Of a stretch of DNA of 64,000 bases, positions 1 through 64,000 are shown piece after piece. Source of the DNA: Gluconacetobacter liquefaciens (GTDB lineage Bacteria > Pseudomonadota > Alphaproteobacteria > Acetobacterales > Acetobacteraceae). The position numbers and the translations under genes are program-made. Where the stretch lies: assembly GCF_003350405.1 (NCBI RefSeq), contig NZ_QQAW01000005.1:248001-312000 (forward strand). Direction: 5' to 3'. Positions within the stretch are counted from its first letter, which is position 1; each line of letters opens with the position of its first letter. The notes beneath the pieces were generated by a model. The model worked only from the letters and a program-made list of their open reading frames with translations. It was not told the DNA's origin and ran no database searches.

Positions 1-1307
1 GTGCCGCGCACGATGGCCAGCGGGGGTTCGGCGACGCCATGGCCGAAGCCGACGGTCATGACCGTGGAAATGCCCCAGGTGCGGGGCACGATCGGCCGGC
101 CGGCCTCGGGCAGTTCGATCGGTACCGGGGCGAAGAAGCCCATGTCGCGCAGCCAGGTCTGCTGACGCTGGGCGCCGACATCCAGCGCCATGTGGGCGGC
201 GGCGGGGTTGGATGAATAGGCCATGACTTCGTTCAGCGTCAGCCATGGGGCGAAATGATCTGTCCTCATGTCCGAAATGGTGAAGCGGCCGATATGGATG
301 GGGATGGAGGAAAACCGGTCCCACGGATGGGCGACGCCCAGTTGCAGCGCCATGGCGGCCGTCTGGAGCTTGAAGGTCGATCCCGGCTCGTACATGCCGG
401 TGACGGCTCGGTTGAACCGGGCGTCGGGGTCGGCGCGGCCGAAATCGTTGGCGTCGTAGTCCGGCAGGCTGACCATGGCGATGATCTCGCCGGTATTGAC
501 GTCCATGACGATCGCGCAGGCGCCGATGGCCTGGAACAGGTCCTTGGCCGCCGCCAGTTCCTCGCGCACCACCGCCTGGATACGCACGTCGAGCGACAGG
601 CGCAGAGGGGTGCGGTCGCTGTCCAGGCGCTTGTCCATCGAGCGTTCGATGCCGGCCACGCCGTGGTCGTCGATATCGACCGCGCCCAGGATGTGGGAGG
701 CGACGCGGCCCAGCGGATAATGACGGCGCTCGCCGGGTTCGAAATAGATGCCTGGGATGCCCAGATTGTTGATCGCGATTTCCTGCATCGGCGAGATATC
801 GCGCGCCAGGTAGACGAACTGCTTCTTGGTCGACAGCCGGCGGATCAGCTCGGCCTCGTCCAGTTTTGGCAGGACGGTGCGCAGTTTTTTGGCCGTGTCC
901 TGAGCGTCGATCATTTCCTGCGGGTTGGCGTAGACCTGCGCCACGGGCAGCGAGATGGCCAGGACCTGGCCGTTGCGGTCGGTGACCGTGGCGCGGTGGA
1001 CCTGCGGCAATGCGAAATCCCCGGCCATCATGCCCTTGGGATCGCTATGGGGAATCGGGGGGACCTGGGGGGCGATCTGCCGTTGTTCCGGCGCCATCGG
1101 CGCGATGACGGTGGCGAGCGACAGTTTGAGCGCCACCGCACCGAACAGGCCGAAGAAGCCGGCCGACATGATGAGCAGGCGCGACTGCGTGCGCTCGCGC
1201 GCCGTGCGGGTGCGCAGATCGTCGCCGGTGACCCGGACATCCATTCGCGCGGGCCGGGAAGGCCCGTCCCGCATATCGTCTGGTGTGTCGGTCGGGCCTT
1301 GGGTCAT
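1..1307 (-). CDS. ftsI: Penicillin-binding protein 3 / FtsI, partial (C-terminus outside window)
   Basis: Septal peptidoglycan transpeptidase of the divisome, anchored in the inner membrane with its catalytic domain in the periplasm. About 435 residues are visible. The start ATG at 1307 (MTQGPTDTPDD) is followed by a basic cytoplasmic stretch and one membrane segment (LLIMSAGFFGLFGAVALKL, near residue 45). The dimerisation domain follows (RRLSTKKQFVYLARDIS, then HILGAVD). The transpeptidase serine motif STFK lies near residue 310 and the SSN motif near residue 365. The KTG motif should lie beyond base 1. The gene is 18 bp downstream of ftsL and is the last visible member of the mraZ-rsmH-ftsL-ftsI operon. 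The family assignment is secure; only the end is missing. Confidence 0.95.
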   Translation of the reverse strand, partial: MTQGPTDTPDDMRDGPSRPARMDVRVTGDDLRTRTARERTQSRLLIMSAGFFGLFGAVALKLSLATVIAPMAPEQRQIAPQVPPIPHSDPKGMMAGDFALPQVHRATVTDRNGQVLAISLPVAQVYANPQEMIDAQDTAKKLRTVLPKLDEAELIRRLSTKKQFVYLARDISPMQEIAINNLGIPGIYFEPGERRHYPLGRVASHILGAVDIDDHGVAGIERSMDKRLDSDRTPLRLSLDVRIQAVVREELAAAKDLFQAIGACAIVMDVNTGEIIAMVSLPDYDANDFGRADPDARFNRAVTGMYEPGSTFKLQTAAMALQLGVAHPWDRFSSIPIHIGRFTISDMRTDHFAPWLTLNEVMAYSSNPAAAHMALDVGAQRQQTWLRDMGFFAPVPIELPEAGRPIVPRTWGISTVMTVGFGHGVAEPPLAIVRG

Positions 1308-1325
1308 GTCACCTGTGGGGGGTCG

Positions 1326-2228
1326 TCAGTTGCTGACTGGAACGGGGGGAGGAAGTGCGCCGGAACGCGAGAAGCCGAGAGAGGAGCCTCTGCCGTATCC
1401 CCTTGCCTCCTCATACGGCTTGGGGGGCGCCGCCGGTCTCCAGGCCGCGACTGCGACCGGGAGCGGACGGACCGGTCTGGCCGATGCGTAACGAGGTTCG
1501 GAAGCGGCCGCTGGCGGTAGCACGGGGCGCGCGGCATGGGCAACGGAGACGGCGGCATGGCGATCGGCATTATGCGGCAAATCGGGCGAAACCGGGGCGG
1601 GGTGCGCCCTGGGGGCCGTGACATGGGCCGGGACCGCCGGAAGCGTGGCCTGGGCCATCACGATCGGGCGTTCGACCAGCCGCTCGGGGTGCGGCGCGGG
1701 CGGAGTCGAAGCGGCGACAAGGATTCGGTGCGTCGTGACCGGAGGCGGCTCGGCAGCCGGCGTCGCGGGGCGCTGCGCCGCAGCCACAACCATCGGAGCC
1801 TGGGTGACATGGGCCGGCGGGGCCGCCGCCGCCATCGGGGCGGGGGGAGCGGCCGGGCGCTCGGCGGGGGCCGGCGCATGGGAGGCCAGGCTGGCATCGA
1901 TATGCGCGCGGGGATCGACCGCCGCCAGCGGACGCGAGCCGGGAGCGGGCAGGCGTTCGGCCAGCGAGGCCATCTGGATGAACTGGGTGGGCGCCATCGG
2001 GTGCATGTCGGGCAGGAAGCGCGCCGACAGGCTGCCCAGCCGGTCGGGCTGGTTCAGCAGCGCCCATTCCGCGCGCAGCATCGCCGTCTGCTCGCGGATG
2101 TGCTGCGTGTCGCCGACGATCTGCGCGATCTGGTGGTCGAGCAGCGTCGTCTGATGCTTCTTGGAATAGAGGAACAATCCGGACAGGCCGGCCATCACGG
2201 CGCAAAGAAAGGTAAAGGATCGCATCAT
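1326..2228 (-). CDS. ftsL: Cell division protein FtsL with long Pro/Ala-rich extension
   Basis: Divisome protein that links FtsB/FtsQ to FtsW/FtsI. The start codon at 2228 lies inside the stop of rsmH (ATGA overlap). A short cytoplasmic end leads into a membrane segment ([18 protein letters not shown]). A coiled-coil region follows ([18 protein letters not shown] onward), with the typical motif [15 protein letters not shown] near residues 55-70. FtsL proteins are usually about 90-150 residues, but this one is 300. Residues from about 95 to the end are a low-complexity periplasmic tail rich in Pro, Ala and His. The identity comes from position in the cluster and from the N-terminal third; the tail has no recognised domain. 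Confidence 0.85.
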
Positions 2229-3247
2229 GGGCGACGCTCCGTGGGGCTGGTGGCTGGGATGTCCACGAGGGGAAGGCGTTCGATCGCGCGCAGGCGGGCG
2301 CTGCGGGCGCGGGAATTGGCGCGGCATTCGGCCTCGCCGGGGCGCAGGGTGCGCCCGGTGAGCAGCCGGAAGGAGGGGGCCTCGTCCCGCGCCTGGATCG
2401 AGCGGGGATCGTAGCGCGAGGGACCGGGCAGGCGGCCCGCCGCGCGGTGCATGGCCTGCTTGACCAGCCGGTCCTCCAGCGAATGGAAGGACACGACGAC
2501 CAGCCGGCCGCCGGGGGCCAGCAGGTCCAGCGCCTGTTCCAGGCCCGAGCGGATCTGCCCCAGCTCGTCATTGACGTGGATGCGCAGGCCCTGGAACGAG
2601 CGGGTGGCGGGGTCGATGCCCGAGCGGTCGCCCGGCACGACCGAGCGGATGATCTCGGCCAGGCGGAACGTCGTCAGGATCGGCGCTTCGGCGCGGGCGG
2701 CGACGATAGCGCGGGCGACCCGGCGGGACAGCCGCTCTTCGCCATATTGATAGAGAATATCGGCGAGGTCGGATTCGGCCGTCCGGTTCACGATATCGGC
2801 CGCCGTGGGGCCGGTGTCGCCCATGCGCATGTCCAGCGGCCCGTCGTGACGGAAGGAGAAGCCGCGCGCGCCTTCGTCGATCTGGAAGGACGACACGCCG
2901 AGATCGAGCACCACGCCGTCCAGCGCCGGGGCGTCGCGTTCTTCGAGCAGGGCGCGCATGTCGCCGAATCCGCCCTCGACCATGTGCAGGCGGCTGGTAC
3001 CCTCGGCAGCGCGCAGTTCGGCCTGCAAGGCCTCGCCGCGCCGGATGGCGGCGGGGTCGCGGTCGATGGCCCAGAGGGTGCAGCGGGCGGCGGCCAGGAT
3101 GGCGCGGGCATAGCCGCCGCCGCCGAACGTGCCGTCGAGATAGGTCGCGCCGTCCCTGGGAGCCAGCATCTGCAACACTTCCGCCAGCATGACGGGGACG
3201 TGGCCGGGAGGGGGCGTGGTGGTGAAGGGCGTTGTCATGGCGTTCAT
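2225..3247 (-). CDS. rsmH: 16S rRNA (cytosine(1402)-N(4))-methyltransferase RsmH
   Basis: Methylates N4 of C1402 in the decoding centre of 16S rRNA using S-adenosylmethionine. The protein has 340 residues, slightly longer than the usual 300-320 because of an N-terminal extension ([16 protein letters not shown]) before the conserved HVPVML. The SAM-binding motif [12 protein letters not shown] is near residue 37, [10 protein letters not shown] near 120, and [14 protein letters not shown] and [11 protein letters not shown] are in the C-terminal half. The start overlaps the mraZ stop by 4 bp and the stop overlaps the ftsL start, so the operon is translationally coupled. An internal ATG at 3238 is an alternative start. 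Confidence 0.95.
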
Positions 3248-3717
3248 GCGTCGGCTTCCGGGCGCGGGGCGGGGCGGGCGCCGGAGAGTGCGCGCGAACG
3301 GGTGCGGGCTTCCGCGCGCCGACGTTCGGCGGCGGCTGGTTCCCAGATCTGGAACGTCTTTCCCACGCCCATGAAGGCCACTGCTTCGGTCAGGCCGGCA
3401 TGCTCCTTCAACGGCTCGGGCAGGATGATCCGGCCTTCGCGGTCGGCATCCATCGGGTAGGCGTCGGCATAGAGGGCGGCGGCCAGGTCGTCATGGTCGT
3501 CGGAGAAGATGTCCATGCGGTCCAGGGGCTGGCTGAGGGCGGCGAAGGCGGCGGGCGGCCAGGCTTCGATGCAGGGATGCAGGTGCGAGGGGCGCAGGAT
3601 CACCAGCGATTCTCCGGCGGCGGCCTGGCTGCGCAGCGCGGTGCGGAAGGCGGCCGGAATCGAGACGCGGCCCTTGGCGTCCAGGCGATTCTGATGGGTG
3701 CCGAGGAACACACTCAC
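3244..3717 (-). CDS. mraZ: Transcriptional regulator MraZ
   Basis: AbrB-fold DNA-binding protein that represses its own division/cell-wall operon. I chose the GTG at 3717, which gives [19 protein letters not shown], the canonical MraZ N-terminus. A strong GAGGGAG ribosome site lies about 10 bases upstream. An in-frame extension up to 3798 exists but would precede the conserved start. The second SpoVT/AbrB-like repeat contains [18 protein letters not shown]. The protein has 157 residues and a basic tail. It is the first gene of the minus-strand cluster. The operator repeats described at 3788-3822 sit directly upstream. Confidence 0.93.
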
Positions 3718-3787
3718 GCTCTGCGATGCTCCCTCGGTTGGAATGGTTAGTGGACGCAGGCGCGCCGGCGCCGGATGGGTGCCGTGC

Positions 3788-3829
3788 TGGGTCTGCATGG
3801 GATATCATGGGATTTTATGGGACGTCAAA
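3788..3829 (-). promoter_or_regulatory. Probable MraZ operator (TGGGN repeats) and mraZ promoter
   Basis: Read on the plus strand, TGGGT starts at 3788 and TGGGA at 3798, 3808 and 3818, an exact 10-bp period. MraZ is known to bind short TGGGN direct repeats separated by 5 bp near its own promoter. On the minus strand a TTGACG box (3823-3828) abuts the repeats, so they would lie in the -35/-10 spacer. The -10 box is unclear (GATATC-like). A further TGGGT at 3776 is out of phase. The operator role is inferred from the known repeat pattern and position. Confidence 0.7.
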
Positions 3830-4063
3830 TTAAACGCGCGGAAATTCTGGCGGAAAACCGCTGTTTTTTGAGAATTGTTCCAGTCGAGACATTGCAGGGC
3901 GCCAGTCTTCGCCCACGTTTGGGAGAGCAATGTCAATCAATGATGAATGTTTATGTTCTGTTCTAGTTTTGGTGAGATCAAAACGAGAACAGATATTGTT
4001 CGCAGGACTGCCGGCCGCGTGACGCGGACTCCGGCATGCGATGCGATGGATACGCGGGGGAAA
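3830..4063. other. Intergenic region between mraZ promoter and rnpB, with GAAC/GTTC inverted repeats
   Basis: No convincing gene is present. The stretch is AT-rich compared with its surroundings. It holds an inverted repeat with 12-bp arms and one mismatch (GTTCTAGTTTTG at 3960-3971 and CAAAACGAGAAC at 3979-3990, 7-base spacer). It overlaps a second perfect palindrome, GAACA-GATAT-TGTTC, at 3987-4001. These resemble, but do not exactly match, the GTTC-N7-GTTC LexA boxes of Alphaproteobacteria. They could equally act on the dcw promoter or form an RNA hairpin. Confidence 0.4.
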
Positions 4064-4065
4064 CG

Positions 4066-4481
<416 letters not shown>

Positions 4482-4564
4482 GGAAACTGACCGCGACGAC
4501 GGGTTGCGTCAAGGGCGAATGCGCCGCATCAGAAATAAGAGGGTCTGGTGGCGGAGGAACGCGC

Positions 4565-5539
4565 ATGAATCGCTCGGGGACGGGGCGGGAGCAGCCCGGC
4601 GTGATGGCGCGCCTGCTGATGCGGCATCTGGGTGGCCGTGGCCGGTCCCGGCGGCAGGCGGGCCGGCCGCGTACGCTCGATACGCTGCGCCGGGTGCTGG
4701 ACAAGCCCTGTTTTCCGCAGGCGCTTTCCAGCCTGCCGCTGCGGCAGGTGCTGGCCCTGCGGGTGCCGGGGGCGACGGAATTGCGGCCGGCCCGGCTGTA
4801 TGTGCCCCGTGGGCGGGTGCGGGGTGCGGTGCTGTTCATGCATGGCGGCGGCTTCGTGCATTGCGGGCTTAATTCCCATCATGGGATCTGCTGCCGGCTG
4901 GCGCGGGAATCGGGGGCGGTGGTGCTGTCCTACGACTACCGTCTGGCGCCCGAGCATCGGTTTCCCGCCGCGATCGAGGATTGTCTGGCGGCGCTGGACT
5001 GGCTGGCGGGCGAGGCCTGGCGCTGGGGCGGCAAGGTGGCGGTGGCCGGGGACAGTGCCGGTGGCAATCTGGCGGCGGTGCTGGCACTGCTGGCGCGCGA
5101 CCGGGGCGGCCCGGACCTGGCGATGCAGTTGCTGTATTACCCGTCGCTCTACGGGGCGCGGGATGTGCCGTCGCGCGAGCGGTATGCCGAGGGTTACATG
5201 CTCACGGCCCGGCTGATGGAATGGTATGGCGAGCAATATGCCCGCACGCCGGAAGACCTGACCCATCCGCTGCTGGCGCCGATCTTTGCCGATTCGCTGT
5301 CCGGACTGCCGCCGGCGGTGATCGTGCCCGCGCAGTTCGATCCGCTTTGCGACGAGGCCACGGGTTATGCCGAGGCGCTGCGTGCGGCGGGCGGGCAAGC
5401 GGAGGTTCGCTGCTTTCCCGGCACCATCCATGGCTACCTGAACATGTATTCGTTCATGCCGTGGGGGAAGGCGGCGATCCGCTTTGGTGGGCGGCGCCTG
5501 CGGGCGGCCTTCGCCGGGTCGGTCAGATCTGCTGGATAG
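4565..5539 (+). CDS. Alpha/beta hydrolase of the hormone-sensitive-lipase family
   Basis: Carboxylesterase/lipase-like enzyme; the natural substrate cannot be read from sequence. The start ATG at 4565 has a GGAGGAA ribosome site just upstream. The oxyanion-hole motif HGGGFVHCG is near residue 90. The nucleophile elbow [10 protein letters not shown] is near residue 165. The acid is probably the Asp of [11 protein letters not shown], and the catalytic His is in PGTIHGYLN. These are the three expected positions of the family. The protein has 324 residues, with no signal peptide but an Arg-rich N-terminus. The last 17 bases overlap the end of the convergent petA gene. Confidence 0.85.
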
Positions 5540-6185
5540 TCGAGAAGTCGAAATCCTTGCCCGGCGGGTTCTCGCCGATGCGGATCGTGGTGGGGGTGGG
5601 CATCGCGTACGGAGGCACCGGCAGGTTGTAGGGGGCCGGCGCGCCGATGAAGACCCGGCCGGCGAGGTCGAATTTCGAGCCGTGGCAGGGGCAGGCATAG
5701 CCGCCCGGCCAGTTGGCGACCGGCGTGGTGGGGTCGGGTGCTGGGGAATAGGTCGGCACGCAGCCCAGATGGGTGCAGATTCCAACCACCACGCCATAGG
5801 CGGGGACGATCGAGCGGTGCCAGTTGGCGGCATAAGGTGGTTGCTGCACCGTGCCCGAGGTCGGGTCGCGCAGGCGCGCCGTCAGCGCCGCCTGTTGCAG
5901 CCGCGCGAGGGCTTCGGGCGTGCGGTGGGTGATGAAGACCGGGCTGCCGTGCCAGACCACGGTGATCTGCTGGCCGGGGGGGAGTTTCGACACGTCGACA
6001 TCGATCGGCGGGCGGGCCGAGCCGGCGTCGCCGGGGCGCAGGCTGTCGAGGAACGGCCATGAGAAGGCCGCCACGCATGCGCCGCCCGCCGCCACCGTCA
6101 GCAGGGTGAGGAAATCGCGCCGTTTGCCGCTGGCCGGGGTGCCGGTCGCGGGGCTGTCGGTTTCGATGGGGCCGGTCGTGGTCAT
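5523..6185 (-). CDS. petA: Ubiquinol-cytochrome c reductase, Rieske iron-sulfur subunit
   Basis: Electron-transfer subunit of the bc1 complex; passes electrons from ubiquinol to cytochrome c1 at the periplasmic face. The N-terminus has a twin-arginine type anchor ([21 protein letters not shown], residues about 20-42). The 2Fe-2S ligands are present in CTHLGC (about residue 137) and CPCHGS (about residue 165). The length of 220 residues is normal. Downstream one would expect petB and petC, but the convergent hydrolase gene is there instead. It lies 34 bp downstream of the small membrane protein gene and is probably co-transcribed with zwf. Confidence 0.93.
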
Positions 6186-6219
6186 GCGGTGTCTGTCGGG
6201 TTGCGGTCGGTAGGGCGTA

Positions 6220-6684
6220 TTACTTCGGCATCGGGTGGTATGTGCCGGGCGATCCCCAGTCGGTCTGCACGGTCTGGTCGATGCGGTTGACCTTGAGCGT
6301 GAACAGCTTGGGCAGCGTCTTGCTGTCGCCGGCGCAGGAGCCGGAATGTTTTTCCATTACGTCGAAACGCGCGGCATCCGGCGGATCGTTGCCGTTGACG
6401 ATGAACAGCAGGCAGCGGCCGGGGGTGTCGGTCATGCCGTTATGCGTCACGACCGTGCGGAAATGCTCGACCAGGGCGGTGTCGTCGAACCAGTTCGCGT
6501 GACGGAAGGTGATCTGGTCCGCCGCCTGGTCCAGCCAGCCCATGCGGGCGGCGAGCGTGGCCAGCAGCACCAGCGGCACCACCATGGCCACCCGGCGGAT
6601 GATGCGCTGGCGCATGGTGCGCCGGGGGCGGCGCGGCGGCGTTGTCCCGGGCGTGGCGGAGGTTATGGAGATTGGTGTCTTCAT
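6220..6684 (-). CDS. Small single-pass membrane/periplasmic protein, unknown function
   Basis: I do not recognise the family. The protein has 154 residues. A Pro/Arg-rich cytoplasmic end (about 30 residues) leads into one membrane segment ([19 protein letters not shown]). A periplasmic domain of about 100 residues with two cysteines follows (GRCLLF and SGSCAGD), which could form a disulfide. Its ATG overlaps the zwf stop (ATGA) and petA follows 34 bp later, so it is translated from a zwf-petA transcript. A role near the respiratory chain is possible from context only. Confidence 0.7.
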
Positions 6685-8162
6685 GCCATGTCCTCATGCC
6701 ACGCGTGGCCGTCCTGGGCCAGCAGGGCGCGTGCGGCTTCGGGACCCCAGCTACCGGCCGGGTAGGTGTGGAGCGGGGCTTTGTTCTCAGCCCAGCCGCG
6801 CAGGATCGGATCGATCCAACGCCATGCGGCCTCGACCTCGTCGCGGCGGATGAACAGGATCGGGTCGCCGCGCACCACATCCAGCAGCAGGCGTTCGTAG
6901 GCGTCGGGGTAGCGGGTGCCGAAAGCCTTTTCGAAGGCGATGTTGATGTCGGCCGGGCGCAGGGCGAGGCTGTCGGTCAGGGTCGGGTCCTTGGTCGAGA
7001 CCGACAGGGTGACGCCTTCATCGGGCTGGATGCGGATCAGCAGCCGGTTGGCGCGCGGCTTGCCGGGGAAGATCGACCAGGGCGCCGCCTTGAACTGGAT
7101 GACGATCTCGCTGCATTTCTCGGCCAGGCGCTTGCCCGAGCGCAGGTAGAACGGCACGTTGCCCCAGCGCCAGGAGTGGATCTCGGCCCGGATGGCGACG
7201 TAGGTCTCGGTGTCGCTGGTCGCGTCCTCGCCGAGGTCTTCCAGATAGCTCGGCAGGGTGGTGCCGTCCGCGGTGCGGCCGCGCGCGTACTGGCCGCGCA
7301 CCGTGAAGGTCGCCACGTCGTCGGGGGCGATCGGGCGCAGGGCGCGCAGCACCTTCAGCTTCTCGTTGCGCAGGCTGTCGGCCTCCAGCGAGCCGGGTGG
7401 GTCCATCGCCACCAGGCACAGCACCTGAAGCAGATGGTTCTGGATCATGTCGCGCAGGGCGCCGGACTTGTCGTAATACGGACCCCGGCTTTCGACGCCC
7501 ACCGTCTCGGCGGCGGTGATCTGGACATAGTCGATCGCGTCGCTGGACCACAGCCGCTCGAATACCGGGTTGGCGAAGCGCAGGGCGATCAGGTTCTGGA
7601 CCGTTTCCTTGCCCAGGTAGTGGTCGATGCGGAAAATATGGTTTTCGGGGAAGTAGCGGCCGACATGGTCGTTGATCGCGTCCGCGCTTTCCAGGTCGGT
7701 GCCGATCGGCTTTTCCAGCACGACGCGCGACTGCTCCGTGACCAGCCCGTGGCTGCTGAGATTTTCGCAGATCTGGCCGTACAGGCCGGGGGCGGTGGCC
7801 AGGTAGTAGACGCGGATGCGGTCTTCCGGCGCCTCGGTCAGCAGGCTTTGCAGTGCCGGCCAGGTGCTGTCGGCTTCGGCGCCGTTCAGGCTGACATAAT
7901 GGATCAGGTCGAGAAAGCGGCGCGCGGTTGCCTCGTCGAAATCGGCCGGCTTGACGAATTCGGTCAGGGCCTTTTCAGCGCGGCCCTGATAGTCGGCGCG
8001 GGACAGGGGCGAGCGGGCGGTGCCGACGATGCGGGACTGATCGGGGATCTGCCCGTCGCGGTAGCGATAATACAGTGCCGGCAGCAGCTTGCGCATCGTC
8101 AGGTCGCCGGTGGCGCCGAAGACGATATAGTCGAAAACATCGACGGGGGGGAGTTGGGGCAT
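6681..8162 (-). CDS. zwf: Glucose-6-phosphate 1-dehydrogenase
   Basis: First enzyme of the oxidative pentose phosphate / Entner-Doudoroff branch, oxidising glucose 6-phosphate to 6-phosphogluconolactone with NAD(P)+. The Rossmann motif FGATGDLTMRKLLPALY is near residue 15. The active-site motif RIDHYLGKETVQN is near residue 180 and contains the catalytic His-Tyr pair. EKPIGTD is near 150. The length of 493 residues is typical. It is the first gene of a minus-strand run with the 154-residue membrane protein and petA. This pathway is the main route for cytosolic sugar use in acetic acid bacteria, which often lack phosphofructokinase. Confidence 0.96.
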   Translation of the reverse strand: MPQLPPVDVFDYIVFGATGDLTMRKLLPALYYRYRDGQIPDQSRIVGTARSPLSRADYQGRAEKALTEFVKPADFDEATARRFLDLIHYVSLNGAEADSTWPALQSLLTEAPEDRIRVYYLATAPGLYGQICENLSSHGLVTEQSRVVLEKPIGTDLESADAINDHVGRYFPENHIFRIDHYLGKETVQNLIALRFANPVFERLWSSDAIDYVQITAAETVGVESRGPYYDKSGALRDMIQNHLLQVLCLVAMDPPGSLEADSLRNEKLKVLRALRPIAPDDVATFTVRGQYARGRTADGTTLPSYLEDLGEDATSDTETYVAIRAEIHSWRWGNVPFYLRSGKRLAEKCSEIVIQFKAAPWSIFPGKPRANRLLIRIQPDEGVTLSVSTKDPTLTDSLALRPADINIAFEKAFGTRYPDAYERLLLDVVRGDPILFIRRDEVEAAWRWIDPILRGWAENKAPLHTYPAGSWGPEAARALLAQDGHAWHEDMA

Positions 8163-8416
8163 CGATTACGGCCTCCTTGCATCGGATCGGAGCATTATTG
8201 GGGCGCTGTGGCCCTGCGGGGACCGGCACCGTTGGGATGGGGACGACCTGCCTGGAACGGGTTTGGGCCGAGGCGCCGCGACCTGTCAAGTTGCCATTGA
8301 CCGGCCGGCAACGTCACGATAAGCCCCCCGTTCCCTGACCGGTTGCGGCCCGGTCCCCTGATCGGGGGCGGACCGGAGGGCGAGATTTCATCCCCATGCT
8401 GGAGGCAGGCCGTTCC

Positions 8417-8692
8417 ATGGACGCGGAAAATTTCGGTGATGACGACAAGGCGGCGGCGGTCGGCGGGATTGCGGCGGATCGGCTGCGCAGCATTATCGAG
8501 CGCGTCGAGCGCCTGGAAGAAGAGCGCAAGGCGCTGGCCGGCGATATCAAGGACATCTTCACCGAGGCGAAATCCGCCGGTTTCGATGTGAAGGTCATTC
8601 GCCAGATCATCCGTCTGCGCAAGCAGGAGCCGGCCGAGGTGGAAGAGCAGGAGACGCTGCTCGATATCTACCGCCGCGCCCTCGGTATGTAA
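8417..8692 (+). CDS. gapR: GapR-like DNA-binding protein (DUF2312)
   Basis: Small nucleoid-associated protein. In Caulobacter GapR encircles overtwisted DNA ahead of replication forks and transcription. This 91-residue product has the family layout: a central coiled coil (RLRSIIERVERLEEERKALAGDI) followed by the conserved FDVKVIRQIIRLRKQE and a C-terminal helix ending RRALGM. I chose the ATG at 8417 because a GGAGGC ribosome site precedes it by about 11 bases; an upstream ATG at 8396 lacks one. A 164-bp palindromic element begins right after the stop codon. The gene symbol is by homology. Confidence 0.85.
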   Translation: MDAENFGDDDKAAAVGGIAADRLRSIIERVERLEEERKALAGDIKDIFTEAKSAGFDVKVIRQIIRLRKQEPAEVEEQETLLDIYRRALGM

Positions 8693-8856
8693 AAAATCTG
8701 CCTTGAAAGCCGCCCTGCTGGCGATCCGACGCGTATTTTCTGCGCTTCGGTGCTCACGGCCATTGAGGCCGCTCCGCTCCGATGCTCGAAAATACACGCC
8801 GGGCGCGCCGCCATGCGGCGCTCTCGCTCAGCAGGCCAGCTTTCAAGGCAGATTTT
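8693..8856 (+). repeat. 164-bp palindromic element, copy A
   Basis: The element starts directly after the gapR-like stop codon. Its ends are perfect 18-bp inverted arms (AAAATCTGCCTTGAAAGC at 8693-8710, complement at 8839-8856). Inside, the core reads GGCGATCCGACGCG, then CTGCGCTTCGGTGCTCACGG, then a GGCC-ATTGA-GGCC hairpin, and later a GCCGC..GCGGC hairpin. The core matches copy B (40622-40785, opposite strand) almost base for base. The outer arms differ between copies but still pair. The element is oriented in the sense of the upstream gene. Confidence 0.85.
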
Positions 8857-8987
8857 GAGCTCCAGAAAGGTAGGGTCCTGGGCCTGGTTATTCGTGGGGT
8901 TGTAGGCGTTCACGCGATCCTTGCGCTGGTGGTGGCTGATCTGGTCACATGGGCGGTGGGGTTCGTACTTTCCGTGGTCGTGCGCAG

Positions 8988-9705
8988 ATGCCGTTTCCGT
9001 TTTCCGACTGGATGCCCTGGTGGTTGCAGCTTGCGCTGCTGATTCTGGGGATGCTGTTCATTTTCCTCTGGATGCTGGTGCCGTTCGCGGTATTCGGCGT
9101 GAAGGGGCGGCTGGATGCCCTGGCGTTGCAGATCGAGGATCTGCAGGCCGAATTGCGGGTGCTGGCCGTTCGGCCCGAGGAGCGGGCGCCGGTTTCGCCG
9201 GCGGCCCCACGCCCCGCGCTCACTGCGGCACCGGTGGTCGAGCCCGTGGCGCCGCCGCCGCCGCCGGTACGCGCGCCGGGGCCTGTGGTGGCCAGCGACG
9301 CCTATGCGGCGCGGCCTGAGCGCCCGGTCTCGCCCCCCCCGTCCGACCCGTTTCGACCCGCCGCCTGCCGCCTCGGCCAGCGTGCGCGCCGCGCCGCCGG
9401 TCGAGCCGCCGGCTTATGCTCCGCGTTCGGGCGCGCCGGTTTCACATGATACTGCGCGGCCCATGCCCTGGCATGACCGGCCGGCCGCCGCGCCGCGCGA
9501 CCCGGCTTACGTGGCGCCTGAAGCGGCGCGGCCGCCCGTCATGCCGCCGCCGGTTGCGCCCGTCGCGCCCGAAGCCGTGGACGAGGTGCCCGTGCGGCCG
9601 GTCTATCGCATGCCCGCCGGGCGTGAGGTGCGGGCGTCGCGTGAGGACGATTGGAGCGATCGGCCGCGATCCGAACCCTCTCTGCGCTGGCCGCCGCGTA
9701 CCTGA
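8988..9705 (+). pseudogene. Proline-rich single-pass membrane protein, frameshifted at a C8 run
   Basis: The ATG at 8988 opens MPFPFSDWMPWW. One membrane segment follows (LALLILGMLFIFLWMLVPF), then a short coiled coil (RLDALALQIEDLQAELRVL), then a Pro/Ala/Val-rich tail. The first frame ends at 9449. From about 9341 the matching low-complexity composition continues in the next frame to 9705 (FDPPPAASASVRAAPPVEPP ... PSLRWPPRT). The break sits in eight C bases at 9333-9340; seven would restore one frame of about 238 residues. Function unknown. It may be a real pseudogene, a phase-variable tract or a sequencing error. Confidence 0.6.
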
Positions 9706-9718
9706 GCCGGGTTACGGC

Positions 9719-12018
<2,300 letters not shown>

Positions 12019-12288
12019 TTACTCGGCCGCGATCGGCAGCGCCTCGACCGACACGTGCACGCGGCCTTCGGCGCGGCGCTCGAACTTCACGTGGCCATCG
12101 ACCAGCGCGAAGATGGTGTGGTCGCGGCCGAGGCCGACATTGGTGCCCGGCTTCATCTTGGTGCCGCGCTGACGGAGGATGATGTTGCCGGCGATGACGC
12201 TCTCGCCGCCGAACTTCTTGACGCCGAGACGACGTCCGGCGCTATCGCGCCCGTTGCGGGATGAACCGCCTGCCTTTTTTTGTGCCAT
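12019..12288 (-). CDS. rpmA: 50S ribosomal protein L27
   Basis: Ribosomal protein near the peptidyl transferase centre. The N-terminus [16 protein letters not shown] is the conserved L27 start, followed by [11 protein letters not shown] and the motif [20 protein letters not shown]. Length 89, as usual. It lies 69 bp downstream of rplU, the standard arrangement. There is no N-terminal extension of the Firmicutes type that needs proteolytic removal. Confidence 0.97.
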
Positions 12289-12357
12289 TGCCTGAACTCC
12301 TGACTCTGAACTGACCTGATAAGCCTGCCGGCGGCGCTGTTAGGCCGCCTGGCGGGT

Positions 12358-12672
12358 TCAGGCGGCGTTGATCTCGGCGATGCGCAGCACGGTGACGGGC
12401 TGGCGATGGCCGTTCTTGCGGCGGCTGTTCTGCCGGCGGCGCTTCTTGAAGATGATGACCGTGTCCAGACGGTCCTGCGCGATGACCGTGGCGGTCACGG
12501 TGGCGCCGGGGACCAGCGGGGCGCCGATCGTCGTGCCGCTCTCGCCGCCGACGGCGAGGACGTCGGTGAAGGTGATGGTGGAGCCGGCTTCGGCCTCCAG
12601 CTTCTCGACCTTCAGGACGGTGTTGGGGGAAACGCGATACTGCTTTCCACCGGTGCGAATGACTGCAAACAT
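12358..12672 (-). CDS. rplU: 50S ribosomal protein L21
   Basis: Ribosomal protein binding 23S rRNA. The start [17 protein letters not shown] is diagnostic, and the C-terminal RNA-binding part has [19 protein letters not shown]. Length 104. It is the first gene of the rplU-rpmA operon. Its leader (12673 upward) contains a small hairpin with an adjacent run of eight A/T bases (about 12727-12752). This could be part of the transcript leader, but I cannot assign a function. Confidence 0.97.
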
Positions 12673-12952
12673 GTTCTAACCTGTCTTTCCGATCTCTTGG
12701 CGCGTGCGGCCCCGTGGTGGGACAGGCGACGCGACCCAGTCGCTTTTTTTTATTGGCCGTGCGGGCACGGCTACCCCTCGTCAGCGCGGGGGCGAGGTGC
12801 GGCTTTTACTGCCGGCTGCCGCGCGCCGTCAACCGCCGATTGATGGGCTGGCGGGGGGAGGGGCGAATATTATGTCGGAAAAACGCATCAAGGTCTCTTG
12901 CACGCCCTGCGGCACCACCCTATAAGCCCGATCCATCGCCGCTAGCGAAGAC

Positions 12953-13042
<90 letters not shown>

Positions 13043-13444
13043 TGATCTCAACGAGTTGGATGATGGTTCTGGTGTCGTCCCAGATGTTGTCATCGGCTTT
13101 TGCGACAATCGCCAGGATGATCCTTGAACCCGGCGCATGATGTTGCGCATGGGCAGGATTGCTCCTCGCCGGCCGCGGCGCAGGAGCGTCGGCGGCGGGC
13201 GATGCCTCCGAAGCTGGCATTGCCAGGCGGGCAAGGGCGCGGCAGGGTCGCAACTCCGACGCAGGGATGCGGTGATCGGTCGAACGTTTGAAGCAGCCTC
13301 TGCGACCTCTGGCGAGACGGCCAGGGTCGAGACGGCGCACGTCAGCAAGTCGATGGTGGTAAGGCCGTGGACAGGTCGCATGAAAGGCGGGCGAAACGGC
13401 AAGTTTGACCGGGCGTCTTGTCTGGCGAACGAAAGCTTTCGGAG
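13043..13444. other. Gene-poor stretch after tRNA-Ser
   Basis: About 400 bases without a supportable gene. Open frames on both strands read as Arg/Pro/Ser-rich shadow sequences. One minus-strand frame runs through the tRNA and yields the familiar artefact GFEPTVRLHAQRF. I saw no duplicated 3' end of the tRNA that would mark an attachment site. Confidence 0.4.
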
Positions 13445-13954
13445 TCAAAGTTCCTGCCGCATGCGTTCGCGCAATTCATTGCATCTTTTGGCGTAACGCG
13501 AGGCTTTCGAGGCGGTGAAGAGATTGACGCACAATGCGCCCGCCAAGGAAATAAAAGAGAGGCTCGTCAGACTCTCGCCGAATGTGGAAAGCGTGTCGTC
13601 ATAATGCGTGGCTGAATACCACAAGAGAGCAAGGCTCAATACGGCACCGAAGAAGCCGAATACCCCGGTCGAGCGCAGGAGAGAGTCTTCAGTGCTCTCA
13701 AACGCGGCTGTTTCCCGCCATAAATCGAATAACTGCCGATCTATGGCTCCGACGGCTTCGGTGTGCTTGCTCTCTTCTTCCGGTGTGCGCTTGTGGGGGT
13801 TCTTTCTGTGGATCTCCAGTTCTTCCCTCGCCTTGGCGAAGACGCGCCGTCGCTCCTTGATCGCGGGCAGGCTGATGTCTACGAAGCTGAATATAGCCAC
13901 ATTGAGGCCCGCGGATAATTGCGCGATCGCCTGAAAATCTCCCCAAGTCGTCAT
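13445..13954 (-). CDS. Two-segment membrane protein of unknown function, copy 1
   Basis: A 169-residue protein starting MTTWGDFQAIAQLSAGLNVA, with a GAGGA ribosome site about 12 bases upstream. The middle (residues 35-85) is charged and helical, probably cytoplasmic (KERRRVFAKAREELEIHRKNPHKR). Two hydrophobic segments follow: GVFGFFGAVLSLALLWYSA (about residue 95) and SLSFISLAGALCVNLFTA (about 130). The tail is basic. It is roughly 88% identical by eye to the gene at 14985-15494, which lies in the opposite orientation. I do not recognise the family. The GC content is lower than that of neighbouring genes, which suggests acquisition. Confidence 0.7.
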   Translation of the reverse strand: MTTWGDFQAIAQLSAGLNVAIFSFVDISLPAIKERRRVFAKAREELEIHRKNPHKRTPEEESKHTEAVGAIDRQLFDLWRETAAFESTEDSLLRSTGVFGFFGAVLSLALLWYSATHYDDTLSTFGESLTSLSFISLAGALCVNLFTASKASRYAKRCNELRERMRQEL

Positions 13955-14573
13955 CTGGGTTGAGTCCTCTTTCCCTGTATCGGTACTGGACAGAGTTAAT
14001 GAACGATGCCCGCGACAGGTAGTAAGAGGAACGCGCATCTGCCCTTATAAGGATCAATTACCTACGCGCCGGTCCGAAAGGGAGCAGTTGCCAATGTGTA
14101 TTTCCAGATTAGCTCTGACCGTCGAGGCCAGCCGCCATTCATGATGGTTCGACAACGCCGGAAAGATGAAGATCCGAGCTGGTGATTTGGAAATAGGATG
14201 AATTTTTCTGGCGATTTGGCGATCGCGCACGCAGGGGGGTGATTGGACCGAACAGTGAGAACGGGAAGGCAGGATTGTGAGCCGGAACGGAGGCTATCCT
14301 GACCCCGTTTGCATCGCCCGGCGCGACGCTGGCAGATCGACGTTGGCAAACCCATGAGGCAACCGCACGATCGATCCAGCCGACAAGGCGGGCTCGCAGC
14401 AGGGAGTGTGGCCCAGAGCAGGCGCATCTGGCGCGGGCGAGGAGCGACAACCGCATATGCCTGTCAGCACGGCAGCCCGCCGATGGGGGCATGGAGCCAT
14501 TTTTCAATGGCCGCTATGCACGCCAGGATCTGCCCCGACCTTAGTGGCCGGGGCGGTTCCAGGGGAGGTGGTT
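13955..14573. other. Intergenic region between the inverted paralogues, no clear gene
   Basis: About 620 bases. Overlapping short frames exist on both strands, but none has a ribosome site, consistent composition or a recognisable motif. It could contain remains of a decayed gene or insertion element; nothing in it is strong enough to call. Confidence 0.35.
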
Positions 14574-14735
14574 TTATTGCGTCTTGATGTGTTCGATCAC
14601 GTCGAGCCAGAAGCCCTGTTCCTTGAGGTCCAGCATTTCCAGCGCCACGCCATAGCGCTTCTCGGCTTCCGGCAGAGCCTGGGCCCCGAGTTCCTTTACC
14701 ATCTGTTCGGCTTTCTCTTTTGGATGCAACGCCAT
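14574..14735 (-). CDS. Small acidic/basic helical protein (53 residues), unknown
   Basis: An ATG at 14735 opens a 53-codon frame ending TAA at 14574, with a GAAGGACG ribosome site about 8 bases upstream. The sequence (MALHPKEKAEQMVKELGAQ ... GFWLDVIEHIKTQ) is charged and looks like two or three helices; it has none of the Arg/Pro bias of shadow frames here. It is encoded between the two inverted membrane-protein paralogues. Function unknown. Confidence 0.6.
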   Translation of the reverse strand: MALHPKEKAEQMVKELGAQALPEAEKRYGVALEMLDLKEQGFWLDVIEHIKTQ

Positions 14736-14984
14736 TGAGTTCGTCCTTCAGATTTGAAATTGGCCATCAGATCGTGCGATCCGAGGACCGGGAGCGAGTT
14801 AAGCCTTAAATTCGGGCGGAGCCAATATGGTCGGTATCCGGGTGCCCGGCGGCGTCGGAATGTGCCCACGAATCGCGACCGATCATTAAGGGCAGGTGTG
14901 CGTTCCCCTGACTACCTTTGGGGGGGATTTTTCATTATGAATTCCGCTTCATAAGGTAAAGTGGGTAAAAAGGGCGCAACCTGA

Positions 14985-15494
14985 ATGACGACTTGGGGAG
15001 ATTTTCAGGCGATCACGCAATTATCTGCGGGTCTCAACGTGGCTATATTGAGTTTTGTGGATATCAGCCTGCCCGCGATCAAGGAACGGCGGCGCGTCTT
15101 TGCCAAGGCGAGAGACGAACTGGAGATCCACAGGAAGAATCCCCATAAGCGGACGGCGGTTGAAAAGAGCGATCACGCCGAAGCCGTTGGGGCCGTGGAT
15201 CGACAATTATTCGATTTGTGGCGGGAGACCGCCGCGTTTGAGAGTGTTGAAGATTCTCTCATGCGCTCGACCGGGGTGTTCGGCTTTTTTGGCGCTATAT
15301 TGAGCCTTGGTCTGCTGTGGTATTCGGCTATTCACTATAACGATACGCTTTCCCTGTCTGGCGAAATGCTGACGAGCCTTTCCTTTATTTCTTTGGCGGG
15401 GGCGTTGGGTGTCAATCTCTTCACCGCCTCGAAAGCCTCGCATTACGCTAAAAAGTGCAACGAGTTACGTGAGCACATGAGGCAGAAACTCTGA
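14985..15494 (+). CDS. Two-segment membrane protein of unknown function, copy 2
   Basis: A 169-residue paralogue of the product of 13445-13954, starting MTTWGDFQAITQLSAGLNVA. The charged helical middle and the two hydrophobic segments (GVFGFFGAILSLGLLWYSA and SLSFISLAGALGVNLFTA) are kept. Changes are mostly conservative and spread along the length (for example PEEESKHTEA against AVEKSDHAEA), so both copies appear to be maintained as proteins. The gene is in opposite orientation to copy 1. A palindromic hairpin and a partial copy of the dispersed element follow the stop. Confidence 0.7.
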   Translation: MTTWGDFQAITQLSAGLNVAILSFVDISLPAIKERRRVFAKARDELEIHRKNPHKRTAVEKSDHAEAVGAVDRQLFDLWRETAAFESVEDSLMRSTGVFGFFGAILSLGLLWYSAIHYNDTLSLSGEMLTSLSFISLAGALGVNLFTASKASHYAKKCNELREHMRQKL

Positions 15495-16078
15495 CATCGT
15501 GTCTCCGGGCTTGCTCCTCTTCAGGCTCTGAGAGCCTGACCGTCTCCATGCTGTGTGGTGGCGGTCCGACGCGCGGGAAAACGCCGCCACGTTGCTGACA
15601 GGGTGCCTCTGACGCCGCCTCCATAAGGCATGGCGATGGACCGTTAGACCGATTCTTCGACCGCGATTTGAGGTTGAACGGACGGCCTGGCGTCGTTTGC
15701 GTGCCGGAGGGGATGCAGGGGAGTGATCTCCCTGTGGCGTGGATGAGGCGCCGGCTGTGATGCTCCTGCCCTCGCGCGACGCGCCTGACAACGGACCGGC
15801 GCCATGAGCGGCGTGCGCGGGCGGATGTTGTCGTCAACCATGATCTGCAAGTGGACGTGCTGGCGAGCCCCTGAATGTTGCGGCGTTGATTCTGTGTAGG
15901 CGGAATCTTTTGCAGAAGATGGCTTGGTTTATGACAGTTCAATGAAGAAGAACCCGTTTCGTTGAGGGTTCCCTGTATGGGCGGTGTCTCTCTGGCGACC
16001 GATCCGGATCGATAGATCGACGCTGGTCGTTCTGCGGATGTCGGAGCGGTGGCGGCAGCATGGTACCAGGGGACTCAA
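15495..16078. other. Intergenic region with hairpin and partial dispersed repeat (copy D)
   Basis: About 580 bases without a gene. A perfect hairpin TCAGGCTC-TGA-GAGCCTGA lies at 15521-15539. It runs into a stretch that shares the block CTGAGAGCCTGACCG (15528-15542) with copy C of the dispersed element and a degenerate core (GGCGGTCCGACGCGCG at about 15560-15575). The rest up to the TonB receptor start shows no recognisable promoter apart from AT-rich patches around 15890-15950. Confidence 0.45.
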
Positions 16079-18490
16079 GTGAAGAAATATCTTCTTTTTT
16101 CGGCATGTGTCATATGTTGTTACGGCACGGCCGCCGACGCGGCGGGCAAGAATCAGAAGACTGATTCCAATGACGGCACGGCGCATTGGACGCCGGGCGG
16201 GAACGGTACATCCGCTGCTGCCGGGAAGGACAGGAAATCTTCCAGATCGGTCGAGAAATCGAAAGCTGAGAAGCTGGATGTTCTGGGATACCGGACCATG
16301 GCGGGGGGCGGTATGATGGTGAAGCATACGACGCCGAAGACCGTCAGTACGCTGACCCATGACTATATCGATATGCAGTCGCCGACCTCGACGATCGAGT
16401 CCCTTATCCAGACGGTGCCTGGTGTCGTCTCCGCCAGTGAAGGCCCGCTGACGACCTCGTTCTCGACGCTTCATATCCGGGGCATGGCCCAGGCGGAAAT
16501 TGGCGTGACGCTGGAGGGAATGCCGGCCGCGAATCCCTTTACCTACAGCACATATACCCCGTCGCTGGTCGATAGCGAGAATATCAGCCATATCAATGTG
16601 ATGCAGGGATCGGTGGATATCAATTCGCCTACCTACAATGCGACTGGCGCCGAGATTTCCGCTTCGATCCGCCGGCCCTCCGACAAGCAGAATTTCTATG
16701 TTGCCGCGTCGGGTGGCTCTTATGGGACCAACAAGGATTTCATTCGCTACGATACCGGCGAGATCGGGCATACGGGCGTTCGTGGTTTCATTTCCGGGTC
16801 CTACGCGCGTTCTGACATGTGGCGCGGGACGGGTGATATCAGGAAATGGCATGTTGACGCGGCACTGACGAAGAGCTGGACGGCCAACAGCAATTCCGAA
16901 ATCATTTTCGGCTTTACGCAGGCCGCGCAGAATGAATGGCTGTATCCATCACTCGCGAACTGGAAAACCTATGGGATGAACTATGGTCTGGATGACCATT
17001 ATTCGCCCGGAGATACGCATTACCAGGACCTGAACGGCAAGAATACCGGATCGTATTACGGCGCGCTGAAGAACCATTTCAGTTTCGGTCATGGGCTGAG
17101 CCTCGACGCGGAAGCCTACTCGGTCGAGTTTCATGGACCGTACTATTATGGGGAGACGATCCCGGTCAAGAATGGCTATGTCGGTGCGGTTCCCTATAAA
17201 TATCTCGATAATTACAAGAATCTTCCGGGATATGATCCGACCAGCAGTAAGCTGACGGGAGCGGAGATTTCGGACTGGTACACCCTGTCGTCAGGCGTGA
17301 ACCTGGTCGGACACTGGCAGCATAAATTCAATACGCTGAGCGTGTCGTACTGGTATTCCTACGCCCAGGAAGCGGCGAGCGAGCGGTTCTATCCTGTCAG
17401 CAGCACCGGGCAATGGAGTTCCAAGGTGCCGCTGACGGCGAACGGCGGGGTTCCTCTGAACGAAGATAACGAAAATGCCTTGCAGCAATTGAACAGCTTT
17501 GCCGTTGACGACAAGATGTCGTTTTTCAACCATCGTCTGACGATCGATGGCGGCATCAGGATGGCGATGGCGAACCGGCAATATACCCAGGATCTGCCAG
17601 GGGTTGTCGGGAACAATTACAAGTCGATCAAGAATGTCTTCGTGCCGTCACCTCAGGTCCTGATCAATTATCAGTTCAATCCGCATCATCAGATCTATAT
17701 CAACGGCACGACCGGCTATCATCTCCCGGCGGGATTGAGCTCCCAGCTTGCGACGTATAGCCGTTCTACCGGCAAGCCCGCGTCCATACCGATGTCGGAT
17801 TACAAGCCGGAATATATGATCACCGAGGAAATCGGGTATCGCTATAGTGGCGCCGTGATGGCCAATGTGGCTGGATTCCATTACAACGTCACCAACCATC
17901 AGATTTCCGCCCTGAGCTATCAGCCCGGATCGACCTCCACGATTTCGCAGTTGATCAATGCCGGTGGGCTGGAGGCCTATGGCATTCAGGCGGAAGTGGC
18001 CACGCATCCCTGGCACCATGTGAGCGTCTATGCCTCCGGCCAGTATATGCATACCCGCAATGGCAACAATATTGCCTATGCCGGCGACTATCTGGCGACC
18101 AAGGGCAAGCAGGAAGTCGGGGCGCCGAAATTCTCGGGCTCGCTGGGCCTGACCTATAACGATGGGACCTGGTTCGGGAACTTCAATCTGCAATATACGG
18201 ATTCCCAGTACTCGACCCTGATGAACGACCAGAGCATTCCCCATTACATCACCGCCAACCTTGGCTTTGGGCGGCGTCTGCCGAAGATCGGGAATATCTC
18301 GCCCAAGCTGAAGATCAATCTGGTCAATATCGGGGACGCGCATTACCTGTCGTCGATGTATGGTTATACGACCAACGCGACGACGCAGACGGGCCTCGTC
18401 ACCGGGAAGAAGCTCAGCGGTTCTCAGCCGACCTATGTTATCGGCTCTCCGTTTGTCGTCATGGCGACGCTTTCGGCGACCTTCCCGTAA
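16079..18490 (+). CDS. TonB-dependent outer membrane receptor
   Basis: Outer-membrane beta-barrel transporter energised by TonB; the ligand is unknown. I chose the GTG at 16079, preceded by CAGGGG. It gives a clean signal peptide (VKKYLLFSACVICCYGTAADA). Of 803 residues, the plug domain covers about 90-210 (VETVPG-like QTVPGVVSASEG, LHIRGMAQAEIGVTLEGMP). The barrel follows and ends with the aromatic signature VMATLSATFP. A Ser/Lys-rich linker (residues 25-75) precedes the plug. No transporter or regulator gene is adjacent, so it appears to be a stand-alone unit with its own terminator. Confidence 0.88.
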   Translation: MKKYLLFSACVICCYGTAADAAGKNQKTDSNDGTAHWTPGGNGTSAAAGKDRKSSRSVEKSKAEKLDVLGYRTMAGGGMMVKHTTPKTVSTLTHDYIDMQSPTSTIESLIQTVPGVVSASEGPLTTSFSTLHIRGMAQAEIGVTLEGMPAANPFTYSTYTPSLVDSENISHINVMQGSVDINSPTYNATGAEISASIRRPSDKQNFYVAASGGSYGTNKDFIRYDTGEIGHTGVRGFISGSYARSDMWRGTGDIRKWHVDAALTKSWTANSNSEIIFGFTQAAQNEWLYPSLANWKTYGMNYGLDDHYSPGDTHYQDLNGKNTGSYYGALKNHFSFGHGLSLDAEAYSVEFHGPYYYGETIPVKNGYVGAVPYKYLDNYKNLPGYDPTSSKLTGAEISDWYTLSSGVNLVGHWQHKFNTLSVSYWYSYAQEAASERFYPVSSTGQWSSKVPLTANGGVPLNEDNENALQQLNSFAVDDKMSFFNHRLTIDGGIRMAMANRQYTQDLPGVVGNNYKSIKNVFVPSPQVLINYQFNPHHQIYINGTTGYHLPAGLSSQLATYSRSTGKPASIPMSDYKPEYMITEEIGYRYSGAVMANVAGFHYNVTNHQISALSYQPGSTSTISQLINAGGLEAYGIQAEVATHPWHHVSVYASGQYMHTRNGNNIAYAGDYLATKGKQEVGAPKFSGSLGLTYNDGTWFGNFNLQYTDSQYSTLMNDQSIPHYITANLGFGRRLPKIGNISPKLKINLVNIGDAHYLSSMYGYTTNATTQTGLVTGKKLSGSQPTYVIGSPFVVMATLSATFP

Positions 18491-18604
18491 GGGCGGGCGG
18501 AGACAGCGAAGGGGTTTTCCTGGCCTGCGGGCTGCCGGGCGGTGTGTCTGTCCGGCAACGGTCTGATGGGACAGAATGGGGCAGGTTCGGTTGAGCATGC
18601 CTGG

Positions 18605-18645
18605 AAATGCGCGCTGGCTCGCTGCCGGCGCGCATTTTCTTTTTG
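18605..18645 (+). terminator. Rho-independent terminator after TonB receptor
   Basis: The stem AAATGCGCGC (18605-18614) pairs with GCGCGCATTT (18628-18637) and runs into TTCTTTTT. It lies about 115 bp beyond the receptor stop. The rest of 18491-18937 shows no gene. Confidence 0.75.
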
Positions 18646-18937
18646 GCGCGCATGGAGCGCACGGCTGCCATGCTGTCGCCTCTTCGTGTCTGGATGATTG
18701 CTGCCTGATCATTCCGGGTGGGTGCCTGCCAGCCGGAAACCGCGCGCCCCGTGACGATGCGTCATCGTCGGAATTTTCGCGCACGAAGACTTTTACCCAT
18801 GCAGGCGGTGAAACGCGCATAAGGGGTTCGGTGTTACTGCCATCACACGCAGACTGCTTCGTCGTCCGGTGCGGGAAATCGTGCCGCTTAGTACGGGGCC
18901 GCTGTCTGGCGCCGGTCGGAAGAGAGGAACTCCAGAC

Positions 18938-19909
18938 GTGTCATTACTGAACCCGCGCGCGTTTCGCAGGCATGTATCCGGGCGCCGAGTCGGGGTGCTC
19001 GGGGTTACATTGGGGATGGCCCTGGCGAGCCTTGCTCGGCCGGCCGTTGCCGACGATGCCCCGTTCGTTGCGGCGGTGCCCTCTGTGGCGCACATGCCGG
19101 GAAAGCTGCTTTACGCCGAACTCGCGACGCCGGACCTGGACGCGGCAAAAGCCTTCTATGGCGCGTTGCTTGGGTGGACGTACCGCGATGCGACCAGCCC
19201 ACGGGGGCGGGCGGTCGTGGCCCTGGTTCATGATCAGCCAGTCGCCAGTCTGATCGAACGGTCGCATCCCCCACGGCATGGGAGTCCGGCGTGGTTGCCT
19301 GTGCTCTCGGTGGTCGATCCGGCCGATGCGGTGGCCAAGACGACATATTGGGGTGGCAGGGTGATCATGCCGCCTGTTGCCGTCGCCGAGAGCGGTCTTG
19401 CGCAAGGGGAGGAAACGATTCTGGCTGATCCGCAGGGCGCGCCTTTTGCCGCCTTCCATGCCCGGACGGGGGACGCGCCGGACGACGACGTGCCGCCTGC
19501 GCAGGGCGAATGGATCTGGAGCGCCCTGCTGACGCGCGACCCGTTCACGGCTGCCGGATTCTATCAGAAGGTCTTCGGCTATCAGGTGCAGGCCGCGCCG
19601 GATGCGACCAAGGACACCGCGTATCTGCTGCTGTCTCAATCCGTCACGCGGGGGACCGTCAACCCGCTGCCGGCGCGCGTGTTGCCCAGCGCACGGGGGC
19701 GCTGGGTTACCTTCGTTCAGGTGGATGGTGTTGGCGCCTCGGCCGAAGCGGTCGAGCGGTTGGGTGGAAAGGTGCTGGTCCAGCCGCATCCAGACCGCCG
19801 GAACGTGATGATCGCAATCGTGTCGGACCCCGCCGGAACGGTGTTCGGGCTTATGGAATGGCACGGGGCCGACCCGACGCCGGCAGAGCAGACGGAGAAC
19901 GCGAAATGA
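18938..19909 (+). CDS. Exported two-domain VOC (glyoxalase-fold) protein
   Basis: A vicinal-oxygen-chelate fold protein of unknown activity. I chose the GTG at 18938, with a GAGAGGA ribosome site 11 bases upstream; a frame extension to 18869 lacks one. An N-terminal signal follows (VLGVTLGMALASLARPAVADDA). Domain 1 starts KLLYAELATPDLDAAKAFYGALLGW and domain 2 EWIWSALLTRDPFTAAGFYQKVFGY, each with the expected Asp...FY helix. Domain 2 ends VSDPAGTVFGLMEW. A signal peptide on a VOC protein is uncommon. The stop overlaps the next gene (ATGA), so the two are translated together. Confidence 0.8.
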   Translation: MSLLNPRAFRRHVSGRRVGVLGVTLGMALASLARPAVADDAPFVAAVPSVAHMPGKLLYAELATPDLDAAKAFYGALLGWTYRDATSPRGRAVVALVHDQPVASLIERSHPPRHGSPAWLPVLSVVDPADAVAKTTYWGGRVIMPPVAVAESGLAQGEETILADPQGAPFAAFHARTGDAPDDDVPPAQGEWIWSALLTRDPFTAAGFYQKVFGYQVQAAPDATKDTAYLLLSQSVTRGTVNPLPARVLPSARGRWVTFVQVDGVGASAEAVERLGGKVLVQPHPDRRNVMIAIVSDPAGTVFGLMEWHGADPTPAEQTENAK

Positions 19910-20328
19910 AGCGCGGTTTCTTTCGCGTCCGCATCATGATCGGCGCGCTTTCCCTCATCGGGCTCCTTGGCGGTTGTGCCGATTATGGTGGGTATGGCGG
20001 TGGATATGGCGGCTATTATGACTACGGCCCCGGCTGGGGTGGTGGCTGGGGCGGCGGCTGGGGCCCCGGATATCGGGTCGGCCCCTATGTCGGCGGTCGC
20101 TGGCGTGGTGGACCACATGGTGGTGGCGGTTTTGGCGGACGCGGGGGCGGAGGGCGCGGGGATGGTCGCCCCGGTGGCGGTGGACCCGGCGGCCCCGGCG
20201 GCGGCGGACATGGTGGCGGTGGACCCGGTGGTCCCGGCGGTGGCGGACATGGTGGTGGTCCCGGGGGCGGCCATGGGGGCGGTGGCGGTGGTCGCGGCGG
20301 CCCCGGCGGTGGTGGGGGGCATCACTGA
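19906..20328 (+). CDS. Glycine-rich lipoprotein
   Basis: A 140-residue protein. The signal peptide has a lipobox (LIGLLGGCADY), giving a lipid-anchored Cys near residue 25. The rest is low complexity, dominated by Gly with Pro, His and Arg, in repeated GGGGHGG and GGPGGPG blocks. It overlaps the VOC gene by 4 bp. Such sequences are often flexible surface or envelope proteins, and the His-rich repeats might bind metal; neither is shown. The antisense strand also keeps a long open frame because of the GGN repeats. Confidence 0.75.
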   Translation: MKRGFFRVRIMIGALSLIGLLGGCADYGGYGGGYGGYYDYGPGWGGGWGGGWGPGYRVGPYVGGRWRGGPHGGGGFGGRGGGGRGDGRPGGGGPGGPGGGGHGGGGPGGPGGGGHGGGPGGGHGGGGGGRGGPGGGGGHH

Positions 20329-20500
20329 CGCGGCGTGATCGGACGACCGTTTATATCAGTGATCTCCCGGCGGCCCGTTTTCGGGCCGCTAGGACGCGCT
20401 GATGTGCGGTGCGGGCGGTCCCCGACCTGATCGTCGCGACGCGGCCACCTTATCCGGTGCCGGTAACCCGGCCTCGATTCCTGTGGCGGGGCTGTGGCTG

Positions 20501-21322
20501 TCAGATCGGGATGCTGCCGTCTATCTTTACTGAAAGTCTGCGGGCAGATCGCGTCAGATATTCGCGCACTGGCTGACTTGCCGGCAGAACCATGTAGCCC
20601 GAACATCGATCGCCAAGGAGCAAGGACGCTTCACGATGGCGTAGCCGCCAATGGAGCGCGATCAGCACACAGAGTGCCGCGTCCAGCTTGTCCTGATCCG
20701 GCTTGCGGGGGCTGGCCGTTTCACCCGCGACGCGGCACCATTCCGCCAGTTCCGTGCAGCCCAGAAGCCGGGCCTGTTGCGCGGCGCATGTCGCGACGTG
20801 GATCCAGTCGGCCATGCGAAAGGTCTTTGCGCGCGCCGGATTATATCGGGGCGCGTTTAGCCGCCCGTAGAACTCGTCACGTAGTGATGCCAGCGCGAGA
20901 GCCGGGAAGACCTCCATCAGATAGAGTCCGCTGGTCGCCTGCCGCGCTTCCTCGGGATGCTCCTTGGCGTTCAATGCCGTCAGGAAACGCCAGATTGGCG
21001 AGGCGTTGCAGAACATGCCCGATCGCCCCCGATTGGCCGGCTGCACGCCGCCGCCGAGCCAACTGACGAGGGTGGCGGCGACCCGCTCTACCGGCCGCAT
21101 GCCGGTGGCATTGGGCACGATCGTCGGTTGATCCAGCGCGACAAGTGTGGTGCCGTGTCGGGAGCGGACGGTCTGGATGAAGGCGAGAGCCTGGTCGAAG
21201 GAAACCGGTCGCGGTGGGTGGAAGCATGCTGGATGGCCGTTCTCGATACCGACGGCGCAGATGGCACCGGGTGCCTTCGGGCTGTCGGTCCATGCGGAAT
21301 CGAAGCCGATATACATGTCCAT
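20501..21322 (-). CDS. DUF429 family protein (predicted RNase H-like nuclease)
   Basis: Proteins of this family are predicted nucleases of the RNase H fold; no activity is known for this one. I chose the ATG at 21322 (MDMYIGFDSAWTD), with AGGGAAA just upstream, over an extended frame to 21463. Conserved features are the initial strand with FDSAW, LVALDQPTIVPN near residue 60, the motif YLMEVFPALALASL near 150, and DKLDAALCVLIALHW near 215. Length 273. The gene stands alone between the glycine-rich lipoprotein and the YkgJ-like gene. Confidence 0.75.
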   Translation of the reverse strand: MDMYIGFDSAWTDSPKAPGAICAVGIENGHPACFHPPRPVSFDQALAFIQTVRSRHGTTLVALDQPTIVPNATGMRPVERVAATLVSWLGGGVQPANRGRSGMFCNASPIWRFLTALNAKEHPEEARQATSGLYLMEVFPALALASLRDEFYGRLNAPRYNPARAKTFRMADWIHVATCAAQQARLLGCTELAEWCRVAGETASPRKPDQDKLDAALCVLIALHWRLRHREASLLLGDRCSGYMVLPASQPVREYLTRSARRLSVKIDGSIPI

Positions 21323-21494
21323 GCCTGTTTCCCTGGGGCGAGTTTCTCGCGCGAGAGCATAGGGACGGGGTGTAAATATATTGCTCATCGTCAGTCGTGG
21401 CGCACGATTGATGGGATGCGCAACGACGTGCGCGGTGGGCCTGGTGGGCAGGGCATTCTGCATTCAGGCGCACCGGACGAATGGGCTTTTTCCG

Positions 21495-22142
21495 CTATGA
21501 CTCCGGTTGCAATGGCGGCGGGTCGAAGGGCTGGGCGCCGGTGCGCCAGCGCTCGGGTGCATCGGGCGTGGTGAGAAGCGTCCGGGCTGCGGTGTTGAGA
21601 AAGACGGGCTCGTTCCGGAGGCCGATTTCGGCTTCGATGCTTTCCAGGCGTTTTTCCAGGGCAAACAAAAAGATCATGAACTGGTGCGCGGCGTGCGCCT
21701 GATCGCCCTGGTAGCCGAGATGCTTTTCGCAGAAATCTCCCTGCCTGCATAAATCGACATTCAGGCTGTAGTAGCCCCTGCATACCATGGGGCGGGCAGC
21801 GTAGATCGAGCAACTTTCCTCGAAGAGGAACGGGCAGAACGGGACGCCGGCCTCGGTGCGGTCTTTCAGGGCCTGAAGGCGATCTGGCGGGAAGGTCTGC
21901 CGTGCCTCATGGACGGCAAGAAGCGCGAACAGCGGATTGACCTGCACCAGGCTGCGGCAGCACGTATCGCAGCCCTTTGTGCAGGCCAGTGACGCGGTGG
22001 GGCTGATCTGCCGGAGTGTCTCCGCGACATCCTCGCAGAGGTCGAGCGTGCGCCGCGCGAGACGAAGGAGATCGGCTTCGTTGGTGGCGGCTGGCAGGTC
22101 GCGTCGGAATGCGGCGTCGGCCTGATTCATCTTCTGGCGCAT
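21495..22142 (-). CDS. YkgJ-type cysteine cluster protein
   Basis: Predicted zinc- or iron-chelating protein of the CxxxCxxCC family. The motif CTKGCDTCC is near residue 54, followed by CPFL (102), CSIYAARPMVCRGYYS (110-125) and further cysteines in DLCRQGDFCEKH. This spacing is typical of the family. The 215-residue protein ends in a Pro-rich tail. There is no signal peptide, so it should be cytoplasmic. The biological role is not established. Confidence 0.8.
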   Translation of the reverse strand: MRQKMNQADAAFRRDLPAATNEADLLRLARRTLDLCEDVAETLRQISPTASLACTKGCDTCCRSLVQVNPLFALLAVHEARQTFPPDRLQALKDRTEAGVPFCPFLFEESCSIYAARPMVCRGYYSLNVDLCRQGDFCEKHLGYQGDQAHAAHQFMIFLFALEKRLESIEAEIGLRNEPVFLNTAARTLLTTPDAPERWRTGAQPFDPPPLQPES

Positions 22143-22741
22143 GGCGGCGAGGGGCTAGGCATCGCGGGAGGCGGGCTCGTCAGTATTCATAAAACGGTTT
22201 GGTCCGAATTGACTGGAGGCTCTGCTGGGAGCGCCTTTTGAGGTTTGTGGTCGGGCCTGATCGAGAGACGGATTTCTATTGTGTTCAGAGGGGCTTGGAG
22301 AGGAAATGGGAGATATGTCGATCAGTTGCCGCGGGTTGGTTTGTGTCTGAATTTCTTTTCGTGGTGTCATGAATGGCGGGGATGGTCAAAGGAAAATGCC
22401 TGTCAATAGAGAAGATTTCTGAACGTTGGCTTCCGTCTGTTTTGTCCGGTGGAGAGACGGGTGGGTGTCGATTCCATTTGGCATGTGCGTAGATTTATTT
22501 GGATTGAATGAAAAATATTGATGGAATACCGGAGAATTTTTGGTTTTGAGGTGCGGTTTTGTACGCGGTGGACGCGCTGTGCGTCAGGTTCGTACGGTCG
22601 GTGAACCGGTCGGGGCGGGATGCGGTGGTGGCGCGCCGATCTGGCGTGCGATCTTGTGCCGGCGGCGGATGGGGCGGCTGGCTTACGCCATGACCGGGCG
22701 CCGTTGAGGGATGGATGCGGGCGCCCGGCGGGGAAGAGTGT
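22143..22741. other. Intergenic region, no gene seen
   Basis: About 600 bases, partly AT-rich (22370-22560). I see no open frame with coding composition, no RNA motif and no strong terminator hairpin. It may hold the promoter of the YkgJ-like gene and the 3' region of the acetolactate synthase gene. Confidence 0.4.
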
Positions 22742-24379
22742 TCAGGTGACGGGGATGCGCTTGCTCAGTTCGTCGATCAGCACGCGGATATTGTCGGAAT
22801 AGTCGATCGGGATGGCGATGATCTGCACGCCGCCCTCGACGAAGGCGCGTTCGAGCGTTGCTTCGAAATCTTCGATCTTTTCGACGAAATGACCTTTGGC
22901 ACCGTAGGATTCGGCATATTTGACGAAATCGGGGTTGCCGAACGTCATGCCGTAATCGGGGAAATGATCGACAGCCTGCTTCCAGCGGATCATGCCGAAG
23001 GCGCCATCGTCGATGATCAGGGACACGAGGTTGAGCTTGAGGCGGACGGCGGTTTCGATTTCCTGGCTGTTCATCATGAAGCCGCCGTCGCCCGAGACGG
23101 CCAGAACGCGCCGCTCGGGGTAGAGGAGGGCCGCCGCGATGGCCGATGGCAGACCCGCGCCCATGGTCGCCAGCGCGTTGTCGAGCAGGAGCGTGTTCGC
23201 GACGGTGGTGCGGTAGTTGCGGGCGAACCAGATCTTGTACATCCCGTTATCCAGCGCGACGATGCCGTCCTGCGGCATGACCTTGCGGATATCGGCGACG
23301 ACCCGCTGTGGCGTCCAGCGATTGTCGGTGGAGCCCTCCATGATATGCGCCAGGATGCCGTCGCGCAGGCCGAGAAGGGCATCGGCGTTGGTGAGGCGAC
23401 CCTCGACCTGATCGGCCAGGCGCGACAGCGAGACGCCGATATCGCCGATGACTTCGGCCTGCGGGAAATAGACCTGCTCGACCTGGGCGGGTTCGTAGCC
23501 GAAATGCACGACGTCCGGCCCGTTGGCGCCCATGATGAAGGGGGGCTTTTCTGCGGTGTCGTGGCCGATCGACAGGATCAGGTCCGCGCGTTCGATGGCC
23601 TCGTGGACGTAATCGCGTTCGCTCAGCGCGGCGGTGCCCATGTAGAGTTCGCTGCATCCGCCCACAGCGCCCTTGCCCATCTGGGTGGTGAAGTAGGGCA
23701 GGCGCGTGCGCGAGAAGAATTCGTACAGTTTGCCGGCCAGGCGGGGGCGGGAGGCCGCGGCCCCCAGCATGACCAGCGGGCGTTTGGCGGAGAGCAGCAG
23801 ATTGGCCGCGATGCGCAGCGCCTCGTCACCGGCGACGGGGGCGTCGACGGGGTGCGGATGGATCGGCGCCAGGTTGCCGCATTCCTCGCGCGCGATGTCT
23901 TCGGGCAGTTCGAGATGGACCGGGCCGGGACGTTCTTCCGCCGCCACGCGGAAGGCGTCGCGGATCAGCGTCGGGATCATGTGGGCGGAGACGATCTGGC
24001 GCGCCATCTTGGTAAGCGGGCGCATCGTCGCCACGACGTCGACGATCTGGAAGCGGGCCTGGCGTTCTGACAGGATCGGCTTCTGGCCGGTCAGCATCAC
24101 CATCGGCATCGCGCCCAGATGGGCGTAGGCGGCGCCGGTGGCGAGATTGAGCGCGCCCGGCCCGAGTGTTGCGAGGCACACGCCCGGCTTGCCCGTGAGG
24201 CGGCCATGGGTCGCGGCCATGAAGGCCGCCGCCTGTTCGTGGCGCGTGATCGTGAGTTTGATCGAGGACGTGCGCAGAGACTCCACGATATCGAGATTCT
24301 CTTCGCCGGGAATGCCGAAAATTCGATCGACGCCCTCGTTTTCCAGGGCGGCGACGAGGAGGTCTGATGCTTTTGTCAT
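22742..24379 (-). CDS. Thiamine-diphosphate enzyme, acetolactate synthase large-subunit type
   Basis: Probably condenses two pyruvates to acetolactate. I chose the ATG at 24379 (MTKASDLLVAALENEGVD) with GGAGAGGA upstream. The catalytic Glu lies in TRHEQAAAFMAA near residue 48. The ThDP-binding GDGGFMMNSQEIETA starts near 440, with the expected distal Asn/Asp region DDGAFGMIRWKQ. Length 545. No regulatory subunit (ilvN) is adjacent, which favours a catabolic, acetoin-forming type over the ilvBN biosynthetic enzyme. No acetolactate decarboxylase is visible. An acetoin reductase-like gene lies at 34148. Confidence 0.82.
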   Translation of the reverse strand: MTKASDLLVAALENEGVDRIFGIPGEENLDIVESLRTSSIKLTITRHEQAAAFMAATHGRLTGKPGVCLATLGPGALNLATGAAYAHLGAMPMVMLTGQKPILSERQARFQIVDVVATMRPLTKMARQIVSAHMIPTLIRDAFRVAAEERPGPVHLELPEDIAREECGNLAPIHPHPVDAPVAGDEALRIAANLLLSAKRPLVMLGAAASRPRLAGKLYEFFSRTRLPYFTTQMGKGAVGGCSELYMGTAALSERDYVHEAIERADLILSIGHDTAEKPPFIMGANGPDVVHFGYEPAQVEQVYFPQAEVIGDIGVSLSRLADQVEGRLTNADALLGLRDGILAHIMEGSTDNRWTPQRVVADIRKVMPQDGIVALDNGMYKIWFARNYRTTVANTLLLDNALATMGAGLPSAIAAALLYPERRVLAVSGDGGFMMNSQEIETAVRLKLNLVSLIIDDGAFGMIRWKQAVDHFPDYGMTFGNPDFVKYAESYGAKGHFVEKIEDFEATLERAFVEGGVQIIAIPIDYSDNIRVLIDELSKRIPVT

Positions 24380-24658
24380 ATGATCCTCTCCGGACAGATT
24401 CTTGAACCTGTCATGCATCGTTGTCCGGAAAGAACAGGGAAGAAAGAGTTCGGGCTCTTCACATCCCGATCAGGCCCGTCACGATGCAAGGATGGTTCCC
24501 CGTGGCGAAATCCGTCCGGATGAGTGGTATCCGAACAGATCCGGGGAAAAGGCTCAATCGGCAATTCGTGGCCGTCAGATCTCCGGAATGCGCATGCGCT
24601 GCCATTGTCGCGCAGGCAGAGGGATGGAGACGCGCACGTTACCCGTGCGCATTTCCGG

Positions 24659-25108
24659 TCAGGCGCGTTTGAAGCGGATCAGGCTGCGGGAGGCACCGCG
24701 ATCGGCCCAGTTGGGCATTTCGCGCCAGGGCGTGACGACGGTGGCATAGGGGCCCTCGACGCTGACGGTCCGCCGTTGTTCCGTGCCGACCCATTCGGGC
24801 GCCCAGGCGGTTTCTACACTGGTGATCCATTGATCCTGCTCGATGCGGTAGCGGCCGATATAGGCAACCAGCGTCTTCATGAGCTGCGCGCGGTCCCAGT
24901 CCGTCACGGCCGGCTGGCGGTCGCTGCCTTCCAGGTTGAAGGCAACCCATCCGTCGGCGGTGAAAACGACCCGTCCGCGTGGGCATTCGCCCATGGCCTC
25001 GATCATCTCGCCGGTCTTCTTGTCCTCGACCTGATAGGAGACGAGCTTCCAGGTGCCGATCAATTGCTGTGCCAGATCGTCGGAATGGGCGTGTTTTAAC
25101 TGCGTCAC
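24659..25108 (-). CDS. Lipocalin-like domain protein
   Basis: A small cytoplasmic protein with the lipocalin-like fold seen in many bacterial proteins of unknown function. I chose the GTG at 25108 (VTQLKHAHSDDLAQQ), preceded by AGAGGAG; the longer frame to 25141 begins at TTG without a site. The family start LIGTWKLVSYQVED is near residue 17. RVVFTADGWVAFNLEGSDR is near 45 and the end is RSLIRFKRA. Length 149. It is divergent from the LysR gene at 25325 across about 215 bp of AT-rich DNA, so it may be a LysR target. Confidence 0.72.
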   Translation of the reverse strand: MTQLKHAHSDDLAQQLIGTWKLVSYQVEDKKTGEMIEAMGECPRGRVVFTADGWVAFNLEGSDRQPAVTDWDRAQLMKTLVAYIGRYRIEQDQWITSVETAWAPEWVGTEQRRTVSVEGPYATVVTPWREMPNWADRGASRSLIRFKRA

Positions 25109-25324
25109 TTTTGGAATGACTCCTCTTGAAACAAAGGCCAAGTAAGTGAAGCCTTCTGGCTTCGGGCAGTATTTTTGTTGTTCTTGTTTTGACTGTTACG
25201 TTGGATGTTTCGTGTATAAGTATTCATTTATACGAGAGGAATGTAGGATATTTGATCGGTTTTTTCTATTCAAAATGGGACAAAAGATTTATGCTCAGGC
25301 GACAAAAATGGGAGCCGTCCAAAA

Positions 25325-26248
25325 ATGATCTACGATGAAGTAGGCGATCTGAGGTTCTTCGTGATGCTGGCCGAGGCGCAGAGCATGACCAAGGCGGCGC
25401 GCGGCATGGGGACGTCGCCGGCCGTGGTGTCGCGGCGGCTTGCCCGGCTGGAGGGCAGGCTGGGCAGTTGCCTGGTGAACCGGAGCACGCGGCGCTTCAA
25501 GCTGAGCGAGACGGGGCAGATCCTGTATGATCGCGCGCTGCGGATCGTGACCGATATCACCGATCTGGAAGCCGAGATTTCCTCGGCCGAGCGGATGCCG
25601 CAGGGCAGCCTGAATATCGGCGCGCCGCTGGAACTGGGGCGGCGCTTGATCGCGCCCTTCGTAGAGGCGTTCAACGAACGGTATCCGGAGCTGAAAATCG
25701 GGCTGGCGCTGGTCAGCGAGGGGCGGCACGAATTCGGCGACTGTCTGGACCTGATCGTGCGGCTGGGCATGCCCGACATGCCGACCGCCATCGTGACGCA
25801 TCTGGCCTCGACGACGCGCATTCTGTGTGCCTCGCCGACCTATCTGGCCCGCGCGGCGGCGCCTGCGACGCTTCAGGATCTGGCGGCGCATGACTGTCTT
25901 TGCCTGCGGCGCAGCAAATCCATGACGCTGGTCAACCGTTGGGCGTTCGGCGAGGAGGAGAACAGGGAAGTGGTGACGGTGCAGCCGCGCCTGTCCTCGA
26001 CGAGTTGCGAGGTGATCCATGACTGGGCGTTGTCGGGGCAGGGGATCGCCTACAAACTGATGTGCGACGTTCATGACGACCTGAAATCGGGCAAGCTGGT
26101 GCATGTTCTGCCGGAGCTTTCCGGGGAGAGCATCGATTTCTATGCGTTGCGGCCGCACCGGCAGGGGGGGCGGGCGAATGTGGATGTGTTTCTGCGGGAA
26201 TTGCGGGCTTATCTGCGGCGGTGCGGCGGGTTTTCCTACCGCGCATGA
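25325..26248 (+). CDS. LysR family transcriptional regulator
   Basis: The N-terminal winged helix-turn-helix covers residues 5-65 (FFVMLAEAQSMTKAARGMGTSP is the recognition region). A linker and a periplasmic-binding-like effector domain from about residue 90 follow (GSLNIGAPLELGRRLIAPF). Length 307, as usual. LysR regulators commonly act on the divergent neighbour and on themselves. Here the divergent gene encodes the lipocalin-like protein, and the Old Yellow Enzyme gene starts 43 bp downstream on the same strand. Either could be controlled by it. Confidence 0.9.
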   Translation: MIYDEVGDLRFFVMLAEAQSMTKAARGMGTSPAVVSRRLARLEGRLGSCLVNRSTRRFKLSETGQILYDRALRIVTDITDLEAEISSAERMPQGSLNIGAPLELGRRLIAPFVEAFNERYPELKIGLALVSEGRHEFGDCLDLIVRLGMPDMPTAIVTHLASTTRILCASPTYLARAAAPATLQDLAAHDCLCLRRSKSMTLVNRWAFGEEENREVVTVQPRLSSTSCEVIHDWALSGQGIAYKLMCDVHDDLKSGKLVHVLPELSGESIDFYALRPHRQGGRANVDVFLRELRAYLRRCGGFSYRA

Positions 26249-26291
26249 GTGCCTGACCGAAAAACGTCCCGCATAAATACGGAGGGTTTCC

Positions 26292-27392
26292 ATGACGCGA
26301 TCGAGATTGTTTCAACCGGTGGGGATCGGCAGGCTGACGCTGGCCAATCGGATCGTCATCGCGCCGATGTGCCAGTATTCGGCGGCCGAGGGCCATATGA
26401 CGGACTGGCATCTGATCCATCTGGGGACTTTGGCGCTGTCGGGGGCGGGGCTGCTGACGATCGAAGCGACCGCTGTGCTGCCGGAAGGCCGCATTACCTA
26501 TGGCGATGTCGGGCTGTGGGATGACGGCACGGAAGCGGCGCTGCGCCGCGTGCTGGACGGTGTGCGGGCGTGGTCGGACATGCCGGTGGGCATCCAGCTT
26601 GCGCATGCCGGGCGCAAGGCGTCGTGCGAGGTGCCGTGGAAAGGCGGGCGGCAGATCGCGCCTGACGCCGCGAACGGATGGCAGACGGTTGCCCCTTCGG
26701 CCGTGGCGTTTACGCAGGAGGCGCATGCGCCGGTGGCCCTGGATCGCGCAGGCATGCGGCAGGTGCGCGAGGCTTTCGCGGCGTCCGCGAAGCGGGCGGC
26801 GCGACTGGGGCTGGACCTGGTGCAGGTGCATGCCGCGCATGGCTATCTGCTGCATCAGTTCCTCTCGCCACTGTCCAACCTTCGGGACGATGACTATGGC
26901 GGCTCGCTGGAAAACCGGATGCGCTTTCCGCTGGAGGTCTTCGATGCCGTGCGTCAGGCCTTTCCGGACAGGCCGGTTTCGGTCCGCGTTTCGGGCACCG
27001 ACTGGGTGGAAGGGGGATGGACGATCGACCAGACCGTGGCCTTTGCGCAGCGCCTGAAGGAACGGGGGTGCGATGCCGTTCATGTCTCCAGTGCGGGATT
27101 GAGCCCGTTGCAGGAGATTCCCGTGTCGCCCAGCTATCAGGTTCCGCTGGCCCGTGCCGTTCGGCAGCAGGTGGACCTGCCCGTGGTGGCGGTGGGATTG
27201 ATTACCGATTTCGACCAAGCGGAAGGGATCGTTGCCACCGGCGATGCGGACATGGTGGGGCTGGCGCGGACGATCCTGTACGATCCCCGCTGGCCGTGGC
27301 ACGCGGCGGCCCATCTGGGGGCACGGGTAAAAGCGCCGGACCAATATCTGCGCTGCCAGCCTTCGCGCTATCGGGATCTGTTCGCGGTCTGA
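26292..27392 (+). CDS. NADH:flavin oxidoreductase, Old Yellow Enzyme (YqjM-like)
   Basis: FMN-dependent ene-reductase that reduces activated C=C bonds with NAD(P)H. The APMCQYSA motif near residue 24 carries the Cys typical of the thermophilic-like YqjM class. The substrate-binding HAGRK is near residue 105. VQVHAAHGYLLHQFLSP is near 178 and RDDDYGGSLENR near 198. VGLARTILYDPRWPWHAA closes the barrel. Length 366. It is probably in one transcript with the LysR gene. A hairpin at about 27420-27455 follows. Confidence 0.9.
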   Translation: MTRSRLFQPVGIGRLTLANRIVIAPMCQYSAAEGHMTDWHLIHLGTLALSGAGLLTIEATAVLPEGRITYGDVGLWDDGTEAALRRVLDGVRAWSDMPVGIQLAHAGRKASCEVPWKGGRQIAPDAANGWQTVAPSAVAFTQEAHAPVALDRAGMRQVREAFAASAKRAARLGLDLVQVHAAHGYLLHQFLSPLSNLRDDDYGGSLENRMRFPLEVFDAVRQAFPDRPVSVRVSGTDWVEGGWTIDQTVAFAQRLKERGCDAVHVSSAGLSPLQEIPVSPSYQVPLARAVRQQVDLPVVAVGLITDFDQAEGIVATGDADMVGLARTILYDPRWPWHAAAHLGARVKAPDQYLRCQPSRYRDLFAV

Positions 27393-27516
27393 CGACCGGG
27401 TGGCGGGAGATGAAAAAACGGCACCGCCATCGGAGGATGGCGATGCCGCTTGAGGTTTCACGGCGCGAGGGTTGGGAAATCGACGGTTGGGAAACTGCCG
27501 GAACGCCGTGAGTTCC

Positions 27517-27532
27517 TTCTCAATAATGAGAA
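27517..27532. promoter_or_regulatory. Fur/Irr-like palindrome upstream of dps
   Basis: TTCTCA-ATAA-TGAGAA is a perfect inverted repeat followed by AT-rich GAATGAATATTAATTGC. It resembles iron-regulator boxes only loosely. It lies about 210 bp before the dps start, in an intergenic region of 347 bp (27393-27739) that has no other feature apart from a GC-rich hairpin at 27420-27455. Confidence 0.4.
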
Positions 27533-27739
27533 TGAATATTAATTGCAACACAAAACGGAGCCGCGTGTCCGTTTCCGGAGGGACGGGTTGGGAGGTTATT
27601 GATTTATCTCAGGTCCCTGGCAGCCGGGACGCACGCGCATGCCGGATATGATTGTTCCATGACGGCGGGGCGGCGGGGTTGCCGATGCCGGCATCGCTCC
27701 CCACATGGCCTGTCGAACGTCATGTTCATGGAGAAGACA

Positions 27740-28285
27740 ATGTCGAACAAGTCCAAGGGTCTGACCGCTGGCGAGGCCCATGTTCACACCTATCTCGGGA
27801 CACCGACCGACCTGAAGAAAGAGGCGGTCGAGGGCATTTCCGCCGGTCTGCGGTCCGTTCTGGCCGATGTGTTCGCGCTCTACATCAAGACCAAGAATTT
27901 CCACTGGCACATGAGCGGTCGCCATTTCCGTGATTTCCATCTGCTGCTGGACGAGCAGAGCGACCAGATCTTCGCCATGACCGATCCGCTGGCCGAGCGC
28001 GCGCGCAAGCTGGGGGGCACGACCCTGCATTCGATCGGCGAGATCAGCCGCCTGACCAAGGTTGCCGATAACGACGCGCTTTATGTGACGCCGGAAGACA
28101 TGCTGGCCGAACTGCGTGAGGATAACCTGGCGCTGACGGGCCGGTTGCGCGCGGTGCATGCGATCTGCGACGAGGGCGGCGACGTGGCGACGGCGAGCCT
28201 GCTGGAAAACTGGATCGACGAAACCGAGCGCCGGACCTGGTTCCTGTTTGAATCCACCCGCCCGTCTTTCGGCGGCAATGACTGA
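27740..28285 (+). CDS. dps: Dps / ferritin-like DNA-protecting protein
   Basis: Forms dodecamers that oxidise and store iron and shield DNA. I chose the ATG at 27740 (MSNKSKGLTAGEAHVH), with GGAGAAG upstream. The ferroxidase segment is clear: KTKNFHWHMSGRHFRDFHLLLDEQ (residues about 52-75, shown here as a stretch containing the conserved His, Asp and Glu). The C-terminal helix ends TERRTWFLFES. Length 181. A terminator hairpin at 28328 follows the gene. Confidence 0.9.
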   Translation: MSNKSKGLTAGEAHVHTYLGTPTDLKKEAVEGISAGLRSVLADVFALYIKTKNFHWHMSGRHFRDFHLLLDEQSDQIFAMTDPLAERARKLGGTTLHSIGEISRLTKVADNDALYVTPEDMLAELREDNLALTGRLRAVHAICDEGGDVATASLLENWIDETERRTWFLFESTRPSFGGND

Positions 28286-28327
28286 CAGAGGCTGGCGTGC
28301 CTCACGCGCGCTGACTGGCGTCTTGTG

Positions 28328-28360
28328 CCCCGTCACGGCCGATGGCCGTGGCGGGGTTTA
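28328..28360 (+). terminator. Terminator after dps
   Basis: The stem CCCCGTCACGGCC (28328-28340) pairs with GGCCGTGGCGGGG (28344-28356), with one wobble and a 3-base loop, then TTTATTG. It also lies between the convergent ends of dps and the MFS gene. Confidence 0.75.
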
Positions 28361-28403
28361 TTGTCTGATCGGGGCTATGGAACCCGCTGCGGCGCTGCCT
28401 GGA

Positions 28404-29489
28404 TCAGAATGTCAGGAATGTCGCCAGATTGGCGAGCGAGAGCGCGAGCCGGAACAGCAAGGTGGCGGCGCCGGCGGTTTCGGCCTGCCTGTGTGCGGGA
28501 GACCACGCCGCCACGGCTGCCCAGAAGCCGACGACATTCATGCCGTGGCCAAGGCCGATGACGAAGGCGAAGGAAAGCGGGATGTCCATGCCCGCAATGG
28601 ACCCGGCCGAGGCATGTATCGCCATGGCGGACAGCAGGATGGCCGCTGGAATGCCGAGCATGCCGACCACGCGGCCCCGGGTCCATCTGTCGACCAGAAC
28701 GGTGGCCGCGATTCCGCAGAATTCACCCGCCATGCGAAGGATGTAGGCGTTGCTGGCGCCAGCATCGACGGCGTGGCGAATGATGCCCTGGGTGGCCGCA
28801 TTGTCCATGATGGCCAGAAGGAACAGGACGAACAGCCCCTTCCAGGGCACAGGCAGAACGGTCGCGGACGCGGACTGCATGGCGGGGGCGGTCATGAGCG
28901 CGGGCCCGTGCGGCAGCCAGCAGAACCCGGCCATGCCCGCAAGGGCCGTCGCGGCCAGTCCGACCGCTGTCACCATGAGCGGCCAGCGGAGCGTATCGTC
29001 GTGGCTGGCCATGAACTGCATGAGCACGAACGTCACACCGATATTGGCCAGCAATCCGCTGGCCGACCGCCAGCGGGACAGGCTGTGCCGGTCGGTTTCG
29101 CTGGTCGACAGGCGGGAGATCAGGCTGTTGGCTTGGGCATCGAGCCACGCATAGACCAGATGCAGAAGAAGGCCCGTCGCCAGCAGAAGACCGATCGGCG
29201 CATGCGACAGGGCTTCGAGGAACAGGGCGCAGAACAGGATCGTGAGGCCGAGCGCGCGGACGAACAGGGGAACCGGGGCCTGCCTGCGGTCGTCGAAGCG
29301 CCCGAAGCCGTAGCCGGCGAACGCGCCCACCGCGAACCATATGGCGAAAACGATGGCGGCCGCGTGTGCGGACAGGCCGGCTATGGCCGTCAGGAGGGGA
29401 AAGGTCAGCACTTCGTCAGCGTGCCAGATCAGGCTTTTGCCGCCATGGGCGGCGGCATAGGCGATCCGGGTACGGCGGCTGACCGCCAT
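28404..29489 (-). CDS. MFS transporter
   Basis: Inner-membrane permease of 361 residues with about 11-12 hydrophobic segments; the substrate is unknown. The N-terminus MAVSRRTRIAYAAAHGGKSLIW is followed by regular membrane spans (for example AAIVFAIWFAVGAFAGYGFG, a segment with the Gly pattern of MFS helix 2). A short basic loop follows (RFDDRR). It is the last gene of the four-gene operon with the ROK regulator, the 2H phosphoesterase-like lipoprotein and the TonB receptor. It starts 1 bp after the ROK stop, so it probably moves the operon's substrate from periplasm to cytoplasm. Confidence 0.8.
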   Translation of the reverse strand: MAVSRRTRIAYAAAHGGKSLIWHADEVLTFPLLTAIAGLSAHAAAIVFAIWFAVGAFAGYGFGRFDDRRQAPVPLFVRALGLTILFCALFLEALSHAPIGLLLATGLLLHLVYAWLDAQANSLISRLSTSETDRHSLSRWRSASGLLANIGVTFVLMQFMASHDDTLRWPLMVTAVGLAATALAGMAGFCWLPHGPALMTAPAMQSASATVLPVPWKGLFVLFLLAIMDNAATQGIIRHAVDAGASNAYILRMAGEFCGIAATVLVDRWTRGRVVGMLGIPAAILLSAMAIHASAGSIAGMDIPLSFAFVIGLGHGMNVVGFWAAVAAWSPAHRQAETAGAATLLFRLALSLANLATFLTF

Positions 29490-29490
29490 G

Positions 29491-30591
29491 TCAGGGCAGA
29501 AACTGACTCAGGGGCAGTGAAGCGGCGCCGAGCGCCACGGGGCCGTTCAGGGACGAGGCATGAATGGCGGGTCTGCTCAGTCCGTTTTCCAGGGATTCAA
29601 GCGGCGCATCCTGCAGGACGGCTGCCAGTTTTCGGCGCACATCCAGCGGAAGAGTGCCCCCGATGACGAACTGTGCCGGGTCCATTACCCAGATCAGGGT
29701 GTCGAGCAGGCGCGCGAGTTGTCGGCCGGCCCGTTCGACCCATTGATCGACCAGGGTTTCGGGAGGCGCCAGACTGTCGAGAGTGGCGGTCGATCCGTCT
29801 CCATGCCCATGTTCCGCCAGGAAAATCGCGAAATCCTCGGCAGAGGGGCGTGAGCGGTTGCGCGGGAAGCACATGCCGAATTCGCCGGCATTGCCGTTAT
29901 GCCCCTGCCGGACCCGCCCGCCTTCGACCAGGGCGCCGCCGACACCATTGGTGAGGTAGACATAGGCGAAGCCGTCCGCCGACAGGTCTCGGTTGAACAG
30001 AGCTTCGGCCAATGCCGCGGCATTCGCGTCATTGTCATGATAGATCGGCAGGTTGCTGATGGCCGCGAATTGTCTGGTGATGTCGAGCGTGCCCCATTGC
30101 TCGATGCCCGGTACGGGCAGGCGCCGCCTGCCACCTTCGGTGAAGGCGCCTGGCAGCGCGATCCCCAGCCCCAGGACGCGGGCATATCGTTCCGCCACCG
30201 GCCGGTGAGCCGCCAGCATCGAACGGGCATGCGTGACGACGACCTGCGGATCGTCGGAGCGGGTGGGTTCCACACGGTCGAGAATGATCCGGCCGGTGAA
30301 GTCGAGAGCCATGAGATGAAGGTGATTGTAGCCGATCGACAGCCCGTAGGTCATCGCGCCTTGCGGATCGAGTTCCAGCAACTGCTCGGGCACGCCCTTG
30401 CGCCCATCATTGTGGCGGGCGCCCTCGCGTACCAGGCCCAGAGTGAGCAGGGAACCGGCGACGCGGGTCAGCGTGGAGGGTGTGACTTGGGCCAGGGGAG
30501 ACAAGCGGGCACGCGAAATGGCACCGTGGCGCCTGACCAGTTCGAGAACGCGGCGTTCCGATGGAATCAAGTCTGGAATCGGAGCTGTCAT
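29491..30591 (-). CDS. ROK family transcriptional regulator
   Basis: The N-terminal winged helix (residues about 10-70, RRVLELVRRHGAISRARLSP, with a clear helix-turn-helix around TPSTLTRVAGSL) is joined to a ROK sugar-kinase-like domain. The domain shows HDNDANAAALAEALF near residue 187 and GHNGNAGEFG near 235. The zinc-binding CxCGxxGC cluster usual in ROK kinases is not present, which suits a sugar-sensing regulator rather than an active kinase. Length 366. The start overlaps the stop of the upstream lipoprotein gene by 4 bp. Confidence 0.85.
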   Translation of the reverse strand: MTAPIPDLIPSERRVLELVRRHGAISRARLSPLAQVTPSTLTRVAGSLLTLGLVREGARHNDGRKGVPEQLLELDPQGAMTYGLSIGYNHLHLMALDFTGRIILDRVEPTRSDDPQVVVTHARSMLAAHRPVAERYARVLGLGIALPGAFTEGGRRRLPVPGIEQWGTLDITRQFAAISNLPIYHDNDANAAALAEALFNRDLSADGFAYVYLTNGVGGALVEGGRVRQGHNGNAGEFGMCFPRNRSRPSAEDFAIFLAEHGHGDGSTATLDSLAPPETLVDQWVERAGRQLARLLDTLIWVMDPAQFVIGGTLPLDVRRKLAAVLQDAPLESLENGLSRPAIHASSLNGPVALGAASLPLSQFLP

Positions 30592-31355
30592 GATTGGCGC
30601 GGTAGCGGAAAAAGCGGCGTAAAGGCAAGCATGTCGTCATAGGTGCAGAAGCGCGGGGCACCGAGGGGAAGGGCGCGCCGTTCTGTCGGCATTTCTGCCA
30701 GCAGGGCATCGATGCGTGCCTGTGTCCGGGCTCTCGCGTCCGGGTCCAGCGGGGCGATCGTGTAGGCCAGCGACATGTGGAAGCCGTACCGGACGTGACT
30801 GGGCCGGTGGATTGCCAGGCGGGCGGCGATTTCGTCGCGCAGGTGACGGATGGCGCTTTCCTGTGTGTCGTCGAAGCCCGTGACGTTCAGTCGGACACCG
30901 CGATCGGTGATGCTCAGGTCCCTGGCGCGCATGACGATGGGTTGCGGATAGTCGAACGGGGTGGCGGTCAGCGCACGGGCTGCGTACTGCGTCACGGTGG
31001 CGATCGGTGCATCGATCGGTAGGGCGGCGGGCCAGTTCTGCGGGGTGCGGTCGTGGTCGTTCACGCCTTCGAAGACCGTCATGTGGAATGACGAGACGGG
31101 AAGCAGGGCGAGCTGGCGTGCAATAGGACTGTCGGCCAGGGCGTCATGCAGTGTTGCCATCAGCGTGGCGGCTGCCGAGCCGTGATCGAGCGGGATGATG
31201 ATCGTGTTGCCGTGGAACGGCAGTGCCGTGCCGCTGGCGTCGAACTTGCGTCCGACCTCGGGGATCGTGGCGGCGCGGCCGCTGCATGCTGGCAGGAGGC
31301 TGCCGGCGATGGCCGAGAGGACAAGGCGGCGGGTCGTCGGAGCGGTGTAGGCCAT
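30588..31355 (-). CDS. Exported 2H phosphoesterase-like lipoprotein (DUF1868-like)
   Basis: The N-terminus has a twin-arginine-like stretch and a lipobox (TTRRLVLSAIAGSLLPACSG), so it should be lipid-anchored outside the cytoplasm. The two catalytic-type H-x-T/S motifs of the 2H (2'-5' RNA ligase-like) fold are present: FHMTVFEG near residue 92 and YGFHMSLAY near 200. Related enzymes open cyclic phosphates or cleave phosphodiesters. 255 residues. It starts 3 bp after the TonB receptor stop and overlaps the ROK gene, so it is part of that operon. The substrate is not known. Confidence 0.75.
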   Translation of the reverse strand: MAYTAPTTRRLVLSAIAGSLLPACSGRAATIPEVGRKFDASGTALPFHGNTIIIPLDHGSAAATLMATLHDALADSPIARQLALLPVSSFHMTVFEGVNDHDRTPQNWPAALPIDAPIATVTQYAARALTATPFDYPQPIVMRARDLSITDRGVRLNVTGFDDTQESAIRHLRDEIAARLAIHRPSHVRYGFHMSLAYTIAPLDPDARARTQARIDALLAEMPTERRALPLGAPRFCTYDDMLAFTPLFPLPRQS

Positions 31356-31358
31356 GGT

Positions 31359-33839
31359 TCAGAATTCTGCCGAGAAGGTTGCGGAGACGGCGCGGGGCGA
31401 GCCCAGCGTGTAGGTGGGGGTGGACGCCCCCGGCCCGGATGCGGCCAGGTTGTAGGAATTGGGGTTCGCGCCGCCGGTCGGGGTCAGATAGCCCTTATTG
31501 AAGATATTGGTGACGTTGATCTGCAGTTTCGGCGCGCTCATGGCGATGCCCTCGGCCAGTGTGACGGTGGGGAAATGATAGCCTACGGACAGGTCGACCG
31601 TCGCGTAAGGGGCGGCGGACTGATCGTTCGTCAGGGTCGTGTTGCTTCGGCCGACATAGCGCACGCGGAGCGAACCGCTGACCGGTCCGTTGCGGTACGT
31701 CATCTGCGCGACGCCGATCCATGGCGGTGTATTGTAGAATTGCTTGCCTTTCGTGGGCAGGTAGACCGTGGTGCCGCCGGACGGATAGGGAATGTCGGCG
31801 GCCATTTTCGCGCTGGTATAGGTGGCCGAACCGTAGAAGCTGAAACCGCGCCACGGTGTCGTGCCGATTTCCAGTTCCGCCCCCCGGTTGTGTGTGCCCC
31901 CGAGATTGGCGTAGGTCGCGGCGGCCAGCGGATCGAACGGATTGGCGAACAGGCCGATGCGGTTGTAGAATTCGATATCGAATCCGGTCACCTGCACGTT
32001 GAACCATCTATGCTGGAATCGATATCCCCAGTCCATGCTGACGCTGGTTTCGGCGCTGATATCGGGTGCGGCCCCGATCGCGCCGGTCTTCTTGTCCACC
32101 AGCTGCTGATCCACGAAATTGGGCGGTAGCCTCTGGCCCGTGCTGATGCTGGCGAAGGCCTGGTGGTTGGGCGTTATGAAATAGCGGGCGCCGGCACTGG
32201 GCATCATGCGCGTGAAGTCGCGCTCCACCGCATACCATTTATAGGATTGAGCCTGGTCGCTGGGCAGGTTTTCGAAGCGGCGCGCGTTCTGCTGCCAGCG
32301 TGTTCCGAGCGTGACCAGAAGGCGGTCGTGGAAAAAGCGCCCGGTCGCACCGATGGAAAGCTGATGCGTTGTCATGTCGGTTTTCCACAGGCGGTTCTGC
32401 AGGACCCTGCCGGTGGCATCCTGAAGCAGGTTGGCGGCGCTGGAGAACAGGATGTCATCCACCGTACCGTCTTCATTGATGGACTGGAACGGGTTGGATT
32501 GATGCTGGAACAGGCGTTCGAACCAGTATCCCCCCTCGATCGTCACCGGGCCGATATCCTGCTCAAGGCGCAGGAGGTTGCCGATCCGGTCGAAGGAGCT
32601 TTGGCTGAAGCTGTTGACGACCACGGCATCTTTCGTGTCGCCGTCGCCGTTGAGGTCGACGGCCTGGTGCAGGCTGCTCGCCTCCTTCAGCAATGTTTCC
32701 GCGGTGCTTCCGCCATATTGGTGATGATAATAAGGCTGAACCGTCAGGCGGGTGTGCGGCGTAGGCGCGAAATGGCCGGCAAGGGTGATCAGCCAACGGT
32801 CGCCGACGGTATTCACCATGCCGTAATAAGGCAGGTTATGAGCTGTATAGGGGACCGCGGCCCCGGTGTTGGCATAGACCGCAGTTTGTGCCTTGCCGGC
32901 CACCGGCGTGGGATTGAGGCCGAGGAAAGAGTCCAGATCGGTGCCGTATCCGTTGTCGTAGCCATAGGCCCGGTATTGAGCCAGCGTCACATTCCGGTTC
33001 TTGCTGCCATATTTGTAGTCGCGGAATGCCATCAGGTCGATCGTGTTTCCCGCGCCGAGATCGAGATGCGAGCGCAGATCGCCGTGATATTTCAGGATGC
33101 CGCCCTTGTCCTGGTCATAGACGCTGGCGGTGGAACGGGAAAAACTGATGTAGTTCGTCAGGCGCCCGTCCAGCATCGCGCCGGTATTGTAGCGGGCGAA
33201 GGTTCTGACCAGGTCGTAGCTGCCGCCGGTCTGCTCGATGAACGCCTTGCGTGCCTTCGTCGGTGCGCAGGTATGGTAGGCCATCGAGCCGCCGATTTCG
33301 CCACGCTGGGGCGAGAGCGGGTCGGAGCCCGCCTGGGTGACGACAACGTTGCAGTAATTTTCTGAATCGTTGTTGGCTGTCAGCACGAAATCGTAGGTGC
33401 TGGCGTCGTTCATCGGCACACCGTCGACGGTGAAGCCGATCAGGTTCCGGTCGAACCCGCGAATGGAGATCGACCCGCCGTCGAACAACCCCGTTGGATC
33501 GCCCGTCGTTGCGATCACGCCCGGTACCGTCTCGACCAGGGTCGCGGCATTGGCCGAGGGGCGCAGCAGATCGAATGCTTCTTTTGTGACGGTGCTTTGC
33601 GCGGTCGTGCCGGTGTGACCGGTCATCAGGCCGCCGCCGACAGGCTTGCGCGTGGCGCGGACTTCCAGTCGTTCCTCGGCAGATGATGGTCGGAACGGCG
33701 CTTTTTCCCGATGTGGCGAGGTACGGTGTGCTGTCTGATCGTCCGGGGCGGCGATCGCGGATGCGAAGGGGATCGGGGACAGGGCGGTTATGACCATCGG
33801 GCCGCCGCGAATGAGACCGTGCGGATACGATCTGAACAT
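31359..33839 (-). CDS. TonB-dependent outer membrane receptor, first gene of uptake operon
   Basis: Outer-membrane transporter, 826 residues from the ATG at 33839 (MFRSYPHGLIRGGPMV; a TTG at 33854 is the alternative). The signal region ends near PFASAIAAP. The plug domain includes SISIRGFDRNLIGFTVDGVPM near residue 125. The barrel ends with SPRAVSATFSAEF. Cysteines in SENYCNVVV and AYHTCAPTK may pair in the plug. The next genes (2H phosphoesterase-like lipoprotein, ROK regulator, MFS) follow with gaps of 3, -4 and 1 bp. The ligand is probably a small polar molecule handled by those proteins. Confidence 0.88.
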   Translation of the reverse strand: MFRSYPHGLIRGGPMVITALSPIPFASAIAAPDDQTAHRTSPHREKAPFRPSSAEERLEVRATRKPVGGGLMTGHTGTTAQSTVTKEAFDLLRPSANAATLVETVPGVIATTGDPTGLFDGGSISIRGFDRNLIGFTVDGVPMNDASTYDFVLTANNDSENYCNVVVTQAGSDPLSPQRGEIGGSMAYHTCAPTKARKAFIEQTGGSYDLVRTFARYNTGAMLDGRLTNYISFSRSTASVYDQDKGGILKYHGDLRSHLDLGAGNTIDLMAFRDYKYGSKNRNVTLAQYRAYGYDNGYGTDLDSFLGLNPTPVAGKAQTAVYANTGAAVPYTAHNLPYYGMVNTVGDRWLITLAGHFAPTPHTRLTVQPYYHHQYGGSTAETLLKEASSLHQAVDLNGDGDTKDAVVVNSFSQSSFDRIGNLLRLEQDIGPVTIEGGYWFERLFQHQSNPFQSINEDGTVDDILFSSAANLLQDATGRVLQNRLWKTDMTTHQLSIGATGRFFHDRLLVTLGTRWQQNARRFENLPSDQAQSYKWYAVERDFTRMMPSAGARYFITPNHQAFASISTGQRLPPNFVDQQLVDKKTGAIGAAPDISAETSVSMDWGYRFQHRWFNVQVTGFDIEFYNRIGLFANPFDPLAAATYANLGGTHNRGAELEIGTTPWRGFSFYGSATYTSAKMAADIPYPSGGTTVYLPTKGKQFYNTPPWIGVAQMTYRNGPVSGSLRVRYVGRSNTTLTNDQSAAPYATVDLSVGYHFPTVTLAEGIAMSAPKLQINVTNIFNKGYLTPTGGANPNSYNLAASGPGASTPTYTLGSPRAVSATFSAEF

Positions 33840-34147
33840 ATGAGGATTTCCCAAGGGCGAGAGCGAATGGCTGCTCTATATCGCTGGCCTGTCGGGACTG
33901 TCATGTTATAGTTTTGTTGCGGTAGTAAATAAAATTGGGGCGGAACCGTGATACATCGTGCCGCACCGTGTGGCGGCTTTGGCGGCCGTTGCCGTGTGCG
34001 CCACTGTCGCAGGTCCGCGACAGGTGTTGCGCCGGCTTGTCACGAGGGCGCGAGAGGGCGTTACATGCCTCTTCCACGCTCAATCGGCCTATGGCGATCT
34101 CATGCCCGGCAGCCTGCGTTCCGCATGGCTCGATGGGAGAGGATTGC
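33840..34147. promoter_or_regulatory. Divergent promoter region between TonB receptor operon and SDR gene
   Basis: About 310 bases. The AT-rich block at 33900-33945 is the best candidate for promoter elements. I see no convincing operator palindrome. Open frames in it lack ribosome sites. Confidence 0.4.
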
Positions 34148-34927
34148 ATGGCAATCACGGGAAAGGTCGCGCTGGTTACGGGAGCGGCCCAGGGCATCGG
34201 CCGGGGCATTGCCCTGCGGCTGGCACAGGATGGCGCCGATGTGGCGTTGGTCGATCTGAAACCCGAGCCGCTGCATGCGGTGGCGGCCGAGATCGCGGCC
34301 CTTGGGCGCCGGGCCACGACCTTTGTTGCCGATGTGGGCGACCGCGAACAGGTGCGGGCGGCGGTCGATCATGCCGCGCGGGAACTGGGCGGCTTTGACA
34401 TCATGGTCAACAACGCCGGCATCGCGCAGGTCAAGGCGCTGGCCTCGGTAATGCCCGAGGATGTGGAGCGCATTTTCCGGATCAATGTCCAGGGTGTGCT
34501 ATGGGGGATCCAGGCGGCGGCCGACCGGTTTGTCGCCAGCGGACAGAAGGGCAAGATCATCAATGCCTGTTCGATCGCCGGGCATGACGGTTTTGCGCTG
34601 CTGGGCGTCTATTCGGCGACGAAATTCGCCGTGCGCGGGCTGACCCAGGCGGCGGCGAAGGAATATGCCAGCAAGGGCATTACCGTGAACGCCTATTGCC
34701 CCGGCGTGGTGGGGACCAGCATGTGGGTCGAGATCGACCAGCTCTTCTCGGAAATCACGGGGGCGGAGAAGGGGGAGACCTTCCGCAAATATGTCGATGG
34801 CATCGCCCTGGGCCGGGCGGAGACGCCCGAGGATGTGGCGGGGCTGGTGTCGTACCTCTCCGGCCCGGATTCCGATTACATGACGGGGCAGTCGGTCCTG
34901 ATCGACGGTGGGCTGGTTTATCGCTGA
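34148..34927 (+). CDS. budC: SDR oxidoreductase, acetoin reductase / meso-2,3-butanediol dehydrogenase type
   Basis: NAD(H)-dependent short-chain dehydrogenase of 259 residues. The start ATG at 34148 has GGGAGAGG upstream. The cofactor motif [10 protein letters not shown] is at residues 11-20, [11 protein letters not shown] near 89, the catalytic Ser in [10 protein letters not shown] near 142, and YSATK near 155. The motif [15 protein letters not shown] and the [16 protein letters not shown] segment are typical of diacetyl/acetoin reductases. The reaction would be acetoin to 2,3-butanediol or diacetyl to acetoin. The symbol is by resemblance. Confidence 0.8.
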
Positions 34928-34943
34928 TCGCGTTCGGAACTGT

Positions 34944-35612
34944 TCAGGGCTGGCGGGAGAGGATGTCCTGCCAGGTTTCCTCGGTGGGGCGGCCCATCTC
35001 GAACATCGCGTCGCGCCGGATCGCGGCGTAGTCGCCGGAGCCGCCGGCGCGCAGGATGGGCTGCGCCCCGGCGGTGTCGTAACTGCCTTCGGCCAGCAGG
35101 GTGCGGCGGATATGCACCGCTACCACTTCGCCGAAGACCATCCAGCTTTCCAGATCCTCGCCCCCGACGGTGCGCAGTTGCAGCATCTGGGTCAGGCGGC
35201 ATTCGAAATGCACCGGACTGTCCGCCACCCGTGGCGGGCGGACCTGCGTGGAAGGCAGGCGGGCCAGGTTGGCGAGGTCGAATTCGCAGACATCGTGCGG
35301 GACGGCGGCGGAGCTCAGATTCATCGAACCGGCCAGGGGCAGGGTGGCGAGGTTCCACACGAATTCGCCCGTGGCCTGGATGTTGGCCACCGTGTCTTTC
35401 CAGCCGATGCTGGAAAAGCCGATGATCGGCGGCTGGTAGTTGAAGGCGTTGAAGAAGCTGTAGGGCGCGAGATTGGCCCGGCCTGCCGCGTCGATCGAGG
35501 AAATCCAGCCGATCGGGCGTGGCCCCACGATGGCGTTGAACGGGTCATGCTTCAGGCCGTGGCCGGTGGCGGGGCGGTAGGAGTGGAAGGCGTCGGACGG
35601 ATTGGATGACAT
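34944..35612 (-). CDS. Flavin reductase-like domain protein
   Basis: FMN-binding split-barrel protein of 222 residues. The pattern HDPFNAIVGPRPIGWISS near residue 22 and NLAPYSFFNAFNYQPPIIGF near 48 identifies the flavin reductase / DIM6-NTAB family. Members either reduce FMN for a partner monooxygenase or are stand-alone flavoproteins of unknown role. A cytochrome P450 gene lies 54 bp upstream on the same strand. That pairing is suggestive but not proof of a redox link. Confidence 0.82.
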   Translation of the reverse strand: MSSNPSDAFHSYRPATGHGLKHDPFNAIVGPRPIGWISSIDAAGRANLAPYSFFNAFNYQPPIIGFSSIGWKDTVANIQATGEFVWNLATLPLAGSMNLSSAAVPHDVCEFDLANLARLPSTQVRPPRVADSPVHFECRLTQMLQLRTVGGEDLESWMVFGEVVAVHIRRTLLAEGSYDTAGAQPILRAGGSGDYAAIRRDAMFEMGRPTEETWQDILSRQP

Positions 35613-35666
35613 GGCTGGCGTCCTCGACGGAAGCTGTGGAGCGTATGGCGTGGCCGGCGCGTGAGG

Positions 35667-37016
35667 TCAGCGGCGGCGCAGGCGGAAGGCGGGGGCGTGG
35701 CTGGGCCGGGTCGACAGGACCCCGACCGGCAGCACCGGCCGGTGGTCGGCGAGGGTGAGCGTGAAATCCTGGAGCAGGCGGGCCAGGACCAGCACGGCCT
35801 CGGTCATGGCCAGTTGCGCGCCGATGCAGACATGCGGCCCGGCGCCGAACGGCAGGAAGCTGAAGCGCGGGGGATCGGGGCGGTCCAGAAAACGCTGGGG
35901 GTCGAATTGCGCCGGGGCGTGCCACAGGGCGGGATTGCGGTGCAGCATCCAGAAAGGCAGCAGCACCATCGCATTGTCGGGCAGGGGGTGGCCGCACAGG
36001 TCGGTTTCGCCCACGGTTTCCCGGCCGCTCATGAAGGCGGGCGGATAGAGGCGCAGGGTTTCGCGCACCACGGCCGTCGTGATGTGCAGGGAGGGTAGCG
36101 AGGAGGCCGCGCCATCTGGCGTCAGGTCCTTGTCCCGCACTTCCTGCGCGATCTCGTTCTGCCATCGGGTGGACTGGGCCAGCAGCAGGCAGGACCAGAA
36201 CAGGACCGATGCCGTCGTTTCGTGCCCGGCCACGATCATGGTGGCGACTTCGTCGATCAGTTCGGACGTGGTGCCGCCGCCCTGGTCGCCGAAAGCCGTC
36301 TGCATGAGGTCGAACAGGTCGCGCGGGGCATCGGTGGGGGCCTGCGCGTGGCGCGCGGCGATGATCCGGCCGATCAATGCCACCCAGTGGCGGCGGAAAC
36401 GCGCGCGGCGCCAGCCCAGCAGGGTCGGCGTGCCGGGTGGCAGCAGGAAATCGGAAGGCCGGGGCGTGCCGATGCCCGTCATGAAACGGGTGACGGAGTC
36501 ACGCAAGGGCTGGTCGAACGCGCCGATCTCCAGCGAGAACATGGAAACCGCCGCGACATCCAGCGCCAGGCGCCGCATGGCTGAGAACAGGTCGACCGGG
36601 CCGCTGGTCTCCAGGTTTCGGCAGCCCCGATCGGCGCAGGCGGCGATATGTCCGGCCAGCACGGGCACCGTGCGCGGGGTGAAGGCCGGGGCCATGGCGC
36701 GGCGCTGCCGCCGCCACGTGTCGCCCTCGCTGACCAGCAGGCCGCGCCCGACGATGGGACTGAGCACGCGCTGGCCGACGCGCATGCGGCGATAATGCCC
36801 GGCATCCGACGTCAGGATCGCCTGCATGGATTCAGGGGCGGCAGCCAGCACCAACGGGCGGCCCAGTGCGCGCAGGATGACCACCGGCTGGGTGAAGCAG
36901 CGCTGTGGAAAGGCCGAATAGCCGTTGCGCCGCAGGGTCGCGAGAACGCGCAGGCCCCCGGCATGTTCCGACAGAAGAGGGGGCATCGGCGGAACGAGAG
37001 GGGATGAGTCGAGCAC
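35667..37016 (-). CDS. Cytochrome P450
   Basis: Soluble haem-thiolate monooxygenase of 449 residues. The start is a GTG at 37016 with no strong ribosome site. The I-helix oxygen-binding motif AGHETTA is near residue 262. The ExxR motif ETLRLYPP is near 316. The haem-binding loop FLPFGAGPHVCIGAQLAM is near 392, with the Cys ligand. The length and the LYPPAF region resemble the fatty-acid hydroxylase-like class, but the substrate cannot be assigned. There is no adjacent ferredoxin; the flavin reductase-like gene downstream is the only redox neighbour. Confidence 0.92.
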   Translation of the reverse strand: MLDSSPLVPPMPPLLSEHAGGLRVLATLRRNGYSAFPQRCFTQPVVILRALGRPLVLAAAPESMQAILTSDAGHYRRMRVGQRVLSPIVGRGLLVSEGDTWRRQRRAMAPAFTPRTVPVLAGHIAACADRGCRNLETSGPVDLFSAMRRLALDVAAVSMFSLEIGAFDQPLRDSVTRFMTGIGTPRPSDFLLPPGTPTLLGWRRARFRRHWVALIGRIIAARHAQAPTDAPRDLFDLMQTAFGDQGGGTTSELIDEVATMIVAGHETTASVLFWSCLLLAQSTRWQNEIAQEVRDKDLTPDGAASSLPSLHITTAVVRETLRLYPPAFMSGRETVGETDLCGHPLPDNAMVLLPFWMLHRNPALWHAPAQFDPQRFLDRPDPPRFSFLPFGAGPHVCIGAQLAMTEAVLVLARLLQDFTLTLADHRPVLPVGVLSTRPSHAPAFRLRRR

Positions 37017-37402
37017 GCGCGGACCTTTGCTGGACGGGTGGACAGCGTAGCCAAACCGGTCGGGGCGGGAAAGCGGGGGGGGGAGGGGCCATGTGCCTGC
37101 GGCAGAGAGAAGCCGTTAATTCTCTATCGCAACAAATATCTGTCGTATGCGCGGGTGACCGTGATAGGAAATCGAAGAGAACTGGCCTTGTTTTGCCGGC
37201 GCCAGGAGCGTCGCCCGTGGAGAGTTGATTGCGAAAGCGAAATGCGTAATGGCACGTCGCCAATCCTTGGCGATGGCGGCGCGTGGTGTCTGTTGCCGGT
37301 CTTTTTTCGGTATGCTGCATGATAGGGCGACGGACATTCAGGCGACGCGGGTATGAGGACCATCGCGCCGGACAAGGCGATTTGGCGACGGATCGGGGGA
37401 AC
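37017..37402. other. Intergenic region between P450 and PotD-like gene
   Basis: About 390 bases. Contains a run of nine G at 37075-37083 and an AT-rich stretch (37115-37145) that may hold a promoter. No gene is supportable. Confidence 0.4.
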
Positions 37403-38509
37403 GTGCGCGCCTGTGCGAGAGGCCGCTGGAACAGGCGATCTGCCGGGCCGGGGGATAGCCCGCGTTTTCTGGCCGGGATGCTGGGGGTTGGTCTGGCCCT
37501 TCTGGCCCTGCGGCCTGTTGCCGCGCAGGCGAATGCCCTGAATTTCCTTGTCTGGGAATGGGGGATCAGCCCCGATGTGGTTCGGGCCTGGACGGCCATG
37601 ACCGGCATCGCGATCAATCAGATCGTCTTTGACAATGGCGACCGGCGGGACCTGCTGATCGCGAACGTCGATGCGCCGATCGACCTGGCCGTGGTCGATA
37701 GTGCCCATGTCCAGGCATTCGGTGAGCGGGGGCTGCTGCTGGATCAGGCCGGCCTGCCCTTGCCCGAGACGTCGCGCAGCGAGGAGCGGTGGCGTGGCAT
37801 GTGCGGGCGATACGGTGTGCCGTATAGCTGGGGGAATACCGGGATCGTCTATCGCGCTGACCGCATGAAGGTAGCGCCGCAATCGTGGGGTGACCTGCTG
37901 AAGCCGGACCTCGCCCTGGCCGGGCATATCGCCATGACTGACGACCAGGAGGAATTGCTGGCTGCCGCCCTGAATTTCATGGGGCGCCCGATGAACAGCG
38001 GCGATCCGGGGGATCTGCGACGGGCCTTCGAACTGCTGCGCGCGCAGTCGCCCGCCGTGCTGACCTATGGCCTGCCCTCGACGGCACAGACGCGGCGCGA
38101 TGTCCGGGGGCAGATCTTTATCGGCCTGGGAGGGACGGGAGACCAGAAGACCCTGAACATGGCCGGCGCGGGGACGGAGACGTGGCGCTTCGTGACGCCG
38201 CGCGAGGGCGCGATGGTATGGACCGACTGCCTGGTGGTGCTCAGGCGCACGCGCAATCCGGGCATGGCGGAACGGTTCGTCGCGTTTCTGGCGCAGGCCG
38301 ACAATGCGGCGGCGAATGCCATGTTCCTGCGCCAGCCGACGACCAACCCGCATGCGGCCGCCCTGCTGCCGGCCAGGATGCGCGAGGACCCGCAGATCTA
38401 TCCGCCCGCGGATTATCCGATTCTCTATCGCGGGCCTTTCCCGACCGACAGTCTGCCGTTGCGCCGGCATATTCTCAGTGCCCTGCTGGCGATCCATGAC
38501 GCTCAGTAG
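37403..38509 (+). CDS. PotD/NspS-like periplasmic polyamine-binding protein
   Basis: Periplasmic ligand-binding protein related to spermidine/putrescine-binding PotD/PotF. I chose the GTG at 37403 (GGGGGAA just upstream), giving a signal peptide with MLGVGLALLALRPVAAQA; the ATG at 37478 is an alternative. The mature part begins ALNFLVWEWGISPDVVRAW, matching the PotD pattern. VPYSWGNTGIVYRADRM and the later AMTDDQEELLAAAL correspond to PotD's VPYIWG and LLTDD blocks. About 368 residues. No ABC permease or ATPase is near. Its end overlaps the diguanylate cyclase start by 14 bp, so it probably presents a ligand to that sensor. Confidence 0.82.
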   Translation: MRACARGRWNRRSAGPGDSPRFLAGMLGVGLALLALRPVAAQANALNFLVWEWGISPDVVRAWTAMTGIAINQIVFDNGDRRDLLIANVDAPIDLAVVDSAHVQAFGERGLLLDQAGLPLPETSRSEERWRGMCGRYGVPYSWGNTGIVYRADRMKVAPQSWGDLLKPDLALAGHIAMTDDQEELLAAALNFMGRPMNSGDPGDLRRAFELLRAQSPAVLTYGLPSTAQTRRDVRGQIFIGLGGTGDQKTLNMAGAGTETWRFVTPREGAMVWTDCLVVLRRTRNPGMAERFVAFLAQADNAAANAMFLRQPTTNPHAAALLPARMREDPQIYPPADYPILYRGPFPTDSLPLRRHILSALLAIHDAQ

Positions 38510-40133
38510 GCGAGCGCTCGCGGTTCTGTTCCCTATCGTCCTGCTGGGGCATATCCTGGCGGGCGGGGCGGCGTATCTGGGGTATCGCCATGCGCTGGTC
38601 ACGCAGAACAGGGCCAGGCTTCAGCAGAATCTGTCGCAGCTTCAGAATGCGTATGCCGACTATGCGTCGCTGGACTCGCAACTGCTGTATGTGGTGCGCA
38701 ACAGCCCGGCCTTTCTGACCTTTGTCGATGAAAGCGATGCCGAATACCGGACCAGGGTTCTGGCGATCGGTGTGCAGGACAGCCTGCAATCGCTGGTTCC
38801 CAATGACGGGACGAGCGTGTCGTGCAGCGTTTTCCAGTCGGATGGAAAGCAGATCTTCTATTTCGACAATGGCGCGGACCCGTTCCAGAGGCTGGGGACC
38901 CGCCAGTCGGCCTTTGCGCAGGCGGTGCTGAACGATGACGTGGCATCGCGTTCGGGGCTGGTGACCGAGGGAGATGGTACCACCTATCTGGCGATGGCCG
39001 CGAAGGTGCTGGCGCGCACGGGGGGCGTGGGCGTTGCGGGGCCGCAGCCGGATCAGTCGGTCGTCATGCAGGTGGCGGTGCGGCCCCGCCGGTTCGAGAC
39101 GATCCGCGACACCATGGCCAGGGAGTATGGCGCGCCGGTCGCACTGACGGATTTGCCGCCGGCATCGCACGGGGAATTATCCGCCAGTATCCGGCTGGCG
39201 GCTGGTCTTTATGCGCAGGAGACGCCATCCGTCGCCTATCTGCGTGGCCCACTGACGCGCTTTGCCGCCGTGACCGGTCTGTTCGTCATCGTGCTCAGCG
39301 TGGTGTCGGTCTCGGTGCTGATGGCGCTGGTGCGCCGCTATATCATCGTGCCGGTCGAGGAACTTGACCGGCAGGTGACGGCGATTACGGAAAATCGCCG
39401 ACAGGATATCGACGTGCCCGATATGGGGGAGGTCGGCCGGCTGGCGGCGAACGTGCGGCTGCTGCATGGCCAGTTGACGCGATCGCTGCGGCAGATCCGG
39501 CAGCTTTACGAGACGGATCTGGTGACGGGGATCGGCAACCGGATCTATTTCAACGACAAGCTCGACCAGTTCTATCAACTCAGCGCCACGACCGGCCGGC
39601 CGCTGACCATGCTGTTCATCGATCTGGACAATTTCAAGCAGGTCAATGACGTGCATGGGCACCGGACCGGCGATGCGTTGCTGGAGGCGGTGGCGTGTGC
39701 GCTGAGTGCCGCCGTCCGCGATGCGACCGAGGACGGGGCCGAGGCGATGGGGACCGTGGCGCGGCTGTCGGGAGACGAATTCACCGCGCTGATCATGGCC
39801 GATCCACGGAGCACGGTGGTCAGGGCGCTGATCGACGCCTTCCTGCTGAAGTTTCGTGGTGGCTTCCAGGTCGATGCGGCGTCTTACCCCGTTACAGCCA
39901 GCATCGGGGTCGCGACGGCGCCGGGCGATGCCGGTACGCCGACGCATCTGCTCTGGTGCGCGGACCATGCGATGTATCACGCCAAGGCCGCCGGTCGGAA
40001 CACGGTGGCCTTTTATGCCGACCTGCCGCGCGATGAAGCGGCAGGGGGCGCGCCGGAGCGGGGCGTTATGCCGGAAGAGCGCGGACGAGCAATGCGGCCA
40101 CCGCTTCCACAAGCTGCCGGTCCTGCGGTGTGA
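38496..40133 (+). CDS. Membrane diguanylate cyclase with periplasmic sensor domain
   Basis: Synthesises c-di-GMP. Of 545 residues, the first membrane segment is at 8-28 (LAVLFPIVLLGHILAGGAAYL). A periplasmic domain (30-252) follows, then the second segment (about 255-282, AVTGLFVIVLSVVSVSVLM). HAMP runs to about 335, and the GGDEF domain lies at about 350-505 (TDLVTGIGNRIYFNDKL, FIDLDNFKQVNDVHGH). The active site reads SGDEF at 425-429, a variant known to be active in some proteins. The RxxD inhibitory site is not visible. The start lies inside the end of the PotD-like gene. No EAL domain is present. Confidence 0.88.
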   Translation: MTLSRRALAVLFPIVLLGHILAGGAAYLGYRHALVTQNRARLQQNLSQLQNAYADYASLDSQLLYVVRNSPAFLTFVDESDAEYRTRVLAIGVQDSLQSLVPNDGTSVSCSVFQSDGKQIFYFDNGADPFQRLGTRQSAFAQAVLNDDVASRSGLVTEGDGTTYLAMAAKVLARTGGVGVAGPQPDQSVVMQVAVRPRRFETIRDTMAREYGAPVALTDLPPASHGELSASIRLAAGLYAQETPSVAYLRGPLTRFAAVTGLFVIVLSVVSVSVLMALVRRYIIVPVEELDRQVTAITENRRQDIDVPDMGEVGRLAANVRLLHGQLTRSLRQIRQLYETDLVTGIGNRIYFNDKLDQFYQLSATTGRPLTMLFIDLDNFKQVNDVHGHRTGDALLEAVACALSAAVRDATEDGAEAMGTVARLSGDEFTALIMADPRSTVVRALIDAFLLKFRGGFQVDAASYPVTASIGVATAPGDAGTPTHLLWCADHAMYHAKAAGRNTVAFYADLPRDEAAGGAPERGVMPEERGRAMRPPLPQAAGPAV

Positions 40134-40548
40134 AGCGGTCGGGGATCGGGCTGTCGATATCCAGCACGCCGATCAGCCGGTCACCGGCGAGCAGCGGGAC
40201 CACGATTTCCGAGGCGGAGGCGGCGTCGCAGGCGATGTGGCCGGGAAAGGCGTGGACGTCTGCCACCACGATGGTCTCGCGGCTGGTCGCGGCGGCGCCG
40301 CATACCCCCTTGCCCAGCGGGATGCGGGTGCAGGCGACCCGGCCCTGGAATGGCCCGAGAACAAGCTGGTCGTCGCGCAGGAAATAGAAGCCGGCCCAGT
40401 TGATGTGGGGCAGGGCCTCGAACAGCAGGGCGGCGACATTCGCGGCATTGGCGATCAGGTCGGGTTCGCCGGCCAGGATGGCCTCGACACTGCCCAGCAG
40501 GTCGTCCGGCGTGACACGTTGATCGGCAGGCTGGTGGCTCATGGACAT
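40066..40548 (-). CDS. msrC: Free methionine-(R)-sulfoxide reductase (GAF domain)
   Basis: Reduces free L-methionine-(R)-sulfoxide. It is a single GAF-domain protein of 160 residues. The three catalytic-type cysteines are present with the known spacing: Cys in VACTRIPLG, Cys ten residues later in KGVCGAAA, and Cys in GHIACDAAS. SEIVVPLL and IGVLDIDSP are family signatures. Its last 68 bp overlap the 3' end of the convergent diguanylate cyclase gene. Confidence 0.9.
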   Translation of the reverse strand: MSMSHQPADQRVTPDDLLGSVEAILAGEPDLIANAANVAALLFEALPHINWAGFYFLRDDQLVLGPFQGRVACTRIPLGKGVCGAAATSRETIVVADVHAFPGHIACDAASASEIVVPLLAGDRLIGVLDIDSPIPDRFTPQDRQLVEAVAALLVRALPA

Positions 40549-40621
40549 GCTCCGGTCGTCGAACGTCCTCTCATACTGCGAAGCGGGACGAAGTGGAATG
40601 TGACGTCATTCTAGTGGAGGG

Positions 40622-40785
40622 AAAGCCTGGCTGGACATGTGGGCTGGTGAGCGAGAGTGCCGCGAAGCGGCACGGCCGTCGTGTGTTTCCGAGCACCGAA
40701 GCGGAGCGGCCTTGATGGCCGTGAGCATCGGAGCGCAGGAAACGCGCGTCGGATCGCCGCCAGCACGCATGTCCAGCCAGGCTTT
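40622..40785 (-). repeat. 164-bp palindromic element, copy B
   Basis: Exactly the length of copy A, with perfect 18-bp end arms of different sequence (AAAGCCTGGCTGGACATG at 40622-40639, complement at 40768-40785). Read on the minus strand the core matches copy A: GGCGATCCGACGCGCG, CTGCGCT, TGCTCACGGCCAT, AGGCCGCTCCGCTTCGG, CTCTCGCTCA. It begins at the last base of the stop codon of the minus-strand Rdx-like gene, in the sense of that gene, and lies beyond the msrC start on the other side. Confidence 0.85.
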
Positions 40786-41069
40786 TAGCGGTCGGTGTGG
40801 CCTAGGGATCTTTCGGGATCTATCCTGTCTCGCACTCTCTGCTTCAGGTCCTTGGGGCCGGGGAAGCCGCCGTCGCGGGTGCGTTCCCACAACAGGCTGT
40901 CATCCAGCATGATTTCGAAACGGCCGCCGCTGTCGTCGGGGATCAGCGCGACCTCGCCCAGCGCGGCGCCGAAGGTCGAGAGAAGTTCCTGCGCCATCCA
41001 GGCCGCGCGCAGCAGCCAGTTGCAGCGGACGCAATAGCGGATCGTCAGGCGCGGGGGCTGGGTGGGCAT
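40785..41069 (-). CDS. SelW/SelT/Rdx-like thioredoxin-fold protein
   Basis: A small redox-type protein of 94 residues. The N-terminal TIRYCVRCNWLLRAAWMAQEL contains the CxxC motif at the place where selenoprotein W has CxxU. The following strand is VALIPDDSGGRFEIMLDD, with the family's GGxFE pattern, and LLWERTRDGGFPGPKDLKQRV near the end. Function in bacteria is not settled. The stop codon touches the palindromic element copy B. Confidence 0.82.
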   Translation of the reverse strand: MPTQPPRLTIRYCVRCNWLLRAAWMAQELLSTFGAALGEVALIPDDSGGRFEIMLDDSLLWERTRDGGFPGPKDLKQRVRDRIDPERSLGHTDR

Positions 41070-41195
41070 GGAGCGGTCTTTCCCGAGGCAGTGGCCGGGG
41101 TGGTGGCGCCCGGCCGGTTCCCGGAGGGAACGCGGGCTGCCTCGCAAAGGATGCATGGGGCGGGCGGGTTGCCCCGCCCAGGTCGGTCGGGACGA

Positions 41196-41465
41196 TCAGA
41201 CCGTTTTTTTCAGGTTCGGGCTGGCCTTGAAGCGGACGGTCTTGCCGGCCTTGACCTTGACCGGCTCGCCGGTGCGGGGATTGAGAGCCTTGCGGGCCTT
41301 TGTCTTGTGCACGGTGAACGTGCCGAAGGAGGGCAGGGTGAAGCCGCCTTCCTTGTGCAGCTCGGCCACGATCGCATCGATCAGGTCGTTCGCGGCCTTG
41401 CCGGCGGCGACACCCGTGCAGTTAAGAGAATCCTGAAGAACGGCGGCGATGAAAGCCTTGCTCAT
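41196..41465 (-). CDS. hup: DNA-binding protein HU
   Basis: Histone-like nucleoid protein of 89 residues. The N-terminal helices (MSKAFIAAVLQDS ... KAANDLIDAIVAELHKEGG) are followed by the LPSFGTFTVHKTKARKALNPRTGE signature with the DNA-intercalating arm and the C-terminal helix (RFKASPNLKKTV). It is slightly unusual in having a Cys (LNCTG) in helix 1. Confidence 0.92.
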   Translation of the reverse strand: MSKAFIAAVLQDSLNCTGVAAGKAANDLIDAIVAELHKEGGFTLPSFGTFTVHKTKARKALNPRTGEPVKVKAGKTVRFKASPNLKKTV

Positions 41466-41627
41466 GGAGGAGCGTGTCCCAATAGTTAAAGATGCCGGGA
41501 CGGTAGCAGCGGGATCGGAAAATTGTCTAATCCGATCGTAATGAAATGTGCCAGAAACGCCGTCTTTTTTGGGTAGGTGTGGACGAAAAGCTGCTTGCGG
41601 CAGGTTTTCGTCCGGTAAAATCTGCTC

Positions 41628-42395
41628 TTACTGGGCGGTATAGCCGCCATCGATGACCAGTTCGCTGCCGGTCATGAATTTCGATTCGTCGGAGGCTAGG
41701 TAGAGGATTCCGTAGGCGATGTCGTCGGCCTCGCCCAGATGACCGATCGGGTGCAGGGCCTCCAGCCGCTTGCGCGCGGCGACCTGGTCCGGGGTTTCGC
41801 CCGTCAGGCCCTGAACCATCGGGGTCCAGATATAGCCGGGATGGACGGAATTGACGCGGACCCGGTAGCCGGAGCGGGCGCAATGCAGGGCGGCCGACTT
41901 GGTGAACAGGCGCACGCCGCCCTTGCTGGCGTTGTAGGCGGCCAGGGTCGGGTCGCCGATCAGGCCCTCGATCGAGGACAGGTTGATGATCGAACCGCCA
42001 TGGTCCTTCATCGCCGCGACGGCGGCCTTCGTGCCCAGGAACACGCCGTCGAGATTGATCGACTGCACGCGGCGCCAGTCGTTCAGGCTGGTGCTTTCCA
42101 CCGTGCCGGCATAGGCGATGCCGGCATTGTTGACCGCGATGTCCAGCCGGCCGAAGCGGGCCAGGACGGCGGCGATGGCCCGCGTCCAGTCCTCTTCCCG
42201 GCTGACATCGAGCGGAACGAAGAGGGCTTCGCCGCCTGCTGCCTCGATTTCGGCGACGACGGCCTGGCCTTCATCGGCCTTCAGGTCGGCGACCGCGACC
42301 TTCGCGCCTTCCCTGGCCAGCAGCAGGGCGGTTGCCTTGCCGATGCCGAGGGCGGCGCCTGTGACGATCGCGACTTTTCCGGAAACTCGTGCCAT
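41628..42395 (-). CDS. SDR alcohol dehydrogenase (R-specific ADH / cyclopentanol dehydrogenase-like)
   Basis: Short-chain dehydrogenase of 255 residues. Cofactor motif VTGAALGIGKA at 10-20, NNAGIA near 90, catalytic Ser in NLSSIEGLIGDPTLAAYNASKGG near 140 with Tyr-x-x-x-Lys, and the C-terminal YLASDESKFMTGSELVIDGGYTAQ. The SSIEG, VGDP/IGDPTL and SKFMTGSE blocks closely follow Lactobacillus (R)-specific alcohol dehydrogenase. An Asp after the second strand (VAVADLKA) suggests NAD preference. The substrate is probably a secondary alcohol or ketone. It is divergent from the chemoreceptor gene. Confidence 0.82.
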   Translation of the reverse strand: MARVSGKVAIVTGAALGIGKATALLLAREGAKVAVADLKADEGQAVVAEIEAAGGEALFVPLDVSREEDWTRAIAAVLARFGRLDIAVNNAGIAYAGTVESTSLNDWRRVQSINLDGVFLGTKAAVAAMKDHGGSIINLSSIEGLIGDPTLAAYNASKGGVRLFTKSAALHCARSGYRVRVNSVHPGYIWTPMVQGLTGETPDQVAARKRLEALHPIGHLGEADDIAYGILYLASDESKFMTGSELVIDGGYTAQ

Positions 42396-42732
42396 GACGG
42401 TGCTCCATGATCAGAAATGGCGTGCACTATGGTGAGGGCGCTGAACGGGATTCCATGATCTGGGTCAAGGCGCGGATGCGGCTCTTTGGCCTTGGCAGGG
42501 CCGCGCATGGGGCGGGATGATAGGGCGGCGTGGCGGGGTTTTCCAGGAAATTGGGTGGAGCGGCACCCGTCGCGTCGTGCGCCGCCGACGGTGACGGGGA
42601 AAAGTAAATATAAACTTAATAATTCGGGCGGGGGTTCGATTGTAGGGTCGGGCGCCTCTCCCTGCCATTCCGGTTCGGGGCAGGCGCGCACCCATCGCCT
42701 GCTGCGGTGGCGAGAGAGCGAAAGGATGGCTT
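42396..42732. other. Intergenic region between ADH and chemoreceptor genes
   Basis: About 340 bases between divergent genes. The AT-rich segment at 42600-42625 is the likely promoter zone. Nothing else was recognised. Confidence 0.4.
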
Positions 42733-44565
42733 GTGCGATCGCCCGGTATTAAAGGATCGTTGAGTATCGTTCTGTTTTTTATCGCTCTTTCCTGTATCGT
42801 TTCGGGATTGTTTTCGATACGGGGGCTGACTTACGTCAACGAACGGGTCGAGGACATCACCAACCGGTCGCTGGCCAGCATCAAGGCGCTCTCGACCCTT
42901 CGTACAGAGATCCAGAATTTCCGGGGTATCGAGATCCGGCAGCTTACTGCGGCGTCGCAGGATGATTTCAAGAAGCTTGCCGGCGAAAGCGACGCGGCAT
43001 CCGACAGGATCGCCCATGCTATCGACCGGTATGTGCCGTTTATCACGACCGATCGGGAGCAGGCGCTGTTCCATAATATTCAGGAGCAGTGGTATCAGTA
43101 CAAAGACCTGCATGACGATACGTTCAAGGACTGGTTGGTTTCCCAGGACCATGCCCATGCCGTGGTGACGGCCGGCCAGGAGCTGGTTGATGCCGAGGAA
43201 ACGGTATCGGAGACCCTGACCTCGTTCCTTGATGGCAGCATCAGGGATGCGGCTTCCTATGGTGTTGAGTCGGAGGGTGTTTACAGGACGACGGTTCGTT
43301 GGGTTTATGCGGCCTATGCCGTGCTGTTTGTCGTGATGCTGGCGGCTATTCTGGTGGTTCTGTACAAGATCCTGCGGCCGCTTCAGCGGATCAATGCTTC
43401 CATTACCCGGTTGGCGGCGGGAGAGACGGATCTGGTCTTTCCCATGGCCCGCCGGAGGGACGAGATCGGTGCGATTTCCCGTTCGCTTGAGGTCTTTCGT
43501 GTTGCGGCCATCGCGAAGCAGGCGCTGGAGCGGGATGCGGAGGGCCAGCGCCGCCGCGCGGAGGCCGAGCGCGTGGCCATTCAGGAGCAGGCCGAAGCCG
43601 AGGCGCGGGAACGGTTGCTTCAGGCGACCAGCGCGTTGGCCGACGGGCTGAGGCGGATGGCGGGCGGCGACCTTTCCTTTCAGATCGTCACGCCGTTTTC
43701 GGCGGAATTCGAATCCCTGCGTCGCGATTTCAACCGGTCGCTGGCGCAGCTTGGCGCGGCGTTCGGCCATATGTCGGGCGCCGTTCGCGTGATCAGCGAC
43801 GGCACGCATGAGCTGGCGGGCGGCGCGGAGACGCTGGCACGGCGGACCGAGCACCAGGCTGCCGCGCTGGAAGAGACGAATACGGCTGTGGCAGGGATTG
43901 CCCGGAGCGTGGCGGATACGGCGGAACGATCGGAGACGGCCCGCGAGATCGGGGCGCGGGCGCGCCGGTCGGCCGCGACGTCGAGCACCATTACGCTGGA
44001 GACCGAAGAGGCGATGCGGCGGATCGAGCAGGGATCGGAGAAGATTGCCGCGATCGTCGACATGATCGACGGGATTGCCTTCCAGACCAATATCCTGGCG
44101 CTGAATGCCAGCGTCGAGGCGGCCAGGGCGGGGGAGGCCGGCAGGGGCTTTACCGTGGTGGCCAGCGAAGTGCGCTTGCTGGCGCAGAAAAGCGCCGATG
44201 CCGCGCGGGATGTGCGCGGCGTGATCCGCGCGACTGCCGCCGACGTGAAGGAAGGGTCCAGCCGGGTCAAGGATTGTAGCGGAACGCTGCGGACGATTTC
44301 CGATTTCATCGGCCAGATGGGGCAGCATCTGGATGCCATCGCCGTAGCGGCGAAGGAGCAGTCATCGAGCCTGTCGGAAATCAATGCCGCCATGGGGGCG
44401 CTGGACCAGACAACCCAGCAGAATACGAATGTTGCCGACACATTCAACGGAACCTCCAGGCAGTTGGCCGCCGAAGGGCGCAGGCTCAGCGGACTGGTGG
44501 AAAAATTCCGGCTGCCGGGGGAAAGTGAGCATGCGTCTCGGCTGGTCGCCATAAGCGGGCGTTAG
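42733..44565 (+). CDS. Methyl-accepting chemotaxis protein
   Basis: Transmembrane chemoreceptor of 610 residues beginning at a GTG (42733) with AAAGGA upstream. First membrane segment at 8-29, a helical-bundle periplasmic sensor (30-190), second segment at about 193-214 (AAYAVLFVVMLAAILVVLY), and HAMP to about 265. A linker follows and then the signalling hairpin, whose tip IDGIAFQTNILALNASVEAARAGE is near residue 450 (given here only as the conserved landmark around 44070-44140). No che genes are adjacent. It may couple to a chemotaxis array encoded elsewhere. Confidence 0.92.
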   Translation: MRSPGIKGSLSIVLFFIALSCIVSGLFSIRGLTYVNERVEDITNRSLASIKALSTLRTEIQNFRGIEIRQLTAASQDDFKKLAGESDAASDRIAHAIDRYVPFITTDREQALFHNIQEQWYQYKDLHDDTFKDWLVSQDHAHAVVTAGQELVDAEETVSETLTSFLDGSIRDAASYGVESEGVYRTTVRWVYAAYAVLFVVMLAAILVVLYKILRPLQRINASITRLAAGETDLVFPMARRRDEIGAISRSLEVFRVAAIAKQALERDAEGQRRRAEAERVAIQEQAEAEARERLLQATSALADGLRRMAGGDLSFQIVTPFSAEFESLRRDFNRSLAQLGAAFGHMSGAVRVISDGTHELAGGAETLARRTEHQAAALEETNTAVAGIARSVADTAERSETAREIGARARRSAATSSTITLETEEAMRRIEQGSEKIAAIVDMIDGIAFQTNILALNASVEAARAGEAGRGFTVVASEVRLLAQKSADAARDVRGVIRATAADVKEGSSRVKDCSGTLRTISDFIGQMGQHLDAIAVAAKEQSSSLSEINAAMGALDQTTQQNTNVADTFNGTSRQLAAEGRRLSGLVEKFRLPGESEHASRLVAISGR

Positions 44566-44784
44566 GACTGCGCGCGTTCGCTCTTGAGAGAGAGCGCCGC
44601 CCGCGCGCATTCTCGGTCGGTCTCAGAGAGGTTGTTTGCAAAGAAGGCCTGCTGGACGAGCGTGCCGCGAAGCGGCGTGGCCGGCATGTATCTTCCCGCA
44701 TCGGAGCGGCCTGCATGGCTGTGGGTACCGAAGCGCAGGAAACGCGCGCTGGATCGCCGCCCGTGCGTGTTTTCGGTCAGGCTC
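44566..44784 (-). repeat. Dispersed palindromic element, variant copy C
   Basis: It fills the gap between the convergent chemoreceptor and HNH genes. On the minus strand, just after the HNH stop, it reads GAGCCTGACCG, then the shared core GGCGATCCAGCGCGCG, CTGCGCTTCGGTACCC, AGGCCGCTCCGATGCGG, GCCGCTTCGCGGC and CGTCCAGCAGGCC. Unlike copies A and B the outer ends are not clean inverted arms. Instead a second, similar start (CTGAGACCGACCGAGAATGCGCGCGG) follows, as if two copies were partly fused. Confidence 0.65.
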
Positions 44785-45381
44785 TCAGGTATCCAGTTCG
44801 CTGTCCCAGTAGAGATAGTCGCGCCAGCTTTCATGCAGGTAGTTCGGCGGGAAGGAGCGGCCGTTTTCCTGGAGTTCCCAGGTTGAAGGCTGGGCGGGGG
44901 TCCGGCGCGGATACATATGGAGTTCGTGCGGCATCCGCGAGCCCTTCATCAGATTGCAGGGGCTACAGGCGGTGACGACATTTTCCCAGGTGGTGCGGCC
45001 GCCCTTGCAGCGGGGCACGACGTGATCGAACGTCAGTTCGTGGGTCGGCAGGCGGTCGAGACAATATTGGCAGGCAAAATTGTCGCGCAGGAAAACATTG
45101 AAACGGGTAAAGGCCGGTCGGCGCGCGGTCGGGATGTAATCCTTCAGGGCGATGACGCTGGGTAATCGAAGCGACCGGCTGGGAGAGCGGACTTCTTCGT
45201 CATATTCACTGAGGACCGAGACCCGGTCGAGGAATACGGCCTTGATGGCATCCTGCCATGACCAGAGCGAGAGCGGGAAATAGGAAAGCGGCCTGAAATC
45301 AGCATTCAGGACCAGGGCCGGATAATGTGGACTGCCAGCAAGCAAGGGGCGCATCCTTTCGCGATGCCGCCACACCATCAT
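44785..45381 (-). CDS. HNH endonuclease
   Basis: A 198-residue protein with a C-terminal HNH domain. Zinc-type cysteines in CQYC (about residue 120) and CSPCN (about 157) surround the catalytic LTFDHVVPRCKGGRTTWENV. This is a stand-alone HNH type widespread in bacteria, often annotated as restriction-like, with no partner methylase here. The N-terminal part (LVLNADFRPLSYFPLSLWSW) is conserved in the group. A start at the internal Met (44 codons from the GTG/ATG region, MRPLLAGS) is possible. Confidence 0.85.
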   Translation of the reverse strand: MMVWRHRERMRPLLAGSPHYPALVLNADFRPLSYFPLSLWSWQDAIKAVFLDRVSVLSEYDEEVRSPSRSLRLPSVIALKDYIPTARRPAFTRFNVFLRDNFACQYCLDRLPTHELTFDHVVPRCKGGRTTWENVVTACSPCNLMKGSRMPHELHMYPRRTPAQPSTWELQENGRSFPPNYLHESWRDYLYWDSELDT

Positions 45382-45531
45382 CAGGCGTTGTTACTCAAAA
45401 TCGGAACGCCGAATGATATGCGCCGTTGAGAACCTTCAATCCATATCGCAAATATTCGGTGTTTCCGCAAGGGAGAGCGGGGGATTCGTGCCGGTTATGC
45501 GGCATGGTGGCGTGCGAGAGGATGTGAAGGC

Positions 45532-47777
<2,246 letters not shown>

Positions 47778-47788
47778 GGGGCGGTCCG

Positions 47789-49003
47789 ATGATCCTGGAT
47801 GAACCCGGCTTTGCCGACCGCACCGGGCGGCTGGAATCGCCTGCCACCATCGCCATGGCGGTGCGGGCGCGGGCGTTGCGGGCCGAGGGGCATCAGGTGC
47901 TGTCGCTGGCGCTGGGCGAGCCGGATTTCGCGACCCCGCGCGCCGTGATCGAGGCCGCGCATCAGGCGGCGCTCGACGGGCAGACGAAATATCCGCCCGT
48001 CGATGGCACGCCGGCGCTGAAGGCGGCGATCGCGCGCAAATTCGCGCGAGAGAACGGGCTGGATTACAGGCTGTCGGAGATCATGGTCTCCAATGGCGGC
48101 AAGCAGGTGATCTTCAACGCCTTTATGGCGACGATCGATGCAGGCGACGAAGTGGTGATCCCGGCGCCGTACTGGGTCAGCTATCCGCTCGCGGCGCGGC
48201 TGTTCGGCGGGGTGCCGGTGGTGGCCGAATGCCGCGAGGAAGACGGGTTTCGGCTGACTGCGCCGGCGCTTGGGGCAGCGATGTCGTCGCGCACGCGCTG
48301 GGTGGTACTGAACTTCCCCAGCAATCCGACCGGCGCGGTGATGGGGCTGGCGGATCTGGAAGCGGTTGCCGAGGTGCTTCGCCGGTATCCGCAGGCGTGG
48401 ATTCTTTCTGACGAGATCTATGAACATCTGGTTTTCGACGGGGCGCGGCATCATGCGCTGGCGGCTGTGGCGCCGGATCTGGCATCGCGTATCCTGACGG
48501 TGAACGGGGTTTCCAAATCCTATGCCATGACAGGCTGGCGCGTGGGTTATGCGGGTGGTCCTGAGCGGCTGATCCGCATGATGACGCGGATTCAGGGCAA
48601 TGCGACGTCGGGCATCTGTTCGATCGCGCAGGCGGCGGCTGCGGCGGCGCTGGATGGGCCGGCATCGCTGATCGCGGAGATGCGCGATACCTATGCGCGG
48701 CGCCGTACGATGGTGGTGGAGGCCCTGCGTGCCATTCCCGGCGTGACCTGTGCGATGCCGCAGGGGGCGTTCTACGCCTATCCGGGCATTGCCGGTTGCC
48801 TGGGACGGACCAGCCAGGGTGGGCAGATGCTGCGGACGGACGAGGATTTTGCTCGTGCGCTGCTGGAAGAACAGCATGTGGCCTGTGTGCATGGCAGCGC
48901 GTTCGGGCTGGGGCCTTACCTGCGCCTTTCCTGCGCCACCAGTGACGATGTGCTGGTAGAGGCCTGCGCACGGATCGCCGATTTCGTGAGCGGTCTGCGC
49001 TAA
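47789..49003 (+). CDS. Class I aminotransferase, tandem paralogue of aatA
   Basis: A 404-residue PLP enzyme with the same landmarks as its upstream neighbour: GEPDFATP, FPSNPTGAV, DEIYEHLVF, the catalytic Lys in NGVSKSYAMTGWRVG and the Arg in LRLSCA. The similarity to AatA is high along the whole length, so it arose by tandem duplication. Substitutions near the active site (SYPLAARLF for [14 protein letters not shown] for SPCNP) suggest a different amino-acid preference, which I cannot define. Confidence 0.88.
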   Translation: MILDEPGFADRTGRLESPATIAMAVRARALRAEGHQVLSLALGEPDFATPRAVIEAAHQAALDGQTKYPPVDGTPALKAAIARKFARENGLDYRLSEIMVSNGGKQVIFNAFMATIDAGDEVVIPAPYWVSYPLAARLFGGVPVVAECREEDGFRLTAPALGAAMSSRTRWVVLNFPSNPTGAVMGLADLEAVAEVLRRYPQAWILSDEIYEHLVFDGARHHALAAVAPDLASRILTVNGVSKSYAMTGWRVGYAGGPERLIRMMTRIQGNATSGICSIAQAAAAAALDGPASLIAEMRDTYARRRTMVVEALRAIPGVTCAMPQGAFYAYPGIAGCLGRTSQGGQMLRTDEDFARALLEEQHVACVHGSAFGLGPYLRLSCATSDDVLVEACARIADFVSGLR

Positions 49004-49005
49004 GC

Positions 49006-49056
49006 TATCCGTTCAGGGATATCTTACGCTCCCAGCAAAAAGTCCCTGAACGGATA
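49006..49056. terminator. Bidirectional terminator hairpin
   Basis: A perfect 14-bp stem (TATCCGTTCAGGGA at 49006-49019, complement at 49043-49056) with a 23-base loop, bounded by an A run on one side and AAAAGTTTTTT on the other. It lies between the convergent aminotransferase and cyclophilin genes. Confidence 0.75.
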
Positions 49057-49067
49057 AAAGTTTTTTG

Positions 49068-49089
49068 GTTCTTTTTTTCAAAAAAGAAC
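49068..49089. terminator. AT-rich hairpin GTTCTTTTTT/AAAAAAGAAC
   Basis: A perfect 10-bp stem with a 2-base loop directly before the cyclophilin stop. As I recall, similar sequences recur at gene ends in acetic acid bacteria; here it probably belongs to the terminator zone. Confidence 0.55.
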
Positions 49090-49099
49090 GAATACGGCC

Positions 49100-49987
49100 T
49101 TACGGTTTTGGCCGCACGGGCACTGGCACGTTGCACAACGCGACGCCGTTGGCGGGACGGACGAAGAACGGGTCTGTGCGGTTGGCACGGGCGTTCAGGT
49201 ATTCCGTGAATGTGGGGCTGTCGGTGCGCATGACCTGAAGATGCGGCTGACTGGCGCGGGGCAGGTCGGCGGCGAGCGATATGTTCCGGATTGCGACGTT
49301 CTGATCCTTGCTGGCGTAAAAGCCTAGGGCGGCCGTGCCGCGCGGCAAGGCGCCGAAATGCTCCATGCCGGTGAGAACACGCCCTACGACGGCGAGATTG
49401 CGGTCGAGCTGGCGGGGGGCTTCGCTGTTGACGGCGTACAGTTCCTGCCCGTCGCCGGTATCGGGGGGCATGTCGCGGCCGGCGCCGACCATGCCGTAGC
49501 AATGGGGAAGCCAGACGCGGTCGCCCTCGGCGGCGATGGGCCACCCTGACCAGAAGCCGGACGACGGCGCGTAGGGATCGGGAAAGCCGAGCGGACGAAT
49601 GGCGATATCCTGACGCGCGCGATCATATTCCGCTGGCGGATGGGCGACGAAGCCTGCGGGTGGCTTGGCCTTTCCGTCGCGGGTGGTCCATTGCACGACG
49701 TAATTGTCCTGCACGCGGACGATCGCGCCGCCGTCCCACCCGTGGGCGCGGGCCTGGCGCACGATATTGCCGGTGTGGACCGGTGCGAACTGGGGGGCGA
49801 GTTCGATCGTCACCTGCGCGCCGTCGGCCAGTGTCATGACCAGCAGCCGGTCCGGCGGGACATCGGCCCAGGCGGCATCCGGCGCGTGGGCCACGATTTC
49901 GGCGGGGGTGGGGTTTGGCGCTGCGGCGGCGATATTCGGCAGGAGCAGGGTGAGGATCGGCAGGAAACGGCGCATGAAGACGATCAT
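49100..49987 (-). CDS. Periplasmic cyclophilin-type peptidyl-prolyl isomerase
   Basis: The ATG at 49987 (MIVFMRRFLPILTLLL) or the one at 49975 opens a signal peptide ending near NIAAAAPNP. The cyclophilin fold follows: VTIELAPQFAPVHTGNIVRQARAHGWDGGAIVRVQDNYVVQW is the characteristic first half (residues about 60-100). The usual Phe/Arg catalytic positions are only partly conserved, so isomerase activity is uncertain. Long insertions (for example PYAPSSGFWSGWPIAAEGDR) make it 295 residues instead of about 170-190. Confidence 0.78.
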   Translation of the reverse strand: MIVFMRRFLPILTLLLPNIAAAAPNPTPAEIVAHAPDAAWADVPPDRLLVMTLADGAQVTIELAPQFAPVHTGNIVRQARAHGWDGGAIVRVQDNYVVQWTTRDGKAKPPAGFVAHPPAEYDRARQDIAIRPLGFPDPYAPSSGFWSGWPIAAEGDRVWLPHCYGMVGAGRDMPPDTGDGQELYAVNSEAPRQLDRNLAVVGRVLTGMEHFGALPRGTAALGFYASKDQNVAIRNISLAADLPRASQPHLQVMRTDSPTFTEYLNARANRTDPFFVRPANGVALCNVPVPVRPKP

Positions 49988-50177
49988 GCCTGCTGCGAAA
50001 GGATTACGGCAAGCATGAAAACGGAGGATTGCCGCGTCTGTCCTTGATTGTCGCCGACCTGTCGTATGGTTGCCGGAGTGGACGCATTCCACGGGTGCCG
50101 TTGCCGCGCGGTGTTTCCCGCCAGTCATCGGGGCTGCGTTGCACCTGTATTATTCTGGCAACAGTTTGTGATTATAT

Positions 50178-50192
50178 TCCATCGTATATGGA
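50178..50192. promoter_or_regulatory. Palindrome upstream of siderophore-type receptor
   Basis: TCCAT-CGTAT-ATGGA lies about 95 bp before the receptor start in an AT-rich segment. It might be an operator; it does not match a Fur box clearly. The rest of 49988-50286 contains no gene. Confidence 0.3.
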
Positions 50193-50286
50193 TCTATGCA
50201 TGGCGGTATATAGACAGGCCCGGAATGGTGGTGGCAAAAAAGACACAACTTACGGTCTTTGTTCATAATCCGGGCGCGCCAGATCC

Positions 50287-52653
50287 ATGCATCATCGCTT
50301 TTCTCCCTTTTTCATCGCCGGAACATTTGGCGCCTTTCTGTTGACCACTTCGGCGCTGGCCGCGCCGACTGTTTCCACGCAGGGCAAGACCGGTAGCCAT
50401 GCTCCCGGCAAGACGGCGGCCAAGGCGCGCGCCGCCGGAACGCGGGCTGTCAAGGCACCGGCCGGCGTGGCCCCCATTGCCGGGATACTGGATGGTTCCA
50501 ACGGTGAAACGGTCACCGTCCTTGGTCATCACGCGGCGGATGGCACGGCCGCCAAATACATGAACAAGACCGTTTATCTGGGGCCGCTGGGCAATCGGGA
50601 CACGCTGGATACGCCTTATTCCATCATGGGCGTTCCGCATGATGTCGTGGTCAACCAGCAGATCCGCAACATCAACGACATGGCGCAGTACCTGCCTTCG
50701 GTGCAGCTCGAGATCCGGGGCGACCCCAATACGTCTCGTCCGCAGTCACGCGGGTTCGAGGCCGATGTGGTTGCCAACTCGCGCCTCGACGGGCTGAACG
50801 TGGTCTCCACCACGCCTTATCCGGCGGAATGGGTCGATAACCTGCAAGTCCTCAACGGGTTGGCGGGCGCGATGTATGGGCCGGAGAATCCGGCTGGCGT
50901 CTTTGAATATACGCTCAAGCGCCCGACTGACCGGCGGACCGAGCGGCTTTCGGTCGGTGCGGATTCCATCGGCACGCCCATCGTCAATGGCGATATCTCG
51001 GGGCGCGTCGGCCGGAATGGCTGGTTCGGCTACCGACTGAACATGCTGCATGCCGATGGCACGGGCTATGCGTCGGGAAGCTCGATCCGGCGTGAGATGG
51101 TCAGCGCGGATTTCGATATCCATCTGGATGACAGGACGGTGATCGAACTCGATGCCAGCCATTATACCTATGCCGCGCGTGGCCTTGCCCCCGGCTTTGG
51201 TATTCCGGCCGGTACTGCCGCCAATCCGACCGGTATCGGCGGGCAGTTGCCCGAAGCACCGGACCTGGGCAGGCGCCTGGCGCCGGGCTGGAGCGGCTAT
51301 AACATGGAGACCAATACGTTCCTGGCCAAGGTCCGGCACCAGATCAACGATGACTGGAGCTTTACGCTGGGCGGGCTTTACCAGGATGCCATGCGGCAGT
51401 CCTTCGGGATCAGCGATACGCTGACCGCGACCGGCGGTACGGATGGATTCTATTCTTCGCGAGCCACGGCGACCACGACGGCCAATGACTTCCGCGTCGG
51501 CAGCAACATGGCGTATTTCAACGGCCGTGTTTATACCGGCCCGGTCAGGCATGATCTGGTGATCGGCACCAATGGCTACATGATGGGGAACTACAATCCT
51601 GTCAGGGGGGTGACGCCCGCGCAGAGCCTTGGAACATACAATATGTATGGGGATGCCCCCACCAACGGCAGGCAGCCTTATTATGAGGGGCGCTACAAAT
51701 CCAGCAGCATCGTCAGCCAGTCCTTTATCGTGGGGGACACGCTGACGATCGATAAACACTGGTCGATCATGGGGACGCTCGCCTGGAGCTGGCTTGACCA
51801 GAAGGGTGCGCTGAATGCCAGCAGTGCGCTGCGGAAAACCTTTTCGGCCAATGCGGCCTTTAGCCCGACGACCAGCCTGATGTACAAGCCGACGGACAAC
51901 CAGACCCTCTATTTTACCTATGGGCGGTCGGTCGAGGCTGGGCCGGTGACGCCGAACAGCCAGTATTATACCAATACGAACATCGCATTGCCGATTGCGC
52001 ATGCGGAGGAATATGAGGTTGGCTATAAGCTGCGTTATCAGAAAATGCAGCTTAACGTCGCTGGTTTCCGCATGACGTCGCCTTATGCGATGTATGTTGC
52101 GGCGGCGAATGGCACATGCGCCGGCGGCACGACCTGCCAGACCTATACTTATGGCGGCACGCAGCGCAATTATGGTGTGGAAGCGCAGGTTTCGGGCGAG
52201 GTTCTGCCGAACCTTTCCGTTCTTGCCGGTATGACGTGGCTGGATGCGGAGCTGGTCGGCAGTAAAACCGCTGCCTACAACAACAAGGAGATCGTCGGCG
52301 CGGCGCCGTTGCAGGCCAGCCTGCTGCTGGATTATCGCCTGCCGGCACGGTGGGGTTCCTTTGCGTCGGGCTGGGCGTTCAATGCCGGTGTCCATTACAT
52401 GGGCAACCGCGCGGCCAACGTGACCAATACGCTGCATACCGGGTCTTACACGACGCTGGAACTGGGCACGCGCTATGCCTTCCACGTCGCCCGCTTTCCG
52501 TGGGTTGCGCGGTTCGGCGTCAGCAACGTGACCAACGAGCGGTATTGGGCGTCGGTCTATACCGGTGCGCCGAGTGGGACGTCGGGTGCGGCATCGACCC
52601 TGTATGCAGGGCTGCCGCGTGTGTATCACTTCACCCTGTCGGCGGAGTTCTGA
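50287..52653 (+). CDS. TonB-dependent siderophore-type receptor
   Basis: Outer-membrane receptor of 788 residues. Signal peptide MHHRFSPFFIAGTFGAFLLTTSALA. A long Ala/Lys-rich linker follows (to about residue 75). The plug domain then has the siderophore-receptor pattern LDTPYSIMGVPHDVV, NINDMAQYLPSVQLEIRG, and GLAGAMYGPENPAGVFEYTLKRPT. The C-terminus LPRVYHFTLSAEF ends in Phe. The DTPYS and GxxxxxxG patterns place it with ferric-siderophore receptors (FhuA/FpvA class). No siderophore synthesis or permease genes are adjacent. Confidence 0.87.
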   Translation: MHHRFSPFFIAGTFGAFLLTTSALAAPTVSTQGKTGSHAPGKTAAKARAAGTRAVKAPAGVAPIAGILDGSNGETVTVLGHHAADGTAAKYMNKTVYLGPLGNRDTLDTPYSIMGVPHDVVVNQQIRNINDMAQYLPSVQLEIRGDPNTSRPQSRGFEADVVANSRLDGLNVVSTTPYPAEWVDNLQVLNGLAGAMYGPENPAGVFEYTLKRPTDRRTERLSVGADSIGTPIVNGDISGRVGRNGWFGYRLNMLHADGTGYASGSSIRREMVSADFDIHLDDRTVIELDASHYTYAARGLAPGFGIPAGTAANPTGIGGQLPEAPDLGRRLAPGWSGYNMETNTFLAKVRHQINDDWSFTLGGLYQDAMRQSFGISDTLTATGGTDGFYSSRATATTTANDFRVGSNMAYFNGRVYTGPVRHDLVIGTNGYMMGNYNPVRGVTPAQSLGTYNMYGDAPTNGRQPYYEGRYKSSSIVSQSFIVGDTLTIDKHWSIMGTLAWSWLDQKGALNASSALRKTFSANAAFSPTTSLMYKPTDNQTLYFTYGRSVEAGPVTPNSQYYTNTNIALPIAHAEEYEVGYKLRYQKMQLNVAGFRMTSPYAMYVAAANGTCAGGTTCQTYTYGGTQRNYGVEAQVSGEVLPNLSVLAGMTWLDAELVGSKTAAYNNKEIVGAAPLQASLLLDYRLPARWGSFASGWAFNAGVHYMGNRAANVTNTLHTGSYTTLELGTRYAFHVARFPWVARFGVSNVTNERYWASVYTGAPSGTSGAASTLYAGLPRVYHFTLSAEF

Positions 52654-52671
52654 GGCCCTGGTTCTGGGGCG

Positions 52672-53667
52672 CTAGACCCCGTTTTCGGGCAGGCAGTCCG
52701 CGAGGCCGCGTAGTCTGGCGGACTGCCTCTGGTGAACCGAGACGCATGTCAGCACGCTGAGGACGATAAGCGCGAAGGCTGCCATTTCGGGCATGCGGGG
52801 CCACCGGCCTTCCCACAGGAAACCGTAGAGCAGGGCGAACAGGGTTTCGAACAGGATCATCTGTCCCGTCATGGTCAGCGGCACGAGGCGGCTCATGCGG
52901 TTCCAGAGGGCATTGCCGAAGAGGGAGGCGGCAATGGCGACCGTCAGCGAGACGCTGCCGAACCTTATCCATTGTTCCGGGCTGTGAAGACGGTGGCCGT
53001 CCAGAACGGCCAGCGGAAGCAGCAGGATGGCCTGTGTGCCGGTCATCAGCCCCACGAGCAGGTTCCAGTCATGACCGGACACCGCGGGCAGGCGCGCCAG
53101 GCAGCGCGTGTTGCCGACGGCATAGGCGGTCCATGAAGCGAGGGCTGCCAGGGCGCACAGCAGGCCGGTCATGGATTGGCGTGTCGCGCCGGGGGCGGCG
53201 AGGGCCTGCCAGCCAATGCAGGCCGCCCCGGCCGCGCAGAGCAGGAGGGAAGGCAGCAGCGCCGCAAGAGAGACGGCCCCCTTGTCCCTGCTGCCGATGA
53301 TCGTGACCGCGACGGGAAGAAACCCGATGACCAGTGAGGTCAGGGCGATGCCGCCGGTCTGTACCGCCATGGAAAGCAGGATGTAATAAAGCGTGTTGCC
53401 GAACAGGGAGAGCCAGAAGAGGGCGAGCCAGTTGCGCCGGTGCATGCCCTGTATCAGGCCATTCCAGCGCGGTGCGATCAGGATGGCGGAGAGAGCGCCG
53501 TAGGCCAGGTAGCGACCGGTCGCCAGTTGCAGGGGCGTGAACGTGCCGACGAGTTGCGGGGCGAGGAAGACCAGCCCCCAGAGGGCGCCCGCACCCGCGC
53601 CACAAAGCATGCCGAGCGGGATGTTGTGGCCGCTCCCCGCGTGTGTTCCTGCCTCGGCCATGCTCAT
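52672..53667 (-). CDS. EamA/DMT family transporter
   Basis: Inner-membrane drug/metabolite-type exporter of 331 residues with ten hydrophobic segments in two repeats (for example MLCGAGAGALWGLVFLAPQLV and, in the second half, LCALAALASWTAYAVGN). GAGGGAG precedes the ATG at 53667. An Lrp/AsnC regulator is encoded divergently 91 bp away; this arrangement is common for amino-acid exporters, which is the likeliest role. Confidence 0.85.
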   Translation of the reverse strand: MSMAEAGTHAGSGHNIPLGMLCGAGAGALWGLVFLAPQLVGTFTPLQLATGRYLAYGALSAILIAPRWNGLIQGMHRRNWLALFWLSLFGNTLYYILLSMAVQTGGIALTSLVIGFLPVAVTIIGSRDKGAVSLAALLPSLLLCAAGAACIGWQALAAPGATRQSMTGLLCALAALASWTAYAVGNTRCLARLPAVSGHDWNLLVGLMTGTQAILLLPLAVLDGHRLHSPEQWIRFGSVSLTVAIAASLFGNALWNRMSRLVPLTMTGQMILFETLFALLYGFLWEGRWPRMPEMAAFALIVLSVLTCVSVHQRQSARLRGLADCLPENGV

Positions 53668-53758
53668 GACGTTTTTCTCCCTCTGTGGCGAGACATATCA
53701 TCGCGAAAGTGGGTTTTGTGCTCTTGATCGGCAGTCGGAATGCAACAAAAACTCGGTC

Positions 53759-54241
53759 ATGAGCAGAAAAAACGCACCGGGGTCGCTGGACGCGTTCGAC
53801 AGGGCCATCCTGCGGATCGTGCAGCGGGACAACAGGATGCCGCAGCGGCAGATCGCGGAGCGGGTCAATCTTTCCGCCGCCGCCGTGCAGCGGCGCATTG
53901 CTGCCATGGAGAAGGCCGGCATCATCATCGGCAATCATGCCGTGGTGGATGTTCGTGCCGTCAGTCTGGGCATTACCGCCATCGTCGAGGTCTATCTGAA
54001 GGACGAGCGCCTGGAGACGGTCGACAATGCCAAGGCGCTCTTCCGGAACGCGCCGGAAGTGCAGCAATGTTATTATGTGACCGGTGGCGTCAGTTTCATG
54101 CTGATTATCGTTTCCGCGGACATGACGTCCTATGAAGCGACCACGCGCCGCCTGTTTGCGCAGAACGATTCGGTCGCCGGCTATCGTTCGCTGATTGCGC
54201 TGGACAGGGTGAAGGCAGGAAGCGAAATCGTCATTCCGTGA
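53759..54241 (+). CDS. Lrp/AsnC family transcriptional regulator
   Basis: A 160-residue regulator. N-terminal helix-turn-helix at residues 10-60 (DAFDRAILRIVQRDNRMPQ, RQIAERVNLSAAAVQRRI). The C-terminal ligand-binding RAM domain runs from about 70 (GITAIVEVYLKDE, EVQQCYYVTGGVSFMLIIV). Such regulators sense amino acids. It is divergent from the EamA transporter gene and probably controls it. Confidence 0.9.
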   Translation: MSRKNAPGSLDAFDRAILRIVQRDNRMPQRQIAERVNLSAAAVQRRIAAMEKAGIIIGNHAVVDVRAVSLGITAIVEVYLKDERLETVDNAKALFRNAPEVQQCYYVTGGVSFMLIIVSADMTSYEATTRRLFAQNDSVAGYRSLIALDRVKAGSEIVIP

Positions 54242-54284
54242 TATCCGCGTCCTGCCTCGGGGTCAGCGATGCTGCGTGGGTGCG

Positions 54285-55907
54285 TCAGGCATGCAGGCCG
54301 GGTGCCTCGCGGCCGGTGCGGGCGACATATTCGGTATAGCCGCCATCATAACGGTGGAGCCCTTCCGGTGTCAGTTCCAGGACGCGGTTGGACAGGGCGG
54401 CGAGGAAATGCCGGTCGTGGGAGACGAACAGCATCGTGCCGTCATAATCGGCCAGGGCGGTGATCAGCATTTCCTTGGTCGCGATGTCGAGATGGTTGGT
54501 CGGTTCGTCGAGCACCAGGAAGTTCGGCGGGTCGTACAGCATCAGGGCCAGGACCAGCCGGGCCTTCTCGCCGCCGGAGAGCACGCGGCAGACCTTGTCG
54601 ATATCGTCGCCGGAGAAGCCGAAGCCACCGGCCAGTGCCCGGAGCGAGCCCTGGGGGGCGAGGGGGAAGGCGTCGTTCAGGGTTTCGAAGATGGTCCGGC
54701 TGCCGTCGAGCAGATCCATGGCGTGCTGGGCGAAATAGCCCATCTTGACGCTGCCGCCGAGCGTGACCGTGCCGGCATCGGGCTCGGTAGTGCCGGTTAC
54801 CAGTTTCAGCAGGGTGGATTTACCGGCGCCGTTGACGCCGAGCACGCAGCAGCGTTCCTGCCGGCGGATCAGCAGGTCGAGATCCTTGTAGATCACCCGG
54901 CTGCCGTATGATTTGTCCACGCCGCGCAGATTGACGACCGCGTCGCCCGAGCGTGGGGCCTGCGGAAAGGTGAAGGAGAGGGTCTGGCGGCGCTTGGGGG
55001 GCTCGACCCGGTCGATCTTGTCGAGTTTCTTCACCCGGCTTTGCACCTGCGCGGCGTGGGAGGCGCGGGCCTTGAAGCGTTCGATGAAGGCGACTTCCTT
55101 TGCCAGCATGGCCTGCTGGCGGTCGAACTGCGCCTGCTGCTGCTTTTCGTTCATGGCGCGCTGCTGCTCGTAGAACTCGTAATCGCCCGAGAAGCTGGTC
55201 AGCGTGCCGCCGTCGATCTCGATCACCTTGTTGATGATCCTGTTCATGAAGGCGCGGTCATGCGAGGTCATCAGCAGGGCGCCGTCGTAACCGGCGAGGA
55301 ACTGCTCCAGCCAGATCAGGCTTTCCAGGTCGAGATGGTTGCTGGGTTCGTCGAGCAGCATCACGTCCGGCTTCATCAGCAGGATGCGGGCCAGAGCCAC
55401 GCGCATCTTCCACCCGCCCGACAGGCGGCCCACGTCGCCGTCCATCATCTCCTGGCTGAAGCCCAGTCCGTGCAGGACTTCGCGCGCGCGGCCTTCCAGC
55501 GCGTAGCCGCCCAGTTCCTCGAAGCGGGCCTGGACCTCGCCGAACCGTTCGAGGATGGCATCCAGTTCGTCGAACCGCTCCGGGTCGGCCATCGCGGTTT
55601 CCAGTTCGGCCAGTTCCGCCCCGATCTCGGCCACCGGGCCGGCCCCGTTCATCACCTCGGCGACCGCGCTGCGGCCGGACATCTCGCCCACATCCTGGTT
55701 GAAGAAGCCGACCGAAACGCCGCGGTCGGTCAGGACCTGGCCTTCATCGGGTTCTTCCTGGCCGGTGATCAGGCGGAACAGCGTCGTCTTGCCCGCGCCG
55801 TTCGGCCCGACCAGCCCGATCTTCTCGCCTTTTTGCAGCGCCGCCGAAGCCTCGATGAAGATGACGCGATGGCCGTTATGCTTGCTGATAGTGTCGAGAC
55901 GGATCAT
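54285..55907 (-). CDS. ABC-F family ATPase (YbiT/Uup-like)
   Basis: A soluble protein with two ABC ATPase domains and no membrane segments; ABC-F proteins act on the ribosome. Domain 1: Walker A GPNGAGKTT near residue 37, signature LSGGWKMR near 164, Walker B MLLDEPSNHLD near 183. A long charged linker (QQRAMNEKQQQAQFDRQQAMLAKE region, near 255) is the P-site tRNA-interaction motif. Domain 2: GVNGAGKST near 352, LSGGEKARL near 447, VLDEPTNHLD near 467. 540 residues, within the family range. Confidence 0.92.
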   Translation of the reverse strand: MIRLDTISKHNGHRVIFIEASAALQKGEKIGLVGPNGAGKTTLFRLITGQEEPDEGQVLTDRGVSVGFFNQDVGEMSGRSAVAEVMNGAGPVAEIGAELAELETAMADPERFDELDAILERFGEVQARFEELGGYALEGRAREVLHGLGFSQEMMDGDVGRLSGGWKMRVALARILLMKPDVMLLDEPSNHLDLESLIWLEQFLAGYDGALLMTSHDRAFMNRIINKVIEIDGGTLTSFSGDYEFYEQQRAMNEKQQQAQFDRQQAMLAKEVAFIERFKARASHAAQVQSRVKKLDKIDRVEPPKRRQTLSFTFPQAPRSGDAVVNLRGVDKSYGSRVIYKDLDLLIRRQERCCVLGVNGAGKSTLLKLVTGTTEPDAGTVTLGGSVKMGYFAQHAMDLLDGSRTIFETLNDAFPLAPQGSLRALAGGFGFSGDDIDKVCRVLSGGEKARLVLALMLYDPPNFLVLDEPTNHLDIATKEMLITALADYDGTMLFVSHDRHFLAALSNRVLELTPEGLHRYDGGYTEYVARTGREAPGLHA

Positions 55908-56005
55908 GGGGCCTCAGATGCCGAAGGGGAGGGCGGAACGGGAGCGCCCTTATTGCGCAGCCCTTGCGGGCCGTAAACCGCAGGAGGGCATGTGCAAGGG
56001 ACGCT

Positions 56006-56599
56006 TTACAGGAAAGAGAGGACTTCCAGCAGTCCGTTGCTGAGCCCGTGACAGAGGGCGGTGGTGAGATAGGGGCGGTAATGCCGGCGGACGGATTTGT
56101 AGTAGGTGAGGCTGAAGAGGCTGCCGGATACCAACCCGATGACGAGGGCATCGGAGAATGAGTGATCGGTGAAAATGCCGTTTTTCTTCTTGGGTAGATG
56201 CAGAACGAAGAAAATGAGATCCGACAGGATGATGTAGAATATCAGTCTTGTCCTGTTCGTCTGCTTCCAGTGTGGCGAGAAGATAAGTTTATAGCCGAAA
56301 TGGAATATTGATGTTTCCATCAAGGGTCCCGTGAAAAGAAAATCCACGAATAATGCGACGAGGCCGGGCTGTTCAGTTTGGGAAGGATCGGCACCCGACT
56401 GCGCTGACAGGACAAGGAGACATGGTAAATTCAAGGCGAAGTCGACAAGCGCCATCTTGACGGCGAGTAAATAGCCTATTCGTAGATTTCGTGGCCGGGT
56501 TTCGGCTGTCGATGTGTTCGGGAGCAGGGTCTGACCGGGATCGGGGGTTGTGAGGTTCCGCGCGGCGCGGCGGAACGTTGCGGAGAGGCTGGTTGTCAT
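56006..56599 (-). CDS. CPBP-like intramembrane protein
   Basis: A 197-residue membrane protein with four to five hydrophobic segments. It shows parts of the CPBP/ABI intramembrane protease pattern: METSIFHFG (one Glu where the family has EExxxR), LIFFVLHL (FxxxH) and ALCHGLSNGL (HxxxN). The first motif is incomplete, so catalytic activity is doubtful. Base composition is lower in GC than the neighbours. It stands alone between the ABC-F gene and mtnK. Confidence 0.55.
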   Translation of the reverse strand: MTTSLSATFRRAARNLTTPDPGQTLLPNTSTAETRPRNLRIGYLLAVKMALVDFALNLPCLLVLSAQSGADPSQTEQPGLVALFVDFLFTGPLMETSIFHFGYKLIFSPHWKQTNRTRLIFYIILSDLIFFVLHLPKKKNGIFTDHSFSDALVIGLVSGSLFSLTYYKSVRRHYRPYLTTALCHGLSNGLLEVLSFL

Positions 56600-56636
56600 T
56601 CAGGCCCCGTCAGGGAACGCATTTCGGGCCGCTTCT

Positions 56637-57881
56637 TCAGTCGGCACGATCGGCGGCAAGCGTGCCGAGCGCCGCGATGGTGGATGTGTGTTCGGGGTGG
56701 GCCAGCAGGTCCTGGGCCAGGCGCAGGGCGGCTTCCTGTCTTGCCGCGCGGGTCGTGCGGTCGGCGATCACGTCGAAATCGGCGACGTGGGCGTAGCCGG
56801 TGAGGCGGCGGATGATCTCCAGGGCTGCGAAGGCGATCGTGTCGGTTTCGATGTCGTCGAGAAACTGGGTCTGTACCTGTTGCAGGGATGTGGGATCGTC
56901 GCGGAACAGGGGGGCGGCGTAGGCGTCGCCGGATTGGGAATGGGCGACCGCGTTGGTCCAGAGGGTGGTGAAATCCTGCCGGAAATGGGTCCAGAATTGC
57001 GTGATGTCGCGTAGTGCGCGGGTGCGGCCTTCTGGCGTGGGGGTGGCGAACAGGTGCATCAGCAGGTTGCCGACGAACAGGCCGCAATCGAAGCCGATCG
57101 GGCCGGGGAGGGCGAATTCGCCGTCGATGACGCGGGTATCATGGTTCGCGACCATGACCGAGCCCGTGTGCAGGTCGCCGTGCAGCAGGGCCTGCTGGCA
57201 GGTGAGGAAGCGGGCCTGCATCTGGCCGACGCGGCGGCGCACGGCCGGGTCGGCGCGCAGGTTCGCCACGATCGGGTCCAGTTCCGGGCTGAGCCAGTGG
57301 TTGCGCGGGTGGGCGTGGTAGGGGTCGGTCAGCACCAGATCGACGGTGATGCGGGTGAGGGTGTGGTTGCGGGCGAAGGGGGCCAGCAGGGCCGATGATG
57401 CCTCGAATTTGAGGGCCAGCGGCGAGGTCTGGAACGTGGCGCGGGCCACGAAGCGGCCGATGGCGGCGGCGGCTTCCGGCCAGTCACCGCCCTGCATCAG
57501 CCCGTGGCGCAGTACCACATGGTCGTTCAGGCTTTCGACCACCAGCACGAACAGGTCGGGGTCGAAATGCAGCAGTTCGGTCGTGAGATTGCCGACATGG
57601 GGGCGGACGGCGCGCAGATAGGCGGCCTCGAATGCCGTGCGGTCCAGCGGCATCTTCCAGTTCGGGTCCACCCGGACGTGGGGCAGGGACTGCTTGAAGC
57701 AGACACCGCCGGCCGGGCCGTCGATCAGGAACACATTGTTGAGGTTACCGTCACTGACCTCGCTCACCCGCCAGTCGTCCGGCTGGCCGCCCAGGCGTGT
57801 CGCGAGGGCGGGTTGGGCGGCGAGAAACGCGCGGATGCCGGCCGGGTCCAGTGTGCGGTAGGGCGTGGGGGATCGGGTCAT
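56637..57881 (-). CDS. mtnK: S-methyl-5-thioribose kinase
   Basis: Phosphorylates methylthioribose in the methionine salvage pathway. I chose the ATG at 57881 (MTRSPTPYRTLDPAGIRAF); the frame runs open to 58013 but that part is not conserved. Landmarks are EVSDGNLNNVFLI near 43, CFKQSLPHVRVDPNW near 62, the catalytic HGDLHTGSVMV near 232 and DGEFALPGPIGFDCG near 253. Length 414. mtnA and other salvage genes are not in the window. It is divergent from the MocR regulator, 160 bp apart. Confidence 0.93.
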   Translation of the reverse strand: MTRSPTPYRTLDPAGIRAFLAAQPALATRLGGQPDDWRVSEVSDGNLNNVFLIDGPAGGVCFKQSLPHVRVDPNWKMPLDRTAFEAAYLRAVRPHVGNLTTELLHFDPDLFVLVVESLNDHVVLRHGLMQGGDWPEAAAAIGRFVARATFQTSPLALKFEASSALLAPFARNHTLTRITVDLVLTDPYHAHPRNHWLSPELDPIVANLRADPAVRRRVGQMQARFLTCQQALLHGDLHTGSVMVANHDTRVIDGEFALPGPIGFDCGLFVGNLLMHLFATPTPEGRTRALRDITQFWTHFRQDFTTLWTNAVAHSQSGDAYAAPLFRDDPTSLQQVQTQFLDDIETDTIAFAALEIIRRLTGYAHVADFDVIADRTTRAARQEAALRLAQDLLAHPEHTSTIAALGTLAADRAD

Positions 57882-57961
57882 GCTCTGTGTCTCGTTGGCG
57901 GGTCGTCGGTGTGCGGGGAGCATAGCATGCCGGGCGGGGAAGGGCGTGAGGGAGCATGATG

Positions 57962-57997
57962 CATACAATATCGCGCCCTGATTGCCGGTATTGTATG
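57962..57997. promoter_or_regulatory. Probable MocR operator between mtnK and regulator gene
   Basis: CATACAATA (57962-57970) and TATTGTATG (57989-57997) form a perfect 9-bp inverted repeat with an 18-bp spacer, 44 bp before the regulator ATG. The same TATTGTAT unit recurs before the nit operon. Confidence 0.65.
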
Positions 57998-58041
57998 GAG
58001 GGACACGTTTCAACCGGCTCTTCTGTGAAAGTCCCTGCCCG

Positions 58042-59445
58042 ATGTCGAACCGGCCTTATCTCGCGCACTGGAAAGAGCAGATCGATCATAATGCGGGGGC
58101 GATCTATCTCACGCTGGTCGATGCGCTGGCGCTGTCGATCCGCAAGGGGGACCTGCGGGAGGGGGACCGGCTGCCGCCGCAGCGGACGATCGCGGAGTAT
58201 CTGGGCACCAACCTGACCACCGTGACCCGCGCCTTTACCGAGGCGCGGCGGCGGGGGCTGATCGACGCCACGGTGGGGCGGGGGACGTTTATCCGCGTCG
58301 GCGCGGGGGAGAGCCACTGGCGGCATACCGGGCCGGCGGTGATCGACCTGACCATGAACCTGCCGCCGGTGCCGCAGGACCCGCCGCTTCAGAAAATGAT
58401 CCAGGCCGATATCGCGGCGCTGCTGAAACAGCAGGACCTGAACAGCCTGATGTCCTACCGCGTGACCGGCGGGACGATGGAGGAGCGCCAGCTTGGGGCG
58501 AAATGGATCGCGCCCGTGGTCGGGCCGCGCCGGGTGGACGAGGTGCTGGTGGCGCCGGGGGCGCAGAGCGCGCTGGCGGCCATCGTCACCACGCTGACCC
58601 AGCCCGGCGATGTGATCGTGACCGACCGGATTGCCTATCCGGGCATCCGGACCATCGCCGCGCAGTTCGGGCTGATTCTCGCCGGGGTGGACAGCGACGT
58701 CGAGGGGATGATGCCCGATCAGCTCGACCGGGTGTGCGCGCAGCATCATCCAAGGCTGCTTTACTGCATTCCCACCATTCATAATCCGACCACGGCGACC
58801 ATGTCGCTGCAACGGCGGCGGGACATTCTGGCGGTGGCCCAGCTTCATCATCTGCATGTGGTGGAGGACGATCCATACAGCCTGCTGATGGACGATCGGC
58901 CGCCGGCGCTGGCGGCGCTGGATCATGGGCGCGTTTTCTATGTGGCGACGCTGGCCAAGACGCTCAGCCCCGGTCTGCGCACGGCCTATGTGGCGTTGCC
59001 GGGCACGGACATGACGCGCCGCGTGACCGCCGCGATCAGGGCGATCGCGCTGACCAATGCGGGGCTGCTGAGTGCGCTGACCGCGCGCTGGATGCAGACG
59101 GGGGAGGCCGACCAGATCCTGCATGCGATCCGCACCGAACTGCGTTTGCGACAGTCCATCGCCCGCCGGATTCTGGGCGACGGACACTGCATGAATCCCG
59201 ATGGCCCGCATGTGTGGCTGAAATTGCCGGACTGGTGGGGCAGCACGGATTTTGTGGCCTATGCGCGCCGCCGGGGGCTGGCACTGGTGCCCAGCACGGT
59301 GTTCACGATCAGCGGCGAACCGCCACAGCGGGCCCGGGTTGCGCTGGGCAGTGCACCGGATGCGGCGAGCCTTGAGGATTCGCTGCGTGGGGTGCTGTCG
59401 GTGCTTCAGCATAAACGCTCGCCGGGTTTCGCCGATATCGTGTGA
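58042..59445 (+). CDS. MocR/GntR-family PLP-dependent regulator
   Basis: N-terminal GntR-type winged helix (residues about 15-85: DALALSIRKGDLREGDRLPPQRTIAEYLGTNLTTVTRAF is the conserved core) fused to an aminotransferase-like fold (from about 110). The fold has LLYCIPTIHNPTTATMS near 248, DDPYSLLMDD near 275 and the PLP-type Lys in ATLAKTLSPGLRTAY near 306. 467 residues. MocR regulators bind effectors through PLP. It is between mtnK (divergent) and the nit operon on the same strand, so either could be a target. Confidence 0.88.
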   Translation: MSNRPYLAHWKEQIDHNAGAIYLTLVDALALSIRKGDLREGDRLPPQRTIAEYLGTNLTTVTRAFTEARRRGLIDATVGRGTFIRVGAGESHWRHTGPAVIDLTMNLPPVPQDPPLQKMIQADIAALLKQQDLNSLMSYRVTGGTMEERQLGAKWIAPVVGPRRVDEVLVAPGAQSALAAIVTTLTQPGDVIVTDRIAYPGIRTIAAQFGLILAGVDSDVEGMMPDQLDRVCAQHHPRLLYCIPTIHNPTTATMSLQRRRDILAVAQLHHLHVVEDDPYSLLMDDRPPALAALDHGRVFYVATLAKTLSPGLRTAYVALPGTDMTRRVTAAIRAIALTNAGLLSALTARWMQTGEADQILHAIRTELRLRQSIARRILGDGHCMNPDGPHVWLKLPDWWGSTDFVAYARRRGLALVPSTVFTISGEPPQRARVALGSAPDAASLEDSLRGVLSVLQHKRSPGFADIV

Positions 59446-59770
59446 GACTCTGGCCGGACAGGCTTGCTGGTGGTGATCGGGTGCCTTTGGGTGGCATCAG
59501 ATAAAAGGGTGGTTTGTTCACGAGTTCGTGATTTATGAATCCTGGAATAACAATGGGTTGTGGGGGAGGGACGTTATTGTACCCTGCATGATATGATATT
59601 GTATGGAATTGAAATCGGCATTCAGGGGTGGGTCGAAGGGATTGTCTTCATTGTAGTGAAGGCGTGATCCATACAAGATTTTACGTCCCGCCTGATCCCG
59701 TGCCACGACATCTCCCGTCAGGGCGGCCTGCCTCGTGCCGCCGGATAGCGATCCATACGGGAGATCCATC
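59446..59770 (+). promoter_or_regulatory. Promoter region of the nit operon with TATTGTAT/CCATACAA sites
   Basis: No gene is seen in these 325 bases. TATTGTAC (59575-59582) and TATTGTATGG (59597-59606) form direct repeats 22 bp apart, and CCATACAAGA (59669-59678) lies in inverted orientation. They match the half-sites in front of the MocR gene. The surrounding DNA is AT-rich. A short GATCCATACGG at 59751-59761 may be a further weak copy. Confidence 0.55.
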
Positions 59771-60253
59771 ATGCCGAAAGTCGAACACGCCCCCCACAAG
59801 GATGGCGATATCTTCGTCGATTACGAAAACAAGGTTTTCGAGGACGTCAAAGCCAATCCGGGCGAGAAGGCGCTGGTGACCTTCCATACCGTTGCGTTCG
59901 AAGGCTCGATCGGGTTCGTCAATCTGTTGCAGGCGACACGGCTGATCCGCAAGGGGTTCGAGACCTCGGTCCTGCTTTACGGACCCGGTGTGACGCTCGG
60001 CATCCAGCGCGGCTTTCCGCGGCTGGGGGATGAAGCCTTTCCGGGGCATATGAACTGCAACAAGCAGGTTGCGAAAATCATCGAAGAGGGCGGCAAGGTC
60101 TATGCCTGCCGGTTCGCGCTCCAGGCGCTGTACGGCCACGGCGAGCCGTCGCTGATTCCGGGGATTACGCCGATCAATCCGCAGGATGTGCTGGACCTGG
60201 TGCTGCTGCATCGCCGGGACAATGCCTTCATCCTCGATACCTGGACGCTCTGA
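59771..60253 (+). CDS. nitB: NitB: MSMEG_0572/Sll0783-family nitrogen starvation response protein
   Basis: A 160-residue protein of the conserved family that opens Nit1C clusters. The sequence [60 protein letters not shown] (a DsrE-like fold) and [19 protein letters not shown] are characteristic. The Cys residues in HMNCNKQV and VYACRFA are conserved-looking. In Synechocystis the homologue Sll0783 is linked to the nitrogen starvation response; the biochemical role is unknown. It is the first gene of the operon. Confidence 0.85.
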
Positions 60254-60280
60254 TTTTCGATCGCGGGAAGGACCATCGGC

Positions 60281-61249
60281 ATGTCACGCATCGTGCGCGC
60301 TGCGGCCATCCAGATTTCGCCCGTTCTGGGCGATGACGGATCGGGGACCGCGCGGAAAGTCTGCCAGAGTATTCGCGACGCCGCGGAACGGGGCGTGAAG
60401 CTGGCGGTCTTTCCCGAAACCCTTGTGCCTTATTATCCCTATTTCTCGTTTATCCAGCCGGCTTTTCGCTTTGGCGGCGAGCATCTGGCGCTATACGAAC
60501 GCGCGGTCGTCGTTCCCGGTCCGGTAACCGGGATGGTGGCGGAGGCGGCGCGCGAGACCGGGATGGTGGTCGTGCTGGGCGTGAACGAGCGCGATCATGG
60601 CACGCTGTATAATACGCAGATCATCTTCGATGCCACCGGTGAGATCCTGCTTCGGCGGCGCAAGATCACCCCGACCTATCACGAGCGGATGGTCTGGGGG
60701 CAGGGCGACGGCGCGGGGCTGAAGGTGGTGGACAGCGCGGTGGGGCGCATCGGTGCGCTGGCCTGCTGGGAACATTACAATCCGCTGGCTCGCTACGCGC
60801 TGATGACCCAGCATGAGGAGATCCATTGCGCGCAGTTTCCCGGCTCGCTGGTCGGACAGATATTCGCCGACCAGATGGAGGTCACGATCCGGCATCATGC
60901 GCTGGAATCCGGCTGTTTCGTCGTGAATGCCACCGGTTGGCTGACCGACGAGCAGATCAGCCAGGTTGCGGGTGATCCGGCTTTGGAAGGTCCGCTGCGG
61001 GAGGGCTGTTTTACCGCGATCGTCTCGCCGGAAGGCAAGCTGCTCGGCACCCCGCTGACCGAGGGCGAGGGGATGGTGATCGCCGATCTGGATTTCGCGC
61101 TGATTACCAAGCGCAAGCGGATGATGGACTCGGTGGGGCATTATGCGCGGCCTGAACTGCTCAGTCTGCTGATCGACCGGCGTCCGGCGCAGACCGTGCA
61201 TGCGTATGGTGCGGCGACGGAGCCCGGTGGGGTGGAGGCGCTGTCATGA
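60281..61249 (+). CDS. nitC: NitC: Nit1-type nitrilase
   Basis: Carbon-nitrogen hydrolase of 322 residues. The catalytic triad is visible: Glu in [12 protein letters not shown] (about 47), Lys in [16 protein letters not shown] (about 128), Cys in [15 protein letters not shown] (about 162). These are the nitrilase-branch motifs, as opposed to amidase ones. Nit1C nitrilases have been tied to cyanide assimilation in a pseudomonad. The start is 27 bp after nitB. The stop overlaps nitD (ATGA). Confidence 0.92.
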
Positions 61250-62355
61250 GTGTTCCGACCATCGGCACCATTGCCGGACGGCAATTGATCACCGACCTGC
61301 AATCTTTCGGGTTGCAGATCGGGGGGCAGACGGGGGGCGTGACCCGCAAGGGGGGCGCCGGTCCTTCGGACCACAAGGCGATCACCATCGCCGGCCAGAC
61401 GGTGATGGTGCCGGTTTATACCGCTGATGCGCGGCGCTCCCCCTTTCAGGCGAGCGTGCCGGGGAATGACGGCACCAGCATGCTGGTGCGCGACGGGCAG
61501 GCGGTGGGGCCGATCCGTTTTCCCGCGCCGCCGCGTTTTTACGGGCTGGAGACGGCGGACGGTATTCCGTACTGGAAGATCGCGTTGCTGCATGGGCGCG
61601 ATACGCTGGCGACTACCGTGCACCAGACCTGCATCCGCTATGCCGACCGGCGGACATCTTGCCAGTTCTGTGCCATCGGCCAGTCGCTGGAGGCCGGCCG
61701 GACCATTCCCTACAAGACGCCCGCGCAATTGGCCGAAGTCGCGAAGGCGGCGGTGGAACTGGACCATGTGCGCGACATGGTGCTGACGACCGGCACGCCC
61801 AATATCGTGGATCGGGGTGCCGCCGTGCTGGCGGAATCGGCCCGTGCGATCCGGGCGGCGGTCGACCTGCCGTTGCAGGTGCAGTGCGAGCCGCCGCGTG
61901 ACCATGCCTGGCTCGGGCGGCTGCGTGAGGCCGGTGCGGACAGTCTGGGCATGCATCTGGAAGCCGCGACGCAGGCGGTGCGGGAGCGGATCATGCCCGG
62001 CAAGGCGACCGTCAGCGTCGATCGCTATCTGGAGGCTTTTGCCAGCGCGGTGCCGGTTTTCGGGCGCGGGCAGGTGAATACCTATCTGCTGGCCGGGTTG
62101 GGGGATACGGCGGAGGAGATCCTGTCGCTGGCGCAGCGGCTGATTGCGCTTGGGGTCTATCCGTTCGTGGTGCCGTTCGTGCCGATTTCGGGCACGCCGC
62201 TGGAAAACCATGCGCCGCCTTCGTCCGATTTCATGAAATCCGTTCTGGCCCCGCTGGGTGGGATGCTGCGGGCGGCGAACATGAAATCGACCGATATCCG
62301 GGCCGGGTGCGGCCGCTGTGGCGCCTGTTCGTCTCTCTCGGCGTATGAGCAGTGA
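61246..62355 (+). CDS. nitD: NitD: MSMEG_0568-family radical SAM protein
   Basis: Radical SAM-like enzyme of 369 residues. The cluster-binding cysteines are in [20 protein letters not shown] (about residue 126), a C-x9-C-x2-C spacing rather than the usual C-x3-C-x2-[12 protein letters not shown] near 182 and [12 protein letters not shown] near 207 are typical barrel strands. The C-terminus has a second Cys cluster ([10 protein letters not shown]) that could hold another iron-sulfur centre. Its role in Nit1C clusters is unknown. The start overlaps the nitC stop. Confidence 0.88.
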
Positions 62356-62364
62356 GGGCGGGTC

Positions 62365-62916
62365 ATGGATGATATCGAGGTTCGCCCTTTCGTTCCGACG
62401 GAATATGTCGTGCGGCTTGCGCGCTCGAAATGGGAGCGGGCGGGGCATTATGCCCTGCGGCGTGAAATCTTCTGCCGGGAACAGGGGGTTTTTCAGGATG
62501 ACGACCGCGATGCCATAGATGCGCAGGCCATGCCCATCATCGCATCCTGCTGCGTGGCCGGGATGCCGGACCGGATTGTCGGGGCGGTGCGTATCCATGA
62601 AGCCGAGCCGGGCATCTGGCGCGGTTCGCGGCTGGCGGTGCATGCGGAGCATCGCCGCCTGGGGCGGATCGGGGCGGAACTGATCCGCATGGCGGTGTGT
62701 ACCGCGCATGGGCTTGGGGCGCGGCGTTTCTTCGCGCAGGTGCAGGAGCAGAATGTGCTGTTCTTCCGCCGCCTGCACTGGACGAGCCTCGGGACCATCA
62801 CGCTGCATGGTCTGCCGCATCATGAGATGGAGGCCGATCTTTCCCGCTATCCGGCGCACGGGCGGGCGCAGACATGGTTGCTGCGCCCCCAGCCCGTTTT
62901 GCGGCGGAGCGCGTGA
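62365..62916 (+). CDS. nitE: NitE: GNAT-family N-acetyltransferase (MSMEG_0567 N-terminal type)
   Basis: A 183-residue acetyltransferase-fold protein. YALRREIFCREQGVFQDDD near 30 and GAVRIHEAEPGIWRGSRLAVHAEHRRLGRIGAELIRMAV near 73-110 contain the acetyl-CoA loop (RRLGRIGAEL). The partner substrate is unknown. Starts 9 bp after nitD. In some bacteria this domain is fused to the AIR-synthase-like protein that follows here as a separate gene. Confidence 0.85.
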   Translation: MDDIEVRPFVPTEYVVRLARSKWERAGHYALRREIFCREQGVFQDDDRDAIDAQAMPIIASCCVAGMPDRIVGAVRIHEAEPGIWRGSRLAVHAEHRRLGRIGAELIRMAVCTAHGLGARRFFAQVQEQNVLFFRRLHWTSLGTITLHGLPHHEMEADLSRYPAHGRAQTWLLRPQPVLRRSA

Positions 62917-62918
62917 GG

Positions 62919-63888
62919 ATGCGCGCCCTGGCCGCGATGCTGCATGGCCTGCGGGAGAGCCGCGCGCTGGCCGCGAAACGCGATATCGCCGGGACGGTTG
63001 CCGCGCTGGGTTATGGGGGCGCGGAGGCTATCCGGCTGGGGGACGATTGCGCGGCGATTCCGGATGGCGATGGCTATCTTCTTTTTGCCAGCGAGGGATT
63101 TCAGGACGGGTTCGTGCGCGCCATGCCCTGGTTTGCCGGCTATTGCGGCGTGATGGTCAATGCCAGCGACATCGCGGCGATGGGCGGGCGGGCGATTGCG
63201 GTTGTCGATACGCTGTGGGGCGAGAGCGCCGGGGGTGCCGCGCCGATCCTGCATGGGTTGCGGGATGGGGCGCGGGCTTATGGCATTCCGGTCGTGGGGG
63301 GGGCATACCAATCTCGGCAGTGCGCATTGTTCGCTGTCAGTGGCCATTCTCGGGCGGGCGCGGCGGCTGCTGACCAGTTTCGATGCCCGGCCGGGCGAGG
63401 TGCTGGTTGCCGCCATCGATCTGCGGGGGAAATGGCATGACCCGCATCCGTTCTGGGACGCCAGTTCGGAAACGGGGGCAGGCGGGGATGCCGCGCGCTT
63501 GCGGGCCGACCTTGAGTTGCTGCCGGAAATCGCGGAGGCGGGGCTGAGCCGGGCGGCCAAGGATATCAGCATGGCGGGGATACTGGGCACCGCCGTGATG
63601 CTGGCGGAATGTTCGCGGATCGGGGTGACGGTGGATCTGGATGCGATTCCCCGGCCGGATGGCGCGCCGATGGAACGTTGGCTCGGTGCCTTTCCCAGCT
63701 ATGGTTATCTGCTGACCGCGCGGCCTGCGGATGCGGAGGCCATTCTGGCCCGCTTTCGGGCGCGGGGCATTGCCGCCGCCGTCATTGGCGCCTGTGACCG
63801 GTCGCGGACGCTGGATGTGCTGCATGGCGGCGTGCGCGAGACGTTCTGGGATCTGGGGCAGGAGCCTCTGATCGGTTGTGCGCCATGA
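62919..63888 (+). pseudogene. nitF: NitF: AIR-synthase-like protein (Sll0787/MSMEG_0567 C-terminal type), frameshifted
   Basis: ATP-dependent PurM/ThiL-like fold. The first frame runs from the ATG at 62919 (MRALAAMLHGLRESR) through GDDCAAIP and VNASDIAAMGG to VVGGA at 63300. The protein then continues in the next frame with GGHTNLGSAHCSLSVAILG to the end at 63888. The break is a run of eight G (63296-63303); seven G would restore VVGGHTN and a protein of about 322 residues. This may be a sequencing error or true inactivation. All motifs on both sides are intact, which favours a recent or artefactual change. Confidence 0.75.
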
Positions 63889-64000
63889 CGCTCTCCATCG
63901 GGATTCTCACCCATTCGACCAATCCGCGAGGCGGCGTGGTGCATGGTATGGCGCTGGCCGAGGCGTTGTGCGACGCCGGGTATGAGGCGACGCTGATTGC
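63885..64000 (+). CDS. nitG: NitG: MSMEG_0565-family glycosyltransferase, partial
   Basis: Only the first 38 codons are in the window: MTLSIGILTHSTNPRGGVVH and GMALAEALCDAGYEATLI. The GGVVHGMALAEAL pattern is the N-terminal nucleotide-sugar-binding side of a GT-B glycosyltransferase, as expected at this place in a Nit1C cluster. The start overlaps the nitF stop by 4 bp. Confidence 0.75.
   Translation, partial: MTLSIGILTHSTNPRGGVVHGMALAEALCDAGYEATLI

Follow-up and report, generated by a model that had tools for sequence, protein, structure and literature searches.

NspS–MbaA of Vibrio cholerae consists of a PotD-like binding protein and an adjacent receptor with two transmembrane segments, an SGDEF domain and an EAL/EVL phosphodiesterase domain, encoded by overlapping genes (PMC8079147, PMC8967002). 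The SGDEF domain of MbaA had been regarded as inert, and in vitro the cytoplasmic part of the V. cholerae protein, when isolated, displayed phosphodiesterase activity only and made no c-di-GMP (PMC8079147). The same report proposes that docking of NspS raises synthesis by MbaA and lowers degradation, both domains mattering in V. cholerae, and describes a phosphodiesterase-dead MbaA with which norspermidine still increased c-di-GMP, to below the wild-type level; of the proteins described, this variant most resembles the natural one examined here. A homology model predicts norspermidine contacts for eight NspS residues, and NspS–MbaA was reported in 222 of 16,076 proteobacterial genomes, with Gluconacetobacter diazotrophicus PAL5 named and its overlap given as 13 bp (PMC9993111). 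The ArtI–STM1987 system of Salmonella is similar in design, as a periplasmic binding protein feeds a membrane diguanylate cyclase, but has arginine as its ligand and a dCACHE sensor (PMC8846402); it is likened here by description, and kinship with the pair reported below is not implied.

In a 64,000-nt stretch of Gluconacetobacter liquefaciens DNA (the window), a gene pair was identified that is probably a derived NspS–MbaA-type receptor with a synthesis-only output, as judged from sequence comparisons. The open reading frames of the PotD-like binding protein and the cyclase were both confirmed (Table 1), and the end of the first overlaps the start of the second, as the first-pass annotation had claimed, with the cyclase ATG beginning at 38496 and the binding-protein stop codon (TAG) at 38507-38509. 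Upstream of 37403 the binding-protein frame is still open; several relatives have a matching GTG inside a VRAC/VRAG stretch, so that position 37403 is a plausible, though not proved, start. A possible 14-nt overlap with a binding-protein frame was also present in 10 of 10 loci fetched from the bacterial family of genome G392, and the junction is therefore common to more than Gluconacetobacter. A GAF-domain gene on the minus strand (window 40066-40548) is next to the pair in all but one (L098) of the ten Gluconacetobacter regions that were compared.

Table 1. Features of the binding protein–cyclase pair, in window coordinates.
Feature	Position	Strand	Basis or remark
NspS-like (PotD-family) periplasmic binding protein	37403..38509	+	368 aa from GTG; SBP_bac_8, E = 8.8e-22; NspS clade, support 100/100
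Probable signal-peptide core, residues ~22-42	37466..37528	+	Hydropathy only, maximum at residue 22
W51 (NspS W41), kept	37553..37555	+	Alignment
D80 (NspS D70), kept	37640..37642	+	E in 3/12 genus rows
D99 (NspS D90), kept	37697..37699	+	Alignment
C134, first cysteine of NspS-type pair	37802..37804	+	30/30 NspS-type rows; 0/18 other binding proteins
S142 (NspS F131), changed	37826..37828	+	Genus rows: S 9/12, I 3/12
G244 (NspS Y233), changed	38132..38134	+	G, A or N in 12/12 genus rows
D247 (NspS D236), kept	38141..38143	+	Alignment
W273 and D275 (NspS W261 and D263), kept	38219..38227	+	Alignment
C276, second cysteine of pair	38228..38230	+	30/30 NspS-type rows (partly selected for, see text); WxDC also in 2/18 others
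MbaA-type membrane diguanylate cyclase without EAL	38496..40133	+	545 aa
14-nt gene overlap, candidate translational coupling	38496..38509	+	Identical in 12/12 pair-carrying Gluconacetobacter genomes
Periplasmic sensor domain, residues ~29-250	38580..39245	+	Between hydrophobic segments; full-length S. meliloti MbaA match
HAMP-like linker, residues 278-327	39327..39476	+	E = 0.33, below cut-off
GGDEF domain, residues 340-502	39513..40001	+	E = 7.9e-33; clusters with MbaA GGDEFs
SGDEF motif, residues 425-429	39768-39782	+	Sequence read

The description of the first protein as PotD-like was borne out by its Pfam match to SBP_bac_8 and by its best sequence matches in the PDB, which are polyamine-binding proteins (first match, E = 3.9e-27). 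Neither the PotD nor the PotF equivalog model was passed (81 and 76 bits against cut-offs of 582 and 636), and the nearest named record found, from G. dulcium LMG 1728, is 93% identical. If the fetched stretch around a binding-protein gene gave no match to the sensor half of the cyclase, the protein was labelled as "other"; loci L017 and L020 were not included. The tree had 34 rows and carried warnings for long rows and for five rows of unusual composition; in it, eight Gluconacetobacter and eight NspS proteins split from 18 such others (PotD, PotF and 16 loci) with support of 100/100. Searching 72,556 plasmid records with the binding protein resulted in 299 matches; among the best 15 of these, the top six (37-38% identity, 201-225 bits) stand above the next nine (at most 107 bits) and directly adjoin, on the same records, the six full-length matches of the sensor half described below. 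AlphaFold modelling, with seven close homologues as input in either case, gave poor structures (mean pLDDT of 35.4 for the binding protein and 38.8 for the sensor domain).

The partner had been annotated as a two-TM protein with a periplasmic domain and an SGDEF cyclase, and this architecture was recovered from hydropathy (hydrophobic segments at residues ~3-29 and 251-287), the GGDEF profile match and the motif itself. The HAMP domain claimed for it does match, only weakly and below the cut-off; a match about as weak was obtained for the Shinella MbaA (E = 0.1), and that of Sinorhizobium meliloti MbaA (0.13) appeared with a 330-aa fragment only and not with the full protein. The sensor half (330 residues) matched seven of the 72,556 plasmid records (five Sinorhizobium, one Shinella and one Vibrio campbellii), with six of the matches being full length (330 residues; 29-31% identity; E = 5e-32 to 1e-33) and a weak one from V. 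campbellii (20%, 7e-6). Five GGDEF domains from Gluconacetobacter joined eight MbaA rows (98/99) in a 28-domain tree, apart from 15 GGDEF domains of the same genome; from this tree the own-genome loci L086-L088, which did not pass the motif filter, and L089 (another part of the L088 frame) were omitted, and L083 is the window's own copy. A foreign GGDEF domain fused onto an MbaA sensor is ruled out by this grouping. Taken together, the sensor match and the GGDEF tree indicate that the cyclase is MbaA-related in both halves, and neither a chance neighbour nor a fusion. The conserved GGDEF positions are present in the alignment, and the four residues at the position of the RxxD inhibition site read EAMG; the location of this site and the catalytic roles of the conserved positions are presumed after PleD. 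Across the genus the motif is SGDEF in nine of 12 cyclases and AGDEF in three, and the tail behind the GGDEF domain differs among them in both sequence and length.

The first-pass annotation had likened the pair to NspS–MbaA in design, and the sensor match and both trees extend this likeness to homology of both proteins. The closest named relatives are S. meliloti NspS–MbaA and its relatives (~35% identity for the binding protein and ~30% for the sensor half), with the annotated products of the S. meliloti genes being a spermidine/putrescine binding protein and, after it, an EAL-domain protein. S. meliloti MbaA shares with the window cyclase the SGDEF motif and the lack of RxxD; it differs in being 790 aa long with an EAL domain, its gene overlaps that of NspS by 4 rather than 14 nt, and S. 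meliloti NspS has F and Y at the two pocket positions that are changed in the window protein. With V. cholerae NspS–MbaA (PMC8079147, PMC8967002), the pair has in common the PotD-like protein beside a two-TM SGDEF receptor, overlapping genes and six of eight predicted ligand contacts; unlike it, the window pair has no EAL/EVL domain and carries changes at F131 and Y233, and its sensor identity to Vibrio is weak (20%, V. campbellii).

Of 14 Gluconacetobacter genomes searched, 12 have both binding protein and sensor, the source genome among them, the two without the pair being G011 (one contig) and G013 (87% complete, 1310 contigs); since the cyclases of G004 and G012 are identical over 522 of 522 shared residues, these 12 are not 12 independent cases. 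No sensor match was found in 86 further genomes (46 of the family and 40 of the class). In a sample of 398 genomes from the phylum the sensor matched in 13, namely the source genome, 11 genomes whose frames span 776-810 aa, and a single weak match, and in the bacterial family of G392 it matched in 49 of 298, all with frames of 776-801 aa. The weak match, in G256, was limited to residues 198-327 (E = 4.6e-6; frame of 563 aa) and was not counted, as the fetched locus held no GGDEF-bearing frame above 350 aa. The binding-protein frame overlaps the receptor gene in six of the 11 phylum loci; L060 has an NspS-like match apart from the receptor gene, and the fetched stretches of L061, L062, L065, L066 and V. 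campbellii L055 gave no full NspS match. Some MbaA-like receptors thus occur without an adjacent NspS gene, and in the wider family the two need not be paired.

All 12 Gluconacetobacter cyclases stop after the GGDEF domain. The claimed absence of an EAL domain held in a Pfam search of the window cyclase and in the genus alignment, and a search for EAL remnants in the window and six relatives was negative (best tblastn E = 0.12). Outside the genus, 58 genomes have MbaA frames of a size to include EAL (phylum sample and G392 family, two genomes being in both), and an EAL-type motif was in frame with GDEF in 21 of 21 fetched loci; in the G392 family all 49 frames were called EAL-sized by length, the motif being read in the ten loci fetched there. 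The lack of the domain therefore sets the pair apart as a variant, not a plain member, of the NspS–MbaA group. That EAL was lost, rather than never gained, is suggested by its presence in all other receptors read and not by a rooted tree: the grouping of the eight EAL-bearing MbaA rows in the GGDEF tree has low support (71/33), so that the Gluconacetobacter branch could lie beside or inside them.

One member of the genus is already in the literature. Overlap counts in PMC9993111 are one lower throughout than those obtained here (3 against 4 for S. meliloti; 16 against 17 for Vibrio, from the Vibrio-like loci L063 and L064), and its 13 bp for G. diazotrophicus PAL5 therefore corresponds to 14 nt in our counting. 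Genome G012, taken here to be that of PAL5, has a single binding-protein match, with a 14-nt overlap and a partner frame of 525 aa without EAL. The PAL5 pair is thus very likely an orthologue of the window pair and its MbaA correspondingly EAL-less; the main text of that report (section 17, and by term search) carries no remark on a missing EAL domain in PAL5, and no description of an EAL-less MbaA was found among the titles and abstracts listed in searches of the open-licence literature. The homology as such is in print for PAL5 (PMC9993111), and what the present comparison adds is the genus-wide absence of EAL together with a changed ligand pocket.

For the pocket, the eight NspS positions were placed by spacing from W41 in the Vibrio-like NspS of L064, in which these and two mutant positions (L89 and S216) land on the published letters, and 30 NspS-type rows were compared (12 from Gluconacetobacter and 18 NspS from beside an EAL-bearing MbaA). 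Six of the eight norspermidine-contact positions, which derive from the published homology model, are kept in the window protein and two are changed. The position of D90 is variable in the 18 rows from outside the genus, in which that of F131 is F, L or V and that of Y233 is Y in 16 and F in two. The four pocket carboxylates are kept in all 12 Gluconacetobacter rows and the two tryptophans also remain, so that the charge-binding set stays and, with the aromatic residue at Y233 lost, the aromatic wall is gone. The NspS-type cysteine pair is present throughout the 30 rows, although the second cysteine was partly chosen for, as, apart from L064, the rows from outside the genus had been selected through their WxDC motif (17 of 17 loci gave a row). 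Since two of the other binding proteins (L014 and L029) also carry the WxDC cysteine, NspS is distinguished by the first cysteine or by both together, not by the second alone.

The pocket change occurs in the same lineage that lacks EAL, and the changes at Y233 and F131 may mean a different ligand. The binding protein is most likely the receptor part for a polyamine or another cationic ligand, in a system confined to synthesis. The first-pass annotation had favoured a polyamine; with an ordinary one as ligand (putrescine, spermidine or homospermidine), the receptor would be the same and the pocket changes would only tune affinity. We give this an even chance: the four carboxylate positions and both tryptophans point to it, the nearest solved structures are polyamine-binding proteins, and G. 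diazotrophicus PAL5 is reported to have genes for spermidine synthesis and secretion (PMC2765452), but none of the 12 genus rows retains the aromatic position, which 18 of 18 other NspS proteins have and which is W in PotD and PotF of E. coli. The NspS–MbaA comparison and the missing EAL domain of the original interpretation stand, and the polyamine ligand is not secured.

A main role of the binding protein in an ABC importer encoded elsewhere, with the cyclase as a mere neighbour, is highly improbable. The protein is a homologue of E. coli PotD and PotF and shares with them its sequence family and the W and D pocket residues, and 27 importer-type permeases above the cut-off are encoded in the genome outside the window; PotD and PotF, however, are importer parts without the cysteine pair and fall outside the NspS clade, from which all 18 other binding proteins are separate. 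Moreover, the pairing with the cyclase holds in 12 of 12 carriers, and the single TOBE_2 (PotA-like) ATPase match of the genome already directly adjoins another binding-protein gene. The earlier statement that no ABC permease or ATPase lies nearby is correct for the permease, as the window has no importer-type match (PF00528), and for ATPases in the neighbourhood of the pair, but one window ORF ~14 kb away (~54285-55907) has two ABC ATPase domains. Least probable of all is a decaying, inactive remnant that is shedding its domains, a view to which the missing EAL and the variable tail lend themselves, but against which the open frames, cyclase motif and overlap are kept genus-wide down to 52-60% cyclase identity and the pocket carboxylates in 12 of 12 rows.

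In the favoured reading of a derived NspS–MbaA-type receptor, with the degrading half gone and the pocket altered, the receptor probably only turns c-di-GMP production up or down. In the periplasm, the binding protein would take up a cationic ligand (a polyamine, or a related amine of different shape) and dock on the sensor domain, and docking would alter cyclase activity, with the second of the membrane helices and the HAMP-like linker passing the signal on. Whereas V. cholerae MbaA can switch from c-di-GMP synthesis to c-di-GMP destruction and back, the window receptor could only adjust synthesis, degradation being left to other EAL proteins; without an RxxD site, the cyclase should escape product inhibition at that site. 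Profile searches of the source genome resulted in 20 GGDEF matches (two being pieces of one frame), nine EAL matches and one match to PilZ, the kind of c-di-GMP receptor covered. This match lies in a 1545-aa BcsAB-like fusion protein whose first half matches CelA, the cellulose synthase catalytic subunit (811 bits against a cut-off of 699), and whose second half matches BcsB below the cut-offs. Cellulose synthase is thus a plausible candidate target, and an output to the pellicle, as proposed in the first-pass annotation, is possible. More tentatively, a single genus may have rebuilt the system at both ends, with the phosphodiesterase half lost and the pocket opened; the outcome would be a one-way c-di-GMP synthase sensor, free of product inhibition at the usual site, whose ligand would differ from the polyamines of Vibrio, being perhaps an amine of greater bulk or plant origin, and which feeds cellulose synthesis.

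As a natural relative of MbaA without EAL, this receptor offers a direct way to ask whether docking of a binding protein controls c-di-GMP synthesis, and the pocket change in an EAL-less lineage offers a test of how such receptors switch ligand. If its output reaches cellulose synthase, the pair could matter for cellulose-making acetic acid bacteria.

Two genes near the NspS-MbaA-type pair in the window recur in named relatives. The cytochrome P450 gene adjoining the pair holds the same position in five of the six named relatives and in locus L097. On its downstream side the pair is followed, after about 2.6 kb, by a gene for a methyl-accepting chemotaxis protein, and such a gene was likewise found near the pair in six named relatives.

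The genome carrying the window contains a single match to a TOBE_2 (PotA-like) ATPase (L052), which adjoins an SBP_bac_8 binding protein of its own. A search of that contig for an importer-type ABC permease (PF00528) found none, and the match may therefore belong to a divergent or incomplete importer.

No full NspS match was present in the fetched stretches around the MbaA-like GGDEF-EAL receptors of Vibrio campbellii (L055) and of four loci from the phylum sample (L061, L062, L065, and L066); within these stretches, the receptors are unpaired MbaA relatives. Near the receptor of a further locus (L060), one NspS-like match is accompanied by a separate short match to the C-terminal end of an NspS, an arrangement that would fit a pair of upstream binding-protein genes or a piece of one.

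Features and their coordinates
Feature	Location	Strand	Remarks
Short-chain dehydrogenase, flavin reductase-like protein, and cytochrome P450 genes	window 34133-37016		upstream of the pair
Methyl-accepting chemotaxis protein	window 42733-44565	+	four-helix-bundle sensor, HAMP
TOBE_2 (PotA-like) ATPase match	L052:3590-5834		own SBP_bac_8 protein alongside
NspS-like matches	L060:2474-3725		near MbaA-like receptor

Within Gluconacetobacter, the most divergent members (L046, L047, and L048) carry AGDEF in place of the SGDEF cyclase signature, and I and N occupy the two changed pocket positions (NspS F131 and Y233). These residues suggest a second sub-type inside the genus.
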